Below, one piece after another: positions 1 through 64,000 of a DNA stretch of 64,000 nucleotides. This DNA is from Ruminobacter sp. GTDB taxonomy: Bacteria > Pseudomonadota > Gammaproteobacteria > Enterobacterales > Succinivibrionaceae. Numbering within the stretch: position 1 is the stretch's first letter; each line of letters opens with the position of its first letter. The translations under genes and the position numbers were made by a program. Below the pieces are notes generated by a model. It was not told the DNA's origin and ran no database searches. It worked only from the letters and a program-made list of their open reading frames with translations. Where the stretch lies: the NCBI GenBank assembly GCA_017940385.1, contig JAGAYS010000009.1, positions 89,263 to 153,262 on the forward strand, read 5' to 3'.

Positions 1-212
1 GTAATCTGATTACCACCATGACTGAAAAGCATGCGGCTGACCTGATTGCTGACGGTACTATCACCGGTGGCATGGAAGTAAAGGTTAAGGCCGCTCTTAA
101 AGCCGCAAAGGCATTAAACAAGCCTTTAAGCGTTGCAAGCTGGCGTTATCCTGATAAGATTAACGCATTGTTAAGCGGTGAAGCCATCGGTACCAGAGTG
201 CTCCCGGAATAA
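1..212 (+). CDS. argB: Acetylglutamate kinase, C-terminal part (gene enters from the left edge)
   Basis: Only about the last 69 codons are present; the reading frame is open from the first bases of the window, so the gene starts upstream. The tail has the family's ITGGM...VKAAL and SWRYPD...GTRVL segments near the C-terminus. ArgB phosphorylates N-acetylglutamate in the cytoplasm, the second step of arginine synthesis. It is followed 15 bp later by argF and then argG, so the three are probably co-transcribed. The M seen at base 18 is an internal residue and not a start. Confidence 0.85.
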   Translation, partial: NLITTMTEKHAADLIADGTITGGMEVKVKAALKAAKALNKPLSVASWRYPDKINALLSGEAIGTRVLPE

Positions 213-227
213 CATTTAGGAGATATT

Positions 228-1139
228 ATGCGTCATTTATTAACTGGATTTGAATTCAGTTCAGATGAATACCTTCAGATTCTTGAACTGGCAAAGGACA
301 TGAAGGAAAATCCTGCCAAGTATTCATCAAATCTTGCGGGTAAGACAGTAGTTACACTGTTTGAAAAACCTTCCCTCCGTACCAGGGTTACTTTTGAAGC
401 CGGTATGTACAGACTTGGTGGTCACAGTATTTATCTTGACCAGAAGAACGGTGAATTCGGCCACAGAGAATCCGTAAAGGATTATGCCTGCAACATGTCA
501 CGCTGGGTTAACGGTATTGTTGCCCGCGTTTTTCTGCACAGCACTCTTCAGGAGCTTGTGAAGTATGGCAGCGTTCCTGTTGTCAATGCTCTCTGTGATT
601 TATACCATCCTTGTCAGGCTTTTGCGGATTTCCAAACAATAAGAGAACATTACAGTGATCTCTCTAAGGTAAAACTTGCCTACCTCGGTGACGGCAACAA
701 TGTTACCAACTCACTGCTTATAGCAGGTGCAAAGCTTGGTACTGATGTTACCTGTGTATGTCCTAAGGGTAGCGGACCTGACGTACAGGTTTACGAGGCG
801 GCATGCGAGGTTGCAAAGCATACCGGTGCAAAACTGAAGGTTACTGACAGTGTTGAAGATATCGTCGGTTTTGATGTAGCATATACCGACACTTGGGTTT
901 CAATGGGAGATGATACTCCGTTGGATAAGGTTAAGGCCAGATTCATGCCTTACCAGATTAATCAGCAGCTGCTGGATAAGACAGGTATTAAACATGTTTT
1001 ACATTGCCAGCCTGCACACAGGGAATATGAAATTACATCCGAAGTTATGGATGGCCCAAGCTCGCTTATTTATGATGAGGGTGAAAATCGTATGCACGCT
1101 CATATGGCAGTTTTAAGTACTTTATTAAATCAGGAGTAG
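228..1139 (+). CDS. argF: Ornithine carbamoyltransferase
   Basis: Cytoplasmic enzyme that joins carbamoyl phosphate to ornithine to give citrulline. The carbamoyl-phosphate loop is SLRTR (residues 49-53), the [10 protein letters not shown] segment follows in the middle, and the ornithine-side motif is HCQPAHR near residue 260. The length of 303 aa is normal for the family. The HCQPAHR form, rather than HCLP, resembles the version I recall from Shewanella-type enzymes; this is from memory. An AGGAG Shine-Dalgarno sequence lies 7-8 bases before the ATG. The gene sits between argB and argG with gaps of 15 and 7 bp, consistent with one operon. Confidence 0.93.
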
Positions 1140-1146
1140 AAATAAA

Positions 1147-2358
1147 ATGGCTGTTAAAAAAGTAGTTTTAGCCTATTCAGGTGGTCTTGACACCTCTGCT
1201 ATCGTACCTTGGTTAAAGGAAAACTACGATAATTGTGAAGTTATTTGCTTTGTTGCCGATGTTGGTCAGGGTGCCGACGATCTTGAAGGTGTTGAAGACA
1301 AGGCTAAGGCTTCAGGCGCATCAAAGTGCATTGTTAAGGACTTAAAGGAAGAATTCGTAAAAGATTACGTATATCCAACCTTAAAGACCGGTGCCGTTTA
1401 TGAAGGTACCTACCTTTTAGGTACTTCAATGGCTCGTCCTGTAATCGCAAAGGCTCTTGTTGAAGTAGCTCTTGCAGAAGGTGCTGATGCTATTGCTCAC
1501 GGTTGTACCGGTAAGGGTAATGACCAGGTTCGCTTTGAAAGTGCCGTTGCAGCTCTTGCTCCTCAGCTCAAGGTTATTGCTCCATGGCGTATCTGGAAGA
1601 TGCGTTCACGTGAAGAACTCTTAAACTACTTAAGCGTTCGCAACATCCCTTGCAAGGCTACCTTAAAGAAGATTTACAGCCGTGATGCAAACGCATGGCA
1701 CATCTCTACCGAAGGCGGTGAACTGGAAGATACCTGGAACAAGGCTACCGATGCCGTATGGACCTGGACTACCAAGCCTGAAGATGCTCCTAATACTCCT
1801 GAAGAAGTATCAGTTAAGATTGAAAAGGGCGAAATCGTTGCTGTTAACGGTAAGGAAATGTCAGCATATAACTGCCTCGCAACCCTTAATGATATCGCTG
1901 CCCGTCACGGTGTAGGTCGTGTTGACATTACCGAAAACAGACTGGTTGGCATGAAGTCCCGCGGTTGCTATGAAACCCCAGGCGGAACAGTTATGCTCGC
2001 AGCTCTGCGTGCTATCGATGAACTCGTTCTCGACAAGACCTTAAGATCATTCAAGAACAAGCTCAGCGAAGATTTTGCACAGCTTGTATACGATGGCCGT
2101 TGGTTTACTCCGCTCTGTGATGCTATTCTTGCTTCAGCTAACAACATCGCCGAAGTTTGCAGCGGTGAAGTAGTTCTTAAGCTTTATAAGGGTTCTGTAA
2201 CTGCAATCCAGAAGAAATCAGATCACAGTCTCTTCAACGTTGATTTCTGTACCTTCGGTGAAGACGAAGTGTATAACCAGGCTGATGCAGAAGGCTTTAT
2301 TAAGCTCTATTCATTACCTGCCCGCATTCGTGCAATCAATGCAGCTAACAAGAAGTAA
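1147..2358 (+). CDS. argG: Argininosuccinate synthase
   Basis: ATP-dependent condensation of citrulline and aspartate to argininosuccinate. The N-terminus carries the PP-loop ATP-pyrophosphatase motif AYSGGLDTS (residues 9-17), and the family segment [14 protein letters not shown] lies near residue 120. The length of 403 aa is standard. It starts 7 bp after argF. A strong hairpin about 50 bp after the stop ends the transcript before argH, which has its own promoter. Confidence 0.96.
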
Positions 2359-2406
2359 TTAAGCTGTCATCTGTTTGAAAAACAGCTGATTACCGGCAAA
2401 TAGATT

Positions 2407-2440
2407 AAAGAGGTGTATTCATAACGGATGCACCTCTTTT
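2407..2440 (+). terminator. Rho-independent terminator after argG
   Basis: The arms AAAGAGGTG and CACCTCTTT, extended by a few more pairs including one G-T wobble, enclose a loop of about 9 bases and end in a run of T. It separates the argB-F-G transcript from argH. Confidence 0.8.
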
Positions 2441-2505
2441 GCGTTTAATACGGATTTCAGGTAAAGGCGATAATTCGCAGGACCGTGTAAATATGCTGTT
2501 TTATT

Positions 2506-2535
2506 TTGTGAAATGACGCTTAAATAATATATAAT
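2506..2535 (+). promoter_or_regulatory. Predicted sigma-70 promoter of argH
   Basis: A TTGTGA -35 box and a perfect TATAAT -10 box are separated by 18 bases, 30 bp before the argH ATG. Together with the terminator upstream, this makes argH an independent transcript. No clear ARG-box operator was recognised by eye. Confidence 0.65.
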
Positions 2536-2564
2536 GGCTGAAAAATTAAGTGAGGTAGATAATT

Positions 2565-3944
2565 ATGGCTCTTTGGGGTGGTCGCTTTACACAGGAAGCG
2601 GATGCTAGATTTAAATCTTTTAATGATTCTTTAATCTTCGATTACCGTATGGCAAAGGAAGATATTGAAGGTTCTATCGGTTGGGCTAAGGCCATTGCTT
2701 CAGTTGGAATTATTTCATCTGAAGAATTGGACAGACTGCTTAAGGCGCTGAACGAACTGCTGGCAGAAGTTGAAAAGGATCCTTATTCAATTGCCCACGC
2801 AGGGTATGAAGACATTCACTCATATGTTGAAGCACGCCTGATTGAAAAGGTTGGTGACCTCGGCAAGAAACTGCACACCGGACGCAGCAGAAATGACCAG
2901 GTTGCTACCGATCTTAAGCTGTGGTGCAGGGCTCAGGTAGCGATACTTCTGAACTCTATTACCGGACTTGAAAAAACACTTGTTGATTTTGCCGACAGAA
3001 ACGTTGATACCGTTATTCCGGGATACACACATCTCCAGAGAGCTCAGCCCGTAACATTTGGTCACTGGGCAATGGCTTATGTTGAAATGTTTGACCGTGA
3101 CTACAGAAGACTTAAAAACTGTCTTGAACTTCTGAATACATGTCCACTCGGAAGTGCGGCTCTCGCCGGTACTGCGTATCCGATCGATCGTGAAGCTCTT
3201 GCAAAGGATCTTGGATTTGCCAGAGCCACCCGTAACAGCCTTGACAGCGTGTCAGACAGAGACCATGTACTCGAGCTTCTCAGCTGTTCATCCATTTCCA
3301 TGGTTCATCTGGCAAGAATGGCCGAGGACATTATTTTCTACAACAGCGGTGAGTCCGGTTTCCTTGAGCTGTCAGACAGAGTGACAAGCGGTTCATCACT
3401 GATGCCTCAGAAAAAGAACCCTGATGCCTGCGAACTTATCAGAGGTAAGAGCGGTCGCGTAATCGGCTCACTGATGGGTATGCTGACAACTCTCAAGGGG
3501 CTTCCTCTGGCATACAACAAGGATATGCAGGAAGATAAAGAAGGTCTATTTGATGCTCTTGATACATGGCATGACTGTCTTGACATGGCGTGCCTGGTGT
3601 TTGAGGACATTAAGGTTAACAAGGAAAGAACCCTTGCTGCGGCAAAGGGCGGATATTCAAATGCAACTGAACTGGCTGATTATCTTGTTTCCAAGGGAAT
3701 TCCGTTCCGCGAAGCCCACCATATTGTCGGTGAGGCCGTTGTATATGCAATTAAGCAGGGAAAACCTCTGGAAGATCTTTCAGTTGCAGAATTCCAGCAG
3801 TTCAATGAAAGAATCACCGATGACGTATATCCTATCCTTACCATTGAATCAATTCTTAAGAAGCGCTGTGCAAAGGGCGGTGTTTCACTTGATCAGATTA
3901 GATCCGCGGTTGATTTCATGAAGGGTGAACTTGCCGGAAGATAA
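2565..3944 (+). CDS. argH: Argininosuccinate lyase
   Basis: Splits argininosuccinate into arginine and fumarate, the last step of arginine synthesis. The fumarase/aspartase superfamily signature [12 protein letters not shown] lies around residues 272-284 and carries the catalytic serine loop. TGRSRNDQ near residue 105 and YTHLQRAQP near residue 150 are further family blocks. The length of 459 aa matches the family. It is separated from argG by a terminator and a TATAAT promoter and is followed by its own terminator. Confidence 0.96.
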
Positions 3945-3973
3945 TTTCGGACCTGAAATTACAGACATAAATC

Positions 3974-4009
3974 AACAGCCCCCGAATGCTTTTATTTGGG
4001 GGCTGTTTT
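3974..4009 (+). terminator. Rho-independent terminator after argH
   Basis: The arms AACAGCCCCC and GGGGGCTGTT form a 10-bp GC-rich stem followed by T residues, 30 bp after the argH stop. Confidence 0.85.
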
Positions 4010-4037
4010 ACAAAAAGCAAAAAAGATCACATTTTTC

Positions 4038-4065
4038 TTGCATTTATGTATAAATTAACTATAAT
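4038..4065 (+). promoter_or_regulatory. Predicted promoter of the S10 ribosomal operon
   Basis: TTGCAT and a perfect TATAAT are separated by 16 bases. The predicted start near 4072 leaves an untranslated leader of about 150 nt before rpsJ. Confidence 0.7.
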
Positions 4066-4133
4066 TACATAGCTCTTTTACGAGCAATGCTCTTATAGCA
4101 TTTACACCCTAAGATTTTTAGGGATTTATTTAG

Positions 4134-4535
<402 letters not shown>

Positions 4536-4549
4536 TGAGGGGATAAATA

Positions 4550-5188
4550 ATGTCAATTGGCGTAATTGGTCGCAAGGTTGGTATGACCCGCATCTTCGAA
4601 CAAGATGGTAAGTCAATTCCTGTGACTGTTATTGAAGTTGAAGCAAATCGCGTAACTCAGATCAAAACCAAGGATACCGACGGATATACCGCTATCCAGG
4701 TAACCACCGGTTCTAAGAAGGCTAGCCGTCTGACTAAGCCTGAAGCCGGTCATTTTGCCAAGGCTGGTGTTGAAGCCGGTCGTGGTTTATGGGAATTCCG
4801 TATCGACGACGCTGATATTGCTAACTATTCTGTTGGTTCAGAAGTTAAGGTTGAATTATTCAACGAAGTTAAGAAGGTTGACGTAACCGGTACCTCTAAG
4901 GGTAAAGGTTTCGCAGGTTCAGTTAAGCGTTGGAATTTCCGTACTCAGGATATGACTCACGGTAATTCACGTTCTCACCGTGTTCCTGGTTCAACCGGTC
5001 AGAATCAGACTCCTGGTCGTGTATTCAAGGGCAAGCGTATGTGCGGTCACTTAGGTAATGTTAAGGTTACCGTTCAGGCTCTTGAGGTTGTACGTGTTGA
5101 TGCTGAACGTAACGCTCTTTTAGTTAAGGGTGCTGTTCCAGGTGCTATCAACGGTACTGTTGTTGTTAAGCCAAGTGTTAAAGCGTAA
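4550..5188 (+). CDS. rplC: 50S ribosomal protein L3
   Basis: L3 is an early-assembly 50S protein near the peptidyl-transferase centre. The N-terminus [16 protein letters not shown] and the loop [20 protein letters not shown] (the region whose Gln is methylated in E. coli) identify it. The length is 212 aa (209 in E. coli). It starts 14 bp after rpsJ behind GAGGGGAT. Confidence 0.98.
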
Positions 5189-5202
5189 GCGAGGGGATAA
5201 TC

Positions 5203-5811
5203 ATGGAATTAAAGATGGTAGGCTCAAGCCCACTTCAGGTTTCTGAAACAACCTTCGGTCGTGAATACAACGAAGCGCTTGTTCATCAGGTTGTAGTAGC
5301 TTACATGAACTTTGCTCGTCAGGGTTCAAAGGCTCAGTTAACCCGCTCAGAAGTATCAGGCGGCGGTAAGAAGCCATTCCGTCAGAAGGGTACTGGTAGA
5401 GCACGTGCTGGTTCAATCCGTTCTCCATTATGGAGAGGCGGTGCTAAGGTTTTTGCAGCACAGCCACAGAACTGGGAACAGAAGGTAAATCGTAAGATGT
5501 ACCGTGTTGCTATTCGCAGCATCCTCAGTGAATTAGTTCGTCAGGATCGTTTAGTTGTTGTTGAAGATTTCGCTGTTGAAGAAATCAAGACCAAGGCTCT
5601 CGTTAGCAAGCTTAACGAATTATCTCTCAAGGATGTATTAATCGTAACTCCAGATTTTGAAGAAAAGTTAGCTCTGTCTGCTCGTAACCTCTACAAGGTA
5701 GACGTATGCAGCGTACAGGGTGCTGGTTTCAACCCAGTAAGCCTTATCTCTCATGACAAGGTATTAGTAACTTCTGCTGCAGTTAAGAAGATTGAGGAGT
5801 TATTAGCATAA
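5203..5811 (+). CDS. rplD: 50S ribosomal protein L4
   Basis: 202 aa, as in E. coli (201). L4 binds 23S rRNA and its long loop lines the exit tunnel; the loop is visible as [20 protein letters not shown] around residues 60-80. In E. coli L4 represses its own operon. The stop overlaps the start of rplW by one base (TAATG), suggesting translational coupling. Confidence 0.97.
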
Positions 5812-6113
5812 TGATTAGTTCTCGTCTTTATAATATCATTAAGAGCCCATTGGTAACTGAAAAGACCAATACTATTGCACAGAACAACAATGTTGTAACT
5901 GTTGCTGTTGTAAGTGATGCCACTAAGCCAGAAATCAAACAGGCTTTCGAAAAAGTTCTGGGTGTGAAGGTTAAGGCTGTTAACACTATTAACTACCAGG
6001 GTAAGGTAAAGCGCACTGGTCAGCGTTTAGGTCGTCGTCAGGACTGGAAGAAGGCTTATGTAACCTTAATGCCTGGTCAGACTGTCGATTTTTTAGGTAG
6101 TCAGGCTGAATAG
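5811..6113 (+). CDS. rplW: 50S ribosomal protein L23
   Basis: 100 aa, the usual length. L23 sits at the tunnel exit and docks trigger factor and SRP. Recognised by the N-terminal IIKSPLVTEKT block and the GKVKRTGQRLGRRQDWKKAY basic segment. The start ATG shares its first base with the rplD stop. Confidence 0.97.
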   Translation: MISSRLYNIIKSPLVTEKTNTIAQNNNVVTVAVVSDATKPEIKQAFEKVLGVKVKAVNTINYQGKVKRTGQRLGRRQDWKKAYVTLMPGQTVDFLGSQAE

Positions 6114-6125
6114 GAGTAAGATAAA

Positions 6126-6947
6126 ATGGCAATTGTAAATTGCAAACCAACATCTCCAGGTCGCCGTCACGTTGTTAAGATTGTGACTCCTGACCTTTAC
6201 AAGGGCGCTCCATTTGCTGGTTTAGTTGAAGAAAAGCGTAAGACCGGCGGTCGTAACAACTACGGTCGTATTACTACCCGTCATATCGGTGGTGGTCACA
6301 AGCAGCGTTATCGTATTATCGATTTCAAGCGTGTTAAGGATGGTATTCCTGCTAAGGTTGAACGTATTGAATACGATCCAAACCGCAGTTCACACATTGC
6401 ACTCATCTGCTACGCAGACGGTGTTCGCAGCTACATTTTAGCTCCTAAGGGCTTAAAGGCTGGTGATGTAGTTGAATCAGGTGTTCATGCATCTATCAAG
6501 GTTGGTAATACTCTTCCATTACGCAACATTCCAGTTGGTACTAACGTTCACTCAGTTGAACTTTACCCTGGTAAGGGTGCTCAGTTTGCACGTTCAGCCG
6601 GTGCTTTCTGCCAGATCCTCGCTCGTGAAGGTGACTATGTAACCTTACGTATGCGTTCTGGTGAAATGCGTCGCGTATTAGCTGACGGTCGTGCTACCAT
6701 CGGTGAAGTAGGTAATTCAGAACACATGCTTCGTCAGTTAGGTAAGGCCGGTGCTAAGCGTTGGTTAGGCGTTCGTCCTACTGTTCGCGGTATGTCTATG
6801 AACCCAATCGACCATCCACATGGTGGTGGTGAAGGCCGTAACAAGGGTATTCAGCCAAGATCTCCTTGGGGTACCTTATGTAAGGGCTATAAGACCCGCA
6901 AGAATAAGCGTACTGATAAGTACATCGTTCGTCGTCGTGATAAGTAA
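6126..6947 (+). CDS. rplB: 50S ribosomal protein L2
   Basis: 273 aa, identical in length to E. coli L2. L2 is needed for subunit association and peptidyl transfer. [17 protein letters not shown] near residue 225 is the universal L2 signature, containing the conserved histidine. It is preceded by a GGAG Shine-Dalgarno sequence 12 bp after rplW. Confidence 0.98.
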
Positions 6948-6968
6948 TTTTAGATAAGAGGTATTACC

Positions 6969-7241
6969 ATGCCACGTTCGCTCAAGAAAGGTCCTTTTAT
7001 TGACCAACACTTGCTGCAGAAGGTAGAGAAAGCGGTGGAAAGCAATGATAAGAAGCCAATCAAGACTTGGTCTCGTCGTTCAATAATTATCCCTTCAATG
7101 ATTGGGATGACCATCGCTGTCCATAATGGTCGTCAGCATGTACCTGTATATGTTTCTGACGAAATGGTTGGTCACAAGTTGGGTGAATTTGCCCCAACTC
7201 GTACTTTCAAAGGTCACGCTGCTGATAAAGCAGGTAAGTAA
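6969..7241 (+). CDS. rpsS: 30S ribosomal protein S19
   Basis: 90 aa. S19 pairs with S13 in the 30S head. The opening [16 protein letters not shown] and the segment THVN-like [10 protein letters not shown]...[12 protein letters not shown] are typical. It lies between rplB and rplV in the standard S10 order. Confidence 0.97.
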
Positions 7242-7252
7242 GGAGTTATTAA

Positions 7253-7588
7253 ATGGAAGCTATCGCTATACATAAGAATGCCCGTACTTCAGCTCAGAAA
7301 GCACGTTTAGTAGCTAACCAAGTACGCGGTTTACCTGCGGCTCAGGCTGTTTATACTTTACAGTTTAGCCCAAGAAAGTCCGCAGCTATCATTTTAAAGG
7401 TTTTGAAATCAGCTATTGCCAACGCTGAACACAACGTTGGTTTAGATGTTGATTCATTGTATGTTTCACAGATTATGGTTGACGAAGGTCCTTCACTCAA
7501 GCGTATCCGCGCTCGTGCTAAAGGTCGTGCTGACCGTATCACCAAGCGTACCTCCCACATCACCGTTGTTGTGGCAGCTAAGGCGTAA
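7253..7588 (+). CDS. rplV: 50S ribosomal protein L22
   Basis: 111 aa (110 in E. coli). L22 has a beta-hairpin lining the exit tunnel, visible as [20 protein letters not shown] near residues 80-100, the region altered in some macrolide-resistant strains. No obvious substitution is noted. It starts 11 bp after rpsS. Confidence 0.97.
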
Positions 7589-7598
7589 GGAGTAAGGA

Positions 7599-8318
7599 AT
7601 GGGCCAGAAAGTTAATCCAAATGGTATTCGTTTAGGTATTACTAAGCAGTTCAATTCTACTTGGTATGCAAGCACTGCTGATTTCGCAGATAATCTTTTC
7701 TGTGATTATCAGGTTCGTGATTACATTTCTAAGGAATTAAAGAACGCTTCTGTATCACGTATCGTTATCGACAGACCTGCAAAGAGTATCGCCGTAACCA
7801 TCTACACCAGCAAGCCAAAGGCTGTATATGGTGAAAAGGGAGCAAATCTTGAAAAGATCCGTGCTCAGGTTAGCAAGATCGCAGGTGTTGGCGCTTCTGT
7901 TAAGGTAATGGAAGTAAGAACCCCTGAATTAGACGCTAAGCTTGTTGCTGACAACATCGCTTCACAGCTCGAACATCGTGTTATGTTCCGTAAGGCTATG
8001 AAGAAGGCTATCCAGCTTGCTATGAAGGCTGGTGCCAAGGGTATCAAGATTGAAACCAGCGGTCGTTTAGGCGGTGCAGAAATCGCTCGTTCTGAATGGT
8101 TACGTGAAGGTCGTGTACCATTACACACTCTTCGTGCTGATATTGATTACTCTGTATCTGAAGCTAATACCACCTATGGTGTTATCGGCGTTAAGGTATG
8201 GATTTTCAAGGGTGAAATTTTAGGCGGTTTACCGCTTGAAGCTGAAGCTCAGCCAGAAAAGAAGCCTTCAAAGAATTTCAACAAGCGTCCTAACGCTAGA
8301 AATCAGGCTGCTAAGTAA
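7599..8318 (+). CDS. rpsC: 30S ribosomal protein S3
   Basis: 239 aa (233 in E. coli). S3 forms part of the mRNA entry site. The N-terminus [14 protein letters not shown] and a KH domain (around residues 40-110, with [11 protein letters not shown]) are visible, followed by the C-terminal domain with [15 protein letters not shown] basic tail ends the protein. Confidence 0.98.
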
Positions 8319-8329
8319 GGAGATCGATT

Positions 8330-8743
8330 ATGTTACAACCAAAGCGTACTAAATACCGTAAGACTCAGAAGAGTCGTAACCGCGGTCTTGCCTATGCAGG
8401 TGGTACCGTTGCATTCGGCGATTTTGGTCTTAAGGCCGTAACCCGTGGTCAGATTACTGCACGTGAAATCGAAGCTGCTCGTAGAGCATTCACTCGTGCT
8501 ATTCAGCGTAAGGGTCAGATCTTTATCCGCGTATTCCCTGATAAGCCAATTACTGAAAAGGCTCTCGGTGTTCGTATGGGTAAAGGTAAGGGTAGTGTAG
8601 AATACTGGGTATGTCCAATTCAGCCAGGTAAGATTTTATTCGAACTCGGTGGAATTCCTGAAGATTTAGCCCGTCATGCATTCGAACTTGCTGCTGCTAA
8701 GCTCTCTGTTCAGACCACTTTTGTAACTAAGGCGGTATTATAA
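8330..8743 (+). CDS. rplP: 50S ribosomal protein L16
   Basis: 137 aa (136 in E. coli). L16 lies near the A-site t[22 protein letters not shown] at the N-terminus and [13 protein letters not shown] around residue 80 (with the Arg hydroxylated in E. coli) are diagnostic. The stop codon overlaps the rpmC ATG by one base. Confidence 0.97.
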
Positions 8744-8946
8744 TGTTTGTAAGTGAACTTAATAATAAGAGTGTTGAAGAACTCAATACTGAGTTAGCCA
8801 ACTTATTGCGTCAGCAGTTTAACCAGAAGCTTATGTTAAAGACCGGTTCTCTTAAGGACGTTTCAGTTTTAAAGAAGACTCGTCGTGACATCGCTCGTGT
8901 TAAGTTTGTGTTAGCACAGTTATCTTCAAAGAAGGATGGTGAGTAA
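8743..8946 (+). CDS. rpmC: 50S ribosomal protein L29
   Basis: 67 aa, slightly longer than E. coli L29 (63). A small two-helix protein near the tunnel exit. Recognised by position and by [19 protein letters not shown] and [12 protein letters not shown]. Both its start and stop overlap the neighbouring genes by one base (TAATG at each junction). Confidence 0.95.
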
Positions 8947-9194
8947 TGAGCGAAATTTCTCGTTTAAAGCAGGGTCGTGTAGTTAGCGACAAGATGGATA
9001 AAGCCATTGTAGTTGCTATTGAACGTAAAGTTAAGCACCCTATTTATGGTAAGATCGTTAAGCGTACTACCAAGCTTCATGTTCAGGATGAAAACAATGT
9101 AGCTAAAGAAGGCGATATCGTTGAAATCAAGGAATGTCGTCCTATCTCCAAGACTATTTCTTGGACTTTAGTTCGCGTTGTTGAAAACAACTAA
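8946..9194 (+). CDS. rpsQ: 30S ribosomal protein S17
   Basis: 82 aa (84 in E. coli). S17 is an OB-fold primary 16S rRNA-binding protein. The [18 protein letters not shown] and [12 protein letters not shown] blocks are typical, and the C-terminus has [16 protein letters not shown]. It is the last gene of the S10 operon; a terminator follows within 25 bp. Confidence 0.96.
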
Positions 9195-9214
9195 TATTAA
9201 CTTTTAGTTATGTC

Positions 9215-9241
9215 AAAAGGGAAGCTTGCTTCCCTTTTTTT
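9215..9241 (+). terminator. Rho-independent terminator ending the S10 operon
   Basis: The perfect 10-bp arms AAAAGGGAAG and CTTCCCTTTT surround the tetraloop CTTG and continue into T residues, right after rpsQ. Confidence 0.88.
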
Positions 9242-9347
9242 ATTCTCTCTTAACATCTCACAGAACGGCCCGAGAGTCACGCATCCCCGGAATATCGCTC
9301 CATAAAATTCAATTTTAGAAATAATTGAATTTAGATCAAAAAAATCC

Positions 9348-9376
9348 TTAATCTTTTTTAATTTTTATGTTACTAT
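9348..9376 (+). promoter_or_regulatory. Probable promoter of the spc operon
   Basis: TACTAT at 9371-9376, preceded by a TG-containing extension, is the best -10 match. A TTAATC candidate -35 sits 17 bases upstream. The -35 is weak, so the exact site is uncertain; a promoter in this 250-bp gap is expected because the S10 operon is terminated just upstream. Confidence 0.4.
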
Positions 9377-9444
9377 AACGCACCATTTCATTGTATTGAG
9401 ATGTAATTTTGTTTTTATTTTTATTATTATAACGGAGCATAATC

Positions 9445-9813
9445 ATGATCCAGATGCAGAGTATGCTAGATGTCGCTGATAACTCAGGCGCTCGTAGTGT
9501 AATGTGTATTAAGGTTCTTGGTGGTTCACATCGTCGTTACGCCAGTGTTGGTGACGTTATCAAGGTTTCTGTAAAGGAAGCAATTCCTCGCGGAAAGGTA
9601 AAGAAGGGTGACGTAGTTAACGCAGTTGTTGTTCGCACTAAGAAAGGCGTTCGCCGTCAGGATGGTTCTGTCATTCGTTTTGACCGCAATGCGGCTGTTC
9701 TCCTTAACGGTCAGTATCAGCCGATTGGAACTCGTATTTTTGGACCAGTAACTCGTGAATTACGTACCGAACGTTTCATGAAGATCGTTTCACTGGCACC
9801 TGAAGTTCTTTAA
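9445..9813 (+). CDS. rplN: 50S ribosomal protein L14
   Basis: 122 aa (123 in E. coli), first gene of the spc operon. L14 lies at the subunit interface. The opening [20 protein letters not shown] and the block [17 protein letters not shown] are family signatures. ACGGAG upstream of the ATG is a good Shine-Dalgarno sequence. Confidence 0.98.
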
Positions 9814-9827
9814 TAGAGGGTCGAAAT

Positions 9828-10145
9828 ATGGCAAGCAAAATCCGTCTGAATGACGAAGTAATTGTTATCGCTGGTAAGGACAAGAAGAAGACCGGTAAGG
9901 TAGTTAAGGTATTAACTGCTGAACATAAGGTTGTTGTTGAAGGTGTTAATCTCGTTAAGAGACACATTAAGCCTAACCCAGCTTACGGTATCGAAGGTGG
10001 TATTGTTACTAAAGAAGCACCTATCGATGTATCTAATGTTGCGATTTATAATCCTTCTACTCAGAAGGCAGATCGCGTTGGTTTCAGATTTGAGGATTCT
10101 AAGAAAGTTAGATTCTTTAAGTCTAATAATGAACTTGTTAAATAA
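9828..10145 (+). CDS. rplX: 50S ribosomal protein L24
   Basis: 105 aa (104 in E. coli). L24 initiates 50S assembly. A KOW motif is visible around residues 8-30 ([18 protein letters not shown]), followed by [12 protein letters not shown]. It starts 14 bp after rplN with GAGGG upstream. Confidence 0.97.
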
Positions 10146-10157
10146 TTGGAGTTTACA

Positions 10158-10697
10158 ATGGCGAAACTGCATGATATTTATAGACAAGAAGTGATCAAGA
10201 CTTTAACTGAACAGTTTGGTTACAAGACTGTCATGCAAGTCCCTAGGATTGAAAAGATAACCCTCAACATGGGTGTCGGTGAAGCCGTGGACGATAAGAA
10301 GGTTTTAGAAAATGCTGTTAAGGATTTAACCGCTATTTCTGGTCAGAAGCCTTTAATCACCAAGGTTCGCAAATCTGTAGCGGGCTTTAAGATTCGTGAA
10401 GGCTATCCGATCGGTTGTAAGGTTACTTTACGTGGCGAACGTATGTGGGAATTCCTTGAAAGATTAATTTCCATCGCTATGCCTCGTATCCGTGACTTCC
10501 GTGGTGTTAATGCCAAGTCTTTCGACGGTCGTGGTAATTACTCAATGGGTGTTCGTGAACAGATCATTTTCCCTGAAATTGATTTCGATAAGGTTGATGC
10601 AATTCGTGGTATGGATATCACCATTACTACTTCTGCTAAGACTGATGACGAAGCAAGAGCACTCTTAACTGCTTTTAATTTCCCATTCCGTAAGTAA
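10158..10697 (+). CDS. rplE: 50S ribosomal protein L5
   Basis: 179 aa, the same length as E. coli L5. L5 binds 5S rRNA and helps position P-site tRNA. The segments [15 protein letters not shown] and [16 protein letters not shown] are diagnostic. An in-frame ATG at 10146 lies four codons upstream, but the GGAG Shine-Dalgarno sequence is spaced for the ATG at 10158, which also gives the canonical MAKLHDIY start. Confidence 0.97.
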
Positions 10698-10709
10698 GGA
10701 TAATTAGTT

Positions 10710-11015
10710 ATGGCTAAAACATCAATGTTAATGCGCGAAAAGAAGCGCGAACTCCTTGCTAAGAAGTATTTTCAAAAGCGTCAGGAACTTAAGGCTATTA
10801 TCTCTAGCGTTACCGCAAGCGATGAAGAAAAGTGGGCTGCTGTTTTAAAGCTTCAGTCACTTCCACGTGATTCCAGTGTTATCCGTCAGCGTAACCGCTG
10901 CAGCATCACTGGTCGTCCACATGGCTATTTACGTAAGTTTGGTATGTCCCGTATCATGGTTCGTGAACACATGATGAAGGGTGAAATTCCTGGTCTTAAA
11001 AAGGCCAGCTGGTAA
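10710..11015 (+). CDS. rpsN: 30S ribosomal protein S14 (zinc-independent type)
   Basis: 101 aa, the long form without a zinc-ribbon CxxC pair, as in E. coli. The C-terminal block [19 protein letters not shown] is diagnostic. It is located between rplE and rpsH, as usual in the spc operon. Confidence 0.97.
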
Positions 11016-11032
11016 TTCTAGGAGATTGACTT

Positions 11033-11425
11033 ATGAGTATGCAGGATCCAATTTCGGATTTATTGACTCGTATTCGTAACGGCCAGGCTTCCGGTAAGGT
11101 TACGATTAGTTTACCTTCTTCAAAGCAGAAAGTTGCAATTGTTGATCTGCTTAAGAAAGAAGGCTATATTGCAGATTTTTCTGTTTCTGGCGATGAAAAG
11201 AAAGTTCTTGAAATCAGCCTTAAATATTTCCAAGGCAAGCCTGTAGTTGAAATGATCAAGCGTGTTTCACGTCCTGGTCTTCGTATCTACAAGAGCTGTT
11301 CAGATCTTCCAAAGATTCAGAACGGTTTAGGTATTGCTGTAATTTCTACCTCTAAAGGGCTTATGACTGACCGTGCTGCTCGTAAACTGGGCATCGGTGG
11401 TGAAGTTATTTGCTACGTAGCTTAA
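11033..11425 (+). CDS. rpsH: 30S ribosomal protein S8
   Basis: 130 aa, the same length as in E. coli. S8 binds the centre of 16S rRNA and, in E. coli, represses the spc operon by binding near the rplE start. [18 protein letters not shown] and the C-terminal [20 protein letters not shown] are clear signatures. Confidence 0.97.
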
Positions 11426-11435
11426 GGAGTAAACA

Positions 11436-11969
11436 ATGTCTCGTGTTGCTAAATCTCCTGTAGTTATCCCTGCAGGTATTGAAGTATCTCTTAACGGTAA
11501 CGACATCACCGTTAAAGGTAAGTCTGCTTCATTAAGTACTAAGATTAATTCTTTAGTAAAAGTAGCAGTTAATGATGGTGCTATCACTTTTGCTCCTGTT
11601 GATGATTCTCTCGAAGCAAATGCACAGTCAGGTACCGCTCGTGCTAATGTTGCAAACATGGTAAAGGGTGTTGAGAAGGGCTTTGAACGTAAACTCACCT
11701 TAATCGGTGTAGGTTATCGTGCTCAGGCCAAGGGCAAAGTTTTAAACCTTGAATTAGGTTATTCTCACCCAATCAACTATGAAGTACCAGAAGGAATCAC
11801 CATTGAAACTCCTTCTCAGACTGAAATTGTTGTTAAGGGCGTTGACAAGGCTCTTGTTGGCCAGGTTGCTGCAAATCTTCGTGCTTACCGTAAGCCTGAA
11901 CCTTATAAGGGTAAGGGTGTTCGTTACGCAGACGAAGTTGTACATATTAAAGAAGTTAAGAAGAAGTAG
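11436..11969 (+). CDS. rplF: 50S ribosomal protein L6
   Basis: 177 aa, the usual length. L6 lies near the factor-binding site. Two tandem L6 folds are implied, and the C-terminal signature [19 protein letters not shown] is intact. It starts 10 bp after rpsH. Confidence 0.97.
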
Positions 11970-11978
11970 GAATAAGCA

Positions 11979-12329
11979 ATGGATAAGAATTTATCTCGTC
12001 TTCGCAGAGCTAAGAAAGCTCGTGCCAAGATGCATGAATTGGGTGCTACACGCCTAGTTGTTTATCGTACTCCGCGTCATATTTACGCTCAGGTAATTGA
12101 CAACAACGGTAACGTAGTTGTATGTGCTTCAACTCTTGAAAAAGAGCTTGCTAAGCAGGTTAAGTACACTGGTAATGTTGAAGCTGCGAAGTTAATCGGC
12201 AAAGTTGTTGGTGAACGTGCAGTTGCTAAGGATGTTACCACTGTTTCTTTCGATCGTTCAGGTTTCCAGTATCATGGTCGTGTAGCAGCTCTTGCTGACG
12301 GCGCTCGTGAAGCTGGTCTTAAGTTCTAA
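11979..12329 (+). CDS. rplR: 50S ribosomal protein L18
   Basis: 116 aa (117 in E. coli). L18 binds 5S rRNA with L5 and L25. Blocks visible are [17 protein letters not shown] near residue 27 and the C-terminal [20 protein letters not shown]. It lies between rplF and rpsE. Confidence 0.97.
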
Positions 12330-12340
12330 GGTGAATGAGA

Positions 12341-12847
12341 ATGGCTAGAAATGAATCTCAGACTAACGAACTGCAGGAAAAATTAGTTGCAGTTAATCGT
12401 GTAGCAAAGGTTGTTAAGGGTGGTCGAATTTTCTCATTCACTGCTTTAACTGTTGTTGGCGATGGCAATGGTCGTGTTGGTTACGGTTACGGCAAGGCAT
12501 CTGAAGTTCCAGCTGCTATTGCTAAGGCTATGGACCAGGCTAAGGCAAATATCGCTGAAAACAAGGTTGAACTCAACAACGGTACTTTATTCCACGAAGT
12601 AAAGGGTACTCACGCAGGTTCTACCGTATTTATGAAGCCTGCTTCAGAAGGTACCGGTATTATTGCTGGCGGTGCTATGCGTGCTGTACTGGAAGTTGCC
12701 GGTGTTAAGAACGTGCTTGCTAAGGCATACGGTTCAACTAACCCTGGTAACGTTGTAAGAGCAACTGTAGCAGCTTTAAACTCAATGAAGTCTCCTGCTG
12801 CTGTATGTGCTAAGCGTGGTTTAACACTTGAAGATATTTTGGAGTAA
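12341..12847 (+). CDS. rpsE: 30S ribosomal protein S5
   Basis: 168 aa (167 in E. coli). S5 contributes to decoding accuracy. The S5 signature runs from [19 protein letters not shown] through [17 protein letters not shown], and [18 protein letters not shown] follows. An upstream in-frame ATG at 12335 is too close to the AAGGTG Shine-Dalgarno sequence; the ATG at 12341 has about 7 bases of spacing and gives the MARNE start. Confidence 0.97.
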
Positions 12848-12850
12848 AAA

Positions 12851-13033
12851 ATGGCTGAGAAGACTATTAAAGTTACCCAAACTAAGAGTGCTATTGGTCG
12901 TAAGCCTAATCACGTAGCTACTTTACGTGCTCTTAAGCTTCGTCATATTGGTCACACTGTAACTCTTCCAGATAATCCACAGATTCGTGGTATGGTTGCT
13001 ACTGTGTATTACATGGTGAAGGTGGAAGAATAA
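12851..13033 (+). CDS. rpmD: 50S ribosomal protein L30
   Basis: 60 aa (59 in E. coli). A small 50S protein recognised by [20 protein letters not shown] and by [18 protein letters not shown], and by its place between rpsE and rplO. It starts only 3 bp after rpsE. Confidence 0.95.
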
Positions 13034-13035
13034 TT

Positions 13036-13488
13036 ATGGAAAAGAAATTAACATTAGATTCTTTAAAGCCTGGTGAAGGTTCTAAGAAGCCTAAGGTAAG
13101 AGTTGGCCGTGGTATGGGTTCTGGCGTTGGTAAGACCTGTCGTCGTGGTATCAAGGGTGCTGGTGCTCGTAAGAGTGGCGGTACCAGACCAGGATTTGAA
13201 GGCGGTCAGATGCCAATCAAGATCCGTTTACCTAAGTTCGGTTTCTTCTCAAGACTGGCTCAGGTTACTACTGAAGTTCCTCTCAACGAATTAAACAAGG
13301 TTGAAGGTGATGTAGTTGATCTTTTATCCTTAAAGAAAGCTGACATTATCGGACACAAGTTCGAAAATGTTAAGATTATTCTTTCTAAGGAAGCTAAGTT
13401 AAGCAAGGCTGTAGTAGTTAAGGGCCTCAAGGTAACTCAGGGCGCTAAGGCTGCTATCGAAGCTGCCGGTGGTAAGGTAGAAGAATAA
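13036..13488 (+). CDS. rplO: 50S ribosomal protein L15
   Basis: 150 aa, a few residues longer than E. coli L15 (144). The glycine- and arginine-rich N-terminal extension ([20 protein letters not shown]) that threads into 23S rRNA, and [18 protein letters not shown], are typical. It starts 2 bp after rpmD and is followed 10 bp later by secY. Confidence 0.97.
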
Positions 13489-13498
13489 GGATTAAGAA

Positions 13499-14827
13499 AT
13501 GGTAGCAAGACCAGGTCAAGTTCAGAAGGAAACCAGTGAACTTAAGCAGAGAATTTGGTTCGTTATTATCGGATTGTTAGTTTTCCGTCTTGGTTCATAT
13601 ATTCCTGTTCCTGGTGTTAATGCTGATGTCCTCCGTGAAATGTTTAATTCCCAGAGCGGAAACGTAATGGGAATGTTTAACATGTTTTCCGGTGGTGCAT
13701 TAGAGCGTGCGTCCATTTTAGCCTTAGGCATTATGCCTTATATTTCAGCTTCAATCATAATTCAGCTGATGTCGGTCATGGTACCTCAGTTGGCTGAATT
13801 AAAGAAAGAAGGTGAATCCGGAAGACGAACATTGACAAAGTATACCCGTTGGGGAACTTTGCTATTGGGATTGGTTCAAGCATCAGGTATCGCCTATGGT
13901 TTACCTAGAATGATGCCTGGTCTTGTTGACAATCCTAGCTTTCAATTCTATGTTGTTGCGACATTAAGCCTGACTACCGGAACTCTGTTCCTCATGTGGT
14001 TAGGTGAACAAATCACTGAGCGTGGTATTGGTAATGGTATTTCGTTGCTGATTTTTGCCGGTATTGTTGCCGGTCTTCCTCGCGCTGTAGGTGTTACGTT
14101 TGAGCAGCAACGCCAAGGCGATTTACAGTTAATCAGCATCATTATCATAGCTGCTGTAGTAGTTGCTGTAACAACCTTTGTAGTGTTTGTCGAACTTGGT
14201 CAGCGTAGAATACCGATTAACTATGCTAAGAGACAGAGTGGTAACCGTATTTATGAACCGCCTGCAAGTCATTTACCGTTAAAGCTTAACATGTCAGGTG
14301 TAATACCTGCAATTTTCGCATCAAGCATTATCATGTTCCCTGCGACAATTGCTTCATGGTTAGGTACCGGTGATTCAGAACAGGGCGTTTTGGTAAATAC
14401 TTTTCAGGAAATATCTATGCTTCTCTCTCCTGGTCAGCCTCTGTATGAAATTCTTTATGCAGTTGCGATCCTGTTCTTCTGCTTCTTCTATACTGCGATG
14501 GTGTTTAATCCTCGTGAGATTGCAGATAATCTGAGAAAGGGTGGAGCTCTTATTTCCGGTATCAGACCTGGTGAGCAGACCGCCAAGCATATTGACAAGG
14601 TAATGACAAGATTAACTCTTGCCGGTGCCCTTTATATGTGTTTTGTATGTCTTGTTCCTCAGATGTTGATGAGCTGGTTTAACGTACAGTTTTATTTCGG
14701 TGGTACTTCATTGCTGATCATTGTTGTGGTAACAATGGATTTAATCGCACAATACCAGAGTCATAAGGCAAAAGTTCTTTATGGCGATGTGCTAAAGAAA
14801 GCGAATTTGTTAAATTATGGACGTTAG
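13499..14827 (+). CDS. secY: Protein translocase channel subunit SecY
   Basis: 442 aa inner-membrane protein (443 in E. coli) with ten predicted membrane spans; it forms the SecYEG channel for export and membrane insertion. Family blocks include [20 protein letters not shown] (residues about 59-78), the cytoplasmic loop [12 protein letters not shown] around residue 235, and the C-terminal [11 protein letters not shown]. It is the penultimate gene of the spc operon, before rpmJ. Confidence 0.98.
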
Positions 14828-14845
14828 TCCAAACAGGAGTATGTC

Positions 14846-14959
14846 ATGAAAGTTGGTGCTTCAGTTAAAAAGATTTGCCGTCACTGCAAAATCATTAAGC
14901 GTGGTGGTGTTGTTAGAGTAATCTGTACCGATCCTAAGCATAAGCAGCGTCAGGGTTAA
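14846..14959 (+). CDS. rpmJ: 50S ribosomal protein L36
   Basis: A 37-codon gene starting [20 protein letters not shown] and ending DPKHKQRQG. It has the zinc-binding set C11, C14, C27 and H32, so it is the zinc-containing (C+) form. E. coli L36 is 38 aa. AGGAG precedes the ATG. It is the last gene of the spc operon, just before a hairpin that also overlaps the alpha-operon promoter. Confidence 0.95.
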
Positions 14960-14981
14960 TATTTTTTACTCAATTATTTGT

Positions 14982-15010
14982 TTGCAAAAAAACTGCATGT
15001 CATGTATAAT
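14982..15010 (+). promoter_or_regulatory. Promoter of the alpha operon (rpsM-rplQ)
   Basis: TTGCAA (14982-14987) and a perfect TATAAT (15005-15010) have an optimal 17-base spacer. The -10 box lies in the loop of the terminator hairpin, and the predicted start near 15017 falls at the base of the second arm. Confidence 0.75.
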
Positions 15011-15028
15011 CTGTGACTGCAGTTTTTT
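14987..15028 (+). terminator. Terminator after rpmJ, overlapping the next promoter
   Basis: The perfect 11-bp arms AAAAAACTGCA (14987-14997) and TGCAGTTTTTT (15018-15028) enclose a 20-base loop. The A-run and T-run on either side make it potentially bidirectional. The loop contains the -10 box of the next promoter. Confidence 0.7.
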
Positions 15029-15030
15029 AT

Positions 15031-15118
15031 TGTGCACTAGTCGGCCCCCGCGTATCCTAACGGGCTTTGCGGAGGCTATTTTTTATAACTTACATATTAG
15101 GAGTTTATAGTGGCCCGT
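15031..15118 (+). promoter_or_regulatory. S4-binding pseudoknot leader of the alpha operon (Alpha_RBS type)
   Basis: The leader contains GTATCCTAACGGGCTTT, very like the E. coli alpha leader as I recall it. ACGGGC (15060-15065) is complementary to GCCCGT (15113-15118) just inside rpsM, across the AGGAG Shine-Dalgarno sequence and GTG start, as in the E. coli pseudoknot. GCCCCCGC and GCGGAGGC form the flanking stem with one mismatch. In E. coli, ribosomal protein S4 traps this structure and represses the operon. Confidence 0.8.
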
Positions 15119-15466
15119 ATAGCTGGTATTAACGTTCCTGATCAGAAGCATGCTGTTATTGCACTTCAGTACATCTACGGTATCGGTGCTACCACCGCTA
15201 AGAAGATTTGTGCTGATGCTCAGATTAGCGAAGACGTTAAAATTAAAGATTTAGATGAATCTGTATTAGATAAAGTTCGTGAACAGGTTGCTAAGTACAC
15301 TGTTGAAGGTGACCTTCGTCGTGAAATTACTTTAAACATTAAGCGTCTTATGGATCTTGGTTGTTACCGTGGTCTTCGTCATCGTAAAGGCTTACCAGTA
15401 AATGGTCAGCGTACTAAGACTAATGCTCGTACTCGCAAGGGTCCGCGCAAGGCAATTAAGAAGTAA
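15110..15466 (+). CDS. rpsM: 30S ribosomal protein S13
   Basis: 118 aa, the same as E. coli, and starting with GTG as in E. coli. S13 contacts the P-site tRNA and the 50S subunit. [20 protein letters not shown] and the C-terminal [20 protein letters not shown] are diagnostic. The start codon is part of the S4 pseudoknot, so translation is probably feedback-controlled. Confidence 0.98.
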
Positions 15467-15480
15467 GCGAGGTTAATATA

Positions 15481-15882
15481 ATGGTTAAAGCATCTCACAG
15501 CACTAATGCTCGTGCTCGTAAGCGCGTAAAGAAGCAGGTAGCAGATGGCGTAGCTCATATTCACGCTTCTTTTAACAATACAATTATTACTATTACTGAC
15601 CGTCAGGGTAACGCTCTTTCATGGGCTACTTCTGGTGGTTCTGGTTTCCGTGGTTCCCGTAAGTCCACTCCATATGCTGCTCAGGTAGCAGCTGAACGTG
15701 CTGGTGAAGCAGCCAAGGAATACGGCGTTAAGAATCTTGAAGTAAACGTAAAGGGCCCAGGTCCTGGTCGCGAATCTTCAATTCGTGCTCTCAATGCTAT
15801 TGGTTATAAGATTACCAATATCACTGATGTAACCCCAATTCCACACAACGGCTGTCGTCCACCGAAGAAGCGTCGTGTGTAG
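15481..15882 (+). CDS. rpsK: 30S ribosomal protein S11
   Basis: 133 aa (129 in E. coli). S11 lies on the 30S platform. Signature blocks are [19 protein letters not shown] and the C-terminal [17 protein letters not shown]. It starts 14 bp after rpsM. Confidence 0.98.
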
Positions 15883-15910
15883 TACCTTCTTTGCATAATG
15901 GAGTATTAAA

Positions 15911-16534
15911 ATGGCAAGATATATTGGACCATCTATTAAATTAAGCCGTAGAGAAGGTACCGACCTTTTCCTCAAGTCAGGTGTTAAGGCTTTTGCTGCT
16001 CGTGGCGAAAGATCAAGAAAGCTTCCTGGTCAGCATTGGGAAAACAGACCTCGTACTTCTGAATACGGTCTTCAGTTACGTGAAAAGCAGAAAGTTCGTC
16101 GTATTTACGGTGTTTTAGAACGTCAGTTCAGAAACTACTACAAGAAGGCTTCTCGCTTAAACGGTAACACTGGTGAAAACCTTCTTAAGCTTCTTGAATC
16201 CCGTCTTGATAACGTAGTTTACAGAATGGGTTTTGGTTCTACCAGAGCTGAAGCAAGACAGCTTGTTAGCCACAAGGCTATCATGGTTGACGGTAAGGTT
16301 GTAAACATCCCTTCATTCCAGGTTTCTGCAGGTTCAGAAATTGTTATCCGTGAAAAGGCTAAGAATCAGGAACGTATTAAGGTTGCTCTTGATTTAGCTA
16401 AGACCAGCGAACCAATCAGCTGGGTTGAAGTAGACGCTGATAACATGAAGGGTAAGTATGTACGCGTTCCAGAACGTTCAGATTTACCTGCTGATATTCA
16501 GGAACAGCTTATCATCGAACTTTACTCTAAGTAA
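15911..16534 (+). CDS. rpsD: 30S ribosomal protein S4
   Basis: 207 aa (206 in E. coli). S4 nucleates 30S assembly and is the expected repressor of this operon through the rpsM leader. The S4 RNA-binding domain is seen at [20 protein letters not shown] near residue 97 and [19 protein letters not shown]. The N-terminus lacks a zinc cluster. Confidence 0.98.
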
Positions 16535-16560
16535 TTTAGTCTCTAAACGAGGGAATAATT

Positions 16561-17562
16561 TTGGGCTCTGTAAAAGACTTTTTAAAACCAAGACAGGTTG
16601 CAATAGAACCAGTTGCTCCGAACCATGCGAACGTAGTTCTCGAACCTTTGGAACGTGGTTTTGGCAATACATTGGGTCAGGCTTTGCGTCGTTGTCTATT
16701 AATGTCTGTTCCTGGTTGTGCAATTACCGATGTAATCATCGATGGTGTTGCGCATGAATATAGTGCAAAGTCAGATATTCAGGAAGATGTTCTTGAACTG
16801 TTATTGAACGTTAAGGGCATAGCAGTAAATATATTAGATGATGCAGAAAATGAAGTCGATATAGAATTGTCCAAGTCTGGAGCCGGTCCCGTCTGCGCAG
16901 GCGATATCCTCAGTGACAAGGTAAACATTTTCAATAAGGATCATGTGCTTTGTCATCTTAAGGATTCTAAATCTAACATTCAGATGAAAATGAAGGTTGT
17001 GCGCAACGTTGGTTTTTTACCTGCTAATTTACAGGGAAGAAAGCCAGGCTTTGATGAAGACAACAACATTATGTTAGACGCAAGTTTCAGTCCCGTTAAA
17101 TATTTATCTTATGAAGTTGATTCAGCACGTGTTGAACAGAGAACAGAATTGGATAAATTGGTGCTTGATATTGTAACTAACGGTGTGTTAGATCCAGAAC
17201 AGGCTATTCATTTAGGTGCAAGTATCCTTCGTGAACAACTATATTCTTTTGTGGATTTAGATGCTGTTAAGACAGTAAGCCCTGTAGAGCAGACTCATGT
17301 TCCTGCTCCGGATCCGGTACTTCTCAAGTCCGTTGATGATCTCGAGTTAACAGTTCGTTCTGCTAACTGCTTAAAGGCTGAAAGTATACAGTATATTGGT
17401 GACTTGGTTCAGCGTACTGAAGTTGAGCTTTTAAAGACTCCGAACCTCGGTAGAAAATCTCTTACCGAAATTAAGGACGTTCTTGCTCAGCGTGGCCTGT
17501 CCTTAGGTATGCGTCTTGATAACTGGCCTCCTGCTGAGTTATCTCAAGGTTCTAAGTCATAA
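16561..17562 (+). CDS. rpoA: RNA polymerase alpha subunit, copy 1 (operon copy)
   Basis: 333 aa (329 in E. coli) with a TTG start behind GAGGG at a 7-base spacing, giving the expected M-GSV-DFLKPR N-terminus. Alpha dimerises to nucleate polymerase assembly. It sits between rpsD and rplQ, as in E. coli. The normally invariant block that is [16 protein letters not shown] in E. coli reads [16 protein letters not shown] here, although Arg45 and Leu48 (E. coli numbering, from memory) remain. E80, K86 and VEQRTELDK are kept, while Val173 is Leu. The C-terminal domain keeps [11 protein letters not shown] and [12 protein letters not shown] for DNA binding. A second divergent alpha gene lies at 18145. 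Confidence 0.96.
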
Positions 17563-17589
17563 CAACATTTATTTTATAAGGAAGATATC

Positions 17590-17979
17590 ATGCGTCATCG
17601 TATGAGCGGTCGTCAGTTGAACCGCAATAGCAGCAGTCGTGCTGCATTATTCCGTGCTTTAGCTGTAGCCTTATTCAGAGAAGAAACTATTAAGACTACT
17701 TTACCTAAGGCAAAGGAATTACGTCGTGTTGCTGAACGTCTTATCACTATTGCTAAGGTAGACAGTGTTGCTAATCGTCGTTTAGTATTTGCACGTACCC
17801 GCGATAGAGATATCGTTACCAAGCTTTTCAACGACATTGGTAAGCGTTGTCTCGAACGTAATGGTGGTTACACCCGCATTTTAAAGTGTGGTTTACGTCC
17901 AGGTGACATGACTCAGATGGCTTACATCAGCTTAGTTGATCAGAAGCCTGCTGAAGTTGCTGAAGCTGCAGAAGCTTAA
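17590..17979 (+). CDS. rplQ: 50S ribosomal protein L17
   Basis: 129 aa (127 in E. coli). L17 is near the tunnel exit. [20 protein letters not shown] and [18 protein letters not shown] are diagnostic. It is the last gene of the alpha operon and is followed by a terminator. Confidence 0.97.
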
Positions 17980-18001
17980 ATTACTGTTTAAGTAATAAAA
18001 T

Positions 18002-18028
18002 AGACCTCGTGAAAGCGAGGTCTTTTTA
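18002..18028 (+). terminator. Rho-independent terminator after rplQ
   Basis: AGACCTCG and CGAGGTCT form a perfect 8-bp stem with a 6-base loop and a T-run. It separates the alpha operon from the second rpoA. Confidence 0.87.
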
Positions 18029-18040
18029 TCTTTTTTTAGC

Positions 18041-18068
18041 TTGACTTTTATTATGCACTGTATATAAT
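18041..18068 (+). promoter_or_regulatory. Promoter of the second rpoA
   Basis: TTGACT (18041-18046) and TATAAT (18063-18068) have a 16-base spacer, immediately after the rplQ terminator. The predicted start near 18075 leaves a leader of about 70 nt. Confidence 0.75.
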
Positions 18069-18144
18069 AAAACGATCATTTTTTGCTTTTGGCAATTGTT
18101 AAATTTTATACAGATTGTATATTCTGTCAAATGAGGAATCAAAC

Positions 18145-19209
18145 TTGAACTTCTCAACTGATACTTTTAGACCGCAGCAGGCTAATATTGAAAAAATCTC
18201 CCAGACTCAATCAATTATTAGACTTGAACCGTTTGAACAAAATTTCGGTCTTACTTTAGGTAACGCCTTAAGAAGAATATTATTATCATCTATGCCTGGT
18301 TGTGCTATCAATGCCGTAAAGATTAGGGGTGTTGATCATGAATATACTACCAAGGAAGGCTTACAGGAAGATATTCTGGTGTTACTTCTCAATCTCAAGA
18401 AGATTGCTGTAGAGATCGAAAACACCACCATGAATGAAGCTGTGCTTTCTTTACATGTGAATGATCCTGAAATTTCTTCTGAAGACACACATTCTTTTAA
18501 GAGTGATTATGTTGGTCCAATCACCGCCGGTGATATCTATTGTCCAACCGGTGTCAGAATTTTGAACCCTGAACTTGAGATCTGTCATATTACACATCGT
18601 TCAGTACCATTCATCATGGAAATTTATGTAGACAGAGGCAGAGGTTTTGACAGAGCAGATTTACGTTCAGCTAACCATACCGATGATCACAGGGATCATG
18701 GTGAAGGCAGATTGCTTGTCGATGCTACCTACAGCCCTGTCAAGAACGTGGCTTATAAAGTAGAACCATACGAAAACAATGAAGGCAGACCGCTTGAAAG
18801 TCTCGTAATAAGCCTCGAAACCGACGGTACCATTACCCCTGAAGATTCTCTTAAGCATGCTGCAACAATTTTCCATGAACAGCTTGATGCATTTATTAAC
18901 ATCAGCTCCTTCAGTGAACCTGTTGTTGAAGAAGATAATGAGCCAAAGATTAATCCACAGCTTCTTAAGCCTGTTGAGGAACTTGAACTTACCGTTCGTT
19001 CTGCAAACTGTCTCAAGGCTGAAGGCATTAAGCTCATTGGTGACCTTGTTCAGCGCACTGAAGTTGAACTGTTGAGAACTCCAAATCTCGGTAAGAAGTC
19101 TCTCTCAGAAATCAAGGATGTTCTTTCACGTGAAGGTCTTTCACTCGGTATGCGTATCGAGAACTGGCCAGAGGCTGAAATTGAGCCTGAAGTTAAGTAC
19201 AGACTCTAA
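18145..19209 (+). CDS. RNA polymerase alpha subunit, copy 2 (divergent paralogue)
   Basis: 354 aa from the TTG at 18145, chosen because GAGGAA lies 6 bases upstream; an in-frame TTG at 18115 lacks a Shine-Dalgarno sequence. The canonical [16 protein letters not shown] block is intact. At positions matching E. coli 80 and 87 it has V and K instead of E and G, and the VEQRTDLDK stretch is replaced by an unrelated [11 protein letters not shown] stretch. It carries extra segments around residues 95-120 ([13 protein letters not shown]) and a His/Asp-rich stretch ([12 protein letters not shown]) before LLVDATYSP. The C-terminal domain keeps [11 protein letters not shown] and [12 protein letters not shown]. 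It has its own promoter and terminator. A 5-codon ATG mini-ORF (18131-18148) overlaps the TTG start. Confidence 0.93.
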
Positions 19210-19227
19210 TTAACCCATATTCTAAAT

Positions 19228-19252
19228 AAAAACCACCTTCGGGTGGTTTTTT
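19228..19252 (+). terminator. Rho-independent terminator after the second rpoA
   Basis: Arms ending in ACCACC and GGTGGT around the stable tetraloop TTCG, with an A-run on the left and six T on the right. Confidence 0.9.
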
Positions 19253-19371
19253 GTTATTAATCACTCTTTATATTTAATATAACAGACTAATACTATATAA
19301 TCATTTACAATCTTTTTATCTAATTATTAATTGTCACTTTCATACTGACTGTGTGTATCTAAGGATTATTT

Positions 19372-21558
19372 ATGAACAAATTTTTGTTATCAACTCTGGC
19401 TCTGGCAGTTTCTGTCGGAGTTTACGGCTGTAACAGCGACAATTCTGTAGGTCAGGGCCCTGTTGCAAAACAGGTTAAGGAACAGGCGACTTTAACAGGT
19501 AAGCTTGACAATAAGCCTGTATATATCTATGTAGATGGTGTAAATGCAGGTTCTTCTAGTGAATTTAAACTTCATGAGAAGAATAATGTTTATAAGGCAT
19601 CTGTTGCACTTGAAAAAGGTACCTATAAGATTAAGCTCGGTGATGCAGGTTTAACCTGTGGCACCACTTTCGGTCCTGATGCTGATACAAAGATTACCTT
19701 TGGTACCGCAACACAAATGTCAAACTGTGCAAAGGGAGAATTCGAACTTAGGGTTCTGCTTCCAAGCACTTATGATTTTACTCTTAACTACACCAAGGAC
19801 ACTCCTACTTTAAGTATCTTAAGAGGTACAAGAAAGGTTGAGGTTAAGCGTCAGCCTCCTGCCGTGGATTGTGACAAGTGGAATGGTGGACCTGTTACTG
19901 CCAACGTTTCTAAGGCGTGGAAGAACGGAACCAAGATCAGAGATGCTTATACCGGACAGACTGCGGTTGTTAAGAACGGAAAGGTTACAATGACACCTGG
20001 TGCTTCAAGTGAAGGTATTCTTCTTCTTGAAGAAGCTAAAGACATAACCACTCCGGCATTCAGCTGGGATAATGCCAATGTTTACTTTATGCTGACCGAC
20101 CGTTTTAATAACGGTGATAAGTCCAATGACCACTCATATGGCAGAAAGTTTGACGGTGAGGACGAAATCGGTACATGGCATGGCGGTGACTTCAGGGGAA
20201 TAACTCAAAAGCTTGATTATCTTAAGAAGCTCGGTGTTAATGCTATCTGGGTAACTCCTATTGTCGAACAGTCCCACGGTTTCATCGGCGGCGGTGTTGA
20301 ACAGTCATTCCCGTTCTACGCTTATCACGGTTACTGGGCAATGGACTTCACCAAGATTGATAAGAACCTCGGATCTGAAGCCGATTTTCAGGAATTTATC
20401 GATGAAGCTCATAAGAGAGGCATAAGGGTTCTTGTTGACGTTGTAATGAATCATGGCGGTCACGCAACTCTTAAGGACCTTCAGGATTTGAATCTTCCTG
20501 AACTCGTTAATAAGAAGGATCAGCTCCCTGATGATTATTCAGATTTTAAGCCTGTTGGTATGTTTGGTACCTGGAGCAGTGTAAATGCCTTCATAAATAC
20601 AAAGTCAAAGGATTGGAACAAGTGGTGGGGTCCTGATTGGGCCAGAGCCGGTTTACCTGGATATCCTGAACCAGGTGTCGGTGATGCCGACATGGCTGTA
20701 GGTGGTCTTCCTGACTTCCTTACCGAAAGCACCAAGACTGTATCCCTTCCATATTTCTTAAAGAACAAGAAGGACACCAATGCAGTAGATTTACCTAATG
20801 CAACAATTGTGGATTATCTTGTGAGCTGGCATACCTACTATGTCAGAAAATTTGGTGTGGACGGTTTCAGATGCGATACCGTAAAGCATGTTGATCCTAT
20901 TGCATGGAAGAAGCTTAATGAGTCTGCAGTTAAGGCATTAAAGGAATGGAAGGCGGAAAATCCTACCAAGAAGCTTGATGACTTACCTTTCTTTATGGTC
21001 GGTGAAGTATGGGATCACGGTGTAGCCAGAGATTTATGGTATGACAACGGATTCTCAAGCATTATCAATTTCGATTATCAGAAAGAATCAATGACCTATA
21101 CCCAGTGTATGAAGACTGCCGATGATACTTACTCCAAGTACGCAAGAATGATTAGCAGTGATCCTGGATTTAATGCCATGTCTTATATTTCATCACACGA
21201 TACAAAACTTTTCTTCGGTGATTATAAGGACTTTGCACTTCAGAAGCGTGCTGCTAACAGCTTCATGATGCTTCCTGGTCAGGTTCAGATTTATTACGGT
21301 GATGAGTCAGGTCGTGATCTGATGAAGGATGGCGGTTATATCGATCAGTCAGTACGTTCAGACATGAACTGGGGTGACCTCAGTAAACCTGAGTACAAGG
21401 AGCTTGTTGATCACTGGTCAATTCTCGGTAATTTCCGTCTGAATCATCCTTCAGTGGCAAGCGGTAAGCATACCACCATCTCCATGTCTCCGTATACATT
21501 CATGCGTAACAACGGCAAGGATAAAGTTGTTATCGTATCAGCGGGCAGAAGAGGTTAG
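19372..21558 (+). CDS. malS: MalS-type alpha-amylase, probable lipoprotein
   Basis: 728 aa glycoside hydrolase family 13 enzyme that hydrolyses alpha-1,4 links in maltodextrins outside the cytoplasm. The N-terminal hydrophobic segment ends in VYGC (Cys20), a plausible lipobox, so it is probably membrane-anchored, unlike soluble periplasmic E. coli MalS. An N-terminal accessory domain spans about residues 35-225. The catalytic barrel shows DVVMNHGG, GFRCDTVKH (nucleophile Asp), GEVWDHG (acid/base Glu) and ISSHDT. The strings FTDRF-like LTDRFNNG, DHSYGR, SDMNW and the C-terminal VVIVSAGRRG match the E. coli MalS layout, so the protein is complete. It is flanked by terminators and is probably monocistronic. 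Confidence 0.9.
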   Translation: MNKFLLSTLALAVSVGVYGCNSDNSVGQGPVAKQVKEQATLTGKLDNKPVYIYVDGVNAGSSSEFKLHEKNNVYKASVALEKGTYKIKLGDAGLTCGTTFGPDADTKITFGTATQMSNCAKGEFELRVLLPSTYDFTLNYTKDTPTLSILRGTRKVEVKRQPPAVDCDKWNGGPVTANVSKAWKNGTKIRDAYTGQTAVVKNGKVTMTPGASSEGILLLEEAKDITTPAFSWDNANVYFMLTDRFNNGDKSNDHSYGRKFDGEDEIGTWHGGDFRGITQKLDYLKKLGVNAIWVTPIVEQSHGFIGGGVEQSFPFYAYHGYWAMDFTKIDKNLGSEADFQEFIDEAHKRGIRVLVDVVMNHGGHATLKDLQDLNLPELVNKKDQLPDDYSDFKPVGMFGTWSSVNAFINTKSKDWNKWWGPDWARAGLPGYPEPGVGDADMAVGGLPDFLTESTKTVSLPYFLKNKKDTNAVDLPNATIVDYLVSWHTYYVRKFGVDGFRCDTVKHVDPIAWKKLNESAVKALKEWKAENPTKKLDDLPFFMVGEVWDHGVARDLWYDNGFSSIINFDYQKESMTYTQCMKTADDTYSKYARMISSDPGFNAMSYISSHDTKLFFGDYKDFALQKRAANSFMMLPGQVQIYYGDESGRDLMKDGGYIDQSVRSDMNWGDLSKPEYKELVDHWSILGNFRLNHPSVASGKHTTISMSPYTFMRNNGKDKVVIVSAGRRG

Positions 21559-21595
21559 TCAGACCTTTCGCAGGCCTGTGAATAAGCCATAAACT

Positions 21596-21627
21596 AAAAG
21601 CTCTCCATTATTATGGAGAGCTTTTTT
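21596..21627 (+). terminator. Rho-independent terminator after malS
   Basis: AAAAGCTCTCCAT and ATGGAGAGCTTTT form a stem of 13 bp with a 4-base loop; A-runs and T-runs flank it, so it may also serve ribA from the other strand. Confidence 0.85.
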
Positions 21628-21730
21628 GTTAATCAGTTAGAGTTTCGCACTGATACACCGGAGCAGCACCTTTGCATTCATGTACGGATGTATTTAAATT
21701 CGATATGATGGCAAGAAAAAGTTTCCTTTA

Positions 21731-22369
21731 TCAGTTGTTGCCGTGGGTAAGCAGGTGACCCATTCTGTCTTCCTTGGTGTCCAGATAGTTCTCGTTATAC
21801 TTGTTACGTCCCACTTCAATAGCTACCCGTTCCACAACGTTGATGTTGTATTTTTTCATTTCCGCTACCTTAAGCGGGTTGTTAGTCATGAGTTTAATTG
21901 ATTTGACTTTCAGATAGTTAAACATCTCGGCACATATTTCATAATGCCTTGCATCAGCCGGAAAACCCAGATGCAGATTTGCATCAACGGTATCAAGCCC
22001 TTTATCCTGAAGGTGATATGCCTTGATCTTATTAAAAAGACCTATGCCTCGGCCTTCCTGTCTTACGTACAGAAGAACGCCTCTCTTTTCCTTTGCAATC
22101 TGTTTCATTGCAGCTTCAAGCTGGAAACCGCAGTCGCATTTAAGACTGAACATTGTGTCTCCGGTCAGACATTCTGAATGAATTCTGGCCAGTACAGGTT
22201 CATCGGTGGTTATGTCTCCCATGTAAACTGCTGCGTGTTCTTTATTCTGTTCGTCCTTAAAGGCGATAATATTAAATACTCCAAACGGGGTAGGCAGGTT
22301 TGCACTTTCCGTAGCATCAGTGATGTGGTATCCGGTCTGTTCCCTGATTGATTCGTTGTTTTCAGTCAT
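21731..22369 (-). CDS. ribA: GTP cyclohydrolase II
   Basis: 212 aa enzyme opening GTP to start riboflavin synthesis. The zinc site is the C...CDC set in [20 protein letters not shown], and the catalytic and GTP-binding block is [35 protein letters not shown] is the family's C-terminal motif. It lacks a fused RibB domain, so it is the stand-alone type. It is the second gene of a minus-strand pair, 11 bp downstream of a polytopic membrane protein. Its C-terminal ~18 residues extend slightly beyond the E. coli protein. Confidence 0.95.
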
Positions 22370-22380
22370 GGTCTCTTCTT

Positions 22381-24012
22381 TTATTTTGCTTCAAGATATT
22401 GCTGTATTTTTTCATGAACAGCACTCTGGTTTGACAAATCATTACGCTGTTCTTCCGGCAGATTAGAATTTGAGGAATAAAGTTTTTCCAGTTTTGACAA
22501 TATACCATAAAGTTTCGGATTTATACTGAACTGTTCTTTTTCTCTGAGATTGTCAATGCTCTCAGGAATCAGTGCCAGAATGTATGAATCATGTATGGTT
22601 TTGCTTGTTTTAATTGTTGTAAGCTCGTCATATTCAGTCTGTCTTACAAGCGGATTAAAGTAAGCCGGAGTTCTGTACGGGGTAGTTGATTCCGTGTCGT
22701 TTATTTCCTGTCTAATCAGAGGTAAGGAGGCTATTCCGGAAGCAGAGAAAATTATCGTCAGCAAAGGAATAATCCAGGCAAGCTGTCCAACAAGGAAGTT
22801 TGATTTTGTCTGATAGAAGACGGTTCTGTCTTCGTAGTCAACGTCAAAACACCAGCAGTATGAAACAAGTAAAAGAACCATCAGGTATGATTCTTCGAAT
22901 ATATTGGTGTATAGGCCGAAGATCAGTAACGGCATGATGACACAGAAGGAACTTACGGTGTGAGTGTTTCTTGGTGAAAATTTAAAATAGTTTCTGTAGA
23001 TCCATAACAGAGCCGTGAGTAAGGCAAGAAATCCGATGGCTCCGGATCCTATAATGACCCGGGATACGGTGCTGATGTCGGTTTTGAACGGGAGGAAAAG
23101 ATCGTTGTTGACCAGATAATGCAGAATGGTGCTGTTTGCGGTATCGTATCCGGTTCCGATAACCAGATGCGGACTGATTATCTGGGCATAGGTGTCCATT
23201 GAATATTCAGCGAGGTTATGCGTGGTGCTGCTTATGCACGATGAGCATGTTATAACCACTGACAGTATGGATATTACTAAAAGGCTGAACCCGAAAACTG
23301 TTTTCTGTCCCTGCTTTAAGATGACTATGCCTGAAATGAGCGTGGTCAGGAAGGCTGTTGAAATTGTCAGCACTGAGGAACATGTGGATAATTCCAGAAC
23401 CAGCATTACGGCTATGGCTGCCGAAACAACATTGTTGATTTTTCTTATTTTCCCGGATTCACAATCTGAAGAGGCCACAAATATAAGAGCCGTGAGCCCC
23501 CAGATGATTCCTGTCATATGATTTGCGGAAACGGAGAGATATTCGCTGAAATCAGAATTGAAATGTACGAGTAGAAGTTCCAGTGCCGCTCCGGCAGGAA
23601 TCAGCAGAATGAGCAGCTTTTTCAGATTAATGATCCTGTACAGCTGGTAGTAGGCAAAAAATGTCAATCCGAAAAAGAGTGCGCCTACTGCAGGTGTAAA
23701 GGAAGGATTGTTGTGAACGGCATAGTGATATATCGCAGGCACGGAAAATAAAACTGCTGTCAGGGACAGCATTTTGAAAGATGAATTCAGCGTAATTTCC
23801 TTGCGCGCGGCAACACTCCAGAATCCTAAAGCAATTATGCATGAAGCAACTGCAAGGGTGAACAGATTGTTTGAACTGCCAAGCCCCAATGCCGAAGTAG
23901 AACCATCCAGCAGACTGACGTGTGAAAAGAACAGAAAAAATGTCGTTATCAGAGTAATGAACAGGAAATTAATGAGAGTCTTCTGCATTTTGTTTATCCG
24001 TGTATGCTTCAT
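22381..24012 (-). CDS. Polytopic membrane protein, possibly O-antigen ligase/polymerase-like
   Basis: 543 aa with about 11-12 hydrophobic segments in the first 430 residues and a hydrophilic C-terminal tail of about 100 residues. The layout, with short loops, a larger loop before the last membrane pair ([20 protein letters not shown]) and a soluble tail, resembles WaaL/Wzy/PglL-type glycan ligases, but no motif settles it. The ATG at 24012 has no clear ribosome-binding site; an in-frame ATG at 23988 is an alternative start. It is probably co-transcribed with ribA, 11 bp downstream, although no functional link is apparent. Confidence 0.6.
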
Positions 24013-24334
24013 CGGCAGTTATGATTGATACATCTGGGCCGACTGGGCTTTCAGGTCCTTGCGCTATCTGAATTGTCGTAATCTAAGGTTGTATTTATTT
24101 ATCATATGGTTAATAATCTATTACCATGCCGTAGATAACCCTTTATTTTATCACAATGTGCGTATTATTTCGACTTTTGCGTTAAATATCATTCGTAATG
24201 ACGGAAGGCCGCTGGAACATGTGATTGCAGGGGGCTCGGACGTAAGTATTAAGACAGACTGCCTGTTGAAGTGAATGTGAATGGATAAGGCTCAGAGGTT
24301 TTTATTTGAATTTGAGCCGTGAATAAGGTTTTGT
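24013..24334. other. Divergent intergenic region, no gene supported
   Basis: About 320 bp between the minus-strand membrane protein and a plus-strand acidic hypothetical. It is AT-rich in its middle and probably holds divergent promoters, but no promoter pair was convincing. A 71-codon open frame at 24059-24274 has no Shine-Dalgarno sequence and no family features. Confidence 0.5.
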
Positions 24335-24742
24335 ATGGAAAACAACGAAGTTTATGAACTGGATGACGCTGTCGTATCCAAAATGGTTTCAGATGCGTTC
24401 AACGTTATTCAGGAGTCAATCAGTGTTGATCTTGAGAACGGCAACATAACGGAAGATGATATAGACTGTTTTAATAAGGCCGTTGAGGATGATTCCCTTT
24501 ACCAGGGAGTGGTAAGGCCTCCGATGTATAACTGGGGGGAATTGGATGAAAGTCTTGAGGACCTGCTCAGTGATGAGCTTGAGGCCTATAACTTTGCCGA
24601 AATATACATGGCCAAACCGGGAGAAAACGGCAATGAACATGTATTTGCAGTGGTACTTCTTAAAGTAAATCAGCCGGACGATGAACAGGGATTTGCATGC
24701 CTTAAGTGGAATCCGGAAGGCTATGCCGAGATGTTGGACTGA
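24335..24742 (+). CDS. Small acidic hypothetical protein
   Basis: 135 aa, not recognised. It is strongly acidic, with no signal peptide or membrane span, so it should be cytoplasmic. The second half has alternating hydrophobic residues (HVFAVVLLKV) suggesting a small alpha/beta fold. Codon use agrees with a real gene. The ATG at 24335 is assigned as start without a strong ribosome-binding site. It stands alone between two minus-strand genes. Confidence 0.65.
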   Translation: MENNEVYELDDAVVSKMVSDAFNVIQESISVDLENGNITEDDIDCFNKAVEDDSLYQGVVRPPMYNWGELDESLEDLLSDELEAYNFAEIYMAKPGENGNEHVFAVVLLKVNQPDDEQGFACLKWNPEGYAEMLD

Positions 24743-24798
24743 GATTCCGTTCCTAACCGGCCGTTTCCCTCCGCAGAATCGGGGTGCGGGCCGGTACA

Positions 24799-24832
24799 GG
24801 AATCCGGATGATGTCCGTGATTCCGTTTTATG
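24799..24832 (+). terminator. Possible terminator between converging genes
   Basis: GGAATCCGGA and TCCGTGATTCC pair with one bulged T and are followed by GTTTTA. A second potential stem (ACCGGCC...GGCCGGT) lies just upstream. It sits between the acidic hypothetical and the convergent L,D-transpeptidase. Confidence 0.5.
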
Positions 24833-24860
24833 CCGATGATTTAAGCTCTTTTATCTCCGC

Positions 24861-25514
24861 TTACGGTCTGATTTCAATAACGGTTCCCGGAGATACCAGT
24901 TCTATGAATTCGTCCATATCATCGTTGAGAAGTGCTATGCAGCCGTTTGTCCAATTTGAAGACTGCAGACCAGGTGTCGGATTATCCTTAACATACGGCT
25001 GTCCGTGAACCATAATCATTCCACCAGGTTTCTTTCCCATGGATTTTGCATATTCTATGTCCGTCTTATTCGGATATGATATGTGGAATGACTTGTGGAA
25101 TCTTGAATTCGGATTAATGTAGTCAAGAATATAGGTTCCTTCAGGGGTTTTTTTGTCTCCCTCAAAATGCTTGTGCCCCTTGGGATTTTCGCCAAGAGCT
25201 ATGTAGTATGATTTGACGAGTTTTCCCTTGCGGTACAGAAAAAGCCTGTATGTTGATTTCTGAACCACCACCTTATCCACTGAATCATTTTTAAAAATGT
25301 ACTGGGAGAAAGGTATTTTTGTTGTATTGAGTTTTGTGTAATCCGCGCGTTCATCGTATTCCGGTGTTTCCAGCAGGGCTTCGATAAAAACCGAAAAAGG
25401 AAGGTTTGTTCCCGCAGTTTGTGCATTTTCCGCACGAGCGTTCCCGGCAAGAGGGAAAAGAATAAGGTAAATAAGGGGCAGAGCAGTATATTTAAGTAAT
25501 TTCATCGTAATCAT
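24861..25514 (-). CDS. L,D-transpeptidase (YkuD family)
   Basis: 217 aa exported enzyme that cross-links peptidoglycan or attaches substrates to it. The N-terminus has a signal peptide (KLLKYTALPLIYLILFPLAG, then ARA before ENAQ). The YkuD domain covers about residues 80-215: VVVQKSTYRLFLYRKGKLVK begins it, and MVHGQP...SSNWTNGCIALLNDDM carries the conserved His and catalytic Cys. Two ATG codons (25514 and 25505) are possible; MKLLK at 25505 gives a more typical signal peptide. It is divergent from parC. Confidence 0.85.
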   Translation of the reverse strand: MITMKLLKYTALPLIYLILFPLAGNARAENAQTAGTNLPFSVFIEALLETPEYDERADYTKLNTTKIPFSQYIFKNDSVDKVVVQKSTYRLFLYRKGKLVKSYYIALGENPKGHKHFEGDKKTPEGTYILDYINPNSRFHKSFHISYPNKTDIEYAKSMGKKPGGMIMVHGQPYVKDNPTPGLQSSNWTNGCIALLNDDMDEFIELVSPGTVIEIRP

Positions 25515-25692
25515 TGCGGTATCAGTAACATAGTCCTGTGGAGAGGTGCTTAATTATATTCTCTTTTTTGTTTTTTTTAAGGTTATTTTAATACTTTCCG
25601 CACGGCCGTTTCATGTCCTCAGCCGTCAGTTTGTGGAGAATAATGGTTATTCTTAGAGTATAATATTACAGTTTACGGAGAGTTATTCTGAT

Positions 25693-28008
25693 ATGGATGA
25701 GAAAAAAATGAGCTATGAGGGAGTTGAACAGCTCCCGTTGGAAAATTTTACGGAGTCCGCATATCTTAACTATGCCATGGCCGTTATCAGGGATCGTGCA
25801 CTGCCACACATAAGTGACGGATTAAAGCCGGTGCAGAGACGTATTATTTACGCCATGGATCGTCTCGGACTCAGCGCCACATCCAAGTTTATGAAGTCGG
25901 CAAGAACCGTGGGTGATGTTTTGGGTAAGTATCATCCGCACGGTGATTCATCCTGTTACGGAGCCATGGTTCTCATGGCACAGGATTTTTCATACCGCTA
26001 TCCGCTCGTGGACGGCCAGGGAAACTGGGGTCATCCGGACGAGCCTAATTCTTTTGCGGCCATGCGTTACACTGAATCCAGACTCTCAAAATTTTCAGAG
26101 GTTCTGCTTTCCGAACTGGGACTCGGGTGTACAGAATATGTGTCAAATTTTGACGGTTCCATGCAGGAACCGAAGTATCTTCCGGCCAGACTTCCTCATA
26201 TTCTCCTAAACGGTACTTCAGGTATTGCCGTAGGTATGGCTACCAATATTCCTCCCCATAACGTAAATGAAGTCACGGCAGCCTGTATTCACATGCTGGA
26301 GAATCCTAAAGCCACTGTAGATGACCTCATGCAGTTTATTAAAGGGCCGGATTATCCGACTGAAGCAGAAATTATTTCCTCACCTTCAGAAATTAAAAAG
26401 ATTTATGAGACCGGGCGCGGCACGGTCAGAATGAGAGCCGTTTACAGGGTGGAAAAAGGGGAGATTATCATAACCGCACTGCCTTATCAGACCAGAGGTG
26501 CTGATATAGTTCAGAAAATTGCGGAGCTTATGAATGCCAAAAAGCTGCCTATGCTCAGCAATATCCGTGATGAAACATCAGATACGTGCAGAATCGTTTT
26601 GGTGCCTAAGTCAAACAGGGTTGATGTGGATAAGATGATGTCTCATCTGTTTGCCCTGCCTAAACTGGATCTTGAAAAGACCTATGCCATAAACATTAAT
26701 ATTCTCGGTCTGAACGGCAATCCTGCAGTAAAGACACTGCCGGAAATCCTGAGCGAATGGCTTGAATTCAGATGCGACACCGTAAGACGCCGCATAACTA
26801 CCAGGCTTGATAAGATAAATGTCAGACTGCATCTTATTGACGGGCTGCTGATTGCATTCCTGAACATTGATGAGGTTATACGCATCATCAGGGAAGAGGA
26901 TAAGCCGAAACAGATTCTGATGGAAAGGTTTAATCTGTCAGATACGCAGGCGGAATACATACTGGAAACAAAACTCCGTCAGCTGGCCAGAATTTCCGAA
27001 ATGGCACTTGTCGGGGAAAAGGAAGATTTGGAAAAACAGAAGAACGAACTCAATGCTCTGCTGTCTTCTCCCGCGAAATTTAAGAATCTTATCAAGAAGG
27101 AACTGAAAGCAACTGCCGCTGAGTATGGTGATGAGCGCAGAAGTCCTATTGTTCAGAGAGAGGTTGCTCAGGTTATTTCTGAAAGGGATCTGACGCCTGC
27201 CGAGCCGGTTACCGTCGTTCTTTCAAAAATGGGATGGATCAGGGCTGCCAAGGGATATCTGGATAATCCTGAATCTCTGTCATACAAACAGGGGGATGAA
27301 TATCTTGATTCCGTGTTCTGCAAGTCAAACATGCCTGCCGTATTTCTTTCAAGCAAAGGGAAGGCCTATACCCTTGACGTAAGCGCCATGCCTTCGGCCC
27401 GCGGCCAGGGTGAGCCGCTTACCAGCAAGCTTGGACTTGAGGCCGGTGAAACCGTTGAAACTGTAATAAGCTCATCGGAAAGCGACTTTTATCTCATCGG
27501 TACTGATGCGGGGTACGGTTTCGTATGCACATTTGCCGACATGCTGAGTTATACCATGAACGGCAAGAGTTTTATAAATCTTACCGAAAATGCCAGGGTT
27601 CTGAAACCTGTCCGCATAGATAACCTTGACAATTCACTCTGTCTTATTGTTTCAAATATCGGTAAGATGCTGGTGTTTAAGGTCAGTGAGCTTCCCCGTC
27701 TTTCAAAAGGCAAGGGAAACAGAATGATTAACATTCCTACCGAAAGAGCCCAGTCCAGAGAAGAGTATGTGGTGGCATATACTGTTCTTACTCCGGATGA
27801 TTCCGCGGTGATACATGCCGGAAAGCGTCATTTGACTGTTACTCCGTCAGAGATAGACACGTACCAGAATACCAGGGGACGCAGGGGAATTACTCTTCCG
27901 AGAGGCCTGCAGAAGGTGAGCTACATTGAGAAGATTCAGACAAAAAATCAGACTGAATCCGAACCACAGAAATCACCTGATGATATCGTAAAAGATTCAA
28001 ATATTTAA
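25693..28008 (+). CDS. parC: DNA topoisomerase IV subunit A
   Basis: 771 aa (752 in E. coli). With ParE it decatenates daughter chromosomes. The winged-helix/tower part shows [15 protein letters not shown] and the active-site Tyr126 in AAMRYTESR; the C-terminal half carries the beta-propeller. In the quinolone-resistance segment, [12 protein letters not shown], Ser86 matches E. coli Ser80, but residue 90 is Gly where E. coli has Glu84. An alternative ATG five codons in would give MSYEG. It is followed 18 bp later by plsC, as in E. coli; parE is not in the window. Confidence 0.97.
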
Positions 28009-28026
28009 TAACCACAGGAAAAAAAG

Positions 28027-28788
28027 ATGATTTTAGTATTTCGTGTTGTTTTGCTAATCATACTGGCAATTTTATGGCTGATTTTTGGCCTTACCGTATG
28101 TATTTTCAGACCGTTTCACAAAGGCAACATATACTGCCTGACCCAGATGTTAAGATGCGGAAGATGGGCCATCGGCGTTAAGGTTGACAGCAGAATCGAC
28201 GTTAAGGCCATCCGTGAGCAGATGCCTGCGGTAATGGTCGGCAACCACCAGTTTAACTGGGACATTATAGTCATGGCGGACGTCCCGCAGCCGGGAACGG
28301 CATGCATCGGTAAAAAGAGTCTTATGTTCGCACCAATTTTCGGGCTGCTGTTTTTTCTTACCGGAAACATCTTTATTGAAAGAGACAAGTCCTCAAAAGC
28401 CGGAAATGAGATTCTGAAGATTGTTGACGTTATTAAGAAGAAAAAGAAATCAATTTGGATTTTCCCTGAAGGCCACCGTTCAAAGGGGCATGGGGTACAG
28501 ACATTTAAAAACGGTGCCGTGAATATCGCAAGTCAGGCTGATGTTAAGATTCTTCCGTTTGCCATTTCCTCATACAAGATTGATCTGAACAGATGGGATA
28601 ACGGCAGGGTAATTGTCAGATCACTGCCTCCGGTGTCAGTTGCCGGTCTTGACAGAAAGGGACTGAAGGAAACCACCCGTCAGCTCCATGATTCAATCAG
28701 TGCCTGCATAGATGAGATGGATCGTGAAACGGGGTTCAAAAGGGAACAGACCGTAAATGGTACTGAATCTGACGGAAAGGCGGAGTAA
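28027..28788 (+). CDS. plsC: 1-acyl-sn-glycerol-3-phosphate acyltransferase
   Basis: 253 aa inner-membrane enzyme that acylates lysophosphatidic acid to phosphatidic acid. A membrane segment occupies residues 2-29. The catalytic HX4D motif is NHQFNWD (His74, Asp79). The second motif reads FPEGHRS (146-152) instead of the common FPEGTRS. GKKSLMFAPIFG and LTGNIFIERD match the E. coli layout. It lies 18 bp after parC. Confidence 0.93.
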   Translation: MILVFRVVLLIILAILWLIFGLTVCIFRPFHKGNIYCLTQMLRCGRWAIGVKVDSRIDVKAIREQMPAVMVGNHQFNWDIIVMADVPQPGTACIGKKSLMFAPIFGLLFFLTGNIFIERDKSSKAGNEILKIVDVIKKKKKSIWIFPEGHRSKGHGVQTFKNGAVNIASQADVKILPFAISSYKIDLNRWDNGRVIVRSLPPVSVAGLDRKGLKETTRQLHDSISACIDEMDRETGFKREQTVNGTESDGKAE

Positions 28789-28849
28789 AACTTTTTTCGT
28801 CACCTGCTTTATTTTCAAGCAGTAGGACCGATATTTTTTAAGGAACAAT

Positions 28850-29404
28850 ATGCTTACACTTTTGTTTTCGATGCCTCTGGTTTTTTTGGTTTACATACCG
28901 GGGATGATATTTTTTCTGCGATTCCTGATGGAATATGCGGGAGTGGATTTTTATCATCCGTTCAGTCAGCTGATTTTTAAGATTACCGCTCCGTTTCTAA
29001 AGGTTTTCAACAACCTGCATATCGGAAACATTAACGTTGCTGCACTGCTGAACATGATCCTGCTTTCCTACGTGCTGATATGCGTGTTTTTTATGAAAGG
29101 ATTCAGTACTGAGGCAATGGCCGTGATGTTTGTCGGTAATCTGTTTTTTGTGATATGGATGATTATGGAGCTCCTTATTATCCTTCTTATCATAACGGCG
29201 GTTCTCAGCTGGATTCCTTCGGCATACAGAACAAGTGTGTACTTTATGACGATGCTTAAACCGCTGACCGGGGTGTTTGACAGGTTTATTCCGAGAATCG
29301 GTTACATTTCCCTGTCTTTTCTTGTAGTCTTCCTGTTAATGCAGTTTATTGACGGAACGGTAATGCCAAGACTGTTGTTCATGCTGATACAGAGGGGGCT
29401 GTAA
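28850..29404 (+). CDS. yggT: YggT-family membrane protein
   Basis: 184 aa integral membrane protein with four or more spans in two related halves, the typical YggT repeat arrangement (PFSQLIFKITAPFLKVF in the first, MTMLKPLTGVFDRFIPRIG in the second). Its function is not established. It directly abuts the DUF167 gene (stop at 29404, next start at 29405). Confidence 0.85.
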   Translation: MLTLLFSMPLVFLVYIPGMIFFLRFLMEYAGVDFYHPFSQLIFKITAPFLKVFNNLHIGNINVAALLNMILLSYVLICVFFMKGFSTEAMAVMFVGNLFFVIWMIMELLIILLIITAVLSWIPSAYRTSVYFMTMLKPLTGVFDRFIPRIGYISLSFLVVFLLMQFIDGTVMPRLLFMLIQRGL

Positions 29405-29698
29405 GTGAGTCCTCTGCAGGTAAAGGATGGGAAAGTGGTAATTAATGTCACCGTTGTTCCTAAGTCAAGCAGGGATGCCATAGTAGGTATTCTTGGCGAT
29501 GCCGTCAAGGTTGCCGTAACGGCTCCTCCCGTTGACGGAAAGGCCAATGCCTACGTATGCAAATTTCTGGCTGGTGAGTTTAAAACAGCCAAGAGCAATG
29601 TTTCCATCATAAAAGGGGAAACCAGCAAGCATAAAACAATAGAAATCCGAGAATACAGAAACATTCCTCCGATACTGAGAGAGTTTGTAAAAAGTTAA
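29405..29698 (+). CDS. yggU: YggU/DUF167-family protein
   Basis: 97 aa cytoplasmic protein starting with GTG immediately after the yggT stop. The family block is VVPKSSRDAIVGILGDAVKV ... APPVDGKANAYVCKFLA ... SIIKGETSKHKTIEI. Its function is unknown; it is commonly linked to yggS, yggT and proC, all near here. Confidence 0.88.
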   Translation: MSPLQVKDGKVVINVTVVPKSSRDAIVGILGDAVKVAVTAPPVDGKANAYVCKFLAGEFKTAKSNVSIIKGETSKHKTIEIREYRNIPPILREFVKS

Positions 29699-29744
29699 AA
29701 GGCCTGTCTCCAATTAATTTCAGGAAACAAGCCTTAAATTCTGT

Positions 29745-29790
29745 TAGTATGACCTAGAAACTTAAGTGATCAATTTCTGGGGTCATACTA
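29745..29790. repeat. Long imperfect inverted repeat between converging genes
   Basis: TAGTATGACC (29745-29754) is the exact inverse of GGTCATACTA (29781-29790), and AGAAA pairs with TTTCT inside it. It lacks a long T-run, so it may be a bidirectional terminator for yggU and proC or a small palindromic element. A weaker hairpin (AAGGCCTGT/ACAAGCCTT) lies at about 29698-29736 with T residues on the minus strand. Confidence 0.6.
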
Positions 29791-29840
29791 TTTACTGTGC
29801 CGCTCTTCTTAATTAAAGTCAGCTTATTAAAGCTGAGATC

Positions 29841-30665
29841 TTAGAACTGCTTGGACATTTCCTCGGCTCTCTTCTTGCAGGCATCAAGGGCACGTGAAAC
29901 CAGATCATTCAGATTACCGTCGTTGAATACCTTTAACGCTTCATATGTGGTGCCGCCCTTTGATGTTACGGCTTCTCTTAACTGGGCAATGGATTTGTCC
30001 TGATTCTGGATAACCATTTGAGCAGATCCCAGAATAACCTGTTCTAGCATGGATCTTGCGTCCTTTTCTGAAAATCCGTATTCAGCAGCCTTGTTGGCCA
30101 TGCATTCAAGGAAAAGGAAGAAGTATGCCGGAGCACTGCCTGAAAGGGAGGTGATGTTGTCTATGCCTTCCTCTGAGTTAACCCAAACCGTTTTACCGCA
30201 GCAGCCGAGAAGATCTTCCGCAAATTTTCTGTCATCATCCGTGGCATTGGATGCAGGATAGAGTCCGGCCATTCCCAATCCGATGAGAGCCGGGGTGTTT
30301 GGCATGACGCGGACAATGCGGCTGAGTCCGGGAACAAGCTCGGCAATTCTTGATGTGGTGACGCCGGCCATTATGGATATTAACAGCTTTTTGCCAAAAT
30401 TAATGCCTGATGCGGCAAACTGGTTTAATACTTCCTGCATCATCTGAGGCTTTACTGCCATTACCACAATATCCGCATTTCTGACGGCTTCAACATTATC
30501 GGTAAGACCATTAATGCCGAAAGTGGTTTTGAGGGCTTCGATTTCTTCTGCGAACGGAGTGGATACGGTTACCATTTCCTTCGGGTAGCCTGCATTAAGA
30601 ATGCCTTTAATAAGGCTCTTGCCCATGTTTCCGCCACCAATGAATGTAATATTGCGGTGCTGCAT
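29841..30665 (-). CDS. proC: Pyrroline-5-carboxylate reductase
   Basis: 274 aa cytoplasmic enzyme making proline with NADPH. The Rossmann loop is FIGGGNMGKSLIKGI at residues 8-22. The C-terminal dimerisation domain has SLSGSAPAYFFLFLECMA and REAVTSKGGTTYEAL, both family signatures. It lies downstream of yggS on the same strand, with a gap of about 137 bp. Confidence 0.95.
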   Translation of the reverse strand: MQHRNITFIGGGNMGKSLIKGILNAGYPKEMVTVSTPFAEEIEALKTTFGINGLTDNVEAVRNADIVVMAVKPQMMQEVLNQFAASGINFGKKLLISIMAGVTTSRIAELVPGLSRIVRVMPNTPALIGLGMAGLYPASNATDDDRKFAEDLLGCCGKTVWVNSEEGIDNITSLSGSAPAYFFLFLECMANKAAEYGFSEKDARSMLEQVILGSAQMVIQNQDKSIAQLREAVTSKGGTTYEALKVFNDGNLNDLVSRALDACKKRAEEMSKQF

Positions 30666-30802
30666 TATTTATTCCTTAGATGGACAAGTCCATCATTAAG
30701 TTAAAAAAATACTCTGCCGTAGTTAATATGTCCTTACAACAGAGCCGTACATAAGTATTGATTTAAAAATGCCGTTGCTGACGGCCGGGACATGCTCTGA
30801 AT

Positions 30803-31543
30803 TTAACCTGCATAGGTAGTGTCCGTCGCCGGAATTTTGGTCTTGTCAGGATATTCCCTGGCCCCGAATATTGCTGTTCCTATACGGATTTCGGTACTGC
30901 CGCAGGAAATGGCTTCGGCCATGTCGCCGGTCATTCCCAGTGAGAGTACGGAAATGTTCTCATCGTTTGACTTCATACTTTCAAATTTCTGCTGGAGGCG
31001 TGCGAACTGTGCCGTGATTTCCGAGCTGTCGGTGGTGTTTTCCGCAACCCCCATGAGTCCTGTGAGACGTAGGTTTGACGTTGACCTGACATATGATGCA
31101 ATTTCATCTATTTCATCGAAGGTACAGCCGGATTTCTGAGGTTCCGAACTGATGTTTACCTGAATGAGAACGTCCAGCGGAGGCAGATCCGCAGGTCGCT
31201 GTTCGCTCAGCCTCTTGGCAATTTTGACGCGATCCAGACTTTCAACAATATCGAAACATTCAGCAATGATTTTTGTTTTGTTTGACTGTATAGGACCGAT
31301 GAAATGCCATGTTATATCCTCATATCCCATGGACTTGATTTCTTTGATTTTTAATTCGGCTTCCTTTGCGTATGATTCCCCGAATCTTCTCTGACCTGCC
31401 GCATATGCCTCAATGATTTTTTCCACCGGCTTTGTTTTACTGACAGCAAGCAGCTTTATATCTTTTACCTTTCGGTGATACTGATTTGCAAATTTGAGAA
31501 TTAAGTCTTGTACATTGAGAAGGTTTTCTTGTATTGTACTCAT
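30803..31543 (-). CDS. yggS: PLP-homeostasis protein YggS
   Basis: About 246 aa from the ATG at 31543 (MSTIQENLL); a longer open frame starts at 31615 but its first 24 residues are not family-like. YggS carries pyridoxal phosphate on the Lys of LLAVSKTKPVEKI. RFGESYAKEAELKI, WHFIGPIQSNK and LSLGMTGDMAEAI are conserved blocks (the family often has MSxD in the last). It is divergent from pilT, as in many gammaproteobacteria. Confidence 0.92.
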   Translation of the reverse strand: MSTIQENLLNVQDLILKFANQYHRKVKDIKLLAVSKTKPVEKIIEAYAAGQRRFGESYAKEAELKIKEIKSMGYEDITWHFIGPIQSNKTKIIAECFDIVESLDRVKIAKRLSEQRPADLPPLDVLIQVNISSEPQKSGCTFDEIDEIASYVRSTSNLRLTGLMGVAENTTDSSEITAQFARLQQKFESMKSNDENISVLSLGMTGDMAEAISCGSTEIRIGTAIFGAREYPDKTKIPATDTTYAG

Positions 31544-31640
31544 ATTGGTTTTATACTCAGTAATTAACGTTGTATTAATAGTTTTGATTATTAGTAATAA
31601 ATTTTTGCATAGCACAAAGTCTTCATAAGAGAGATTTCAC

Positions 31641-32714
31641 ATGGATATTTTAGATTTATTGCACTATGGTGTAAAGAATAATGCATCAGATTTACACCTT
31701 TCAGCAGGCGTACCGCCAATGATTCGTGTCGATGGTGACATGCGCAAACTTAAGGTTACCGACAGCGCCACACTCGAAGTAACCGACATGCCTCCTCTGG
31801 ACGTATCAACCATTCATAATCTGGTATACGATATCATGAATGACTTCCAGCGTAAGGAATTTGAAGAAACGCTGGAATGTGACTTCTCCTTCGAAGTAAA
31901 GGGTCTGGCCCGTTTCCGTGTGAATGTGTTTAATCAGAATCGCGGTATGGCGGTTGTATTCCGTACAATTCCTTCAAAGGTTCTTACCCTGGAAGAACTG
32001 CATTGCCCTGATGTGTTCAAAAAGATTGCAAGTTATCCTAGAGGTCTGGTTCTGGTAACAGGTCCTACAGGTTCAGGTAAGTCCACTACTCTGGCAGCAA
32101 TGGTTGACTATGTTAATGAAACACAGCACAGCCATATTCTTACAATTGAGGACCCTATCGAATTCGTGCATCAGAACAAGAACTGTCTGGTAAACCAGCG
32201 TGAAGTTCACCGTGATACACAGTCATTCAGTAATGCTCTGCGTTCCGCACTCCGTGAAGACCCTGATATCATTCTGGTGGGCGAATTGCGAGACCTTGAA
32301 ACCATCCGTCTGGCACTGACTGCCGCAGAAACCGGTCACCTTGTGTTCGGTACACTGCATACCAACTCTGCCGCAAAGACAATCGACCGTATCATTGACG
32401 TTTTTCCAGGTGCTGAAAAAGACATGGTGCGTTCAATGCTTTCAGAATCCCTGAGAGCGGTAATTTCTCAGACCCTGATGAAGAAGAACGGCGGCGGTCG
32501 TGTGGCTGCACATGAAATCATGATCGGTATCCCTTCAATCAGAAACCTGATTCGTGAAGATAAGATTGCACAGATGTACTCCATGATTCAGACCGGTGCA
32601 CAGCATGGTATGAAGACATTGGACGCTGACCTCAAGTCATTGGTGTCAAGAGGCATCATCAGTGTTGCCGAAGCAAGATCCAAGGCAAAGGATCCTAACG
32701 CTATAGTTGGTTAA
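31641..32714 (+). CDS. pilT: Type IV pilus retraction ATPase PilT
   Basis: 357 aa cytoplasmic hexameric ATPase that depolymerises pili for twitching. The Walker A motif is GPTGSGKSTTLA near residue 140; Walker B and His boxes follow (ILVGELRDLETIRLALTAAE, TGHLVFGTLHTNSA). The retraction-specific C-terminal motif AIRNLIRE appears as SIRNLIRED. It is followed 14 bp later by pilU. No pilin or other pilus genes are in the window. Confidence 0.96.
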   Translation: MDILDLLHYGVKNNASDLHLSAGVPPMIRVDGDMRKLKVTDSATLEVTDMPPLDVSTIHNLVYDIMNDFQRKEFEETLECDFSFEVKGLARFRVNVFNQNRGMAVVFRTIPSKVLTLEELHCPDVFKKIASYPRGLVLVTGPTGSGKSTTLAAMVDYVNETQHSHILTIEDPIEFVHQNKNCLVNQREVHRDTQSFSNALRSALREDPDIILVGELRDLETIRLALTAAETGHLVFGTLHTNSAAKTIDRIIDVFPGAEKDMVRSMLSESLRAVISQTLMKKNGGGRVAAHEIMIGIPSIRNLIREDKIAQMYSMIQTGAQHGMKTLDADLKSLVSRGIISVAEARSKAKDPNAIVG

Positions 32715-32728
32715 TTGAGGGAATAGCA

Positions 32729-33853
32729 ATGTCACATAATCAGCCTTTAAAAATAGACAGATATTTACAGTTCATGAACGAAAACAAGGCTTCCGACCTT
32801 TTCTTAACGGTTGACCTTGAACCAGCCGTAAAGCTTGACGGTCACCTGACTCCGATTGAACCTGGTAAGCTTACATATGATCAGGTTCTGGAATTCGTTC
32901 AGGAAACCCTGATTGAACGTCCGGATCTTCAGGAACAGTATGTAAATGAAAGGGAAGCAAATTTCGCTATTTACCGTCCTGAACTCGGCCGTTACCGTGT
33001 AAGCTGTTTCTGGCAGCTGAACAACCCCGGTGTCGTATTCCGTCGAATTGTTGAAAGAATTCCTACCACCGAGGAACTTCATCTTCCTCCGTCATTCACC
33101 AAGTGGGTAATGGAAGACCGTGGTCTGCTGCTGTTCGTCGGTGCTACCGGTGCAGGTAAGTCTACCACTCAGGCGGCAATGATCGGTCATCGTAACATGA
33201 ATTCCGACGGTCATATTCTTACAATTGAAGACCCTATCGAATATGTTCATCATCATCAGCGTTCGCTGATTACCCAGCGTGAAGTAGGCACAGATACCGT
33301 AAGCTTTGACGCAGCTTTGAAATCAGCCCTCCGTCAGGCACCTGACGTTATACTGATCGGTGAAATTCGTTCCAAGGAAACCATGGAATTCGCACTCAGC
33401 TTCGCGGAAACCGGTCACCTTGTACTGGCTACCCTCCATGCCAATAACGCTAACCAGGCTATTGACCGTATTCTTCACCTTGTTCCGGAAAGCAATCAGC
33501 GCCAGATGCTCTTTGACCTTTCAGTAAACCTGAAAGCTATTATTGCTCAGCAGCTGATTGAAACCACCACCGGCGGCAGACGTGCGGCTTTCGATATTCT
33601 GGTAAATACTCCTACGGTTTCAGACTGTCTGCAGAAGAACGAACTTTACAAGCTCAAGGATATTATGCTTAAGTCTCCTGATGAAGGTATGACTACCTTC
33701 GATAAGAGCCTGTTTGAACTCTATCAGCAGGGTGTTATCAGTTACCATAATGCTCTCCACTTCGCGGATTCTGAAAACGAAGTACGTCTGATGATTAAGC
33801 TTGCCGAAGGTGTAAAGGGATCAGACGAAATGTCAAACATCGTGTTTGAATAA
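32729..33853 (+). CDS. pilU: Type IV pilus retraction ATPase PilU
   Basis: 374 aa, a PilT paralogue that assists retraction. Walker A is GATGAGKSTTQA near residue 138, followed by ILTIEDPIEYVHHHQRSLIT and VILIGEIRSKETMEFAL. The AIRNLIRE motif is absent, as expected for PilU. It is in an operon with pilT and ends before a strong terminator. Confidence 0.95.
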   Translation: MSHNQPLKIDRYLQFMNENKASDLFLTVDLEPAVKLDGHLTPIEPGKLTYDQVLEFVQETLIERPDLQEQYVNEREANFAIYRPELGRYRVSCFWQLNNPGVVFRRIVERIPTTEELHLPPSFTKWVMEDRGLLLFVGATGAGKSTTQAAMIGHRNMNSDGHILTIEDPIEYVHHHQRSLITQREVGTDTVSFDAALKSALRQAPDVILIGEIRSKETMEFALSFAETGHLVLATLHANNANQAIDRILHLVPESNQRQMLFDLSVNLKAIIAQQLIETTTGGRRAAFDILVNTPTVSDCLQKNELYKLKDIMLKSPDEGMTTFDKSLFELYQQGVISYHNALHFADSENEVRLMIKLAEGVKGSDEMSNIVFE

Positions 33854-33884
33854 TTTGGGAAATCCTTTTAAAAGCTTATTTTTA

Positions 33885-33932
33885 CAGCGGGAAGGCATGT
33901 GTTAGAGCAACGTATGCCTTCCCTGTTTTTTT
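33885..33932 (+). terminator. Rho-independent terminator after pilU
   Basis: GGGAAGGCAT and ATGCCTTCCC pair perfectly around a 15-base loop and are followed by TG and a T-run. Confidence 0.85.
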
Positions 33933-34055
33933 ACCACGGGCTTCTATTTGTCGCTCCGGTTTTATATTTGCTTGATTTTTTGATCATAAATAAATATATT
34001 GAAGTTCATTACGGAGCAGAAAAATATAAAAACAAACAAATAATGGAGTTAAATA

Positions 34056-34238
34056 ATGTTCAAGATTGATTCTGAAAAGTGTACTGACTGTCAGAGTTGC
34101 CTAGAAGTGTGTCCATGCGGAGCCATTCATGAAGATGAGAATGCGGAAGTTTGCGTTATTGACGTCGAGCTTTGCGCTGAATGCGGTGCATGTCAGGCTG
34201 AATGTCCTTTTGAGGCTATTGAAGAAACAGATGAGTAA
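34056..34238 (+). CDS. Small 2[4Fe-4S] ferredoxin
   Basis: 60 aa, with two complete CxxCxxCxxxCP clusters: CTDCQSCLEVCP in the first half and CAECGACQAECP in the second. This is the clostridial-type ferredoxin layout, an electron carrier typical of anaerobic metabolism. It is acidic, with no extension or signal peptide. It stands alone between terminators, so it is probably monocistronic; its redox partners are not visible here. Confidence 0.93.
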   Translation: MFKIDSEKCTDCQSCLEVCPCGAIHEDENAEVCVIDVELCAECGACQAECPFEAIEETDE

Positions 34239-34264
34239 TCAATAAATTTAATGACTCATTTACT

Positions 34265-34300
34265 AAATGTCGCATACGGAAGTATGCGACATTTTTTTTT
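34265..34300 (+). terminator. Rho-independent terminator after the ferredoxin gene
   Basis: AAATGTCGCATAC and GTATGCGACATTT form a perfect 13-bp stem around GGAA and end in a long T-run. Confidence 0.92.
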
Positions 34301-34352
34301 CTTCCATTATGTAATACTATAGTACGGAAGGGCTATCTTTATCGGTTTATCT

Positions 34353-35318
34353 ATGTATAAATATGTATTTCTGACAATCATATTCTTTTTGCTGTTTTTT
34401 CTGTCAATAAATTTTGGCGGCAGCGATCTGTCACTTGCTGAAGCTCTCAGTAATGAGGAATATGCCGAGGTATTCTGGGACATCAGACTTCCGCGTGTTC
34501 TTAATGCCGTACTAGCAGGATGTCTGCTTGCCGTATCCGGCGTGGCTTTTCAGGCGGTATTTCAGAATCCGCTGGTATCCCCGGATCTGCTTGGAGCCTC
34601 AAGCGGGGCGGCTTTGGGAACCCTGCTGCTTCTGATGTGCGGTGTCTCGGGCCTGTGGCTGCCTCTGGGGGCTCTGGCCGTGGGAGGATGCGTTACATTA
34701 ATCTGTGTCACCGTTGCCTGGCTTATAAACAGAAGAGGAAGGTTTAATCAGCTTATTCTGATCCTTACCGGTATTCTGATATCTTCCCTTATTGTTTCGT
34801 TTATAAATATTCTTCACTATTTTATGCCTGATGAAGGAACTCTTCTTGGCGCCACCGGCTTTTTGATGGGATCTCTTAACGGCCTCGGGTATCGTGACTT
34901 AATGATTCAGGGGACATTCGGAGGTCCGGCTCTGGTGCTGATGTATATTTTTGCACGAAAGCTCAATCTGCTGGTTCTTCCGTCTGAGGTTCTTGAAGTC
35001 CAGGGTATAAACACCAGGGCTCTGTTTATCTTTATTCTTATTCTTGCTTCGGTTGCATCATGCAGTACCGTGGCAGTCGCCGGGATTATCGGCTGGGTTT
35101 CTCTTATTATCCCGAATTTTGCCAGAATGTGGGCCGGTGGAGATCATCGGACGCTGCTGCCTCTGAGTGCAGTAATGGGAAGTAATTTTATGCTGGCTGC
35201 CGATCTGCTTTCAAGAACAGTGACTGACGTGGAAATACCAATCGGCATTCTGATAGGCATAATCGGGGCTCCGATGTTTCTGGTGATTATGGTCAGAAAC
35301 ATAAGGTGGGAGGCATAG
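34353..35318 (+). CDS. FecCD/BtuC-type ABC transporter permease
   Basis: 321 aa with about 8-10 membrane spans, the permease of an importer for iron-siderophore, heme or cobalamin. The family block RLPRVLNAVLAGCLLAVSGV, then FQNPLVSPDLLGASSGAALG, is near residues 47-90, and GIIGWVSLIIPNFARMWAG...LLPLSAVMG is the cytoplasmic coupling region. The ATPase gene follows after 6 bp. No periplasmic binding-protein gene or outer-membrane receptor is adjacent, so the substrate cannot be assigned. Confidence 0.88.
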   Translation: MYKYVFLTIIFFLLFFLSINFGGSDLSLAEALSNEEYAEVFWDIRLPRVLNAVLAGCLLAVSGVAFQAVFQNPLVSPDLLGASSGAALGTLLLLMCGVSGLWLPLGALAVGGCVTLICVTVAWLINRRGRFNQLILILTGILISSLIVSFINILHYFMPDEGTLLGATGFLMGSLNGLGYRDLMIQGTFGGPALVLMYIFARKLNLLVLPSEVLEVQGINTRALFIFILILASVASCSTVAVAGIIGWVSLIIPNFARMWAGGDHRTLLPLSAVMGSNFMLAADLLSRTVTDVEIPIGILIGIIGAPMFLVIMVRNIRWEA

Positions 35319-35324
35319 TACGTC

Positions 35325-36089
35325 ATGATTGTGAATGTTTCCGGGGGACGTACCCTTAACAACGTGAGAGCTGATTTTTCCCTGTCGTCAGGAAAGATTC
35401 ATGTGATTATCGGCAGTAACGGCAGTGGAAAAACCACTCTGTTGAAGTCGGTTGTCGGTCTGCTGCCTCTTCGGGACGGAAAAATTACGGTAAATGATCT
35501 GGATTTCCGTCAATTGGGAAGAAGAGAATTAAGCCGTTGTTTTGCATTTGTTCCTCAGTTTTTTAATGTATCTCTGCCTCTGCCTGTATCGGAAGTCGTC
35601 TCAATGGGGGAGGTTAATTCAGTTAATCCGTTTTCGTTTACCCGTGACAATGAGAAGAAAACAAAAATAATCCTTGATGAATGCGGTATCAGTCATCTTG
35701 CCGACAGGATGATTAATCAGTTGAGCGGAGGAGAACTGGCTCTGGTCAGCCTTGCCAGGGCTCTGATGCAGGATTCGGATTTTATAATGCTTGATGAGGT
35801 TGATGCCGGACTTGATTTAAAGAGAAAGGATGATTACTACGGACTGATTCTTAAGACTGTTTCCCAAAAGGGAAAAGGGGTGGCCGTAATTACGCATTCT
35901 CCTGATTTTATTTTTATGCTGAGGGATGATGATGTGGTACTGGCGATTACTCCGGAAGGGGGCGTTGAACGCAAATACGTTAAAGACGTAACAGAGGATT
36001 TTCTCAGCTATGTGTATGGTGTTCCGCTAAGTTTCATAAAAAGTGAGGCAGGAACTGCTCTGGCCGTAAACAGACAGAAGAAAAAATGA
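35325..36089 (+). CDS. ABC transporter ATP-binding protein, partner of the FecCD permease
   Basis: 254 aa. Walker A is GSNGSGKTTLL (about residues 32-42), the Q-loop is FVPQFF, the signature is LSGGELALVSLARAL, and Walker B runs into IMLDEVDAGLDL. The switch His lies in VITHSPDF. All catalytic motifs look intact. The signature and Walker B ending (DEVDAGLD rather than DEPTSxLD) are slightly unusual for this group. It is translated from an ATG 6 bp after the permease. Confidence 0.88.
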   Translation: MIVNVSGGRTLNNVRADFSLSSGKIHVIIGSNGSGKTTLLKSVVGLLPLRDGKITVNDLDFRQLGRRELSRCFAFVPQFFNVSLPLPVSEVVSMGEVNSVNPFSFTRDNEKKTKIILDECGISHLADRMINQLSGGELALVSLARALMQDSDFIMLDEVDAGLDLKRKDDYYGLILKTVSQKGKGVAVITHSPDFIFMLRDDDVVLAITPEGGVERKYVKDVTEDFLSYVYGVPLSFIKSEAGTALAVNRQKKK

Positions 36090-36140
36090 GGCCGTTAACG
36101 GAAACGTCCGATGCGGAATTCTGATACGAAACGGCCTGAG

Positions 36141-36184
36141 AAAAAAAAGGAGACTGTGGAGTTTGGCGCCACAGCCTCCTTTTC
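36141..36184. terminator. Bidirectional terminator between the ABC ATPase gene and nadB
   Basis: AAAGGAG-A-CTGTGG pairs with CCACAG-C-CTCCTTT with a single A-C mismatch. Eight A residues flank the left side (a T-run for the minus strand) and four T the right, so both converging transcripts can end here. Confidence 0.82.
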
Positions 36185-36208
36185 TGCATTCATGTCCGAG
36201 GGCAGATG

Positions 36209-37858
36209 TTACTGCTGCGGATTTTCAAAAGGAGAAAGAATTGTAGGCTTGTAAACTGTCGGCTTGTTCGGATGATCCACATTGTAATGCAGACCTACCG
36301 AATCCTTTCGCTTCATGGCACAGCGGACAATAAGTTCGGCAACCTGAAGCAGGTTGCGCAACTCAAGAAGATTACTTGAAACGCGGAAGTTTGAATAGAA
36401 TTCATTAACTTCATCCTTGAGCAGCTTAATGCGGTGCATTGCTCTTTCAAGGCGTTTGTCGGTTCTTACGATACCGACGTAATCCCACATGGTAAGGCGC
36501 AGCTCATGCCAGTTGTGCTGAATGATTACTTCTTCGTCTGCATCGGTAACCTGACTTTCATCCCATGCCGGAATTGCAGGAGGATCGATGGCTAACGGAA
36601 GTCTTCCCAGAATATCCTTTGCGGCTGCCTGTCCGTAAACAACGCATTCCAGAAGAGAGTTGGATGCGAGTCTGTTGGCTCCGTGGAGTCCCGTGTAGGA
36701 TACTTCGCCTACCGCATAAAGACATTCAATGTCCGTTCTGCCTCTGCAGTCAACCATTACACCTCCGCATGTGAAGTGGGCGGCAGGAACGATAGGAATA
36801 GGCTCCTTAATGATGTCGATGCCGGATTTCAGGCATCTTTCGTAAATCGTAGGGAAGTGCTTGCGAATGAAATCAGGAGTTTTATGGCTGATGTCGAGAT
36901 ACATGCACTCAACGCCGAGTTTCTTCATTTCATGGTCGATGGCTCTTGCAACAATGTCACGCGGAGCCAGTTCTCCTCTCTCATCATAGTCCGGCATGAA
37001 TCTTGTGCCGTTAGGTCGTTTGAGAAGAGCTCCTTCGCCTCTTAATGCTTCAGTGAGCAGGAAGTTTCTGTCCTTCTGATTGTAAAGGGTTGTCGGATGG
37101 AACTGATTGAATTCCATGTTGGCAACGCGGCAGCCGGCACGCCATGCTATGGCAATACCGTCGCCTGAACTTACTTCAGGATTGCAGGTATACTGGTATA
37201 CCTTTGAGGCTCCGCCGGTACACAGGGCAACAAATTTTGCCTTTACCGTTTCAACCTTGCTGGTTTCGGTGTTGAAGACGTAAGCCCCGACGACACGGTT
37301 TCCTGCGAGATCAAGCTTTCTGGTTGTAATGAGGTCGATCGCATTGTGGTGATCCAGAAGGGTGATGTTTGGATTCTCCAGAACTCTGGTGTTCAGTGTT
37401 TCCTGTATGGTGTGACCGGTATGATCCGCTGCATGGAAAATTCTTCTGTGTGAGTGACCGCCCTCGCGGTGAAGGTGGTAAGGAGACTGTTCTTCGGAAA
37501 CGGCTTCCTCCTTCTGATCAAAAGGAACGCCCTGCTTTATCAGCCATTCAATGCTGTCATGTGCGTTTCGAAGGGTGAATTCTACCGCATCGGGATCGCA
37601 GAGTCCGCCGCCGGCAATTTTGGTATCTTCAATGTGTTCTTCAACCGAGTCGTTATCGTCAGCCGTATTGAACACACCGGCAATACCACCTTGGGCATAA
37701 TTGGTAGACCCGGCGCTCAGACCGGATTTGGATAATACGATTACCTTTGCCTTTGATGCCAGACAGAGGGCTAAGGACAGACCGGCTGCGCCACTGCCTA
37801 TAACCAGGACGTCACAATTATGTTCTATGTTACTGTTCATGTTTGAATCTTCTCTCAT
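36209..37858 (-). CDS. nadB: L-aspartate oxidase
   Basis: About 549 aa (540 in E. coli) FAD enzyme that oxidises aspartate to iminoaspartate, the first step of NAD synthesis. The FAD-binding loop is [40 protein letters not shown] and [11 protein letters not shown] are family blocks; the last holds substrate-site residues. Two ATG starts are possible: 37858, with AGGA about 9 bases upstream, and 37840 (MNSNIEHN), with GAGAG upstream. It is divergent from rpoE, as in E. coli. No nadA or nadC is nearby. Confidence 0.95.
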
Positions 37859-38335
37859 CCCGGATTTTCCTGACTTTTACAACAGAAAACAGATGTGTGA
37901 AAAGTTAAGAATCCAAAATATGTATGTTTTGTATGGTTAACAGACAGTCTTCATTTTATCACACATTGACGTGGATGGTTATGGCGGATTTTGGCATTTA
38001 ATCATGTCTTATGCCGTGTGACGGCAGGGAGCCGCAACGTGTGAATAACCGATGACGTAGTGTCTGTCCTTATGCCGTCCCAGCTCTTAAGATGCCGGAA
38101 TTTAAGACATGGTTTATGAAAACCGGGATTCTCCTCAGTGCCTGGCCGGTTGCTGAATTCAGAATTAAGTGAGAATATAAGGTAAAAGATTAGATTTTGT
38201 ATGGTAAAATGAGAACTCGAACGCAAGAACGGACATGGGATAAAGCATATATCCGAAAATGTCTGAACTTTTATGGATAACCTCTGTCTTACATTATGTG
38301 CATGATAGGGATTAGTTACAGGAATAACTGTCTAA
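37859..38335. other. Divergent nadB/rpoE intergenic region
   Basis: About 480 bp. A sigma-E-like promoter for rpoE lies at 38264-38291. The rest probably holds the nadB promoter and further rpoE promoters, but none was clear. A 74-codon minus-strand frame (38002-38226) has no support as a gene. Confidence 0.5.
38264..38291 (+). promoter_or_regulatory. Candidate sigma-E autoregulatory promoter of rpoE
   Basis: TGAACTT (38264-38270) resembles the sigma-E -35 GGAACTT, and TCTTA (38287-38291, in GTCTTA) resembles the -10 TCTGA/TCTAA. The spacer of 16 bases is what sigma-E needs. The site is about 45 bp before the rpoE ATG. In E. coli rpoE is transcribed partly by its own product. Confidence 0.55.
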
Positions 38336-38920
38336 ATGAGTGATTTGGAAACCGATCTGCAACTAGTCAGATTGGTACAGCAGGGAAAGAAGCAGGCATT
38401 TGACATGCTTGTGAAAAAATACCAGTACAAAGTCATAGGTATAGCCCAGAGATATGTATCAAATCCTGATGATGCACAGGATATCGCCCAGGAGGCCTTT
38501 ATAAAGACCTACAGGGCTTTGGCTGATTTTCGCGGTGACAGTGCTTTCTATACGTGGCTTTACAGAATTACGGTCAATACTGCCATGAATTTTGTGACGA
38601 GCAATGCCAATAAGATAAAATCAGTCGATGTTAATACTCCTGAAATAGAATCGTATGACGGTTCTGAAAAACTTCATGACATTGCCAATCCGGAAAACAT
38701 CATGGAAGGTGAGGACGCAAGGAAGCTTATTAAAAAAGCTCTCGGTTCCCTGTCGGAAGACCTCAGACAGGCCATCTGTCTCAGGGAAATTGAGGAAATG
38801 TCCTATGAGGATATTGCTGTTGTCATGAATTGTCCGGTGGGTACTGTGAGATCCAGAATCTTCAGAGCCAGGGAAATAATAGATAAGTATCTTTCTGAAA
38901 AAGCTGAAGTTAACGGCTGA
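38336..38920 (+). CDS. rpoE: RNA polymerase sigma-E factor
   Basis: 194 aa (191 in E. coli) ECF sigma factor for envelope stress. Region 2 shows DAQDIAQEAFIKTYRAL and FYTWLYRITVNTAMNF, and region 4 shows LREIEEMSYEDIAVVMNCP followed by GTVRSRIFRARE. It heads the rpoE-rseA-rseB-rseC operon and is probably held at the membrane by RseA. Confidence 0.96.
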   Translation: MSDLETDLQLVRLVQQGKKQAFDMLVKKYQYKVIGIAQRYVSNPDDAQDIAQEAFIKTYRALADFRGDSAFYTWLYRITVNTAMNFVTSNANKIKSVDVNTPEIESYDGSEKLHDIANPENIMEGEDARKLIKKALGSLSEDLRQAICLREIEEMSYEDIAVVMNCPVGTVRSRIFRAREIIDKYLSEKAEVNG

Positions 38921-38929
38921 GGTATTCTT

Positions 38930-39619
38930 ATGAGCGTTAAGGAAAACAAATTCGAATTACTTTCCGCATATCTTGATGGCGAGACTTTATCGGATGAGCA
39001 GCTTCTGGAGCTGATGTCCGATGAGGAATGCATGTCCAGGTGGGAAGTTTATACCCGTCAGCGTGCCGTCATGAGAAATGAAATTCCGGACGGTGTTGAC
39101 ATGGATTCGTTCAGCGAATCCATGTCCGCAAAGCTTGATGCGGAAGCCGTTTATATAAACATCGGAACCGGGAATGATCCTGCTCCCTCCGGAAAGGCCG
39201 TAAACGATGAATTGCCTGAAGTGAAGCATGCGGCTTCTGAAAGAAATGATTTCTGGGGTTCTCTGGGGAGAATTGCAGTTGCCGCGGCAGTGGCTTGTGT
39301 GTGCGTGTTCGGTGCACAGCGCATGCCTTTTGTTCAAAAATCCGAGTTTAATGATGATTCCGTGTTCAGCGGCGGAATGGCGATAGAGCCGGTAAGCAAT
39401 ACCGTTGTTTCAGGGGATAATAATCTGTCTCTTGACATAGGCGGAGCAAACGGTGCTACCGATGCCCGTAGAGCAAACAATGCTTTGGTTAAGGCTGACG
39501 GCATTGACGGTTCCCAGATGGAAGATTACAACCGCAGAAAGCTGGCTGAAATGAATACCATTGAGGCGCTGTTCAATGATCATGACTTCACCAGAAGAAA
39601 TATTGTTCAGGAAAGATAA
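38930..39619 (+). CDS. rseA: Anti-sigma-E factor RseA
   Basis: 229 aa single-pass inner-membrane protein. The cytoplasmic sigma-binding N-terminus contains FELLSAYLDGE and WEVYTRQRAVMRNEI; the membrane span is about residues 105-124 (RIAVAAAVACVCVFGA), and the rest is periplasmic. Proteolysis by DegS and RseP is known to free sigma-E in E. coli. It starts 9 bp after rpoE. Confidence 0.9.
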   Translation: MSVKENKFELLSAYLDGETLSDEQLLELMSDEECMSRWEVYTRQRAVMRNEIPDGVDMDSFSESMSAKLDAEAVYINIGTGNDPAPSGKAVNDELPEVKHAASERNDFWGSLGRIAVAAAVACVCVFGAQRMPFVQKSEFNDDSVFSGGMAIEPVSNTVVSGDNNLSLDIGGANGATDARRANNALVKADGIDGSQMEDYNRRKLAEMNTIEALFNDHDFTRRNIVQER

Positions 39620-39622
39620 CAG

Positions 39623-40681
39623 GTGAAATTGAATAAATTCAAAATGTCCATGGCAGTACTGCTTACCGCAGTATTGCCTTTTTCCAATTTATGGGCGGAA
39701 GACAGATCCAGTCAGAACCAGGATGCCGAACACCGCCTCAGCGAGATGCAGAATGCTTACAGAAAATCAAACTTTGAACTGTATTTCGTGAAGCAGAGCA
39801 TTGCAACTGCAGAACCGATATCCTTTTCCCACGGGGTTGTGGATAATCGTCAGTACAGCCACTGGCTGTATCTTAACGGGGTGCCGATGGGGTATTTCTC
39901 AGCCGAGGAAATTATCGCCTATTTCAGGGCCGGAAGTCAGCCTGAACTGGTGGAACGCGGTGTCCCTCCGTTTCTTATCGGGCGTTTTAACACCGTATCC
40001 CTTGACAAAGTGTACAGCAATTACGTTCCCGTCAGTGTCGGCAGAAACAGAATAGCAGGCAGAAACGTATTTATGATTCGCCTGTCCCCGAAGAAGAATG
40101 ACCGTTACGGATACGTTCTCTACATTGATGAAATAACAAAGATTCTGCTGCAGGCTGACGTGGTTAACCCGACTGACGGTCAGATGGTGGAATCCTACAT
40201 GGCCACGCATTTTGTCAATACTTCGGAACCGAATAAAATTATTCAGAAGATTAACGAGGCCTATCTCAATGATCCCGTGATTATTGAAATGACATCCAGG
40301 GGGCATGACGTGTCAGACTCCGGTGAAGGTGAAGCCGCGGTGACGGACACCGGTAAGAATAAGCGTGCCGAAGAGGTAAGGAAGCTTGGGTGGGGGCTTT
40401 CATATGTTCCGAGCGGTTATGAACTCGTGAAGATAGAAAGGAATTCAATTACGGATCAGAACTCCGAGGCTGAGCATCTGCTTTATACCGACGGTCTTTC
40501 CGATCTGTCCGTATACCGTATAAAGGCTCTTGAAGGAAGTGAGTACCCCGTGGTCAAGCAGGGAATTACCAATCTTTTTCGTTACAGGGCCGATCCTTAC
40601 GAAATAGTTGTTGTCGGTGACATTCCCGTGGAAACGGAAAAGAAAATTGCCGAATCGTACAGCGTACCCGGAAATAATTAA
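39623..40681 (+). CDS. rseB: Periplasmic sigma-E regulator RseB
   Basis: 352 aa starting with GTG 3 bp after rseA. A signal peptide is visible (MSMAVLLTAVLPFSNLWA, cleaved before ED). The MucB/RseB two-domain body includes YSHWLYLNGVPMGYF and the C-terminal domain starting near GLSYVPSGYELVKI. RseB shields RseA from DegS. Its stop shares a base with the rseC start. Confidence 0.9.
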   Translation: MKLNKFKMSMAVLLTAVLPFSNLWAEDRSSQNQDAEHRLSEMQNAYRKSNFELYFVKQSIATAEPISFSHGVVDNRQYSHWLYLNGVPMGYFSAEEIIAYFRAGSQPELVERGVPPFLIGRFNTVSLDKVYSNYVPVSVGRNRIAGRNVFMIRLSPKKNDRYGYVLYIDEITKILLQADVVNPTDGQMVESYMATHFVNTSEPNKIIQKINEAYLNDPVIIEMTSRGHDVSDSGEGEAAVTDTGKNKRAEEVRKLGWGLSYVPSGYELVKIERNSITDQNSEAEHLLYTDGLSDLSVYRIKALEGSEYPVVKQGITNLFRYRADPYEIVVVGDIPVETEKKIAESYSVPGNN

Positions 40682-41172
40682 TGAATTCAAACAATGCATA
40701 TCTTGAGCGTCTTGCGCTTGTTGTCAGTGTGAATGAAGACTGCGGAACGGCTGTCTGTGAATATGGCGTTAACGGTCTCTGCGGAGCCTGTACGGAAAAA
40801 TCAGACGACTGTGTAACGGATATTTTTGCTTCAGGGCAGAAAACAATGGCATTTACGCTGAAAAACACCTGCGATGCCAGGGTTAATCAGGTAGTGAGGG
40901 TCGGTGTTCCGGCAAAATCACTTTTGCTGAGCTCATTTATTTCATACGTAATTCCCCTTGTTTTCATGTTAACCGGAGCCGGTCTGACGTTCTGGCTTAT
41001 GTCAGGACATGAGAATGCCGACATATATGCGGCAGTCGGAGCATTTATCGGCCTTGTTTTCGGATTCGTTACCGCCGCAATTACGGCCAAAATCATGCAG
41101 AACACCATATGGAATCCCAGAATGCTCGGGGTCCTGCCTTTCAGTCCAAAATGCAATACACAACAAAAGTAG
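40681..41172 (+). CDS. rseC: SoxR-reducing / sigma-E operon protein RseC
   Basis: 163 aa inner-membrane protein with two spans (residues about 79-103 and 111-138) and an N-terminal cysteine set (CGTAVCEYGVNGLCGACTEK). The family has this cysteine cluster and a role in keeping SoxR reduced in E. coli; here the role is inferred from order. The start overlaps the rseB stop by one base. Confidence 0.88.
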   Translation: MNSNNAYLERLALVVSVNEDCGTAVCEYGVNGLCGACTEKSDDCVTDIFASGQKTMAFTLKNTCDARVNQVVRVGVPAKSLLLSSFISYVIPLVFMLTGAGLTFWLMSGHENADIYAAVGAFIGLVFGFVTAAITAKIMQNTIWNPRMLGVLPFSPKCNTQQK

Positions 41173-41369
41173 AAAATTAGAGTATAATGCTGTTTTGATT
41201 TAACTATAAAATTTTATTTCAGCTCCGTTATGCGTAATAAAAGCCTTTCCGTCGTCCTGTCGGATTTATTATCCTGGAGAATTCGTATGCCGGATTCTGA
41301 TTGTGTTTAACGGCCGGAGCTGACAGAGACAGATTAATTTGGAAGAGTTTACAGGCTCCCTTACGAAGA

Positions 41370-43169
41370 ATGATAAAGAATAATATTAGAAACTTTTCAA
41401 TTATTGCCCATATTGACCATGGTAAATCCACGCTGTCCGATCGTCTGATTCAGCTGTGCGGCGGTCTGACAGAGAGAGAAATGCAGGAACAGGTTCTCGA
41501 TTCCATGGATATAGAGCGTGAACGAGGAATTACCATAAAGGCCCGTTCCGTAACCTTAAACTACAAGGCCAGAAATGGTGAGGTTTATGAGCTTAATTTC
41601 ATTGATACTCCGGGACATGTGGACTTTTCATATGAAGTGTCCAGGTCGCTGGCTGCCTGTGAGGGTGCACTTCTTGTAGTTGATGCCGGGCAGGGCGTGG
41701 AAGCTCAGACTCTTGCCAACTGTTATCAGGCAATTGATTTAAACCTTGAAGTTCTGCCTGTACTGAACAAAATAGACCTGCCTGCTGCCGATCCCGATCG
41801 TGTGGCGGCGGAAATAGAGGATATTGTCGGAATTGATTCATCTGAAGCAGTAAGATGTTCCGCAAAAACCGGTGTCGGCGTAGATGAAATTCTTGAGCAG
41901 ATTGTTGAAAAGATTCCTGCTCCTGAAGGAGACCCGGAAGGAAAACTGGAGGCTCTGATCATCGATTCCTGGTTTGACGATTATCTTGGTGTCGTTTCCC
42001 TTGTCCGTATCAAGAACGGTCATCTTAAAAAGGGTGACAAGATTAAGGTAATGAGTACAGGTGTCTGCTGGGGCGTGGACAGACTTGGTGTGTTTACTCC
42101 AAAGCTCGAGGATCGTCGGGAACTTTGCTGTGGCGAGGTCGGCTGGGTTGTCTGCGGTATTAAAACCATTCACGGAGCTCCGGTCGGTGACACGTTAACA
42201 AATGCAAAGGACGGAACCCTTGAACCTCTTCCGGGATTCAAGAAGGTAAAGCCTCAGGTTTATGCAGGTATGTTCCCTATTTCCACTGATGATTATGATG
42301 CGTTCAGGGAAGCTCTTGACAAGCTGTCTCTTAACGATGCATCACTCTTCTTTGAACCTGAAAACTCAACGGCTCTCGGTTTCGGATTCCGCTGCGGCTT
42401 CCTCGGCATGCTGCATATGGAAATCATTCAGGAAAGACTGGAAAGAGAATACAATCTTGATCTGATAACCACTGCGCCAACCGTGGTGTATGAAATTGAG
42501 CTTACCAACGGAGAGGTTATAAAGATTGATTCTCCGGCCGCTCTTCCTCCGGTAAGCAACATTGCCGAAATCAGGGAGCCTATAGCGGAGTGTAATATTC
42601 TTACACCTAATGAATACATCGGTAACGTGATGCAGCTGTGTCAGGAAAAGCGCGGTATTCAGACAAACATGGTTTATCACGGTAATCAGGTGGCACTGAC
42701 TTATGAGATTCCTATGGCTGAAGTCGTATTGGATTTCTTTGACAGACTGAAGTCAACGTCACGCGGTTACGCATCACTTGATTACAGCTTTAAACGTTTT
42801 CAGCCTGCCAAGATGGTTAGACTGGATATCCTGATCAGTCAGGAAAGGGTAGATGCTCTTGCAATAATTACCCATAAGGACAATGCGGTAAGTAAAGGCA
42901 GACTTCTGGTTGAAAAGATGAAAGAGCTTATCCCAAGACAGATGTTTGATATTGCCATTCAGGCTGCAATAGGCAGTCAGATTGTTGCGAGAAGCACGGT
43001 AAAGGCTTTGCGTAAGGACGTTCTTGCCAAGTGTTACGGCGGTGACATCACCAGAAAACGTAAACTTCTGGAAAAGCAGAAGGAAGGTAAGAAGCGCATG
43101 AAAGCCTTAGGTAAGGTTCAGGTTCCGCAGGAAGCCTTCCTGGCCGTTTTACAGGTGGGAAGTGAATAA
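41370..43169 (+). CDS. lepA: Elongation factor 4 (LepA)
   Basis: About 599 aa from the ATG at 41370 ([20 protein letters not shown]); a longer frame from a GTG at 41301 is not family-like. LepA is a ribosomal GTPase. The G1 motif is [10 protein letters not shown]3 is DTPGHVD, and G4 is NKID. The C-terminal LepA domain has [20 protein letters not shown] and [19 protein letters not shown]. It lies downstream of rseC with a gap of about 200 bp, where TATAAT at 41183-41188 may be a -10 box, and 11 bp before lepB. Confidence 0.97.
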
Positions 43170-43180
43170 GAGGTACCGTA

Positions 43181-44062
43181 GTGAATAACATTACTCTTAT
43201 CTTATATGTGGCGACGGGTGTGTCGGCACTGTTCTGGTTTGCAGAAATTCTGTATTTTAAACCGGGGCGCAAGCAGGCATTAAAGACTGCGGAAATTTCA
43301 CACAGAATTCCGCTGACGCGTAAGGAAAAGGAAGCCATAATGAATTCCAACGGCTTTATCAGTTCCATCGCCAGCTGTTTTCCCGTACTCTTTGTTGTCC
43401 TGATTGTGCGTTCATTCTGTTATGAGCCATTCAGGATTCCTTCCGCATCCATGATGCCGACCTTGCTCAGAGGAGACTTCGTGATTGTGGAAAAGTTTAG
43501 GTATGGTCTGCGTAACCCTCTGAATAACGAGACATGGATTAAAACATCATCTCCGCAAAGAGGTGAGATCGTTGTATTCAAGTATCCTGAAGATACAAGA
43601 ATCGATTATATTAAACGCATAATCGGTCTACCAGGTGATACCGTTGTATTTAACAAGGGTGAGCTGTTTATAAAGCCTGCCGGGGCATCGAACTATTCGA
43701 GAATTTCAGCTGTTGAGGATCCTGCTTCCCAGCAGATGTGGACGGCCGTTAATCTGAGTTATGCGAGTGAACACGGGCTGACCGGAACAGAGGATCTTCT
43801 TGGCTATAAGCATAAGATAATGCATGACAGTTCCGCAAATATAGTGGAAAAGTTCTATGTTCAGGGAGATAGACATTACGGGGAATGGGTTGTTCCCGAA
43901 GGCAGTTATTTTGTAATGGGCGACAACCGTGAACATTCGCGTGACAGTCGTTTTTGGGGATTTGTACCGGATAAGTATCTGGTAGGAAGGGCTGTAGGCA
44001 TCTGGTTCAGCGGAACATTTGATTCCGGTATAAGGATCGATAGATTGGGAGGCCTGGAATAA
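43181..44062 (+). CDS. lepB: Signal peptidase I
   Basis: 293 aa inner-membrane serine protease (324 in E. coli) that cleaves exported pre-proteins. It starts with GTG behind AAGAGGT. The catalytic Ser90 is in PSASM and the Lys145 general base in DYIKR; box E is [17 protein letters not shown]. Two N-terminal membrane segments (about residues 3-20 and 58-78) anchor it. It is coupled to rnc (1 bp gap). Confidence 0.95.
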
Positions 44063-44063
44063 A

Positions 44064-44780
44064 TTGGCTAATGAAAGGGATCTGAAGGAAAGATATTTTA
44101 GACTGGAAAAATCCTTGGGATATGAATACAGGGATCTTGGTTTTCTGGAAAATGCACTCACTCACAGAAGTGCCAGTACGGTGCATAATGAACGAGTTGA
44201 GTTCCTCGGCGACTCAATTTTAGGTTTTGTAATAGCCGACAGATTATTTGAACAGTTTCCGTCAGTTCAGGAAGGCGATCTTACAAGAATGCGCTCAACA
44301 CTTGTCAAGGAAGCCACGCTTGCGGAAATTGCACGTGAGTTTAAGCTCAGTGATTATTTAATTATGGGGCCGGGTGAACTTAAGAGCGGCGGTTATCGCC
44401 GTGACTCGGTATTAGCCGATGCCGTTGAATCAATAATTGCATCAATTTATCTGGACAGCGGCCGTAGCATAGAGGTAATCAGGGAACTGATTCTTACATG
44501 GTTTGAAGGCCGGTTGAAGGTTATTCATCCAGGTAACGATCAGAAAGATTCCAAAACTCAGCTTCAGGAGTTTCTGCAGGGTAGACATCAGCCTCTGCCT
44601 ATATATACCGTAACTGAGATTACCGGAGAGGATCATGATCAGAGTTTCACGGTAAGACTGACTTTTGAGAACAATCCGAATGAAGCTTACATTGGATACG
44701 GCACCAGTCGCCGTAAAGCCGAGCAGAATGCCGCTGCCAAGGCTTTACAGGTAATTTGTTTAAAAAATACTAAGAGGTAA
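44064..44780 (+). CDS. rnc: Ribonuclease III
   Basis: 238 aa (226 in E. coli) double-strand-specific RNase for rRNA and mRNA processing. The catalytic signature is [14 protein letters not shown] near residues 46-59, with the second acidic site in [16 protein letters not shown] dsRNA-binding domain ends the protein ([18 protein letters not shown] ... [16 protein letters not shown]). The start is TTG at 44064, right after lepB. Confidence 0.95.
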
Positions 44781-44784
44781 TCCT

Positions 44785-45720
44785 TTGAATTCTGACTTTG
44801 ATTTAGATGAAGTTGTGTCATCAGACACTCATTGCGGTTTTGTGGCCATAGTAGGCAGGCCAAATGTGGGTAAGTCCACTCTGCTTAATAAGATTTTAGG
44901 TCAGAAGGTAAGTATAACCTCAAGAAAACCTCAGACCACGAGACATCGTATTGTGGGTATCGATACTGAAGGTCTGTATCAGACCATTTATGTTGATACT
45001 CCGGGTCTGCACAAGGAAGAAAAGAGAGCCATCAATCGTCTGATGAACCGTGCCGCCGAAAGTTCAATTGGTGACGTGGAACTTATATTTTTCGTGGTTG
45101 ACTGTGCACGCTGGAATCAGGATGACGAAATGGTTCTGGAAAAGATTAAACAGGTTAACATTCCGACGGTTCTGGTTATTAATAAAATTGATTCGGTTCA
45201 GAACAAGAAGGAACTTCTGCCTGTCATGGAGAAGCTTTCCGGAAGACTGAATTTTAAAGATGTAATTCCTGTATCCGCCAAGCAGGGAACAAACGTCGAG
45301 ACTCTGAAGGACCTGGCCAGGGAATCTCTTCCTGCCTGTGAATTCTGTTTCCCTGATGATTACATTACGGACAGATCAAGCCGTTTTATGGCTGCAGAGA
45401 TTATTCGTGAAAAGTTAATGCGTTACACCGGGGACGAGCTTCCATACAGTGTAACCGTTGAAATTGAAGATTATAAGATTCAGCCTAACGGCACTGTTAA
45501 AATAAATGCCCTGATTCTGGTCGAGAGGGAAGGTCAGAAAAAAATGATTATCGGTGCCGGCGGTGAAAAGCTGAAGACAATTGGTACCGAAGCCCGAAAA
45601 GACCTTGAAAACATGCTGGAATCAAAGGTTTTCCTGCAGATGTGGGTCAAGGTGAAATCCGGATGGGCTGATGATGAAAGAGCTTTGAGATCTCTGGGTT
45701 ACATGGATTTTATGGAATAG
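44785..45720 (+). CDS. era: GTPase Era
   Basis: 311 aa (301 in E. coli) GTPase that checks 16S rRNA 3-prime maturation. G1 is [10 protein letters not shown]3 is DTPGL, and G4 is NKID; the C-terminal KH domain contains [20 protein letters not shown]. The start is TTG with AGAGGT upstream, 4 bp after rnc. The ten-residue acidic N-terminal extension explains the extra length. Confidence 0.95.
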
Positions 45721-45780
45721 TCAGGCTGTAAAGACTGAATTCTGTTTATTGTTCCCGGCAGTGGTATTACGGAAAAGAAA

Positions 45781-46554
45781 TTGTATACAGGTAATCGTGG
45801 TCGTGAGACCGTATGCTTTGTGATAAGAGCCGTTCCTTACAAGGAAAGCTCCCTGATTATCGATGCCTTAAGCATGGATATGGGGCGTATTTCTTTTGTG
45901 GCCAAGGGGGCAAGGAATGTTAAGAGCAGTCTTAAGTCCATGCTTCAGCTGTTTACGCCTCTCAAGGTAACACTCAGGGGACTTAATAACAGCCTTAAAA
46001 CGTTGGTTGAATGCAGTCCGGCGGGAAAGCAGATTACCTATCTTCCGCCGACTCTCTTTTCCGCACTGTATGTCAATGAACTGATTTATTTTCTCTACCG
46101 TATTGAGGATGACAGTACAGGAGTGTTTTCAGCATATGTTGAGGCCCTTGACAACATGCTTGATGAACGCAGAGTTGAACAGTCACTCAGAAATTTTGAA
46201 CTGACACTGCTTGAAGAGCTTGGTGTCGGTGTAGATTTCTATCATGAAGCCGGCAGTGATGAACTGATTAAGCCGCATACCTGGTATTTTTACAGAATGA
46301 ACCACGGTTTTGTTCCGGTTGATCAGGAAATAATAAGTGCCAATATCAACATAGAAGATGTCTACAGGGGCGGTGATTTACTGGAAATCCTTGAAAGACA
46401 CTTTACTCCATCATCTCTCAGGGCCGCCAAGAGAATATGTCGCAAGAATATTCAATACCTTCTTAACGGTCGCGAAATAATGAGCAGAAAGCTTTATATT
46501 GATTATCTCGAATCTTCTGAAAAGTCTGATGAGCAGGGCAGTCACGGCAGATAA
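45781..46554 (+). CDS. recO: DNA repair protein RecO
   Basis: 257 aa. RecO loads RecA with RecR and anneals ssDNA. The N-terminal OB fold is visible as ETVCFVIRAVPYKESSLIID ... GRISFVAKGARNVKSSL, and LEELGVGVDFYHEAGSDE is in the helical part. It starts with TTG behind a weak purine-rich site, 60 bp after era. pdxJ and acpS, which follow in E. coli, are absent here. Confidence 0.9.
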   Translation: MYTGNRGRETVCFVIRAVPYKESSLIIDALSMDMGRISFVAKGARNVKSSLKSMLQLFTPLKVTLRGLNNSLKTLVECSPAGKQITYLPPTLFSALYVNELIYFLYRIEDDSTGVFSAYVEALDNMLDERRVEQSLRNFELTLLEELGVGVDFYHEAGSDELIKPHTWYFYRMNHGFVPVDQEIISANINIEDVYRGGDLLEILERHFTPSSLRAAKRICRKNIQYLLNGREIMSRKLYIDYLESSEKSDEQGSHGR

Positions 46555-46858
46555 CCGTATTTTTTGCGGTTTTCCCAGGAGCTTTGAGGTCAGATGAACT
46601 TTTATCATTACAGGAACGTGCATCAGTTTCAGCATTAAGCGCTTTTTCAAAAACAGGTTCAAAGACCTTTTGGAAGGCATTATTAACGTCCTCAGCACGT
46701 TGCTCTCATATTCACTGAGAGTTAAATCTGCAATAATTCCGCAGCAGGATTCTGCCTAGATCATACAAAATCGGTTAAGTCCGTAATATTTACGAACTTA
46801 ACCGGAATCAGTGGATTTTATGTTACCCCCAATGCTTGCGGTAACTCAAAATATCAGA
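46555..46858. other. Convergent gap between recO and barA
   Basis: About 300 bp. It holds an inverted repeat at 46772-46804 (separate entry). The minus strand has short coding-like frames, with stops, that do not match a known family; they may be chance or a decayed gene. Confidence 0.4.
46772..46804. terminator. Bidirectional hairpin between recO and barA
   Basis: CGGTTAAGT-C-CGTAA pairs with TTACG-A-ACTTAACCG, a 14-bp stem with one mismatch and a 3-base loop. It lacks a clear T-run, so its role as a terminator is inferred from its place between converging genes. Confidence 0.5.
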
Positions 46859-49800
46859 TTACTTTTTCGGAGGAACCGTGGAATCCTTCAGCTGTTTTAG
46901 CCAGCTTTGTCCATTCTTTTTGATGTTTTCAATGAAGTCTTCAAGTTCAAGAAGCTCAGGTTCCAGGTCATCGACCGTGCTGCCCTGCTTGATGGCCAGT
47001 TCTATCGTATTGCACAGTTCTTTGACTTTAGGCATGCCACAGTAAACGGCTCCGCCTGCAAATTTGTGGATAACCGGAGCAAGTTCCTTTTCGTTGCCCT
47101 TTTTGAGCTTTTTATAATCATTTTCGAACTTCGGAATGCTGTCAAGGAAACCCTGCAGCATGTCTATAGCCAGATCTTTCTTGTTTGCAGCTCTGGTCAG
47201 GGCTTCGCTAACTGTCCACAGAGCATTGTTTGCGGCAGAATCTGTCTGGAGTTTTGGTTGTGACCCGGACGCATTGCTAACGGAATTTCCCTTAACGGCA
47301 ATCTTGCCGGTTCCTAATGTCTGCACCTGCTGATCCTTCACTTCTCCCTGTGAGGATTTCTTTTCCGCAAGTGTGGACAGAGAATTTACCTGGGCGGTGT
47401 TTTTCACATTTCCCTGTGGTTTCGGATCTGTCTGGGCAACAGACGTTCTAATCGGCAATTTTGCAGCATTAGGATTTTTAATGCCCACGGTAGGAGCCTT
47501 TTGGGCAGTCTTCCCCGCTACTCGCGGAATCCTTGACAGATTCACGGCTGATGCGACAGGTGTCTTTGCGTCAGCTGCAGACCTGTCAGCCGGTTTGGTA
47601 TCCGTCTGTGTTACGGATCCGGTGTCGACAGTAGGGACGGAGAGTGACTTTTCTTCAGTCAGGACCGTATCTTCTTTTTTAACGACCTTGATTTTTTTAC
47701 TCTTGTGCTGAGTGTGTTCTTCGGCTGCTTTTGACTGTTCTTCATTCTTATTCTCGCCGGTCACGGCGGCTGGTGCTGCCTTGCAGTATTTGAGAACCAT
47801 CTTTTTAAGGAGCTCTTCATCCAGAGGTTTTGACATGTAGTCAGCCATACCTTCCCTGATGAATCGTTCCTGTTCCTCTTTCACAACCAGAGCTGTAACC
47901 GCAACTATAGGAGTTTCCCTGTTGTTCACTCCTTTCTTGATATTTTTCATGGTAGTGACGCCGTCCATGATAGGCATCTGGATATCCATGAATATCAGGT
48001 CAAACTCAGTATGTAGACACTGTTCAATTGCATCGTGTCCGTCAGATGCCGTATATACGTCGGTAACAAGATCCTTAAGGAGAGCCTTTATCAGCGACAG
48101 ATTTATCGGGTTGTCGTCAACGGCAAGAATTGATGCCGGAATCAGATTGGTATTGGTACTGCTGAGTTCCTCGCTCTTGTTTTCTGCAGTATCGTTTGCG
48201 GTATCTTCCGCTTTTTCATCAGAAGTGTCAGGAACTGCATTCTGAATTTTAGGTGTCTCGGTACTGTCATGGTGTGGAAGGCTTTCCGTGCCGTGTGACA
48301 GCAGAGCCTGCAGAATCTTTTCGGAAGTGACCGGTTTGACCAGAACCGAAACTTTTGCAGACATGTCCAAAAGCTCTTTGTGTACCTTTTCATCCATTGT
48401 GTTAACGGCAACAATGACTTTCTTGACCTTTGACAGATCAAGGGCGTTGAATGTCGTGAGGAGTCGGTTGAATTCAAAGTTGCTCGGTTGTCCGATGACT
48501 ATGTAGTCCGGACTGTCTGCGGTCGCAAGAGCGTTAATGGCTCCGGTTGTTGAAACGGCAAATACGTCCATTTCGATTTCCTGAAGAATGCTCTTGATGG
48601 AATCTCTTACCCATGTGTTGTTTTCAATGACAACCACGCGGTTGTGGGCAAGAGCTCTCTGTTCAGGAGTTTTAATGTTGAGAACAGGTGAAATACCCTT
48701 ATTCAGAATAATGTTGAAATTGAATGTTGTTCCCTGTCCCGGTTCTGATGTCAGTGATATTTTACCGCCCATCTGTTCAATCAGGTGACTGGTGATGATA
48801 AGTCCCAGACCGGTACCGCCGTAGCGGCGTGATATTGATGAGTCAGCCTGTGTAAAAGGTTTGAACAAAGTGGTCTGTTTTTCCGGATCTATACCGATAC
48901 CGGTATCCCTTACCGATACGGCGAGATTAATCTTGGTGATAGGGATTCCGGAGGACTCCATCTTGGATATTTTAAGAGCCACGTTTCCGTTCTTTGTGAA
49001 TTTTATGGCATTGCCAAGAAGGTTCGTCAGAATCTGGCCTACACGAATAGGGTCGCCTATGACGTAATCATGTACGTCAGGATCGATATTTACGGTTAAT
49101 TCGATACCTTTCTGATAAACGGTAGGTGTAAGAAGGTTGACAGTTTCGTAGCATGCCTTTCTCAGTGAGAAAGGAATTTCCTCAAAACTCAGCTTTCCCG
49201 CTTCAAGTTTTGAGAAGTCCAAAATGTTGTTTACGATGGACAGCAGATTCTTGGCGCTGCGTTCTATTGTCTGAAGATATTCCGACTGATTGTTTCGTAA
49301 AGGAGTTTTATACAGTTGCTGTGCAAAACCTATAATGCCGTTAAGAGGAGTTCTCAGCTCGTGTGACATGTTGGCGAGGAATTCTGATTTGATTTTGGAT
49401 GCTTCGTTAGCCTGGTTAAGGGCCGAATCAAGCTTGTTGTTCTGATCGTCAAGAAGATCAAGGGTCTGTCTGAGGTCGTTTGTGGCTTCGTCCACGCTGT
49501 ACTGCATCTGGTTGTGGTATTCGGTCATGCTGTCAGCCATGGAATTGATGTAGTTGCGCAGTCGTTCGAGCTCACCGTACATGATGCCATTAACCTTTGT
49601 GTTTACATTTCCTTCACGGATTTCGTAAATGGTAGTGGTGAGGCGGTTTATTGGATCCACAATGATTCTGTTCAGATTGATTCCGAACAGCAGACTGAAC
49701 AGAATTCCCAACCCAAGGACCACAAGAGCCATGGTTACGCTTGAGTACATGTCAATAACAGTCTGTTGAGTGATAAGGTATATGCACACGTAGCCAGCAA

Positions 49801-50332
49801 CCGGACGGGGATAATTAATCTTGCTGTTGGTGAAGCTGAGCTGTTCCTCCTCGCCTTCGTATGGAGATTTTGTTTTGTCAACGTACAGTTTCAGCATGTC
49901 TGCTTCATTGTAAGTGTAAATCGGCATGCGCATGATTATGCCGCCGTTTTCCGAATAATCAACGCTTGCGGATTCGTAGATGTACTGATTTTTCAGAGGA
50001 TCCAGCCGGAATTGGTTGATTTCTGGAGCCGAACTCGATGTTACCAGCATGTTGTTGTCGTGGTCAAATACGGATATTGCCAGAACGTCTCTTGAGTTCT
50101 GCCTGTGAAATTCGTTGATGAGTCCCTGTGCCAGTATTTCGTCGCTCTGTGACATGGCATAGCTGAGGCTTGTAGCCAGAGGACTCAGTATCTCCCTGCC
50201 GTGCTCAATAAGTTTGTTATTAAGTCTGGTGTAGTTACTGAACAGAAAGTATGTCATTGTGGACAATCCCACAATGAGCAGGGGGAGAATGGAATATATC
50301 AGTATTCTCGTGCGCAGACCGTGCCGATTCAT
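46859..50332 (-). CDS. barA: BarA-like hybrid sensor histidine kinase
   Basis: 1157 aa tripartite sensor kinase; in relatives BarA activates UvrY/SirA to induce Csr small RNAs. Domain order: TM near residues 10-33, an extracytoplasmic domain to about 190, TM near 194-217, HAMP about 218-270, HisKA with NMSHELRTPL (His about 323), HATPase with GTGLGL, a receiver-like domain about 575-690 lacking the usual Asp, a true receiver with FMDIQMPIMDG (Asp about 780), a low-complexity linker of about 150 residues rich in K, T, A and Q, and an Hpt domain with HKFAGGA (His about 1088). E. coli BarA is 918 aa; the linker explains most of the difference. It is divergent from rlmD, as in E. coli. Confidence 0.85.
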   Translation of the reverse strand: MNRHGLRTRILIYSILPLLIVGLSTMTYFLFSNYTRLNNKLIEHGREILSPLATSLSYAMSQSDEILAQGLINEFHRQNSRDVLAISVFDHDNNMLVTSSSAPEINQFRLDPLKNQYIYESASVDYSENGGIIMRMPIYTYNEADMLKLYVDKTKSPYEGEEEQLSFTNSKINYPRPVAGYVCIYLITQQTVIDMYSSVTMALVVLGLGILFSLLFGINLNRIIVDPINRLTTTIYEIREGNVNTKVNGIMYGELERLRNYINSMADSMTEYHNQMQYSVDEATNDLRQTLDLLDDQNNKLDSALNQANEASKIKSEFLANMSHELRTPLNGIIGFAQQLYKTPLRNNQSEYLQTIERSAKNLLSIVNNILDFSKLEAGKLSFEEIPFSLRKACYETVNLLTPTVYQKGIELTVNIDPDVHDYVIGDPIRVGQILTNLLGNAIKFTKNGNVALKISKMESSGIPITKINLAVSVRDTGIGIDPEKQTTLFKPFTQADSSISRRYGGTGLGLIITSHLIEQMGGKISLTSEPGQGTTFNFNIILNKGISPVLNIKTPEQRALAHNRVVVIENNTWVRDSIKSILQEIEMDVFAVSTTGAINALATADSPDYIVIGQPSNFEFNRLLTTFNALDLSKVKKVIVAVNTMDEKVHKELLDMSAKVSVLVKPVTSEKILQALLSHGTESLPHHDSTETPKIQNAVPDTSDEKAEDTANDTAENKSEELSSTNTNLIPASILAVDDNPINLSLIKALLKDLVTDVYTASDGHDAIEQCLHTEFDLIFMDIQMPIMDGVTTMKNIKKGVNNRETPIVAVTALVVKEEQERFIREGMADYMSKPLDEELLKKMVLKYCKAAPAAVTGENKNEEQSKAAEEHTQHKSKKIKVVKKEDTVLTEEKSLSVPTVDTGSVTQTDTKPADRSAADAKTPVASAVNLSRIPRVAGKTAQKAPTVGIKNPNAAKLPIRTSVAQTDPKPQGNVKNTAQVNSLSTLAEKKSSQGEVKDQQVQTLGTGKIAVKGNSVSNASGSQPKLQTDSAANNALWTVSEALTRAANKKDLAIDMLQGFLDSIPKFENDYKKLKKGNEKELAPVIHKFAGGAVYCGMPKVKELCNTIELAIKQGSTVDDLEPELLELEDFIENIKKNGQSWLKQLKDSTVPPKK

Positions 50333-50594
50333 TTGAGCCTCTTACTCGTTAATGATAAAAGAATCGAAAAAGTATATAATATTTACCAGTTTCCTATTTT
50401 AGCAACTTTAAGTATTCTTAACTAGAAGATGGACGATCTTTTAGGCTCAAATATGTCTTATGTTAGAATTTTAAGATTTTATAAAATGATTTCCCGGAAG
50501 CTGTGCAAAGCATATAACAGGTCTTAAGCCGTATGTGCTGATGAAATGATAATGGTTACGGTTACCGTTCGCAGATAAAAATATAGAGTTAGGT

Positions 50595-51962
50595 ATGGTT
50601 AAGTTTTTTAAGCCACAGAAAAAAGAAGTTTCACCCAAGCATTTTGCTTTAAGTATCATCGACGCCGATATAAGCGGGCGCGGCGTTGCCAGGGACGGTA
50701 ACGGAATTACCTGGTTTGTTCCCGGAGCTCTTCCCGGTGAAGAAGTGGTTGTAAGAGCAGTTTCCGTTAAAAAGAACAAGATCGGAGAGGCTGAACTCAT
50801 TAGCGTTAAGAAACGCAGTGAACAGAGAATTTCCCCTAAGTGTCCAAATACCGGATGCGGCGGATGTTCGCTCCAGCATATCTCCGTTGAGCTTGAGAAA
50901 CGGTTCAAGGCTGACGGTATTGTACGTCTCATGAAAAAGAACCTGGGCATTGATCCCGGAATTCCGGATGAAGTGGTTTCAGGGGAGGAATTCGGATACA
51001 GGCGTACTGCAAGACTGTCAGTAACAGGGGATCGTAGGGAAATTCATTTTGGTTTTCGTGAGGAAAAAGGTAAGAATCTTGTGGAAATAGATTCGTGCTG
51101 TGTGCTTCATCCAGATCTATCCGCTTTAATTCCGATAATCAGAGATGTTCTCAACGAAATATCCAACTTTAAGCTGATAGGTCATGTTGAACTGGTTAGG
51201 GCAGACAACATTACGGCTGTCATGTTCAGGTGCATAAACAGTCTGGAGCCTTCAGACTTAAAAACCCTGTTTAATTTTGGTAATAAGAACGGAGTTGCCG
51301 TTTATGTGCAGACCCGCCATGAAAAGGGTAAGGAAGATCTTGAAGACTGGGAAGAACTTGACCTTCTGAACGAAGACATTTTGAACGGAGAAAAGGGGCT
51401 TTACTATACCATTGATGACAAGAGAATATACTTTGTTCCCGGGGATTTCATTCAGGTCAATGATGAGATTAACAGACTAATGGTCAGCATGGTTATGAAC
51501 TATCTTGAGCTTAATTCTGAGGACAGACTTCTTGATTTATTCTGCGGGTTAGGTAACTTTACCCTGCCGATAGCGTCAAGGTGTGAACACGTGTACGGTA
51601 TTGAAGGTGTTTGGAATATGGTTAAGGAAGCCCAGGTTAATGCTGAGAGTAATGGTATTGCCAATGCGGAGTTCTTTGTTCATGATCTTACCGATGATTT
51701 TGAGAAGACGCTGTGGGCCAAGAGTAAATTCAATAAGGTAATGCTGGATCCGGGACGGGCAGGAGCGGAAAAGGTTATCGGATATCTCATGAAAAAGAAG
51801 CCTGAGATGATAGTATATGTGTCATGCAATCCGCTGACCATGATTCGCGACATTAAGGAGGCTCTATCCCAGGGCTACAAGTTGAGTCGGTGGAGTGTTT
51901 TTGACATGTTCCCGAAGACCGAACATGTTGAGACCGTAGTTTTACTATCAGGGGAGAAATAG
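50595..51962 (+). CDS. rlmD: 23S rRNA (uracil-1939-C5)-methyltransferase
   Basis: 455 aa SAM-dependent enzyme modifying 23S rRNA. A TRAM domain is near residues 15-75, an iron-sulfur cysteine set is in CPNTGCGGCSL, the SAM-binding block is LLDLFCGLGNFTLP, and the catalytic Cys lies in YVSCNPLTMIRD. E. coli RlmD is 433 aa. It sits next to barA as in E. coli, but relA is about 7.5 kb further on. Confidence 0.94.
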   Translation: MVKFFKPQKKEVSPKHFALSIIDADISGRGVARDGNGITWFVPGALPGEEVVVRAVSVKKNKIGEAELISVKKRSEQRISPKCPNTGCGGCSLQHISVELEKRFKADGIVRLMKKNLGIDPGIPDEVVSGEEFGYRRTARLSVTGDRREIHFGFREEKGKNLVEIDSCCVLHPDLSALIPIIRDVLNEISNFKLIGHVELVRADNITAVMFRCINSLEPSDLKTLFNFGNKNGVAVYVQTRHEKGKEDLEDWEELDLLNEDILNGEKGLYYTIDDKRIYFVPGDFIQVNDEINRLMVSMVMNYLELNSEDRLLDLFCGLGNFTLPIASRCEHVYGIEGVWNMVKEAQVNAESNGIANAEFFVHDLTDDFEKTLWAKSKFNKVMLDPGRAGAEKVIGYLMKKKPEMIVYVSCNPLTMIRDIKEALSQGYKLSRWSVFDMFPKTEHVETVVLLSGEK

Positions 51963-52002
51963 GGAGCGGCTGAAAGCCCTTGAAATAAAAGGTTTTGCGA
52001 GG

Positions 52003-52136
52003 TGTGGTGCTTTTTTAGGCATGACTGTAAAGAGCGATTTTGGCTGTATGTAAGAACATATCAAGGCGGAGAGATACAGCATAGTTGAGAATACGGTTTT
52101 ACTTTTGAGAGTAGGTTGCAGATAGCGTTTTGCTGT
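52003..52136 (+). repeat. Island repeat R1, upstream of the small membrane protein
   Basis: It aligns along its length with R3 at 55492-55638. TTTTTTAGGCATGAC (15 bases) and GAACATATCAAGG (13 bases) are identical in both. It also shares GCATAGTTGAGAATAC (16 bases) with R2. Compared with R2 and R3 it lacks about 8 bases, which disrupts the promoter seen there. Confidence 0.75.
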
Positions 52137-52154
52137 CATAAAAAAGGAAATTGT

Positions 52155-52622
52155 ATGGGATCAGAAAATAAAAGCGGATTACCGGAACCTTTGCCAGATG
52201 CGGAAAATTCCGAGGTAAATGGTGGAATATGCGAGAATAGAGATGGCAGCGGCAATGATAACGATATTCCTCCTATAAAAACTAAGCTTCTAATGCTTCT
52301 TGTCAGAGTACCGTTGCTACTTCTAGCAGTATGGCTGATTTTGCAAATATTTCCTATCCTGTTTATTCCTAATGAATCTGGTATAAGTAATAAGCCTGGT
52401 GAATCATGCGGAGCTATTTGCTTTTTTGCTGATACAATCTATGGTTTTGCTGTACCTGTAGTTAAATGTGTAGCATTATTGCTCTTGGGCGCTGTATTAA
52501 TTCTTATCTTTTTATGGTGCGTGACGGAAAATAAAAAAGATATTCTTTTAATGGTTTTGTTAGTAGCAGGAATATTGATACTCCCCTTCATAGTTATAAT
52601 TATGTTGCTAGTTCTACTATAA
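52155..52622 (+). CDS. Small membrane protein of unknown function
   Basis: 155 aa from the ATG at 52155, which has AAGGAA upstream; a longer frame from 52116 runs into the repeat and is unlikely. The N-terminal 45 residues are polar and acidic. Three membrane segments follow (about residues 46-70, 91-120 and 128-155). No family is recognised. It lies behind repeat R1 and 51 bp before the DUF6273-like gene, so the two may be co-transcribed. Confidence 0.65.
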   Translation: MGSENKSGLPEPLPDAENSEVNGGICENRDGSGNDNDIPPIKTKLLMLLVRVPLLLLAVWLILQIFPILFIPNESGISNKPGESCGAICFFADTIYGFAVPVVKCVALLLLGAVLILIFLWCVTENKKDILLMVLLVAGILILPFIVIIMLLVLL

Positions 52623-52673
52623 CATTGAGTGCCTGTTATATTATATTTTTAAGTTCCTCTTAAGGAGCGAGCG

Positions 52674-53258
52674 ATGCATATAAAGTTTGGAAATTATCCG
52701 CAAGGTGCAGACGGCAAAAAAGCCCCCATCGAGTGGTTGGTGCTAGACGTTTCCGACAATGAAGCACTTATTATCAGCCGATACGGGTTGGATTGTAAGC
52801 AGTACCATTCTGAATATGTCGATATGACATGGGAAAACTGCGATCTCCGGAAATGGCTGAACAATGATTTTCTTGAGGTGGCATTTTCTGATGATGAACG
52901 GAAGAAAATCAAGGTGTCCAATCTCAAGAATGATGATAATGATGATCCTGAGTTTGATACCCGTGGTGGAAACAATACAAAAGATCTAGTGTTCTGTCTT
53001 AGTATAGCTGAGGCCGAGAAGTATCTTAGAAACCATAAAAATAGAAAATGTGAACCTACTGCTTATTCTCTTGAACAAGGAGTATCTGTTGACTTTGATG
53101 ACAAAAGCCATTGTTACTGGTGGCTTCGGTCGCCTGGTTGCAAACAGGATTACGCAGCGATAGTTGATGGGCAGGACGCACTTGAGTTCGGTTCTAGTTC
53201 CGTGAGCTACGACGGTTGTGCCGTTCGTCCTACATTATGGATAGTTTTGAATAAGTAA
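52674..53258 (+). CDS. DUF6273-like protein
   Basis: 194 aa with AAGGAG upstream. The N-terminus IKFGNYPQ...PIEWLVLDVSDNEALIISRY, then TWENCDLRKWLNNDFLEVAFSDDE, and the ending CYWWLRSPG ... AVRPTLWIV follow the pattern I associate with DUF6273 domains. The ending resembles the C-type-lectin-like fold seen in target proteins of diversity-generating retroelements, but no reverse transcriptase is in the window. No signal peptide is seen. Its function is unknown. A terminator follows at 53350. Confidence 0.7.
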   Translation: MHIKFGNYPQGADGKKAPIEWLVLDVSDNEALIISRYGLDCKQYHSEYVDMTWENCDLRKWLNNDFLEVAFSDDERKKIKVSNLKNDDNDDPEFDTRGGNNTKDLVFCLSIAEAEKYLRNHKNRKCEPTAYSLEQGVSVDFDDKSHCYWWLRSPGCKQDYAAIVDGQDALEFGSSSVSYDGCAVRPTLWIVLNK

Positions 53259-53349
53259 CCGTCTTCCAAGGCTTATACAATAGCTCTTTTGATAAAAAAG
53301 CAGTGCCTAGGTTACGTGATTTTAATCACTAAATTATATATCCATGAAT

Positions 53350-53384
53350 GTCGGCACAGTTTTTTTATTTGCCGGCCTTTTTTC
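53350..53384 (+). terminator. Probable terminator after the DUF6273-like gene
   Basis: GTCGGC and GCCGGC pair (one G-T wobble) around a 15-base loop and are followed by a T-run. Confidence 0.6.
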
Positions 53385-53467
53385 AAATAAATTGGTTCCT
53401 CATTCCCCAAGTCGGCTATTCACTTCTTGAGCCAAATCGCCCAACTTCCCGAATAGCCAATTTCCAG

Positions 53468-53815
53468 GGCAGGACTTTTGAGCAAACCAGCGGTGAACCG
53501 TTAGCAGCATCCCAGGTTGGCTGGCATGAAGGACACGATGATCCGATTCCGTTTGTAAAATACCTGCTGGGTACCATTCTCGCGGCATATAAAGATTTTG
53601 CTGACAGATTTGCAATTGTTGAAACTAAGCGTTCAGCTTTAGATATGGTAAGAATGGCATCTCAGAATAAAATCGGCAGATTTACGAAACAGTATATCAG
53701 AGAACAGTGTCCTTCTCTGAGTATAAGTTCAATTGAAAGTGCTCTGAGAAATATGGTGGTGTTGGGTGAAATCAAACGTGAAGGTGCAGGAAAAAATACT
53801 GTTATTACAGGTTAA
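53468..53815 (+). pseudogene. Fic-family protein, C-terminal remnant
   Basis: The frame (open from about 53348) resembles only the end of Fic/DUF4172-type proteins: ASQVGWHEGHDDPIPFVKYLLGTILAAYKDF, then a winged-helix-like tail (IREQCPSLSISSIESALRNM...LGEIKREG). The catalytic HPFxxGNGR motif and the whole Fic core are missing, and the upstream sequence is unrelated. This is therefore a truncated relic and should have no AMP-transferase activity. It suggests past recombination at this locus. Confidence 0.7.
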
Positions 53816-54010
53816 AATAATTCTTAAAAAAGGTAATATTTTTGAGAAATATGCTACTGAGAGAGCCTTTCTGCTTCATAACCGAACATTGCACGTCAGC
53901 GGAATGTTTAAAGTGTCGGAAAAGGCGAATATATTACGAATCAGGTTGTTATAGTAGAGAGCCTTTCAACTTGATTCTTTTTTAGATAAAGAGTGGAGGA
54001 TGTTTTAGTG

Positions 54011-54343
54011 ATGAAACAGGATGAGGTTAGAGTCATCAAGATAAGCCGGGAAGCGCTTTATGAATTTGTTTATGAAAAGTTCATTGAATCACAGGGGGAA
54101 TATCTTGATGTCGAGAGTACTGATGTTTCAGATTTCTTTGAAATTGATTTTGATCGGGGAGAATTTGTTTTCTTAGCCATTAAATCAGAGGATGAGAAAG
54201 GTAATTTCCAAACGCTTCCACGGGAGATTGATTTGAAAAATGTCATGCGGAACATTCCGGATACTGCTACCTCCATGTTTCAGACGGAGCGTCGCTACAA
54301 AACATTTACAGTTAAGGAACTTGCTGAATTATCTAAAAAATGA
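54011..54343 (+). CDS. Small acidic hypothetical protein
   Basis: 110 aa from the ATG at 54011 (MKQDEVRVIKISREALYEFV); an in-frame GTG at 53993 is an alternative start, and GGAGG lies 11 bases before the ATG. It is acidic and cytoplasmic, with no recognised family. The start EVRVIKISREALYEFVYEKF, followed by the acidic middle, resembles small immunity or antitoxin-like proteins only in a general way. It lies in the island between the Fic remnant and another acidic gene. Confidence 0.55.
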   Translation: MKQDEVRVIKISREALYEFVYEKFIESQGEYLDVESTDVSDFFEIDFDRGEFVFLAIKSEDEKGNFQTLPREIDLKNVMRNIPDTATSMFQTERRYKTFTVKELAELSKK

Positions 54344-54495
54344 TCCCGGATGGAAAAACAGAAAACGAACATTAAAATTAATTGTTTTGCATTCTTCTTC
54401 ATTGTTAGAGTAGGATTTCCGTAAGAAAGCATTACACTGGAATGTTCTTTGTTGATGTCTGAAAAATAAATCAATAATTTTTTAAGAGGATAAAC

Positions 54496-54849
54496 ATGGT
54501 CAAATTTGATGATGAATTGGGCGAATATGTTCAGGAATACAAGGATATGATTTTCTGCTGGGATGATGAGCCTGATGAGGAGAAAATTGAAACTGTCGAG
54601 GCTCTGAAAAGAGCCTACAACAAAAACAAACAAATCATAGCAAAAGCTATTTATGAGGATTTGGTTAAGGATATTTTTGGTGAAATGACTCTTGATGAGG
54701 TTATTGAAAATCTTGGGATTCCTCAGATTAATCCGGAAAGATGTGAAGTGGTATACTGTGAGCAGACTTTTGATGATGAGCACATCATTACTTTCGAATT
54801 CCTTGATGATGATTTTGAAGAAATCGAAAATATCTGTTTAGACGGTTAA
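54496..54849 (+). CDS. Small acidic hypothetical protein
   Basis: 117 aa with AAGAGG upstream of the ATG. Very acidic (many Asp and Glu at both ends) with a Lys-rich helix in the middle (ALKRAYNKNKQIIAKAIYEDL). No family is recognised with confidence; the composition and size fit small immunity-type proteins, but this is speculation. No membrane span. Confidence 0.6.
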   Translation: MVKFDDELGEYVQEYKDMIFCWDDEPDEEKIETVEALKRAYNKNKQIIAKAIYEDLVKDIFGEMTLDEVIENLGIPQINPERCEVVYCEQTFDDEHIITFEFLDDDFEEIENICLDG

Positions 54850-54956
54850 TACTGTACAGTTTTTGGGGACAGTACTTCTTTACATACTGTCTTAAGCTTA
54901 TGGACGAAATATCGTAAAAATTCCTCCACAGGTTTTGTTTAGTATGCGGGAACTCT

Positions 54957-55041
54957 GTGTGAGGTACTGCATAGTTGAGAATACCGTTTTGCAATTTTGC
55001 TAGTTAAAGCAATGTTGAGTATTGTATTTTACCGTTGCTGC
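54957..55041 (+). repeat. Island repeat R2 with promoter (unit A)
   Basis: Related to R3 and R1. It contains TTGCTA (54997-55002), 17 bases, and TATTGT (55020-55025), matching the promoter position in R3. It lies upstream of the first TM/coiled-coil gene. TTTTGCTAGTTAAAGCAA is shared with R3 with one or two changes. Confidence 0.7.
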
Positions 55042-55096
55042 ATGTGGACTGCCTGCAGTTAAAGAACCAATATAATGATTGGCAAGGTAAGGTGAT

Positions 55097-55360
55097 ATGT
55101 TTGAGGGTTTTCGTTATCTAATTTGGATTTTGATTATTGTGGTTGGGGTTGCTACATTTCGTTTATTGGGAAACGCTAAAAATCATCTATGTAATGATTT
55201 GAAAAGGTTGGATGAGTCTAATAATAAGCATAAAAAAGAACTGGACGAGCTAAAAAAAGAGTATGAACAGAAATACCAGAAAGCGGTTGAGTTAGAGGAA
55301 GAACACTACAGTGAATGTATGGATAAATTGGATGAAATTTTAAGAAGACTGGAAAAGTGA
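55097..55360 (+). CDS. Small TM/coiled-coil protein, copy A
   Basis: 87 aa: one membrane segment at residues 7-25 (YLIWILIIVVGVATFRLLG), then a charged helix with heptad-like repeats (HKKELDELKKEYEQKYQKAVELEEEHY) ending KLDEILRRLEK. It is a paralogue of the gene at 55698; the last eleven residues are identical. No family is recognised. The start follows AAGGTGAT. It has a repeated promoter upstream and shared sequence downstream. Confidence 0.7.
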   Translation: MFEGFRYLIWILIIVVGVATFRLLGNAKNHLCNDLKRLDESNNKHKKELDELKKEYEQKYQKAVELEEEHYSECMDKLDEILRRLEK

Positions 55361-55491
55361 TCGTTGTTCTGAAATTGCATCAGTGATTAAAATTCCAGTC
55401 AATAAATAAAAAATCAGTGCCTGAGTTAACCATACACTGCATGCCAGTCAGAATCCGTCTCTTACCTTTACGATCCCCAAGGACTTATAGT

Positions 55492-55638
55492 TGTGGCGTT
55501 TTTTAGGCATGACATTAAACCGTGTTTATGTTGTATGTATGAACATATCAAGGACGTGAGACAAAGTATTGTTAAGGATGTCGTTTTGTCACTTTGCTAG
55601 TTAAAACAAGGTTGCATATAGTATTTTACTGTTACTGT
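55492..55638 (+). repeat. Island repeat R3 with promoter (unit B)
   Basis: It aligns with R1 over its whole length and with R2 over its second half. It has a good promoter: TTGCTA (55594-55599), 17 bases, TATAGT (55617-55622). It lies 60 bp upstream of the second TM/coiled-coil gene. Confidence 0.75.
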
Positions 55639-55697
55639 ATGTGGTTTGAACCGGCGATATAAAAGAACAAGCATCATGATTGGCAGGAAAAGGTGTT

Positions 55698-55973
55698 ATG
55701 TTAGAGATTATTGGTTATTTAGAATTTATTCTATGGATTTTGATTGCTGTTTTTATTATGGTTGGTACACTTCGTTCATTGGACAGGGCTAAAATTCAGC
55801 TATGGAATAATTCGAAAAGTTTTGAAGAGCTTAATAATGTGCATAAAAACGATTTGGCTAAGCTGAGAAATGAGTTTGAACAAAGATACCAGAAAACAAT
55901 CAAGGTAGAGGAAGAACGCTACAATAATTGCAAGAGTAAATTAGACGAAATTTTAAGAAGACTTGAGAAGTAA
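55698..55973 (+). CDS. Small TM/coiled-coil protein, copy B
   Basis: 91 aa from the ATG at 55698, the position homologous to the start of copy A; a TTG at 55680 is in frame but not needed. A membrane segment covers about residues 7-26 (YLEFILWILIAVFIMVGTL), followed by a coiled-coil helix (NNVHKNDLAKLRNEFEQRYQ) and KLDEILRRLEK. It is a diverged duplicate of 55097-55360. Confidence 0.7.
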   Translation: MLEIIGYLEFILWILIAVFIMVGTLRSLDRAKIQLWNNSKSFEELNNVHKNDLAKLRNEFEQRYQKTIKVEEERYNNCKSKLDEILRRLEK

Positions 55974-56331
55974 TCATTGTTCTGAAATTGCGTCCGTGAT
56001 TTACATTCCGGTACATAAATAAAAAGAGTTGTCGGAGTTAATCCCAAAACTGTCGCTTAAGAAGACGGTGTCTTCAATACTCACCAATGTCATGTATATC
56101 GCGAACACTTGGATAAAAAAATCAGATCTGGGCCAAGGCGGTTATTGTATGTGAGATACTCATGAAGCAATAATTTCAAGAAATTATTTTGCACAGGTTC
56201 AAAAAGGAATGGAGCAATGAGCAAAAAATAGACTTCAGAATGAAAATTCAGTCTTTTTTTTGCCTGTACAATCAGCATGGCTGAACAATAATTGAATAAT
56301 TCAAATCGCAATCTGTTAAGAGGAAACGGGA
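55974..56331 (+). other. Gap before the metal transporter gene
   Basis: About 360 bp. Its first part repeats the sequence found after copy A (TTGTTCTGAAATT at 55977-55989 and 55364-55376, then related bases). A perfect palindrome AATAATTTC-aa-GAAATTATT occurs at 56169-56188. A hairpin-like GACT...AGTC followed by eight T (56231-56261) may be a terminator. A 73-codon minus-strand frame here has no support. Confidence 0.5.
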
Positions 56332-57468
56332 ATGGAGAAAAATGAAAGGCATGTCACGTTGGAACAGAAACGGGATAAAGTAATTATTCGAACCAGTATT
56401 ATTGGAATCCTGACCAACATTTTATTGGCCGCTTTTAAGGCTGTGATCGGCATTATGTCCAATTCCATTGCCGTTACTCTGGATGCCGTTAATAATCTGT
56501 CGGATGCTTTGTCATCCGTCATTACAATCGTAGGAACCAAACTAGCAGGTAAACTTCCTGACAGGAAACATCCGCTTGGATATGGCAGAATTGAGTATCT
56601 CAGCGCAATGATCGTTTCGGGAATCGTTCTCTATGCAGGTATCACGTCCGCCGTAGAGTCCGTGAAGAAGATTATTCATCCGGAAAAACCGGATTACAGT
56701 ATTATTGCTCTCGTTATCATTGCGGTAGCGGTTGTAGTGAAAATCGTTCTCGGGAAATATGTGAAGGCAAAGGGCGAACAGGTCAATTCAGGATCTTTGG
56801 TTGCATCCGGTTCCGATGCATTGTTTGATGCCATTCTTTCTGGCTCCGTACTGGTTTCTGCAGTTATTTTCATAGTGAGTGACATTTCGCTTGAGGCATA
56901 CGTCGGCATTGTTATAGCAGGTTTCATTATTAGGGCAGGAATCGAGATGATGATGGAAACGCTTAATGAAATCCTGGGAGGAAGAGCAGAAAAGGAAAAA
57001 ACGGATAAGATCAAGGGGCTGCTGTCCGATGAGCAGGAAGTCAGAGGTGCGTACGATCTGATAATGTACAATTACGGTCCTGATAAAGATTTTGCGTCCG
57101 TTCATCTTGAAGTTCCGGATACGATGACGGCAAGAGATTTCGATAGACTGACAAGAAGATTGGAAAGAAAGGTCTACAAAGAAACAGGCGTTATTCTTGC
57201 AGCTGTCGGACTGTATTCATATAACACCGGAAATGATGAGGCTACCGAGATCCTTAGCGGAGTTCGCAGTCGTGTCATGGCACACGAATGGGCTGTTCAG
57301 CTTCATGGATTTTACGTGGATACAGAAGCCAAGGAAATGAGTTTTGATGTCGTGATGAGCTTCGATGTTAAGCCAAGTGAAGGAATTCAAATCATTTATA
57401 AAGAAATAAAGGAAGCGTATCCGGAGTACGATATCCAGATTGCACCGGACGTGGATGTTTCGGATTAA
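56332..57468 (+). CDS. Cation diffusion facilitator (CDF) metal transporter
   Basis: 378 aa inner-membrane metal/proton antiporter with about six membrane spans (residues 20-225) and a long cytoplasmic C-terminus. The metal site in TM2 is DAVNNLSDA (Asp51, Asn55) and in TM5 SGSDALFDA, instead of the HxxxD common in zinc exporters, so manganese or another divalent ion is possible. The C-terminus appears to hold two tandem ferredoxin-like dimerisation domains (around 235-305 and 310-378). This variant resembles transporters of Firmicutes gut bacteria, from memory. It lies in the rlmD-relA island. Confidence 0.88.
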   Translation: MEKNERHVTLEQKRDKVIIRTSIIGILTNILLAAFKAVIGIMSNSIAVTLDAVNNLSDALSSVITIVGTKLAGKLPDRKHPLGYGRIEYLSAMIVSGIVLYAGITSAVESVKKIIHPEKPDYSIIALVIIAVAVVVKIVLGKYVKAKGEQVNSGSLVASGSDALFDAILSGSVLVSAVIFIVSDISLEAYVGIVIAGFIIRAGIEMMMETLNEILGGRAEKEKTDKIKGLLSDEQEVRGAYDLIMYNYGPDKDFASVHLEVPDTMTARDFDRLTRRLERKVYKETGVILAAVGLYSYNTGNDEATEILSGVRSRVMAHEWAVQLHGFYVDTEAKEMSFDVVMSFDVKPSEGIQIIYKEIKEAYPEYDIQIAPDVDVSD

Positions 57469-57963
57469 GAGATAAATTCCTGTCTGCAGAAGTAAATGAC
57501 TACTTATCATTATGATATATGTCATGGCTTTTGTGTTGATAAATAAGCACTTTGATATGTTTGCGCAAAGTGAATTTTAGGCAGTTTTTTTGAAAAATCC
57601 GTTTGCCGAAACATCTTTACCATATGAAAAATAAGAAGGTTTTCTGAGAGCACCCGTGCGCAGCTGCTTTCTGACAACAGTTGTTCTGAAATTCCGGTTC
57701 TAAGACGGCTCTGATACTGCAGAATTGTCGTGGTGGTTTATTTAATCATCTATTGGCATAGAATTGGCGTTATTATCGTCACCATTATGAAGATGAAGTT
57801 AGATTTATTGGCAGATCCCCGTTAAACACGGTCAGTTCAGGCCATTGTTTTCTGACAAAGTCTAGAACGTCATTGATTCGGATGATGAACTATTCAAGGA
57901 CAGGCGTCCGTAAATTACGGAAGAAGAAATCTTCCGTAATTCCTGTACGTAAGCGGTTATCCC
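57469..57963. other. Gap between the metal transporter and the Ser/Arg-rich gene
   Basis: About 495 bp with no supported gene. It contains TTGTTCTGAAATT at 57681-57693, the same 13 bases found after both tandem TM/coiled-coil genes, and a perfect hairpin at 57913-57941. The two flanking genes converge. Confidence 0.5.
57913..57941 (-). terminator. Possible terminator of the Ser/Arg-rich gene
   Basis: AATTACGGAAGA and TCTTCCGTAATT form a perfect 12-bp stem with loop AGAAA, 22 bp after the minus-strand stop. It lacks a T-run, so confidence is limited. Confidence 0.45.
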
Positions 57964-58875
57964 TTAGGCATCTTCAGATTCGGTAAACTGTTCCAGAACT
58001 GAGGCAATGCTTTCGTTACTTAGATTGCTGTTCAGAAGTCCTTCAAGAATAACTGCCGCATCTTCGGATTCTTGGGCACCATACCCGAGTTTCGCAGCTG
58101 TGTCCCTAAAACTTGCAGTATCATTAAGGGCATTCCCGTTATCTGATTCAATAATGGATTTTACAACCTGTTTGAAAATCTGAAGGTTGCCGGCATTTGA
58201 TGATTTACCGTTTCCGAACATTGTTTGTACTACTGATTCCAAAAGTCCCTGAGAGACGTTCGGGCCGGTGCTGTCGGATAAATTGTTTTGTGTTACGGAT
58301 GATGTATGATCACTGCTTCCTTTGAGAAGTGAATTAAGAACATCCGTTCCGCTGAGAGACGATTTACGGGCGGTTGACTTTCCTTTCTTGCCGAAAATCA
58401 GATCTATCAGGGCTTTCAGGATCATTTTTATTATGCTGTTTGTGCTTGGTACGCGGATCCCGGTAGAACGTGATGATGTTCTTCTGCGTCCAGCAGTGCC
58501 GGTTCGTGCAGATGATGAGCGGCGTGTTGTGCTTCTTCTTGCGGTATTTCCGGTTTTACGGTTTTTTGATATCTGGTCAAAAATGCTTATTTCACCACTG
58601 TTATTGCGTTTTTTGGAATTTCTGGAATTCTTTTTTACGTTGCTTATGGCTGAACTGAAGAAATCAGGATCGTCTTTTTCCTGTTTGGGAGCAGGTCTAA
58701 TGTCTGCGTTACCAGCTGATTTTTCATTTGTGGCGGTTGTGGAACGGGGCCTGTCTGCCGTCTTTTCTTCAGATTCCGTATCCCCGGATTTCTGAGTCTT
58801 GTTCTTTTCTTCATCTTCCTGCTGCTTCGCCACGTCAGCCAGTATATCCAAAAAAGAATGCAGTTCGTCAGCCAT
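57964..58875 (-). CDS. Ser/Arg/Asn-rich hypothetical protein
   Basis: 303 aa, not recognised. Residues 20-75 are charged and low-complexity, and about 105-140 are very rich in Arg, Ser and Thr (TARRSTTRRSSSARTGTAGR). A short amphipathic or hydrophobic stretch is at NSIIKMILKALIDLIFG. The last 130 residues look like an ordered acidic helical domain (VVQTMFGN, GYGAQESEDAAVILEGLLNS). There is no signal peptide or clear membrane anchor. The start has GGAGG upstream on the minus strand. It may bind nucleic acid through the basic centre; this is only inferred from composition. Confidence 0.7.
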   Translation of the reverse strand: MADELHSFLDILADVAKQQEDEEKNKTQKSGDTESEEKTADRPRSTTATNEKSAGNADIRPAPKQEKDDPDFFSSAISNVKKNSRNSKKRNNSGEISIFDQISKNRKTGNTARRSTTRRSSSARTGTAGRRRTSSRSTGIRVPSTNSIIKMILKALIDLIFGKKGKSTARKSSLSGTDVLNSLLKGSSDHTSSVTQNNLSDSTGPNVSQGLLESVVQTMFGNGKSSNAGNLQIFKQVVKSIIESDNGNALNDTASFRDTAAKLGYGAQESEDAAVILEGLLNSNLSNESIASVLEQFTESEDA

Positions 58876-59019
58876 ATAACCTCCGTTTTCTGAATTTATG
58901 TGAAAGTTTATATTTCCAGTGTCGGATAAGCAGTGTCAGTGAGGTGATGAAGTCCTGAAAACAGGACTTTGTATGCATTCTGACATTGCGGAACAGACAG
59001 CAATTTTTTCAGAAAAAAT

Positions 59020-59047
59020 AATAACATGCAAGCATTTGCATGTTATT
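59020..59047 (-). terminator. Perfect palindrome, possible minus-strand terminator
   Basis: AATAACATGCAA and TTGCATGTTATT flank loop GCAT. On the minus strand it runs into TATTTTTT, like an intrinsic terminator, but no annotated minus-strand gene ends here, so a short untranslated RNA from the 59050-59400 region is possible. Confidence 0.5.
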
Positions 59048-59205
59048 TCCCGTACCATGTCGATATAAATTAACGTCATCATGGCTGACTGTTTAAGCAA
59101 TCTGAATTTTATTTTCACTGTCAGATTGAATTTTAATCCGTAATACCCATCTATATATACAGTGTGACTGCTGTTTTATTGCATTACGGTTAATTTTCTT
59201 GGATG

Positions 59206-59233
59206 TTGAATAAAAACGTTCCAAGTATATAAT
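59206..59233 (+). promoter_or_regulatory. Predicted relA promoter
   Basis: TTGAAT (59206-59211) and a perfect TATAAT (59228-59233) have a 16-base spacer, giving a leader of about 230 nt before the relA ATG. Confidence 0.55.
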
Positions 59234-59469
59234 TGTTTCAGTGGGAATTTATACCGTATCGGTGTGAAAAACAAAATACGACACAGTACCCGACGTACAG
59301 GCGTACGTGTGTTCTGGTGTTCGTGATATATTTAAAGGGCATCGGGGCGTATCATCCCCATGTGTGAAAAAAAGAAAAAATAAATTTTGTATGTCCACTT
59401 AAAAATCAGTGGGGATGCAGTCTTAATAAAAGCTGATTATCGACAATAAAGAGAGGTTCTTACCTTATT

Positions 59470-61716
59470 ATGGTAGCTATCCGCAATACTCATGTTAAAG
59501 GCAAATTTGATCTTGAGGCATGGAAAGAATCATTACATGTGAACAGTGACGACAAACTTAAGATTATGAGGGTATTTGATTACTGTCATAACAAGATTGC
59601 CGAGTCTGGTGACAACATGGAAAGACTGACCAGCCGCGCCATCGAGATTATCGGTATCCTGCAGACATTGCACATGGATGTTGACAGCTACTGTGCAGCC
59701 ATACTGTATCCCCATATTGAAGAAGGTTATTTTACCATTGAACAGGCCGAAAAAGATTTCGGAAAGCCGATAGCCAGACTTCTTCACGGCGTAAAGGATA
59801 TGGAGGCGATAAGATTTCTTCAGAATATTTCAAATTCAGGAAGTGAGATTTCCAATGCCAAGATAGATACCGTGCGCCGCATGCTTTTGGCCATGGTTGA
59901 AGACGTCAGAGCAGTTATTATTAAACTGTCCGAAAGAATAGCGGCCCTGAGAGAAGTCAAAAATGCGGATGAGGAAACCCGCGTGGCCGTGGCCAAGGAA
60001 ATTTCCAACATATATGCACCTCTTGCAAACCGTCTGGGTATTGGTCAGCTGAAGTGGGAGCTTGAAGATCTGTCATTCCGCTATCTTCATCCTGATACAT
60101 ACAAGCAGATTGCAAAACTTTTGGATGAAAAGCGTGTTGACAGGGAAAAGTACATTGTTGACTTTGTGTCAATACTTGATGAAAAGCTGAAGTCCGAAGG
60201 ATTGGAGGCGGAGGTTTACGGCCGCCCGAAGCATATATACAGTATTTGGAGAAAGATGCAGAAAAAGCATCTGAACTTTACTGAACTCTACGACGTCAGG
60301 GCTGTTCGCGTAATCGTAAAAAGACTTCAGGACTGCTACGGTGCACTCGGTGTCATTCACACCTGTTTTCACCACATACCGAGGGAATTCGACGATTATA
60401 TAGCCAATCCTAAACCTAACGGATACAAGTCAATTCATACAGTGGTTATCGGACCTCAGGGCAAAACGGTTGAAATACAGATTCGTACCGCAGACATGCA
60501 TAAGGAAGCTGAACTTGGCGTGGCTGCACACTGGAAGTATAAAGAAGGCGGGTCAAACCTTGATGCCGCATATGAAGAAAGGATAGCATGGCTCCGTAAG
60601 CTGCTTAAGTGGCAGGAAGACATGGTTGAGGCCGGCTCCATCGTCGACGAGTTTAAGACTCAGGTGTTCGAGGACAGGGTGTATGTCTTTACACCGAAAG
60701 GTGATGTTATTGACCTTCCTCAGGGGGCTACACCACTGGACTTTGCATATCAGATTCACAGTATGATTGGTCACAGGTGCATAGGAGCAAAGGTCGACGG
60801 ACGAATTGTTCCGTTCACTTATCAGCTCCAGACGGGTGAGCAGGTAGAACTGGCAACACAGAAGGAGCCGAATCCTAGTCGTGACTGGCTGAATCCGAAT
60901 AACGGATTCTTAAGAACAAGCAAGGCAAGAGCCAAGGTATCAGCCTGGTTTAAGCAGCTCGATCGTGAAAAGAACATTGCTGCCGGCAGGGAAATGCTGG
61001 AAAAGGAAATTGAACGGCACGGCCTTACGGTTTCAAAGGAACAGCTGCCTGAGCTGATTAAGGATGTACTTCATCATTACAATGTGAAGGATCATTTTGA
61101 TGTTCTTGCCAATGTGGGGTCAGGTGATATTAGGATTAATCAGCTGATAAACTACATTGAAGCGAAGATAAACAATACCTATAAGGGTACGAATCCTGAC
61201 GAAGAAATACTGAAAAATATTGAGCAGCGTACTCAGGCAAGAATTGCCAATGTTGAGCGTAATGCCGCAAAGAGTAAGATAGTGGTGAACGGAGTCGGTA
61301 ATCTGGTTACTCATGTCGCCAAATGCTGTCATCCGATTCCGGGGGAGGATATCGTAGGTTTTATTACCAAGGGCAAAGGTGTATCAATTCACAGAAAGGG
61401 CTGTCATACCCTTAACCATCTCCTTTCCGAACATCCGGAAAGACTGGTTGATGCGGTATGGGGCGGCGAATATTCCAGCGGGTTCAGCCTGACTGTGGGA
61501 ATTGTTGCAAACGACAGGGCCGGTTTGTTAAGAGATATCACGACGATTATAGCCAACGAAAAAATTAATGTTCTGGGGGTAAGATCCAGATCGGACACCA
61601 AGACTCAGACTGCTCAGATTGACATTGACATGGAAGTGATAAACATCAATGACCTGAACAGAACTCTTGCCCGACTCAACAATATGAACGGGGTTATCTC
61701 AGCAAAGCGTCTGTGA
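59470..61716 (+). CDS. relA: (p)ppGpp synthetase RelA
   Basis: 748 aa (744 in E. coli) ribosome-associated alarmone synthetase for amino-acid starvation. The N-terminal HD-like domain lacks the HD metal pair, as in RelA and unlike SpoT. The synthetase domain (about 235-360) shows YDVRAVRVIVKRLQDCYGAL and PNGYKSIHTVVIGP. TGS follows at about 400-460 (DRVYVFTPKGDVIDLPQGAT), a zinc-finger-like segment is CCHPIPGEDIVGFITKGKGV, and ACT lies at the end (SLTVGIVANDRAGLLRDIT). It is followed by pyrG; mazG, found between them in E. coli, is absent. Confidence 0.96.
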   Translation: MVAIRNTHVKGKFDLEAWKESLHVNSDDKLKIMRVFDYCHNKIAESGDNMERLTSRAIEIIGILQTLHMDVDSYCAAILYPHIEEGYFTIEQAEKDFGKPIARLLHGVKDMEAIRFLQNISNSGSEISNAKIDTVRRMLLAMVEDVRAVIIKLSERIAALREVKNADEETRVAVAKEISNIYAPLANRLGIGQLKWELEDLSFRYLHPDTYKQIAKLLDEKRVDREKYIVDFVSILDEKLKSEGLEAEVYGRPKHIYSIWRKMQKKHLNFTELYDVRAVRVIVKRLQDCYGALGVIHTCFHHIPREFDDYIANPKPNGYKSIHTVVIGPQGKTVEIQIRTADMHKEAELGVAAHWKYKEGGSNLDAAYEERIAWLRKLLKWQEDMVEAGSIVDEFKTQVFEDRVYVFTPKGDVIDLPQGATPLDFAYQIHSMIGHRCIGAKVDGRIVPFTYQLQTGEQVELATQKEPNPSRDWLNPNNGFLRTSKARAKVSAWFKQLDREKNIAAGREMLEKEIERHGLTVSKEQLPELIKDVLHHYNVKDHFDVLANVGSGDIRINQLINYIEAKINNTYKGTNPDEEILKNIEQRTQARIANVERNAAKSKIVVNGVGNLVTHVAKCCHPIPGEDIVGFITKGKGVSIHRKGCHTLNHLLSEHPERLVDAVWGGEYSSGFSLTVGIVANDRAGLLRDITTIIANEKINVLGVRSRSDTKTQTAQIDIDMEVININDLNRTLARLNNMNGVISAKRL

Positions 61717-61768
61717 TCTTCCGGATGGACGGAGAATAAATCAGAATCTGCAGAAAAAACGGATCGGT

Positions 61769-61801
61769 GACCGGTAATCTGGCAAGTTGTGCCTGCCGGT
61801 C
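61769..61801 (+). terminator. Possible relA terminator
   Basis: GACCGG...CCGGTC with an inner GGCA/TGCC stem and a 5-base loop, about 50 bp after the relA stop. A T-run appears only 10 bases later, so it is weak evidence. Confidence 0.35.
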
Positions 61802-61893
61802 GCATTTCAGATTTTTCACGTGGTGTTATTCCGAAGTGTTTAATTAAGAACGGATGATTTAAAATTCTGCTGTTATTTAAGTCAAATTTTTGA

Positions 61894-63617
<1,724 letters not shown>

Positions 63618-63660
63618 TTTCACGTGCCGATGGTTTCGGCATGGTGTAATGGAAAACACG

Positions 63661-63693
63661 GGGCATGTTTTAAGTATAAAACATGCCCTTTTG
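63661..63693 (+). terminator. Rho-independent terminator after pyrG
   Basis: GGGCATGTTTTA and TAAAACATGCCC form a perfect 12-bp stem around AGTA and are followed by TTTT. Confidence 0.9.
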
Positions 63694-63776
63694 TATTAAT
63701 CCGAAATGATTATGTGTTTTTATTCGGGCTGTGGTTACGTTTTGCGGAACATGTGTCATATATCCTAAACTCCGCA

Positions 63777-63799
63777 CGCCCTAGTTTATAACTAGGGCG
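63777..63799. repeat. Perfect 10-bp-arm palindrome
   Basis: CGCCCTAGTT-TAT-AACTAGGGCG. It has no T-run, so it is more like a protein-binding site or the end of a mobile element than a terminator. It lies 118 bp before the gene that runs off the right edge. Confidence 0.6.
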
Positions 63800-63884
63800 A
63801 ATCTCATCATAAAACCATTAAATATCACATTTATTCCCATGTTTTTAAAAAATTCTCTTTATTTTTTCTCGTTATGGGTATAAC

Positions 63885-63912
63885 ATAGTCCATAATATAT
63901 CTAATGGACTAT
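63885..63912. repeat. Second palindrome immediately before the edge gene
   Basis: ATAGTCCAT-aatatatcta-ATGGACTAT, with perfect 9-bp arms, ends only 4 bp before the ATG at 63917. It may be an operator or part of a mobile-element end, and could form a hairpin in the mRNA covering the ribosome-binding site. Confidence 0.6.
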
Positions 63913-63916
63913 TTAT

Positions 63917-64000
63917 ATGACAGACTCAACAGACATCAAGTGGAATTTCTCCAGTTATACAGACAAAAAAGGTAGAACCTACATCATCTCTTACTACAAT
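63917..64000 (+). CDS. Start of an unidentified gene (runs off the right edge)
   Basis: Only 28 codons are visible: MTDSTDIKWNFSSYTDKKGR, then TYIISYYN. There is no classic Shine-Dalgarno sequence (the preceding bases are ACTATTTAT). The short sequence is not diagnostic. The two palindromes upstream raise the possibility of a transposase gene, but this cannot be supported from what is visible. Confidence 0.4.
   Translation, partial: MTDSTDIKWNFSSYTDKKGRTYIISYYN

Follow-up and report, generated by a model that had tools for sequence, protein, structure and literature searches.

The two rpoA genes of the Ruminobacter locus

The window, a stretch of 64,000 nucleotides of Ruminobacter sp. DNA, contains an alpha operon with two rpoA genes, rpoA1 and rpoA2, on either side of rplQ. 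Residue positions follow E. coli numbering, and the late clade named in the list is defined in the next section. The locus comprises the following features:

15036..15142, + strand: Rfam Alpha_RBS alpha-operon leader, 5' of rpsM (RF00140, 75.5 bits against a gathering threshold of 38)
15110..16534, + strand: rpsM, rpsK and rpsD, the 5' genes of the alpha operon (open reading frames; same order in 43 two-copy loci)
16561..17562, + strand: rpoA1, TTG start, at the usual rpoA position; proposed beta-prime-side alpha (open reading frame, domains, A1 clade)
16687..16692, + strand: R44-R45 codons of rpoA1, present in the window and lost in 35/35 late-clade A1 genes
17125..17154, + strand: block 190-199 of rpoA1, kept; adjoins a beta-prime site
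17590..17979, + strand: rplQ, flanked by rpoA1 and rpoA2 (open reading frame)
18002..18033, + strand: terminator-like hairpin and T tract in the rplQ/rpoA2 gap (consensus match only, equalled by shuffled sequences: 4 found, mean 3.9)
18041..18068, + strand: promoter-like TTGACT-16-TATAAT, 5' of rpoA2 (11/12, consensus match only)
18145..19209, + strand: rpoA2, TTG start; proposed beta-side alpha (open reading frame, domains, A2 clade)
18271..18276, + strand: R44-R45 codons of rpoA2, kept in 43/43 A2 genes
18769..18798, + strand: block 190-199, replaced in rpoA2 (alignment with E. coli and relatives)
19228..19251, + strand: terminator-like hairpin 3' of rpoA2 (consensus match only)

As the preliminary description of this locus had stated, both rpoA genes are complete. 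They are intact open reading frames, and their products, which are 48% identical over the matched region, exceed the NCBI TIGR02027 equivalog cut-off of 227.8 bits (RpoA1 302.3, RpoA2 282.6 bits) as well as the cut-off of NCBIfam NF003513, and contain the three Pfam alpha domains above cut-off (PF01193, PF01000 and PF03118, i.e. the N-terminal dimerization domain, the insert and the C-terminal domain, CTD). A third rpoA match was absent from the genome of the window (93.86% complete) in a search at an E-value of 0.001. The start of rpoA2 is most likely the TTG at 18145 rather than position 18115, since it aligns with the starts of relatives; a GAGG is found 5' of it at 18133-18136. This start region (18130-18147) is strikingly similar between genera, reading approximately GAGGGT..AACC-TTG in most late-clade genomes and GAGGAATCAAAC-TTG in the window, and is perhaps a control element. 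The promoter pattern, which is our own, also matches in the rplQ-rpoA2 gap of the other three Ruminobacter genomes and of genomes G021 and G055. Further 3' of rpoA2, the window contains genes for an alpha-amylase (19372-21558), ribA (21731-22369) and parC (25693-28008), and a 543-residue open reading frame at 22381-24012 that has no NCBIfam match.

Distribution and conservation of the gene pair

Two rpoA matches were found in 44 of the 56 Succinivibrionaceae genomes searched, one match in seven and none in four; in the last genome, G035 (59% complete), rpoA is present in three pieces. The order rpsM-rpsK-rpsD-rpoA1-rplQ-rpoA2 is shared by 43/43 contiguous two-copy loci from 12 of the 14 genera searched, including that of a one-contig genome (G030), and the 44th two-copy genome (G046) has its copies on two contigs. 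Among the two-copy genomes are ones assigned to Succinimonas amylolytica DSM 2873, Succinatimonas hippei YIT 12066, Succinivibrio dextrinosolvens DSM 3072 and Anaerobiospirillum succiniciproducens DSM 6400. Six of the single-match genomes belong to the genera g12 and g13 and have the order rpsD-rpoA-rplQ throughout; in the seventh (G044), the gene is cut at a contig end.

In a tree of 92 alpha sequences, the RpoA1 proteins (A1) and the RpoA2 proteins (A2) form one clade each (both 100/99), and so do the single copies of g12 and g13 (100/100). Likewise, in a joined rpoB and rpoC tree of 30 genomes, the two-alpha genomes form one clade (SH-aLRT 100) that lies next to g12 and g13. The rpoB and rpoC genes were taken from 20 family genomes, out of 46 that gave a match, together with 10 outgroups and E. 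coli; the joined tree omits G022, whose rpoC is partial. The simplest reading of these trees is one duplication of rpoA. The genera g12 and g13 may have lost one copy afterwards or may have branched off before the duplication. With 63 sequences, trees constrained to group A1 or A2 with the g12/g13 single copies were not rejected (p-AU 0.57 and 0.75); each of them outscored the unconstrained quick tree, in which A1 and A2 were joined at a support of 74.

In the following, we distinguish an early clade of 8 genomes (Ruminobacter, including the window, Succinimonas, WG-1 and G021) and a late clade of 35 genomes from 8 genera. The partial genes of G035, G044 and G046 are left out of every per-site count. 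The A2 gene of G045, which has a broken start, was counted in the first alignment; CTD and footprint counts omit its A2, and the Francisella-site test described below omits both of its rows.

Both genes are under purifying selection. Across seven species pairs, dN/dS is 0.04-0.13 for A1 and, with several dS values above 1 and hence saturated, 0.02-0.09 for A2, and it resembles that of rpsD and rplQ. The CTD residues R265, N268, C269, G296, K298, S299 and E302, which we take to be the DNA-contact positions of the E. coli alpha CTD, are identical in all A1 (8/8 early, 35/35 late) and all A2 (8/8 and 34/34) sequences. These observations bear on the reading that RpoA2, or RpoA1, is decaying or has acquired a role outside RNA polymerase. 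Although synonymous divergence is higher for A2 in six of the seven species pairs and the A2 of the window carries an insertion near E. coli residues 103-109, we regard this reading as scarcely credible, given that A2 has been retained in 12 genera at a dN/dS below 0.1, with its domains and the listed CTD positions intact. Found in 12 genera, forming its own clade and being under purifying selection, RpoA2 is not the recent, rare or decaying copy that the preliminary description had set beforehand as its refutation.

A proposed division of the beta and beta-prime faces

In E. coli, as described in PMC3294249, the substitution R45A prevents and L48A partly prevents the formation of the alpha2-beta complex, and binding of beta-prime is hindered by substitutions at positions 86 and 173 and by insertions at positions 180 and 200. 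In the late clade, the two alphas have undergone reciprocal losses. On the beta side, R44 and R45 are kept in 35/35 A2 and 0/35 A1 sequences; H66, E67, Y68 (together HEY) and D77 are each kept in 35/35 A2 sequences, and in 0, 2, 3 and 0 of the 35 A1 sequences, respectively. Conversely, A1 keeps 9-10 of the ten residues 190-199, of which A2 keeps 0-1. Position 200 counts against the proposed orientation of A1 on beta-prime, because an insertion there hinders beta-prime binding, yet K200 is a lysine in only 1/35 late-clade A1 sequences and an arginine in the other 34.

The early clade shares the second loss: A1 keeps 8-10 of the residues 190-199 and A2 one or three. R45 is lost in exactly one of the two alphas in 35/35 late-clade genomes and in none of the eight early-clade genomes, including the window, and R182 is lost in early-clade A1 as well as in A2. 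In the clade of Ruminobacter, A2 thus appears to have gone further in the division than A1. Comparison of the window pair at 124 conserved N-terminal sites shows 31 that only A1 keeps (including A190-T196, D199 and K200) and 20 that only A2 keeps (including N41, I46, S49, E72, G73 and R150). To this extent, the complementary loss claimed in the preliminary description holds within the window itself, but it does not extend to R45, L48 and K86, which are kept in both proteins and do not carry the case as markers of this pair. As judged from these residues, the division in the window is incomplete, and the case for it rests on block 190-199 and on the relatives.

The individual letters reported in the preliminary description are all present: a changed beta-facing block, E80, K86, VEQRTELDK and a leucine at position 173 in RpoA1, and V80, K87 and V173 together with the absence of VEQRTDLDK in RpoA2. 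Some of them do not bear the weight placed on them. V173 had been named among the residues that contact beta-prime; the V173L change lies in A1 and thus speaks against A1 on beta-prime, and in the late clade the valine is kept in 0/35 A1 and 1/35 A2 sequences. E80 is no better as a marker, as it is kept by alpha1 of Francisella, the counterpart of A2 (see below), and is a valine in five of six single-copy genes of the family. We therefore dropped V173, K86, L48 and E80 as orientation markers, and likewise HEY taken alone, which is altered in extra rpoA copies of family f218 that keep R44-R45. More generally, position 80 is V in 5/6 g12/g13 single alphas, V, I or L in A2 and E in 28/35 ordinary alphas.

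We also discarded the broad published footprints (residues 30-55/65-75 and 175-185/195-210) as a means of separating the paralogues. Separation was weak in the late clade (24 of 234 shifts as high, Fisher p 0.087) and lacked significance in the early clade (82 of 234, p 0.64). The argument for a division is one of individual residues, not of whole surfaces.

The dimer interface points to the same pairing. F35, T38 and L39 of one alpha chain contact I46, S50 and Q227 of the other (PMC3294249), so that a homodimer contains this contact two times. The first three residues are kept in 24, 35 and 26 of the 35 late-clade A1 sequences and in 0, 0 and 9 of the A2 sequences; A2 keeps the second three in 35, 34 and 35 of 35 sequences and A1 in 19, 1 and 5, with I46 being the least changed. 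With one half of the contact in A1 and the other in A2, only a mixed dimer would retain one contact in a largely ancestral form.

For the early clade, a graded state has to be weighed, in which heterodimers prevail and A1 still pairs with itself and binds beta, yielding a minor A1-only polymerase. A minor alpha1-only polymerase has been suggested for Francisella, whose alpha1 shows low activity on its own (PMC3294249), and early-clade A1 retains R44, R45, L48, S50 and Q227 in 8/8 genomes and HEY in most. On the other hand, a change of I46 to serine blocks dimerization of E. coli alpha (PMC3294249), and I46 is replaced by cysteine or valine in all eight early-clade A1 sequences; N41, S49 and G73 are also changed in 8/8 and R150 in 7/8. 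We consider such a state unlikely, if far from negligible. It is in the clade of Ruminobacter that the word 'obligate', used for the heterodimer in the preliminary description, is least secure, given that A1 keeps R45 there.

Francisella as a yardstick

A heterodimer of two alphas has been demonstrated biochemically in Francisella (PMC3294249), and structures containing alpha1 and alpha2 are available (PDB 6wmp, 6wmr and 6wmt). Our family f72 corresponds to Francisella, as both alphas of its genome G448 match the chains of 6wmp. In the four f72 genomes, alpha1 retains both R44-R45 and HEY and lacks 190-199 (4/4); alpha2 has KQ in place of R44-R45, has lost HEY and keeps ARV..(R/K)TDLD. These are the two reciprocal losses of the Succinivibrionaceae, with A2 corresponding to alpha1 and A1 to alpha2, and the likeness to the Francisella polymerase proposed in the preliminary description is thereby borne out. 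Together with the late-clade losses, it is also the main support for the proposed placement of RpoA2 on beta and RpoA1 on beta-prime. The Francisella study discusses R45, K86, V173, V180 and K200; in the sections covered here, we found no mention of the loss of the whole 190-199 block, the alignment being part of its supplement (PMC3294249).

The sites that separate the two Francisella alphas (29 alpha1-only, 26 alpha2-only) can serve as a yardstick for the family. They separate A1 from A2 both in the late clade, where D over 34 genomes is 0.572 and 5 of 234 shifts reach this value (Fisher p 0.0073), and in the window pair, where D is 0.488 and 3 of 234 shifts do so (p 0.0084). The p-values are indicative only, being one-sided, treating sites as independent and referring to a site list drawn up after inspection of the alignment. 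Alpha1-only and alpha2-only sites predict A2-only and A1-only sites, respectively: the ratio of A2-only to A1-only is 12:3 versus 4:10 in the late clade and 7:4 versus 1:11 in the window pair. The sites with the opposite direction are L47, L133 and R182 on the one side and T57, L83, T222 and L228 on the other in the late clade, and V26, S69, L133 and L234 on the one side and T222 on the other in the window.

The two systems appear to have originated separately, since f72 belongs to another order of the same class, and most of the other genomes sampled from the order and the class carry a single rpoA. They also differ in arrangement. In Francisella, RpoA1 is encoded in the ribosomal operon and RpoA2 elsewhere (PMC3294249, legend of Figure 4), whereas in the Succinivibrionaceae both genes lie around rplQ, and the copy at the rpoA site of the operon encodes, unlike in Francisella, the proposed beta-prime-side alpha. 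Furthermore, a clade with an incomplete division survives in the Succinivibrionaceae. We thus regard the polymerase of the family as a second case, probably of independent origin, of the kind known from Francisella rather than as a new kind.

Duplicated rpoA genes elsewhere

Outside the family, second rpoA genes are rare. Among 148 genomes of the order, the only others with two matches were four f11/g24 genomes, and four genomes had none. In the f11/g24 genomes, a second alpha operon lies elsewhere in the genome, and both faces are intact in one protein. This second operon recalls that of Psychromonas ingrahamii (PMC3294249); the second rpoA of G159 is more diverged. In the class, 15 of 370 genomes had more than one rpoA match, and two full-length copies were found only in the genome of the window, the four f72 genomes and G382, where the second copy ends at a contig edge. 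In the phylum (396 genomes), the insert domain was matched more than once only in the genome of the window and in three genomes of f218/g429. In each of the four extra f218 copies, one protein combines R44-R45 with most of 190-199, and H66-E67-Y68 is altered. In f218/g429, three of five genomes have a normal rpoA and, in addition, such extra copies, as diverged genes or as pieces, with R44-R45 and most of 190-199 kept where visible. A search of viral sequences with rpoA2 gave no relative.

The duplicates of f218/g429 and f11/g24, in keeping both faces, show that duplication alone does not bring about a reciprocal loss of R44-R45 and 190-199. They therefore also speak against two separate polymerases, A1-A1 and A2-A2, that would serve different promoters. 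The promoter-like sequence of rpoA2, a consensus match, would suit such a specialization, and with the listed DNA-contact positions kept in both CTDs, each alpha could contact DNA and activators. However, R45 is absent from 35/35 late-clade A1 sequences and A2 keeps at most three of the ten residues 190-199, so that no late-clade homodimer would have both faces. We judge this arrangement to be very improbable.

Among 1055 genomes, a published survey named Francisella, Chloroflexus, Streptomyces avermitilis, Psychromonas ingrahamii and Leptospira borgpetersenii and anticipated further cases (PMC3294249). Chloroflexus and S. avermitilis have two rpoA genes, and the Chloroflexus pair is described as free of drastic substitutions in the dimer and beta/beta-prime regions (PMC3294249). 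In the literature searched, which covers few subscription journals, we found no description of a two-alpha polymerase in the Succinivibrionaceae.

A proposed oriented alpha heterodimer

We propose that the rpoA duplication probably gave rise to an oriented A1/A2 heterodimer, with A2 on beta and A1 on beta-prime, and that the division is incomplete in the clade of the window. The ancestor of 12 of the 14 sampled genera would have duplicated rpoA beside rplQ, and the copies would have split the roles that, in ordinary RNA polymerase, fall at random to one or the other of two identical alphas. RpoA2 would have retained the beta-binding face (R44-R45, H66-E67-Y68) and given up the 190-199 block beside a beta-prime site; RpoA1 would have retained 190-199 and, in 8 genera, given up the beta-binding face. 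The assembled polymerase would accordingly have the composition A1-A2-beta-beta-prime, with beta resting on A2 and beta-prime on A1. The ordinary homodimer, as in E. coli, shares the domains and the listed CTD positions with A1 and A2, but it is encoded by one gene with an ATG start and combines both faces in one protein.

If each alpha is needed once per enzyme and not twice, as in the homodimer, this could explain why TTG or GTG has replaced ATG as the start of both genes. Each of the 34 ordinary rpoA genes compared starts with ATG (6 from the family and 28 from the order, 8 of the latter from the four genomes with two alpha operons). By contrast, rpoA1 starts with TTG in 8/8 early-clade genomes and with GTG in 34/35 and ATG in 1/35 late-clade genomes, and of the 42 readable rpoA2 genes, 41 start with TTG and 1 with GTG. 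These counts were obtained within a narrower range and with preference for ATG; a looser first pick gave 32 GTG, 10 TTG and 1 ATG for A1. The weaker start codons fit a halved dose, and we infer that the dose of each alpha is lowered. Codon adaptation in the genome of the window, which is lower for A1 (0.50) and A2 (0.56) than for rpoB (0.60) and rpoC (0.62), speaks neither for nor against a heterodimer.

The family would thus provide a second, independent split alpha pair, spread over 12 genera that include Ruminobacter and Succinivibrio. With one clade half way and another complete, it allows the order in which a homodimer loses its faces to be studied, and the recurring losses would provide a sequence signature of alpha orientation beyond what Francisella alone could establish. 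On a broader level, we lean towards the view that bacterial RNA polymerase, with two unlike alphas, has been permanently polarized at least twice by the same two losses (R44-R45/HEY in one copy and 190-199 in the other), that this family preserves two stages of the process, that its two genes weakened their start codons as each chain came to be required a single time per enzyme, and that the losses reveal the orientation from the sequence by itself. Such enzymes would serve, outside Francisella, for studying the effects of a fixed alpha orientation on activation and for comparison with RPB3/RPB11. In the alpha-like heterodimers of archaea and eukaryotes, Rpo3/Rpo11 and RPB3/RPB11, two unlike alpha-type chains form the assembly platform, and the large one binds the beta-like subunit (PMC3294249); the Succinivibrionaceae differ from these in that both chains are of full length with CTDs and were duplicated within one bacterial family.

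Changes in beta and beta-prime

Eight sites in beta and three in beta-prime are invariant in single-alpha genomes and altered in 90% or more of the two-alpha genomes. In addition, beta has an insertion of 133-147 residues after E. coli residue 412 in 16/16 two-alpha genomes (L187-L202; contig C22 of G000 for the genome of the window), at a site with 0-1 residue in the four single-alpha family genomes, the 10 outgroups and E. coli. This insertion has the same distribution as the rpoA duplication. Two of the insertions had no Pfam match above cut-off, and one had no credible match in the PDB. The beta-prime subunit of G055 (WG-1; L190) has a further insertion of 160 residues, located after E. 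coli position 502, and the rpoB of this genome is broken into two frames. Lastly, beta-prime contains 50-60 extra residues after E. coli residue 1072 in five early-clade genomes (rpoC, L187-L191) and in none of the ten late-clade genomes aligned.
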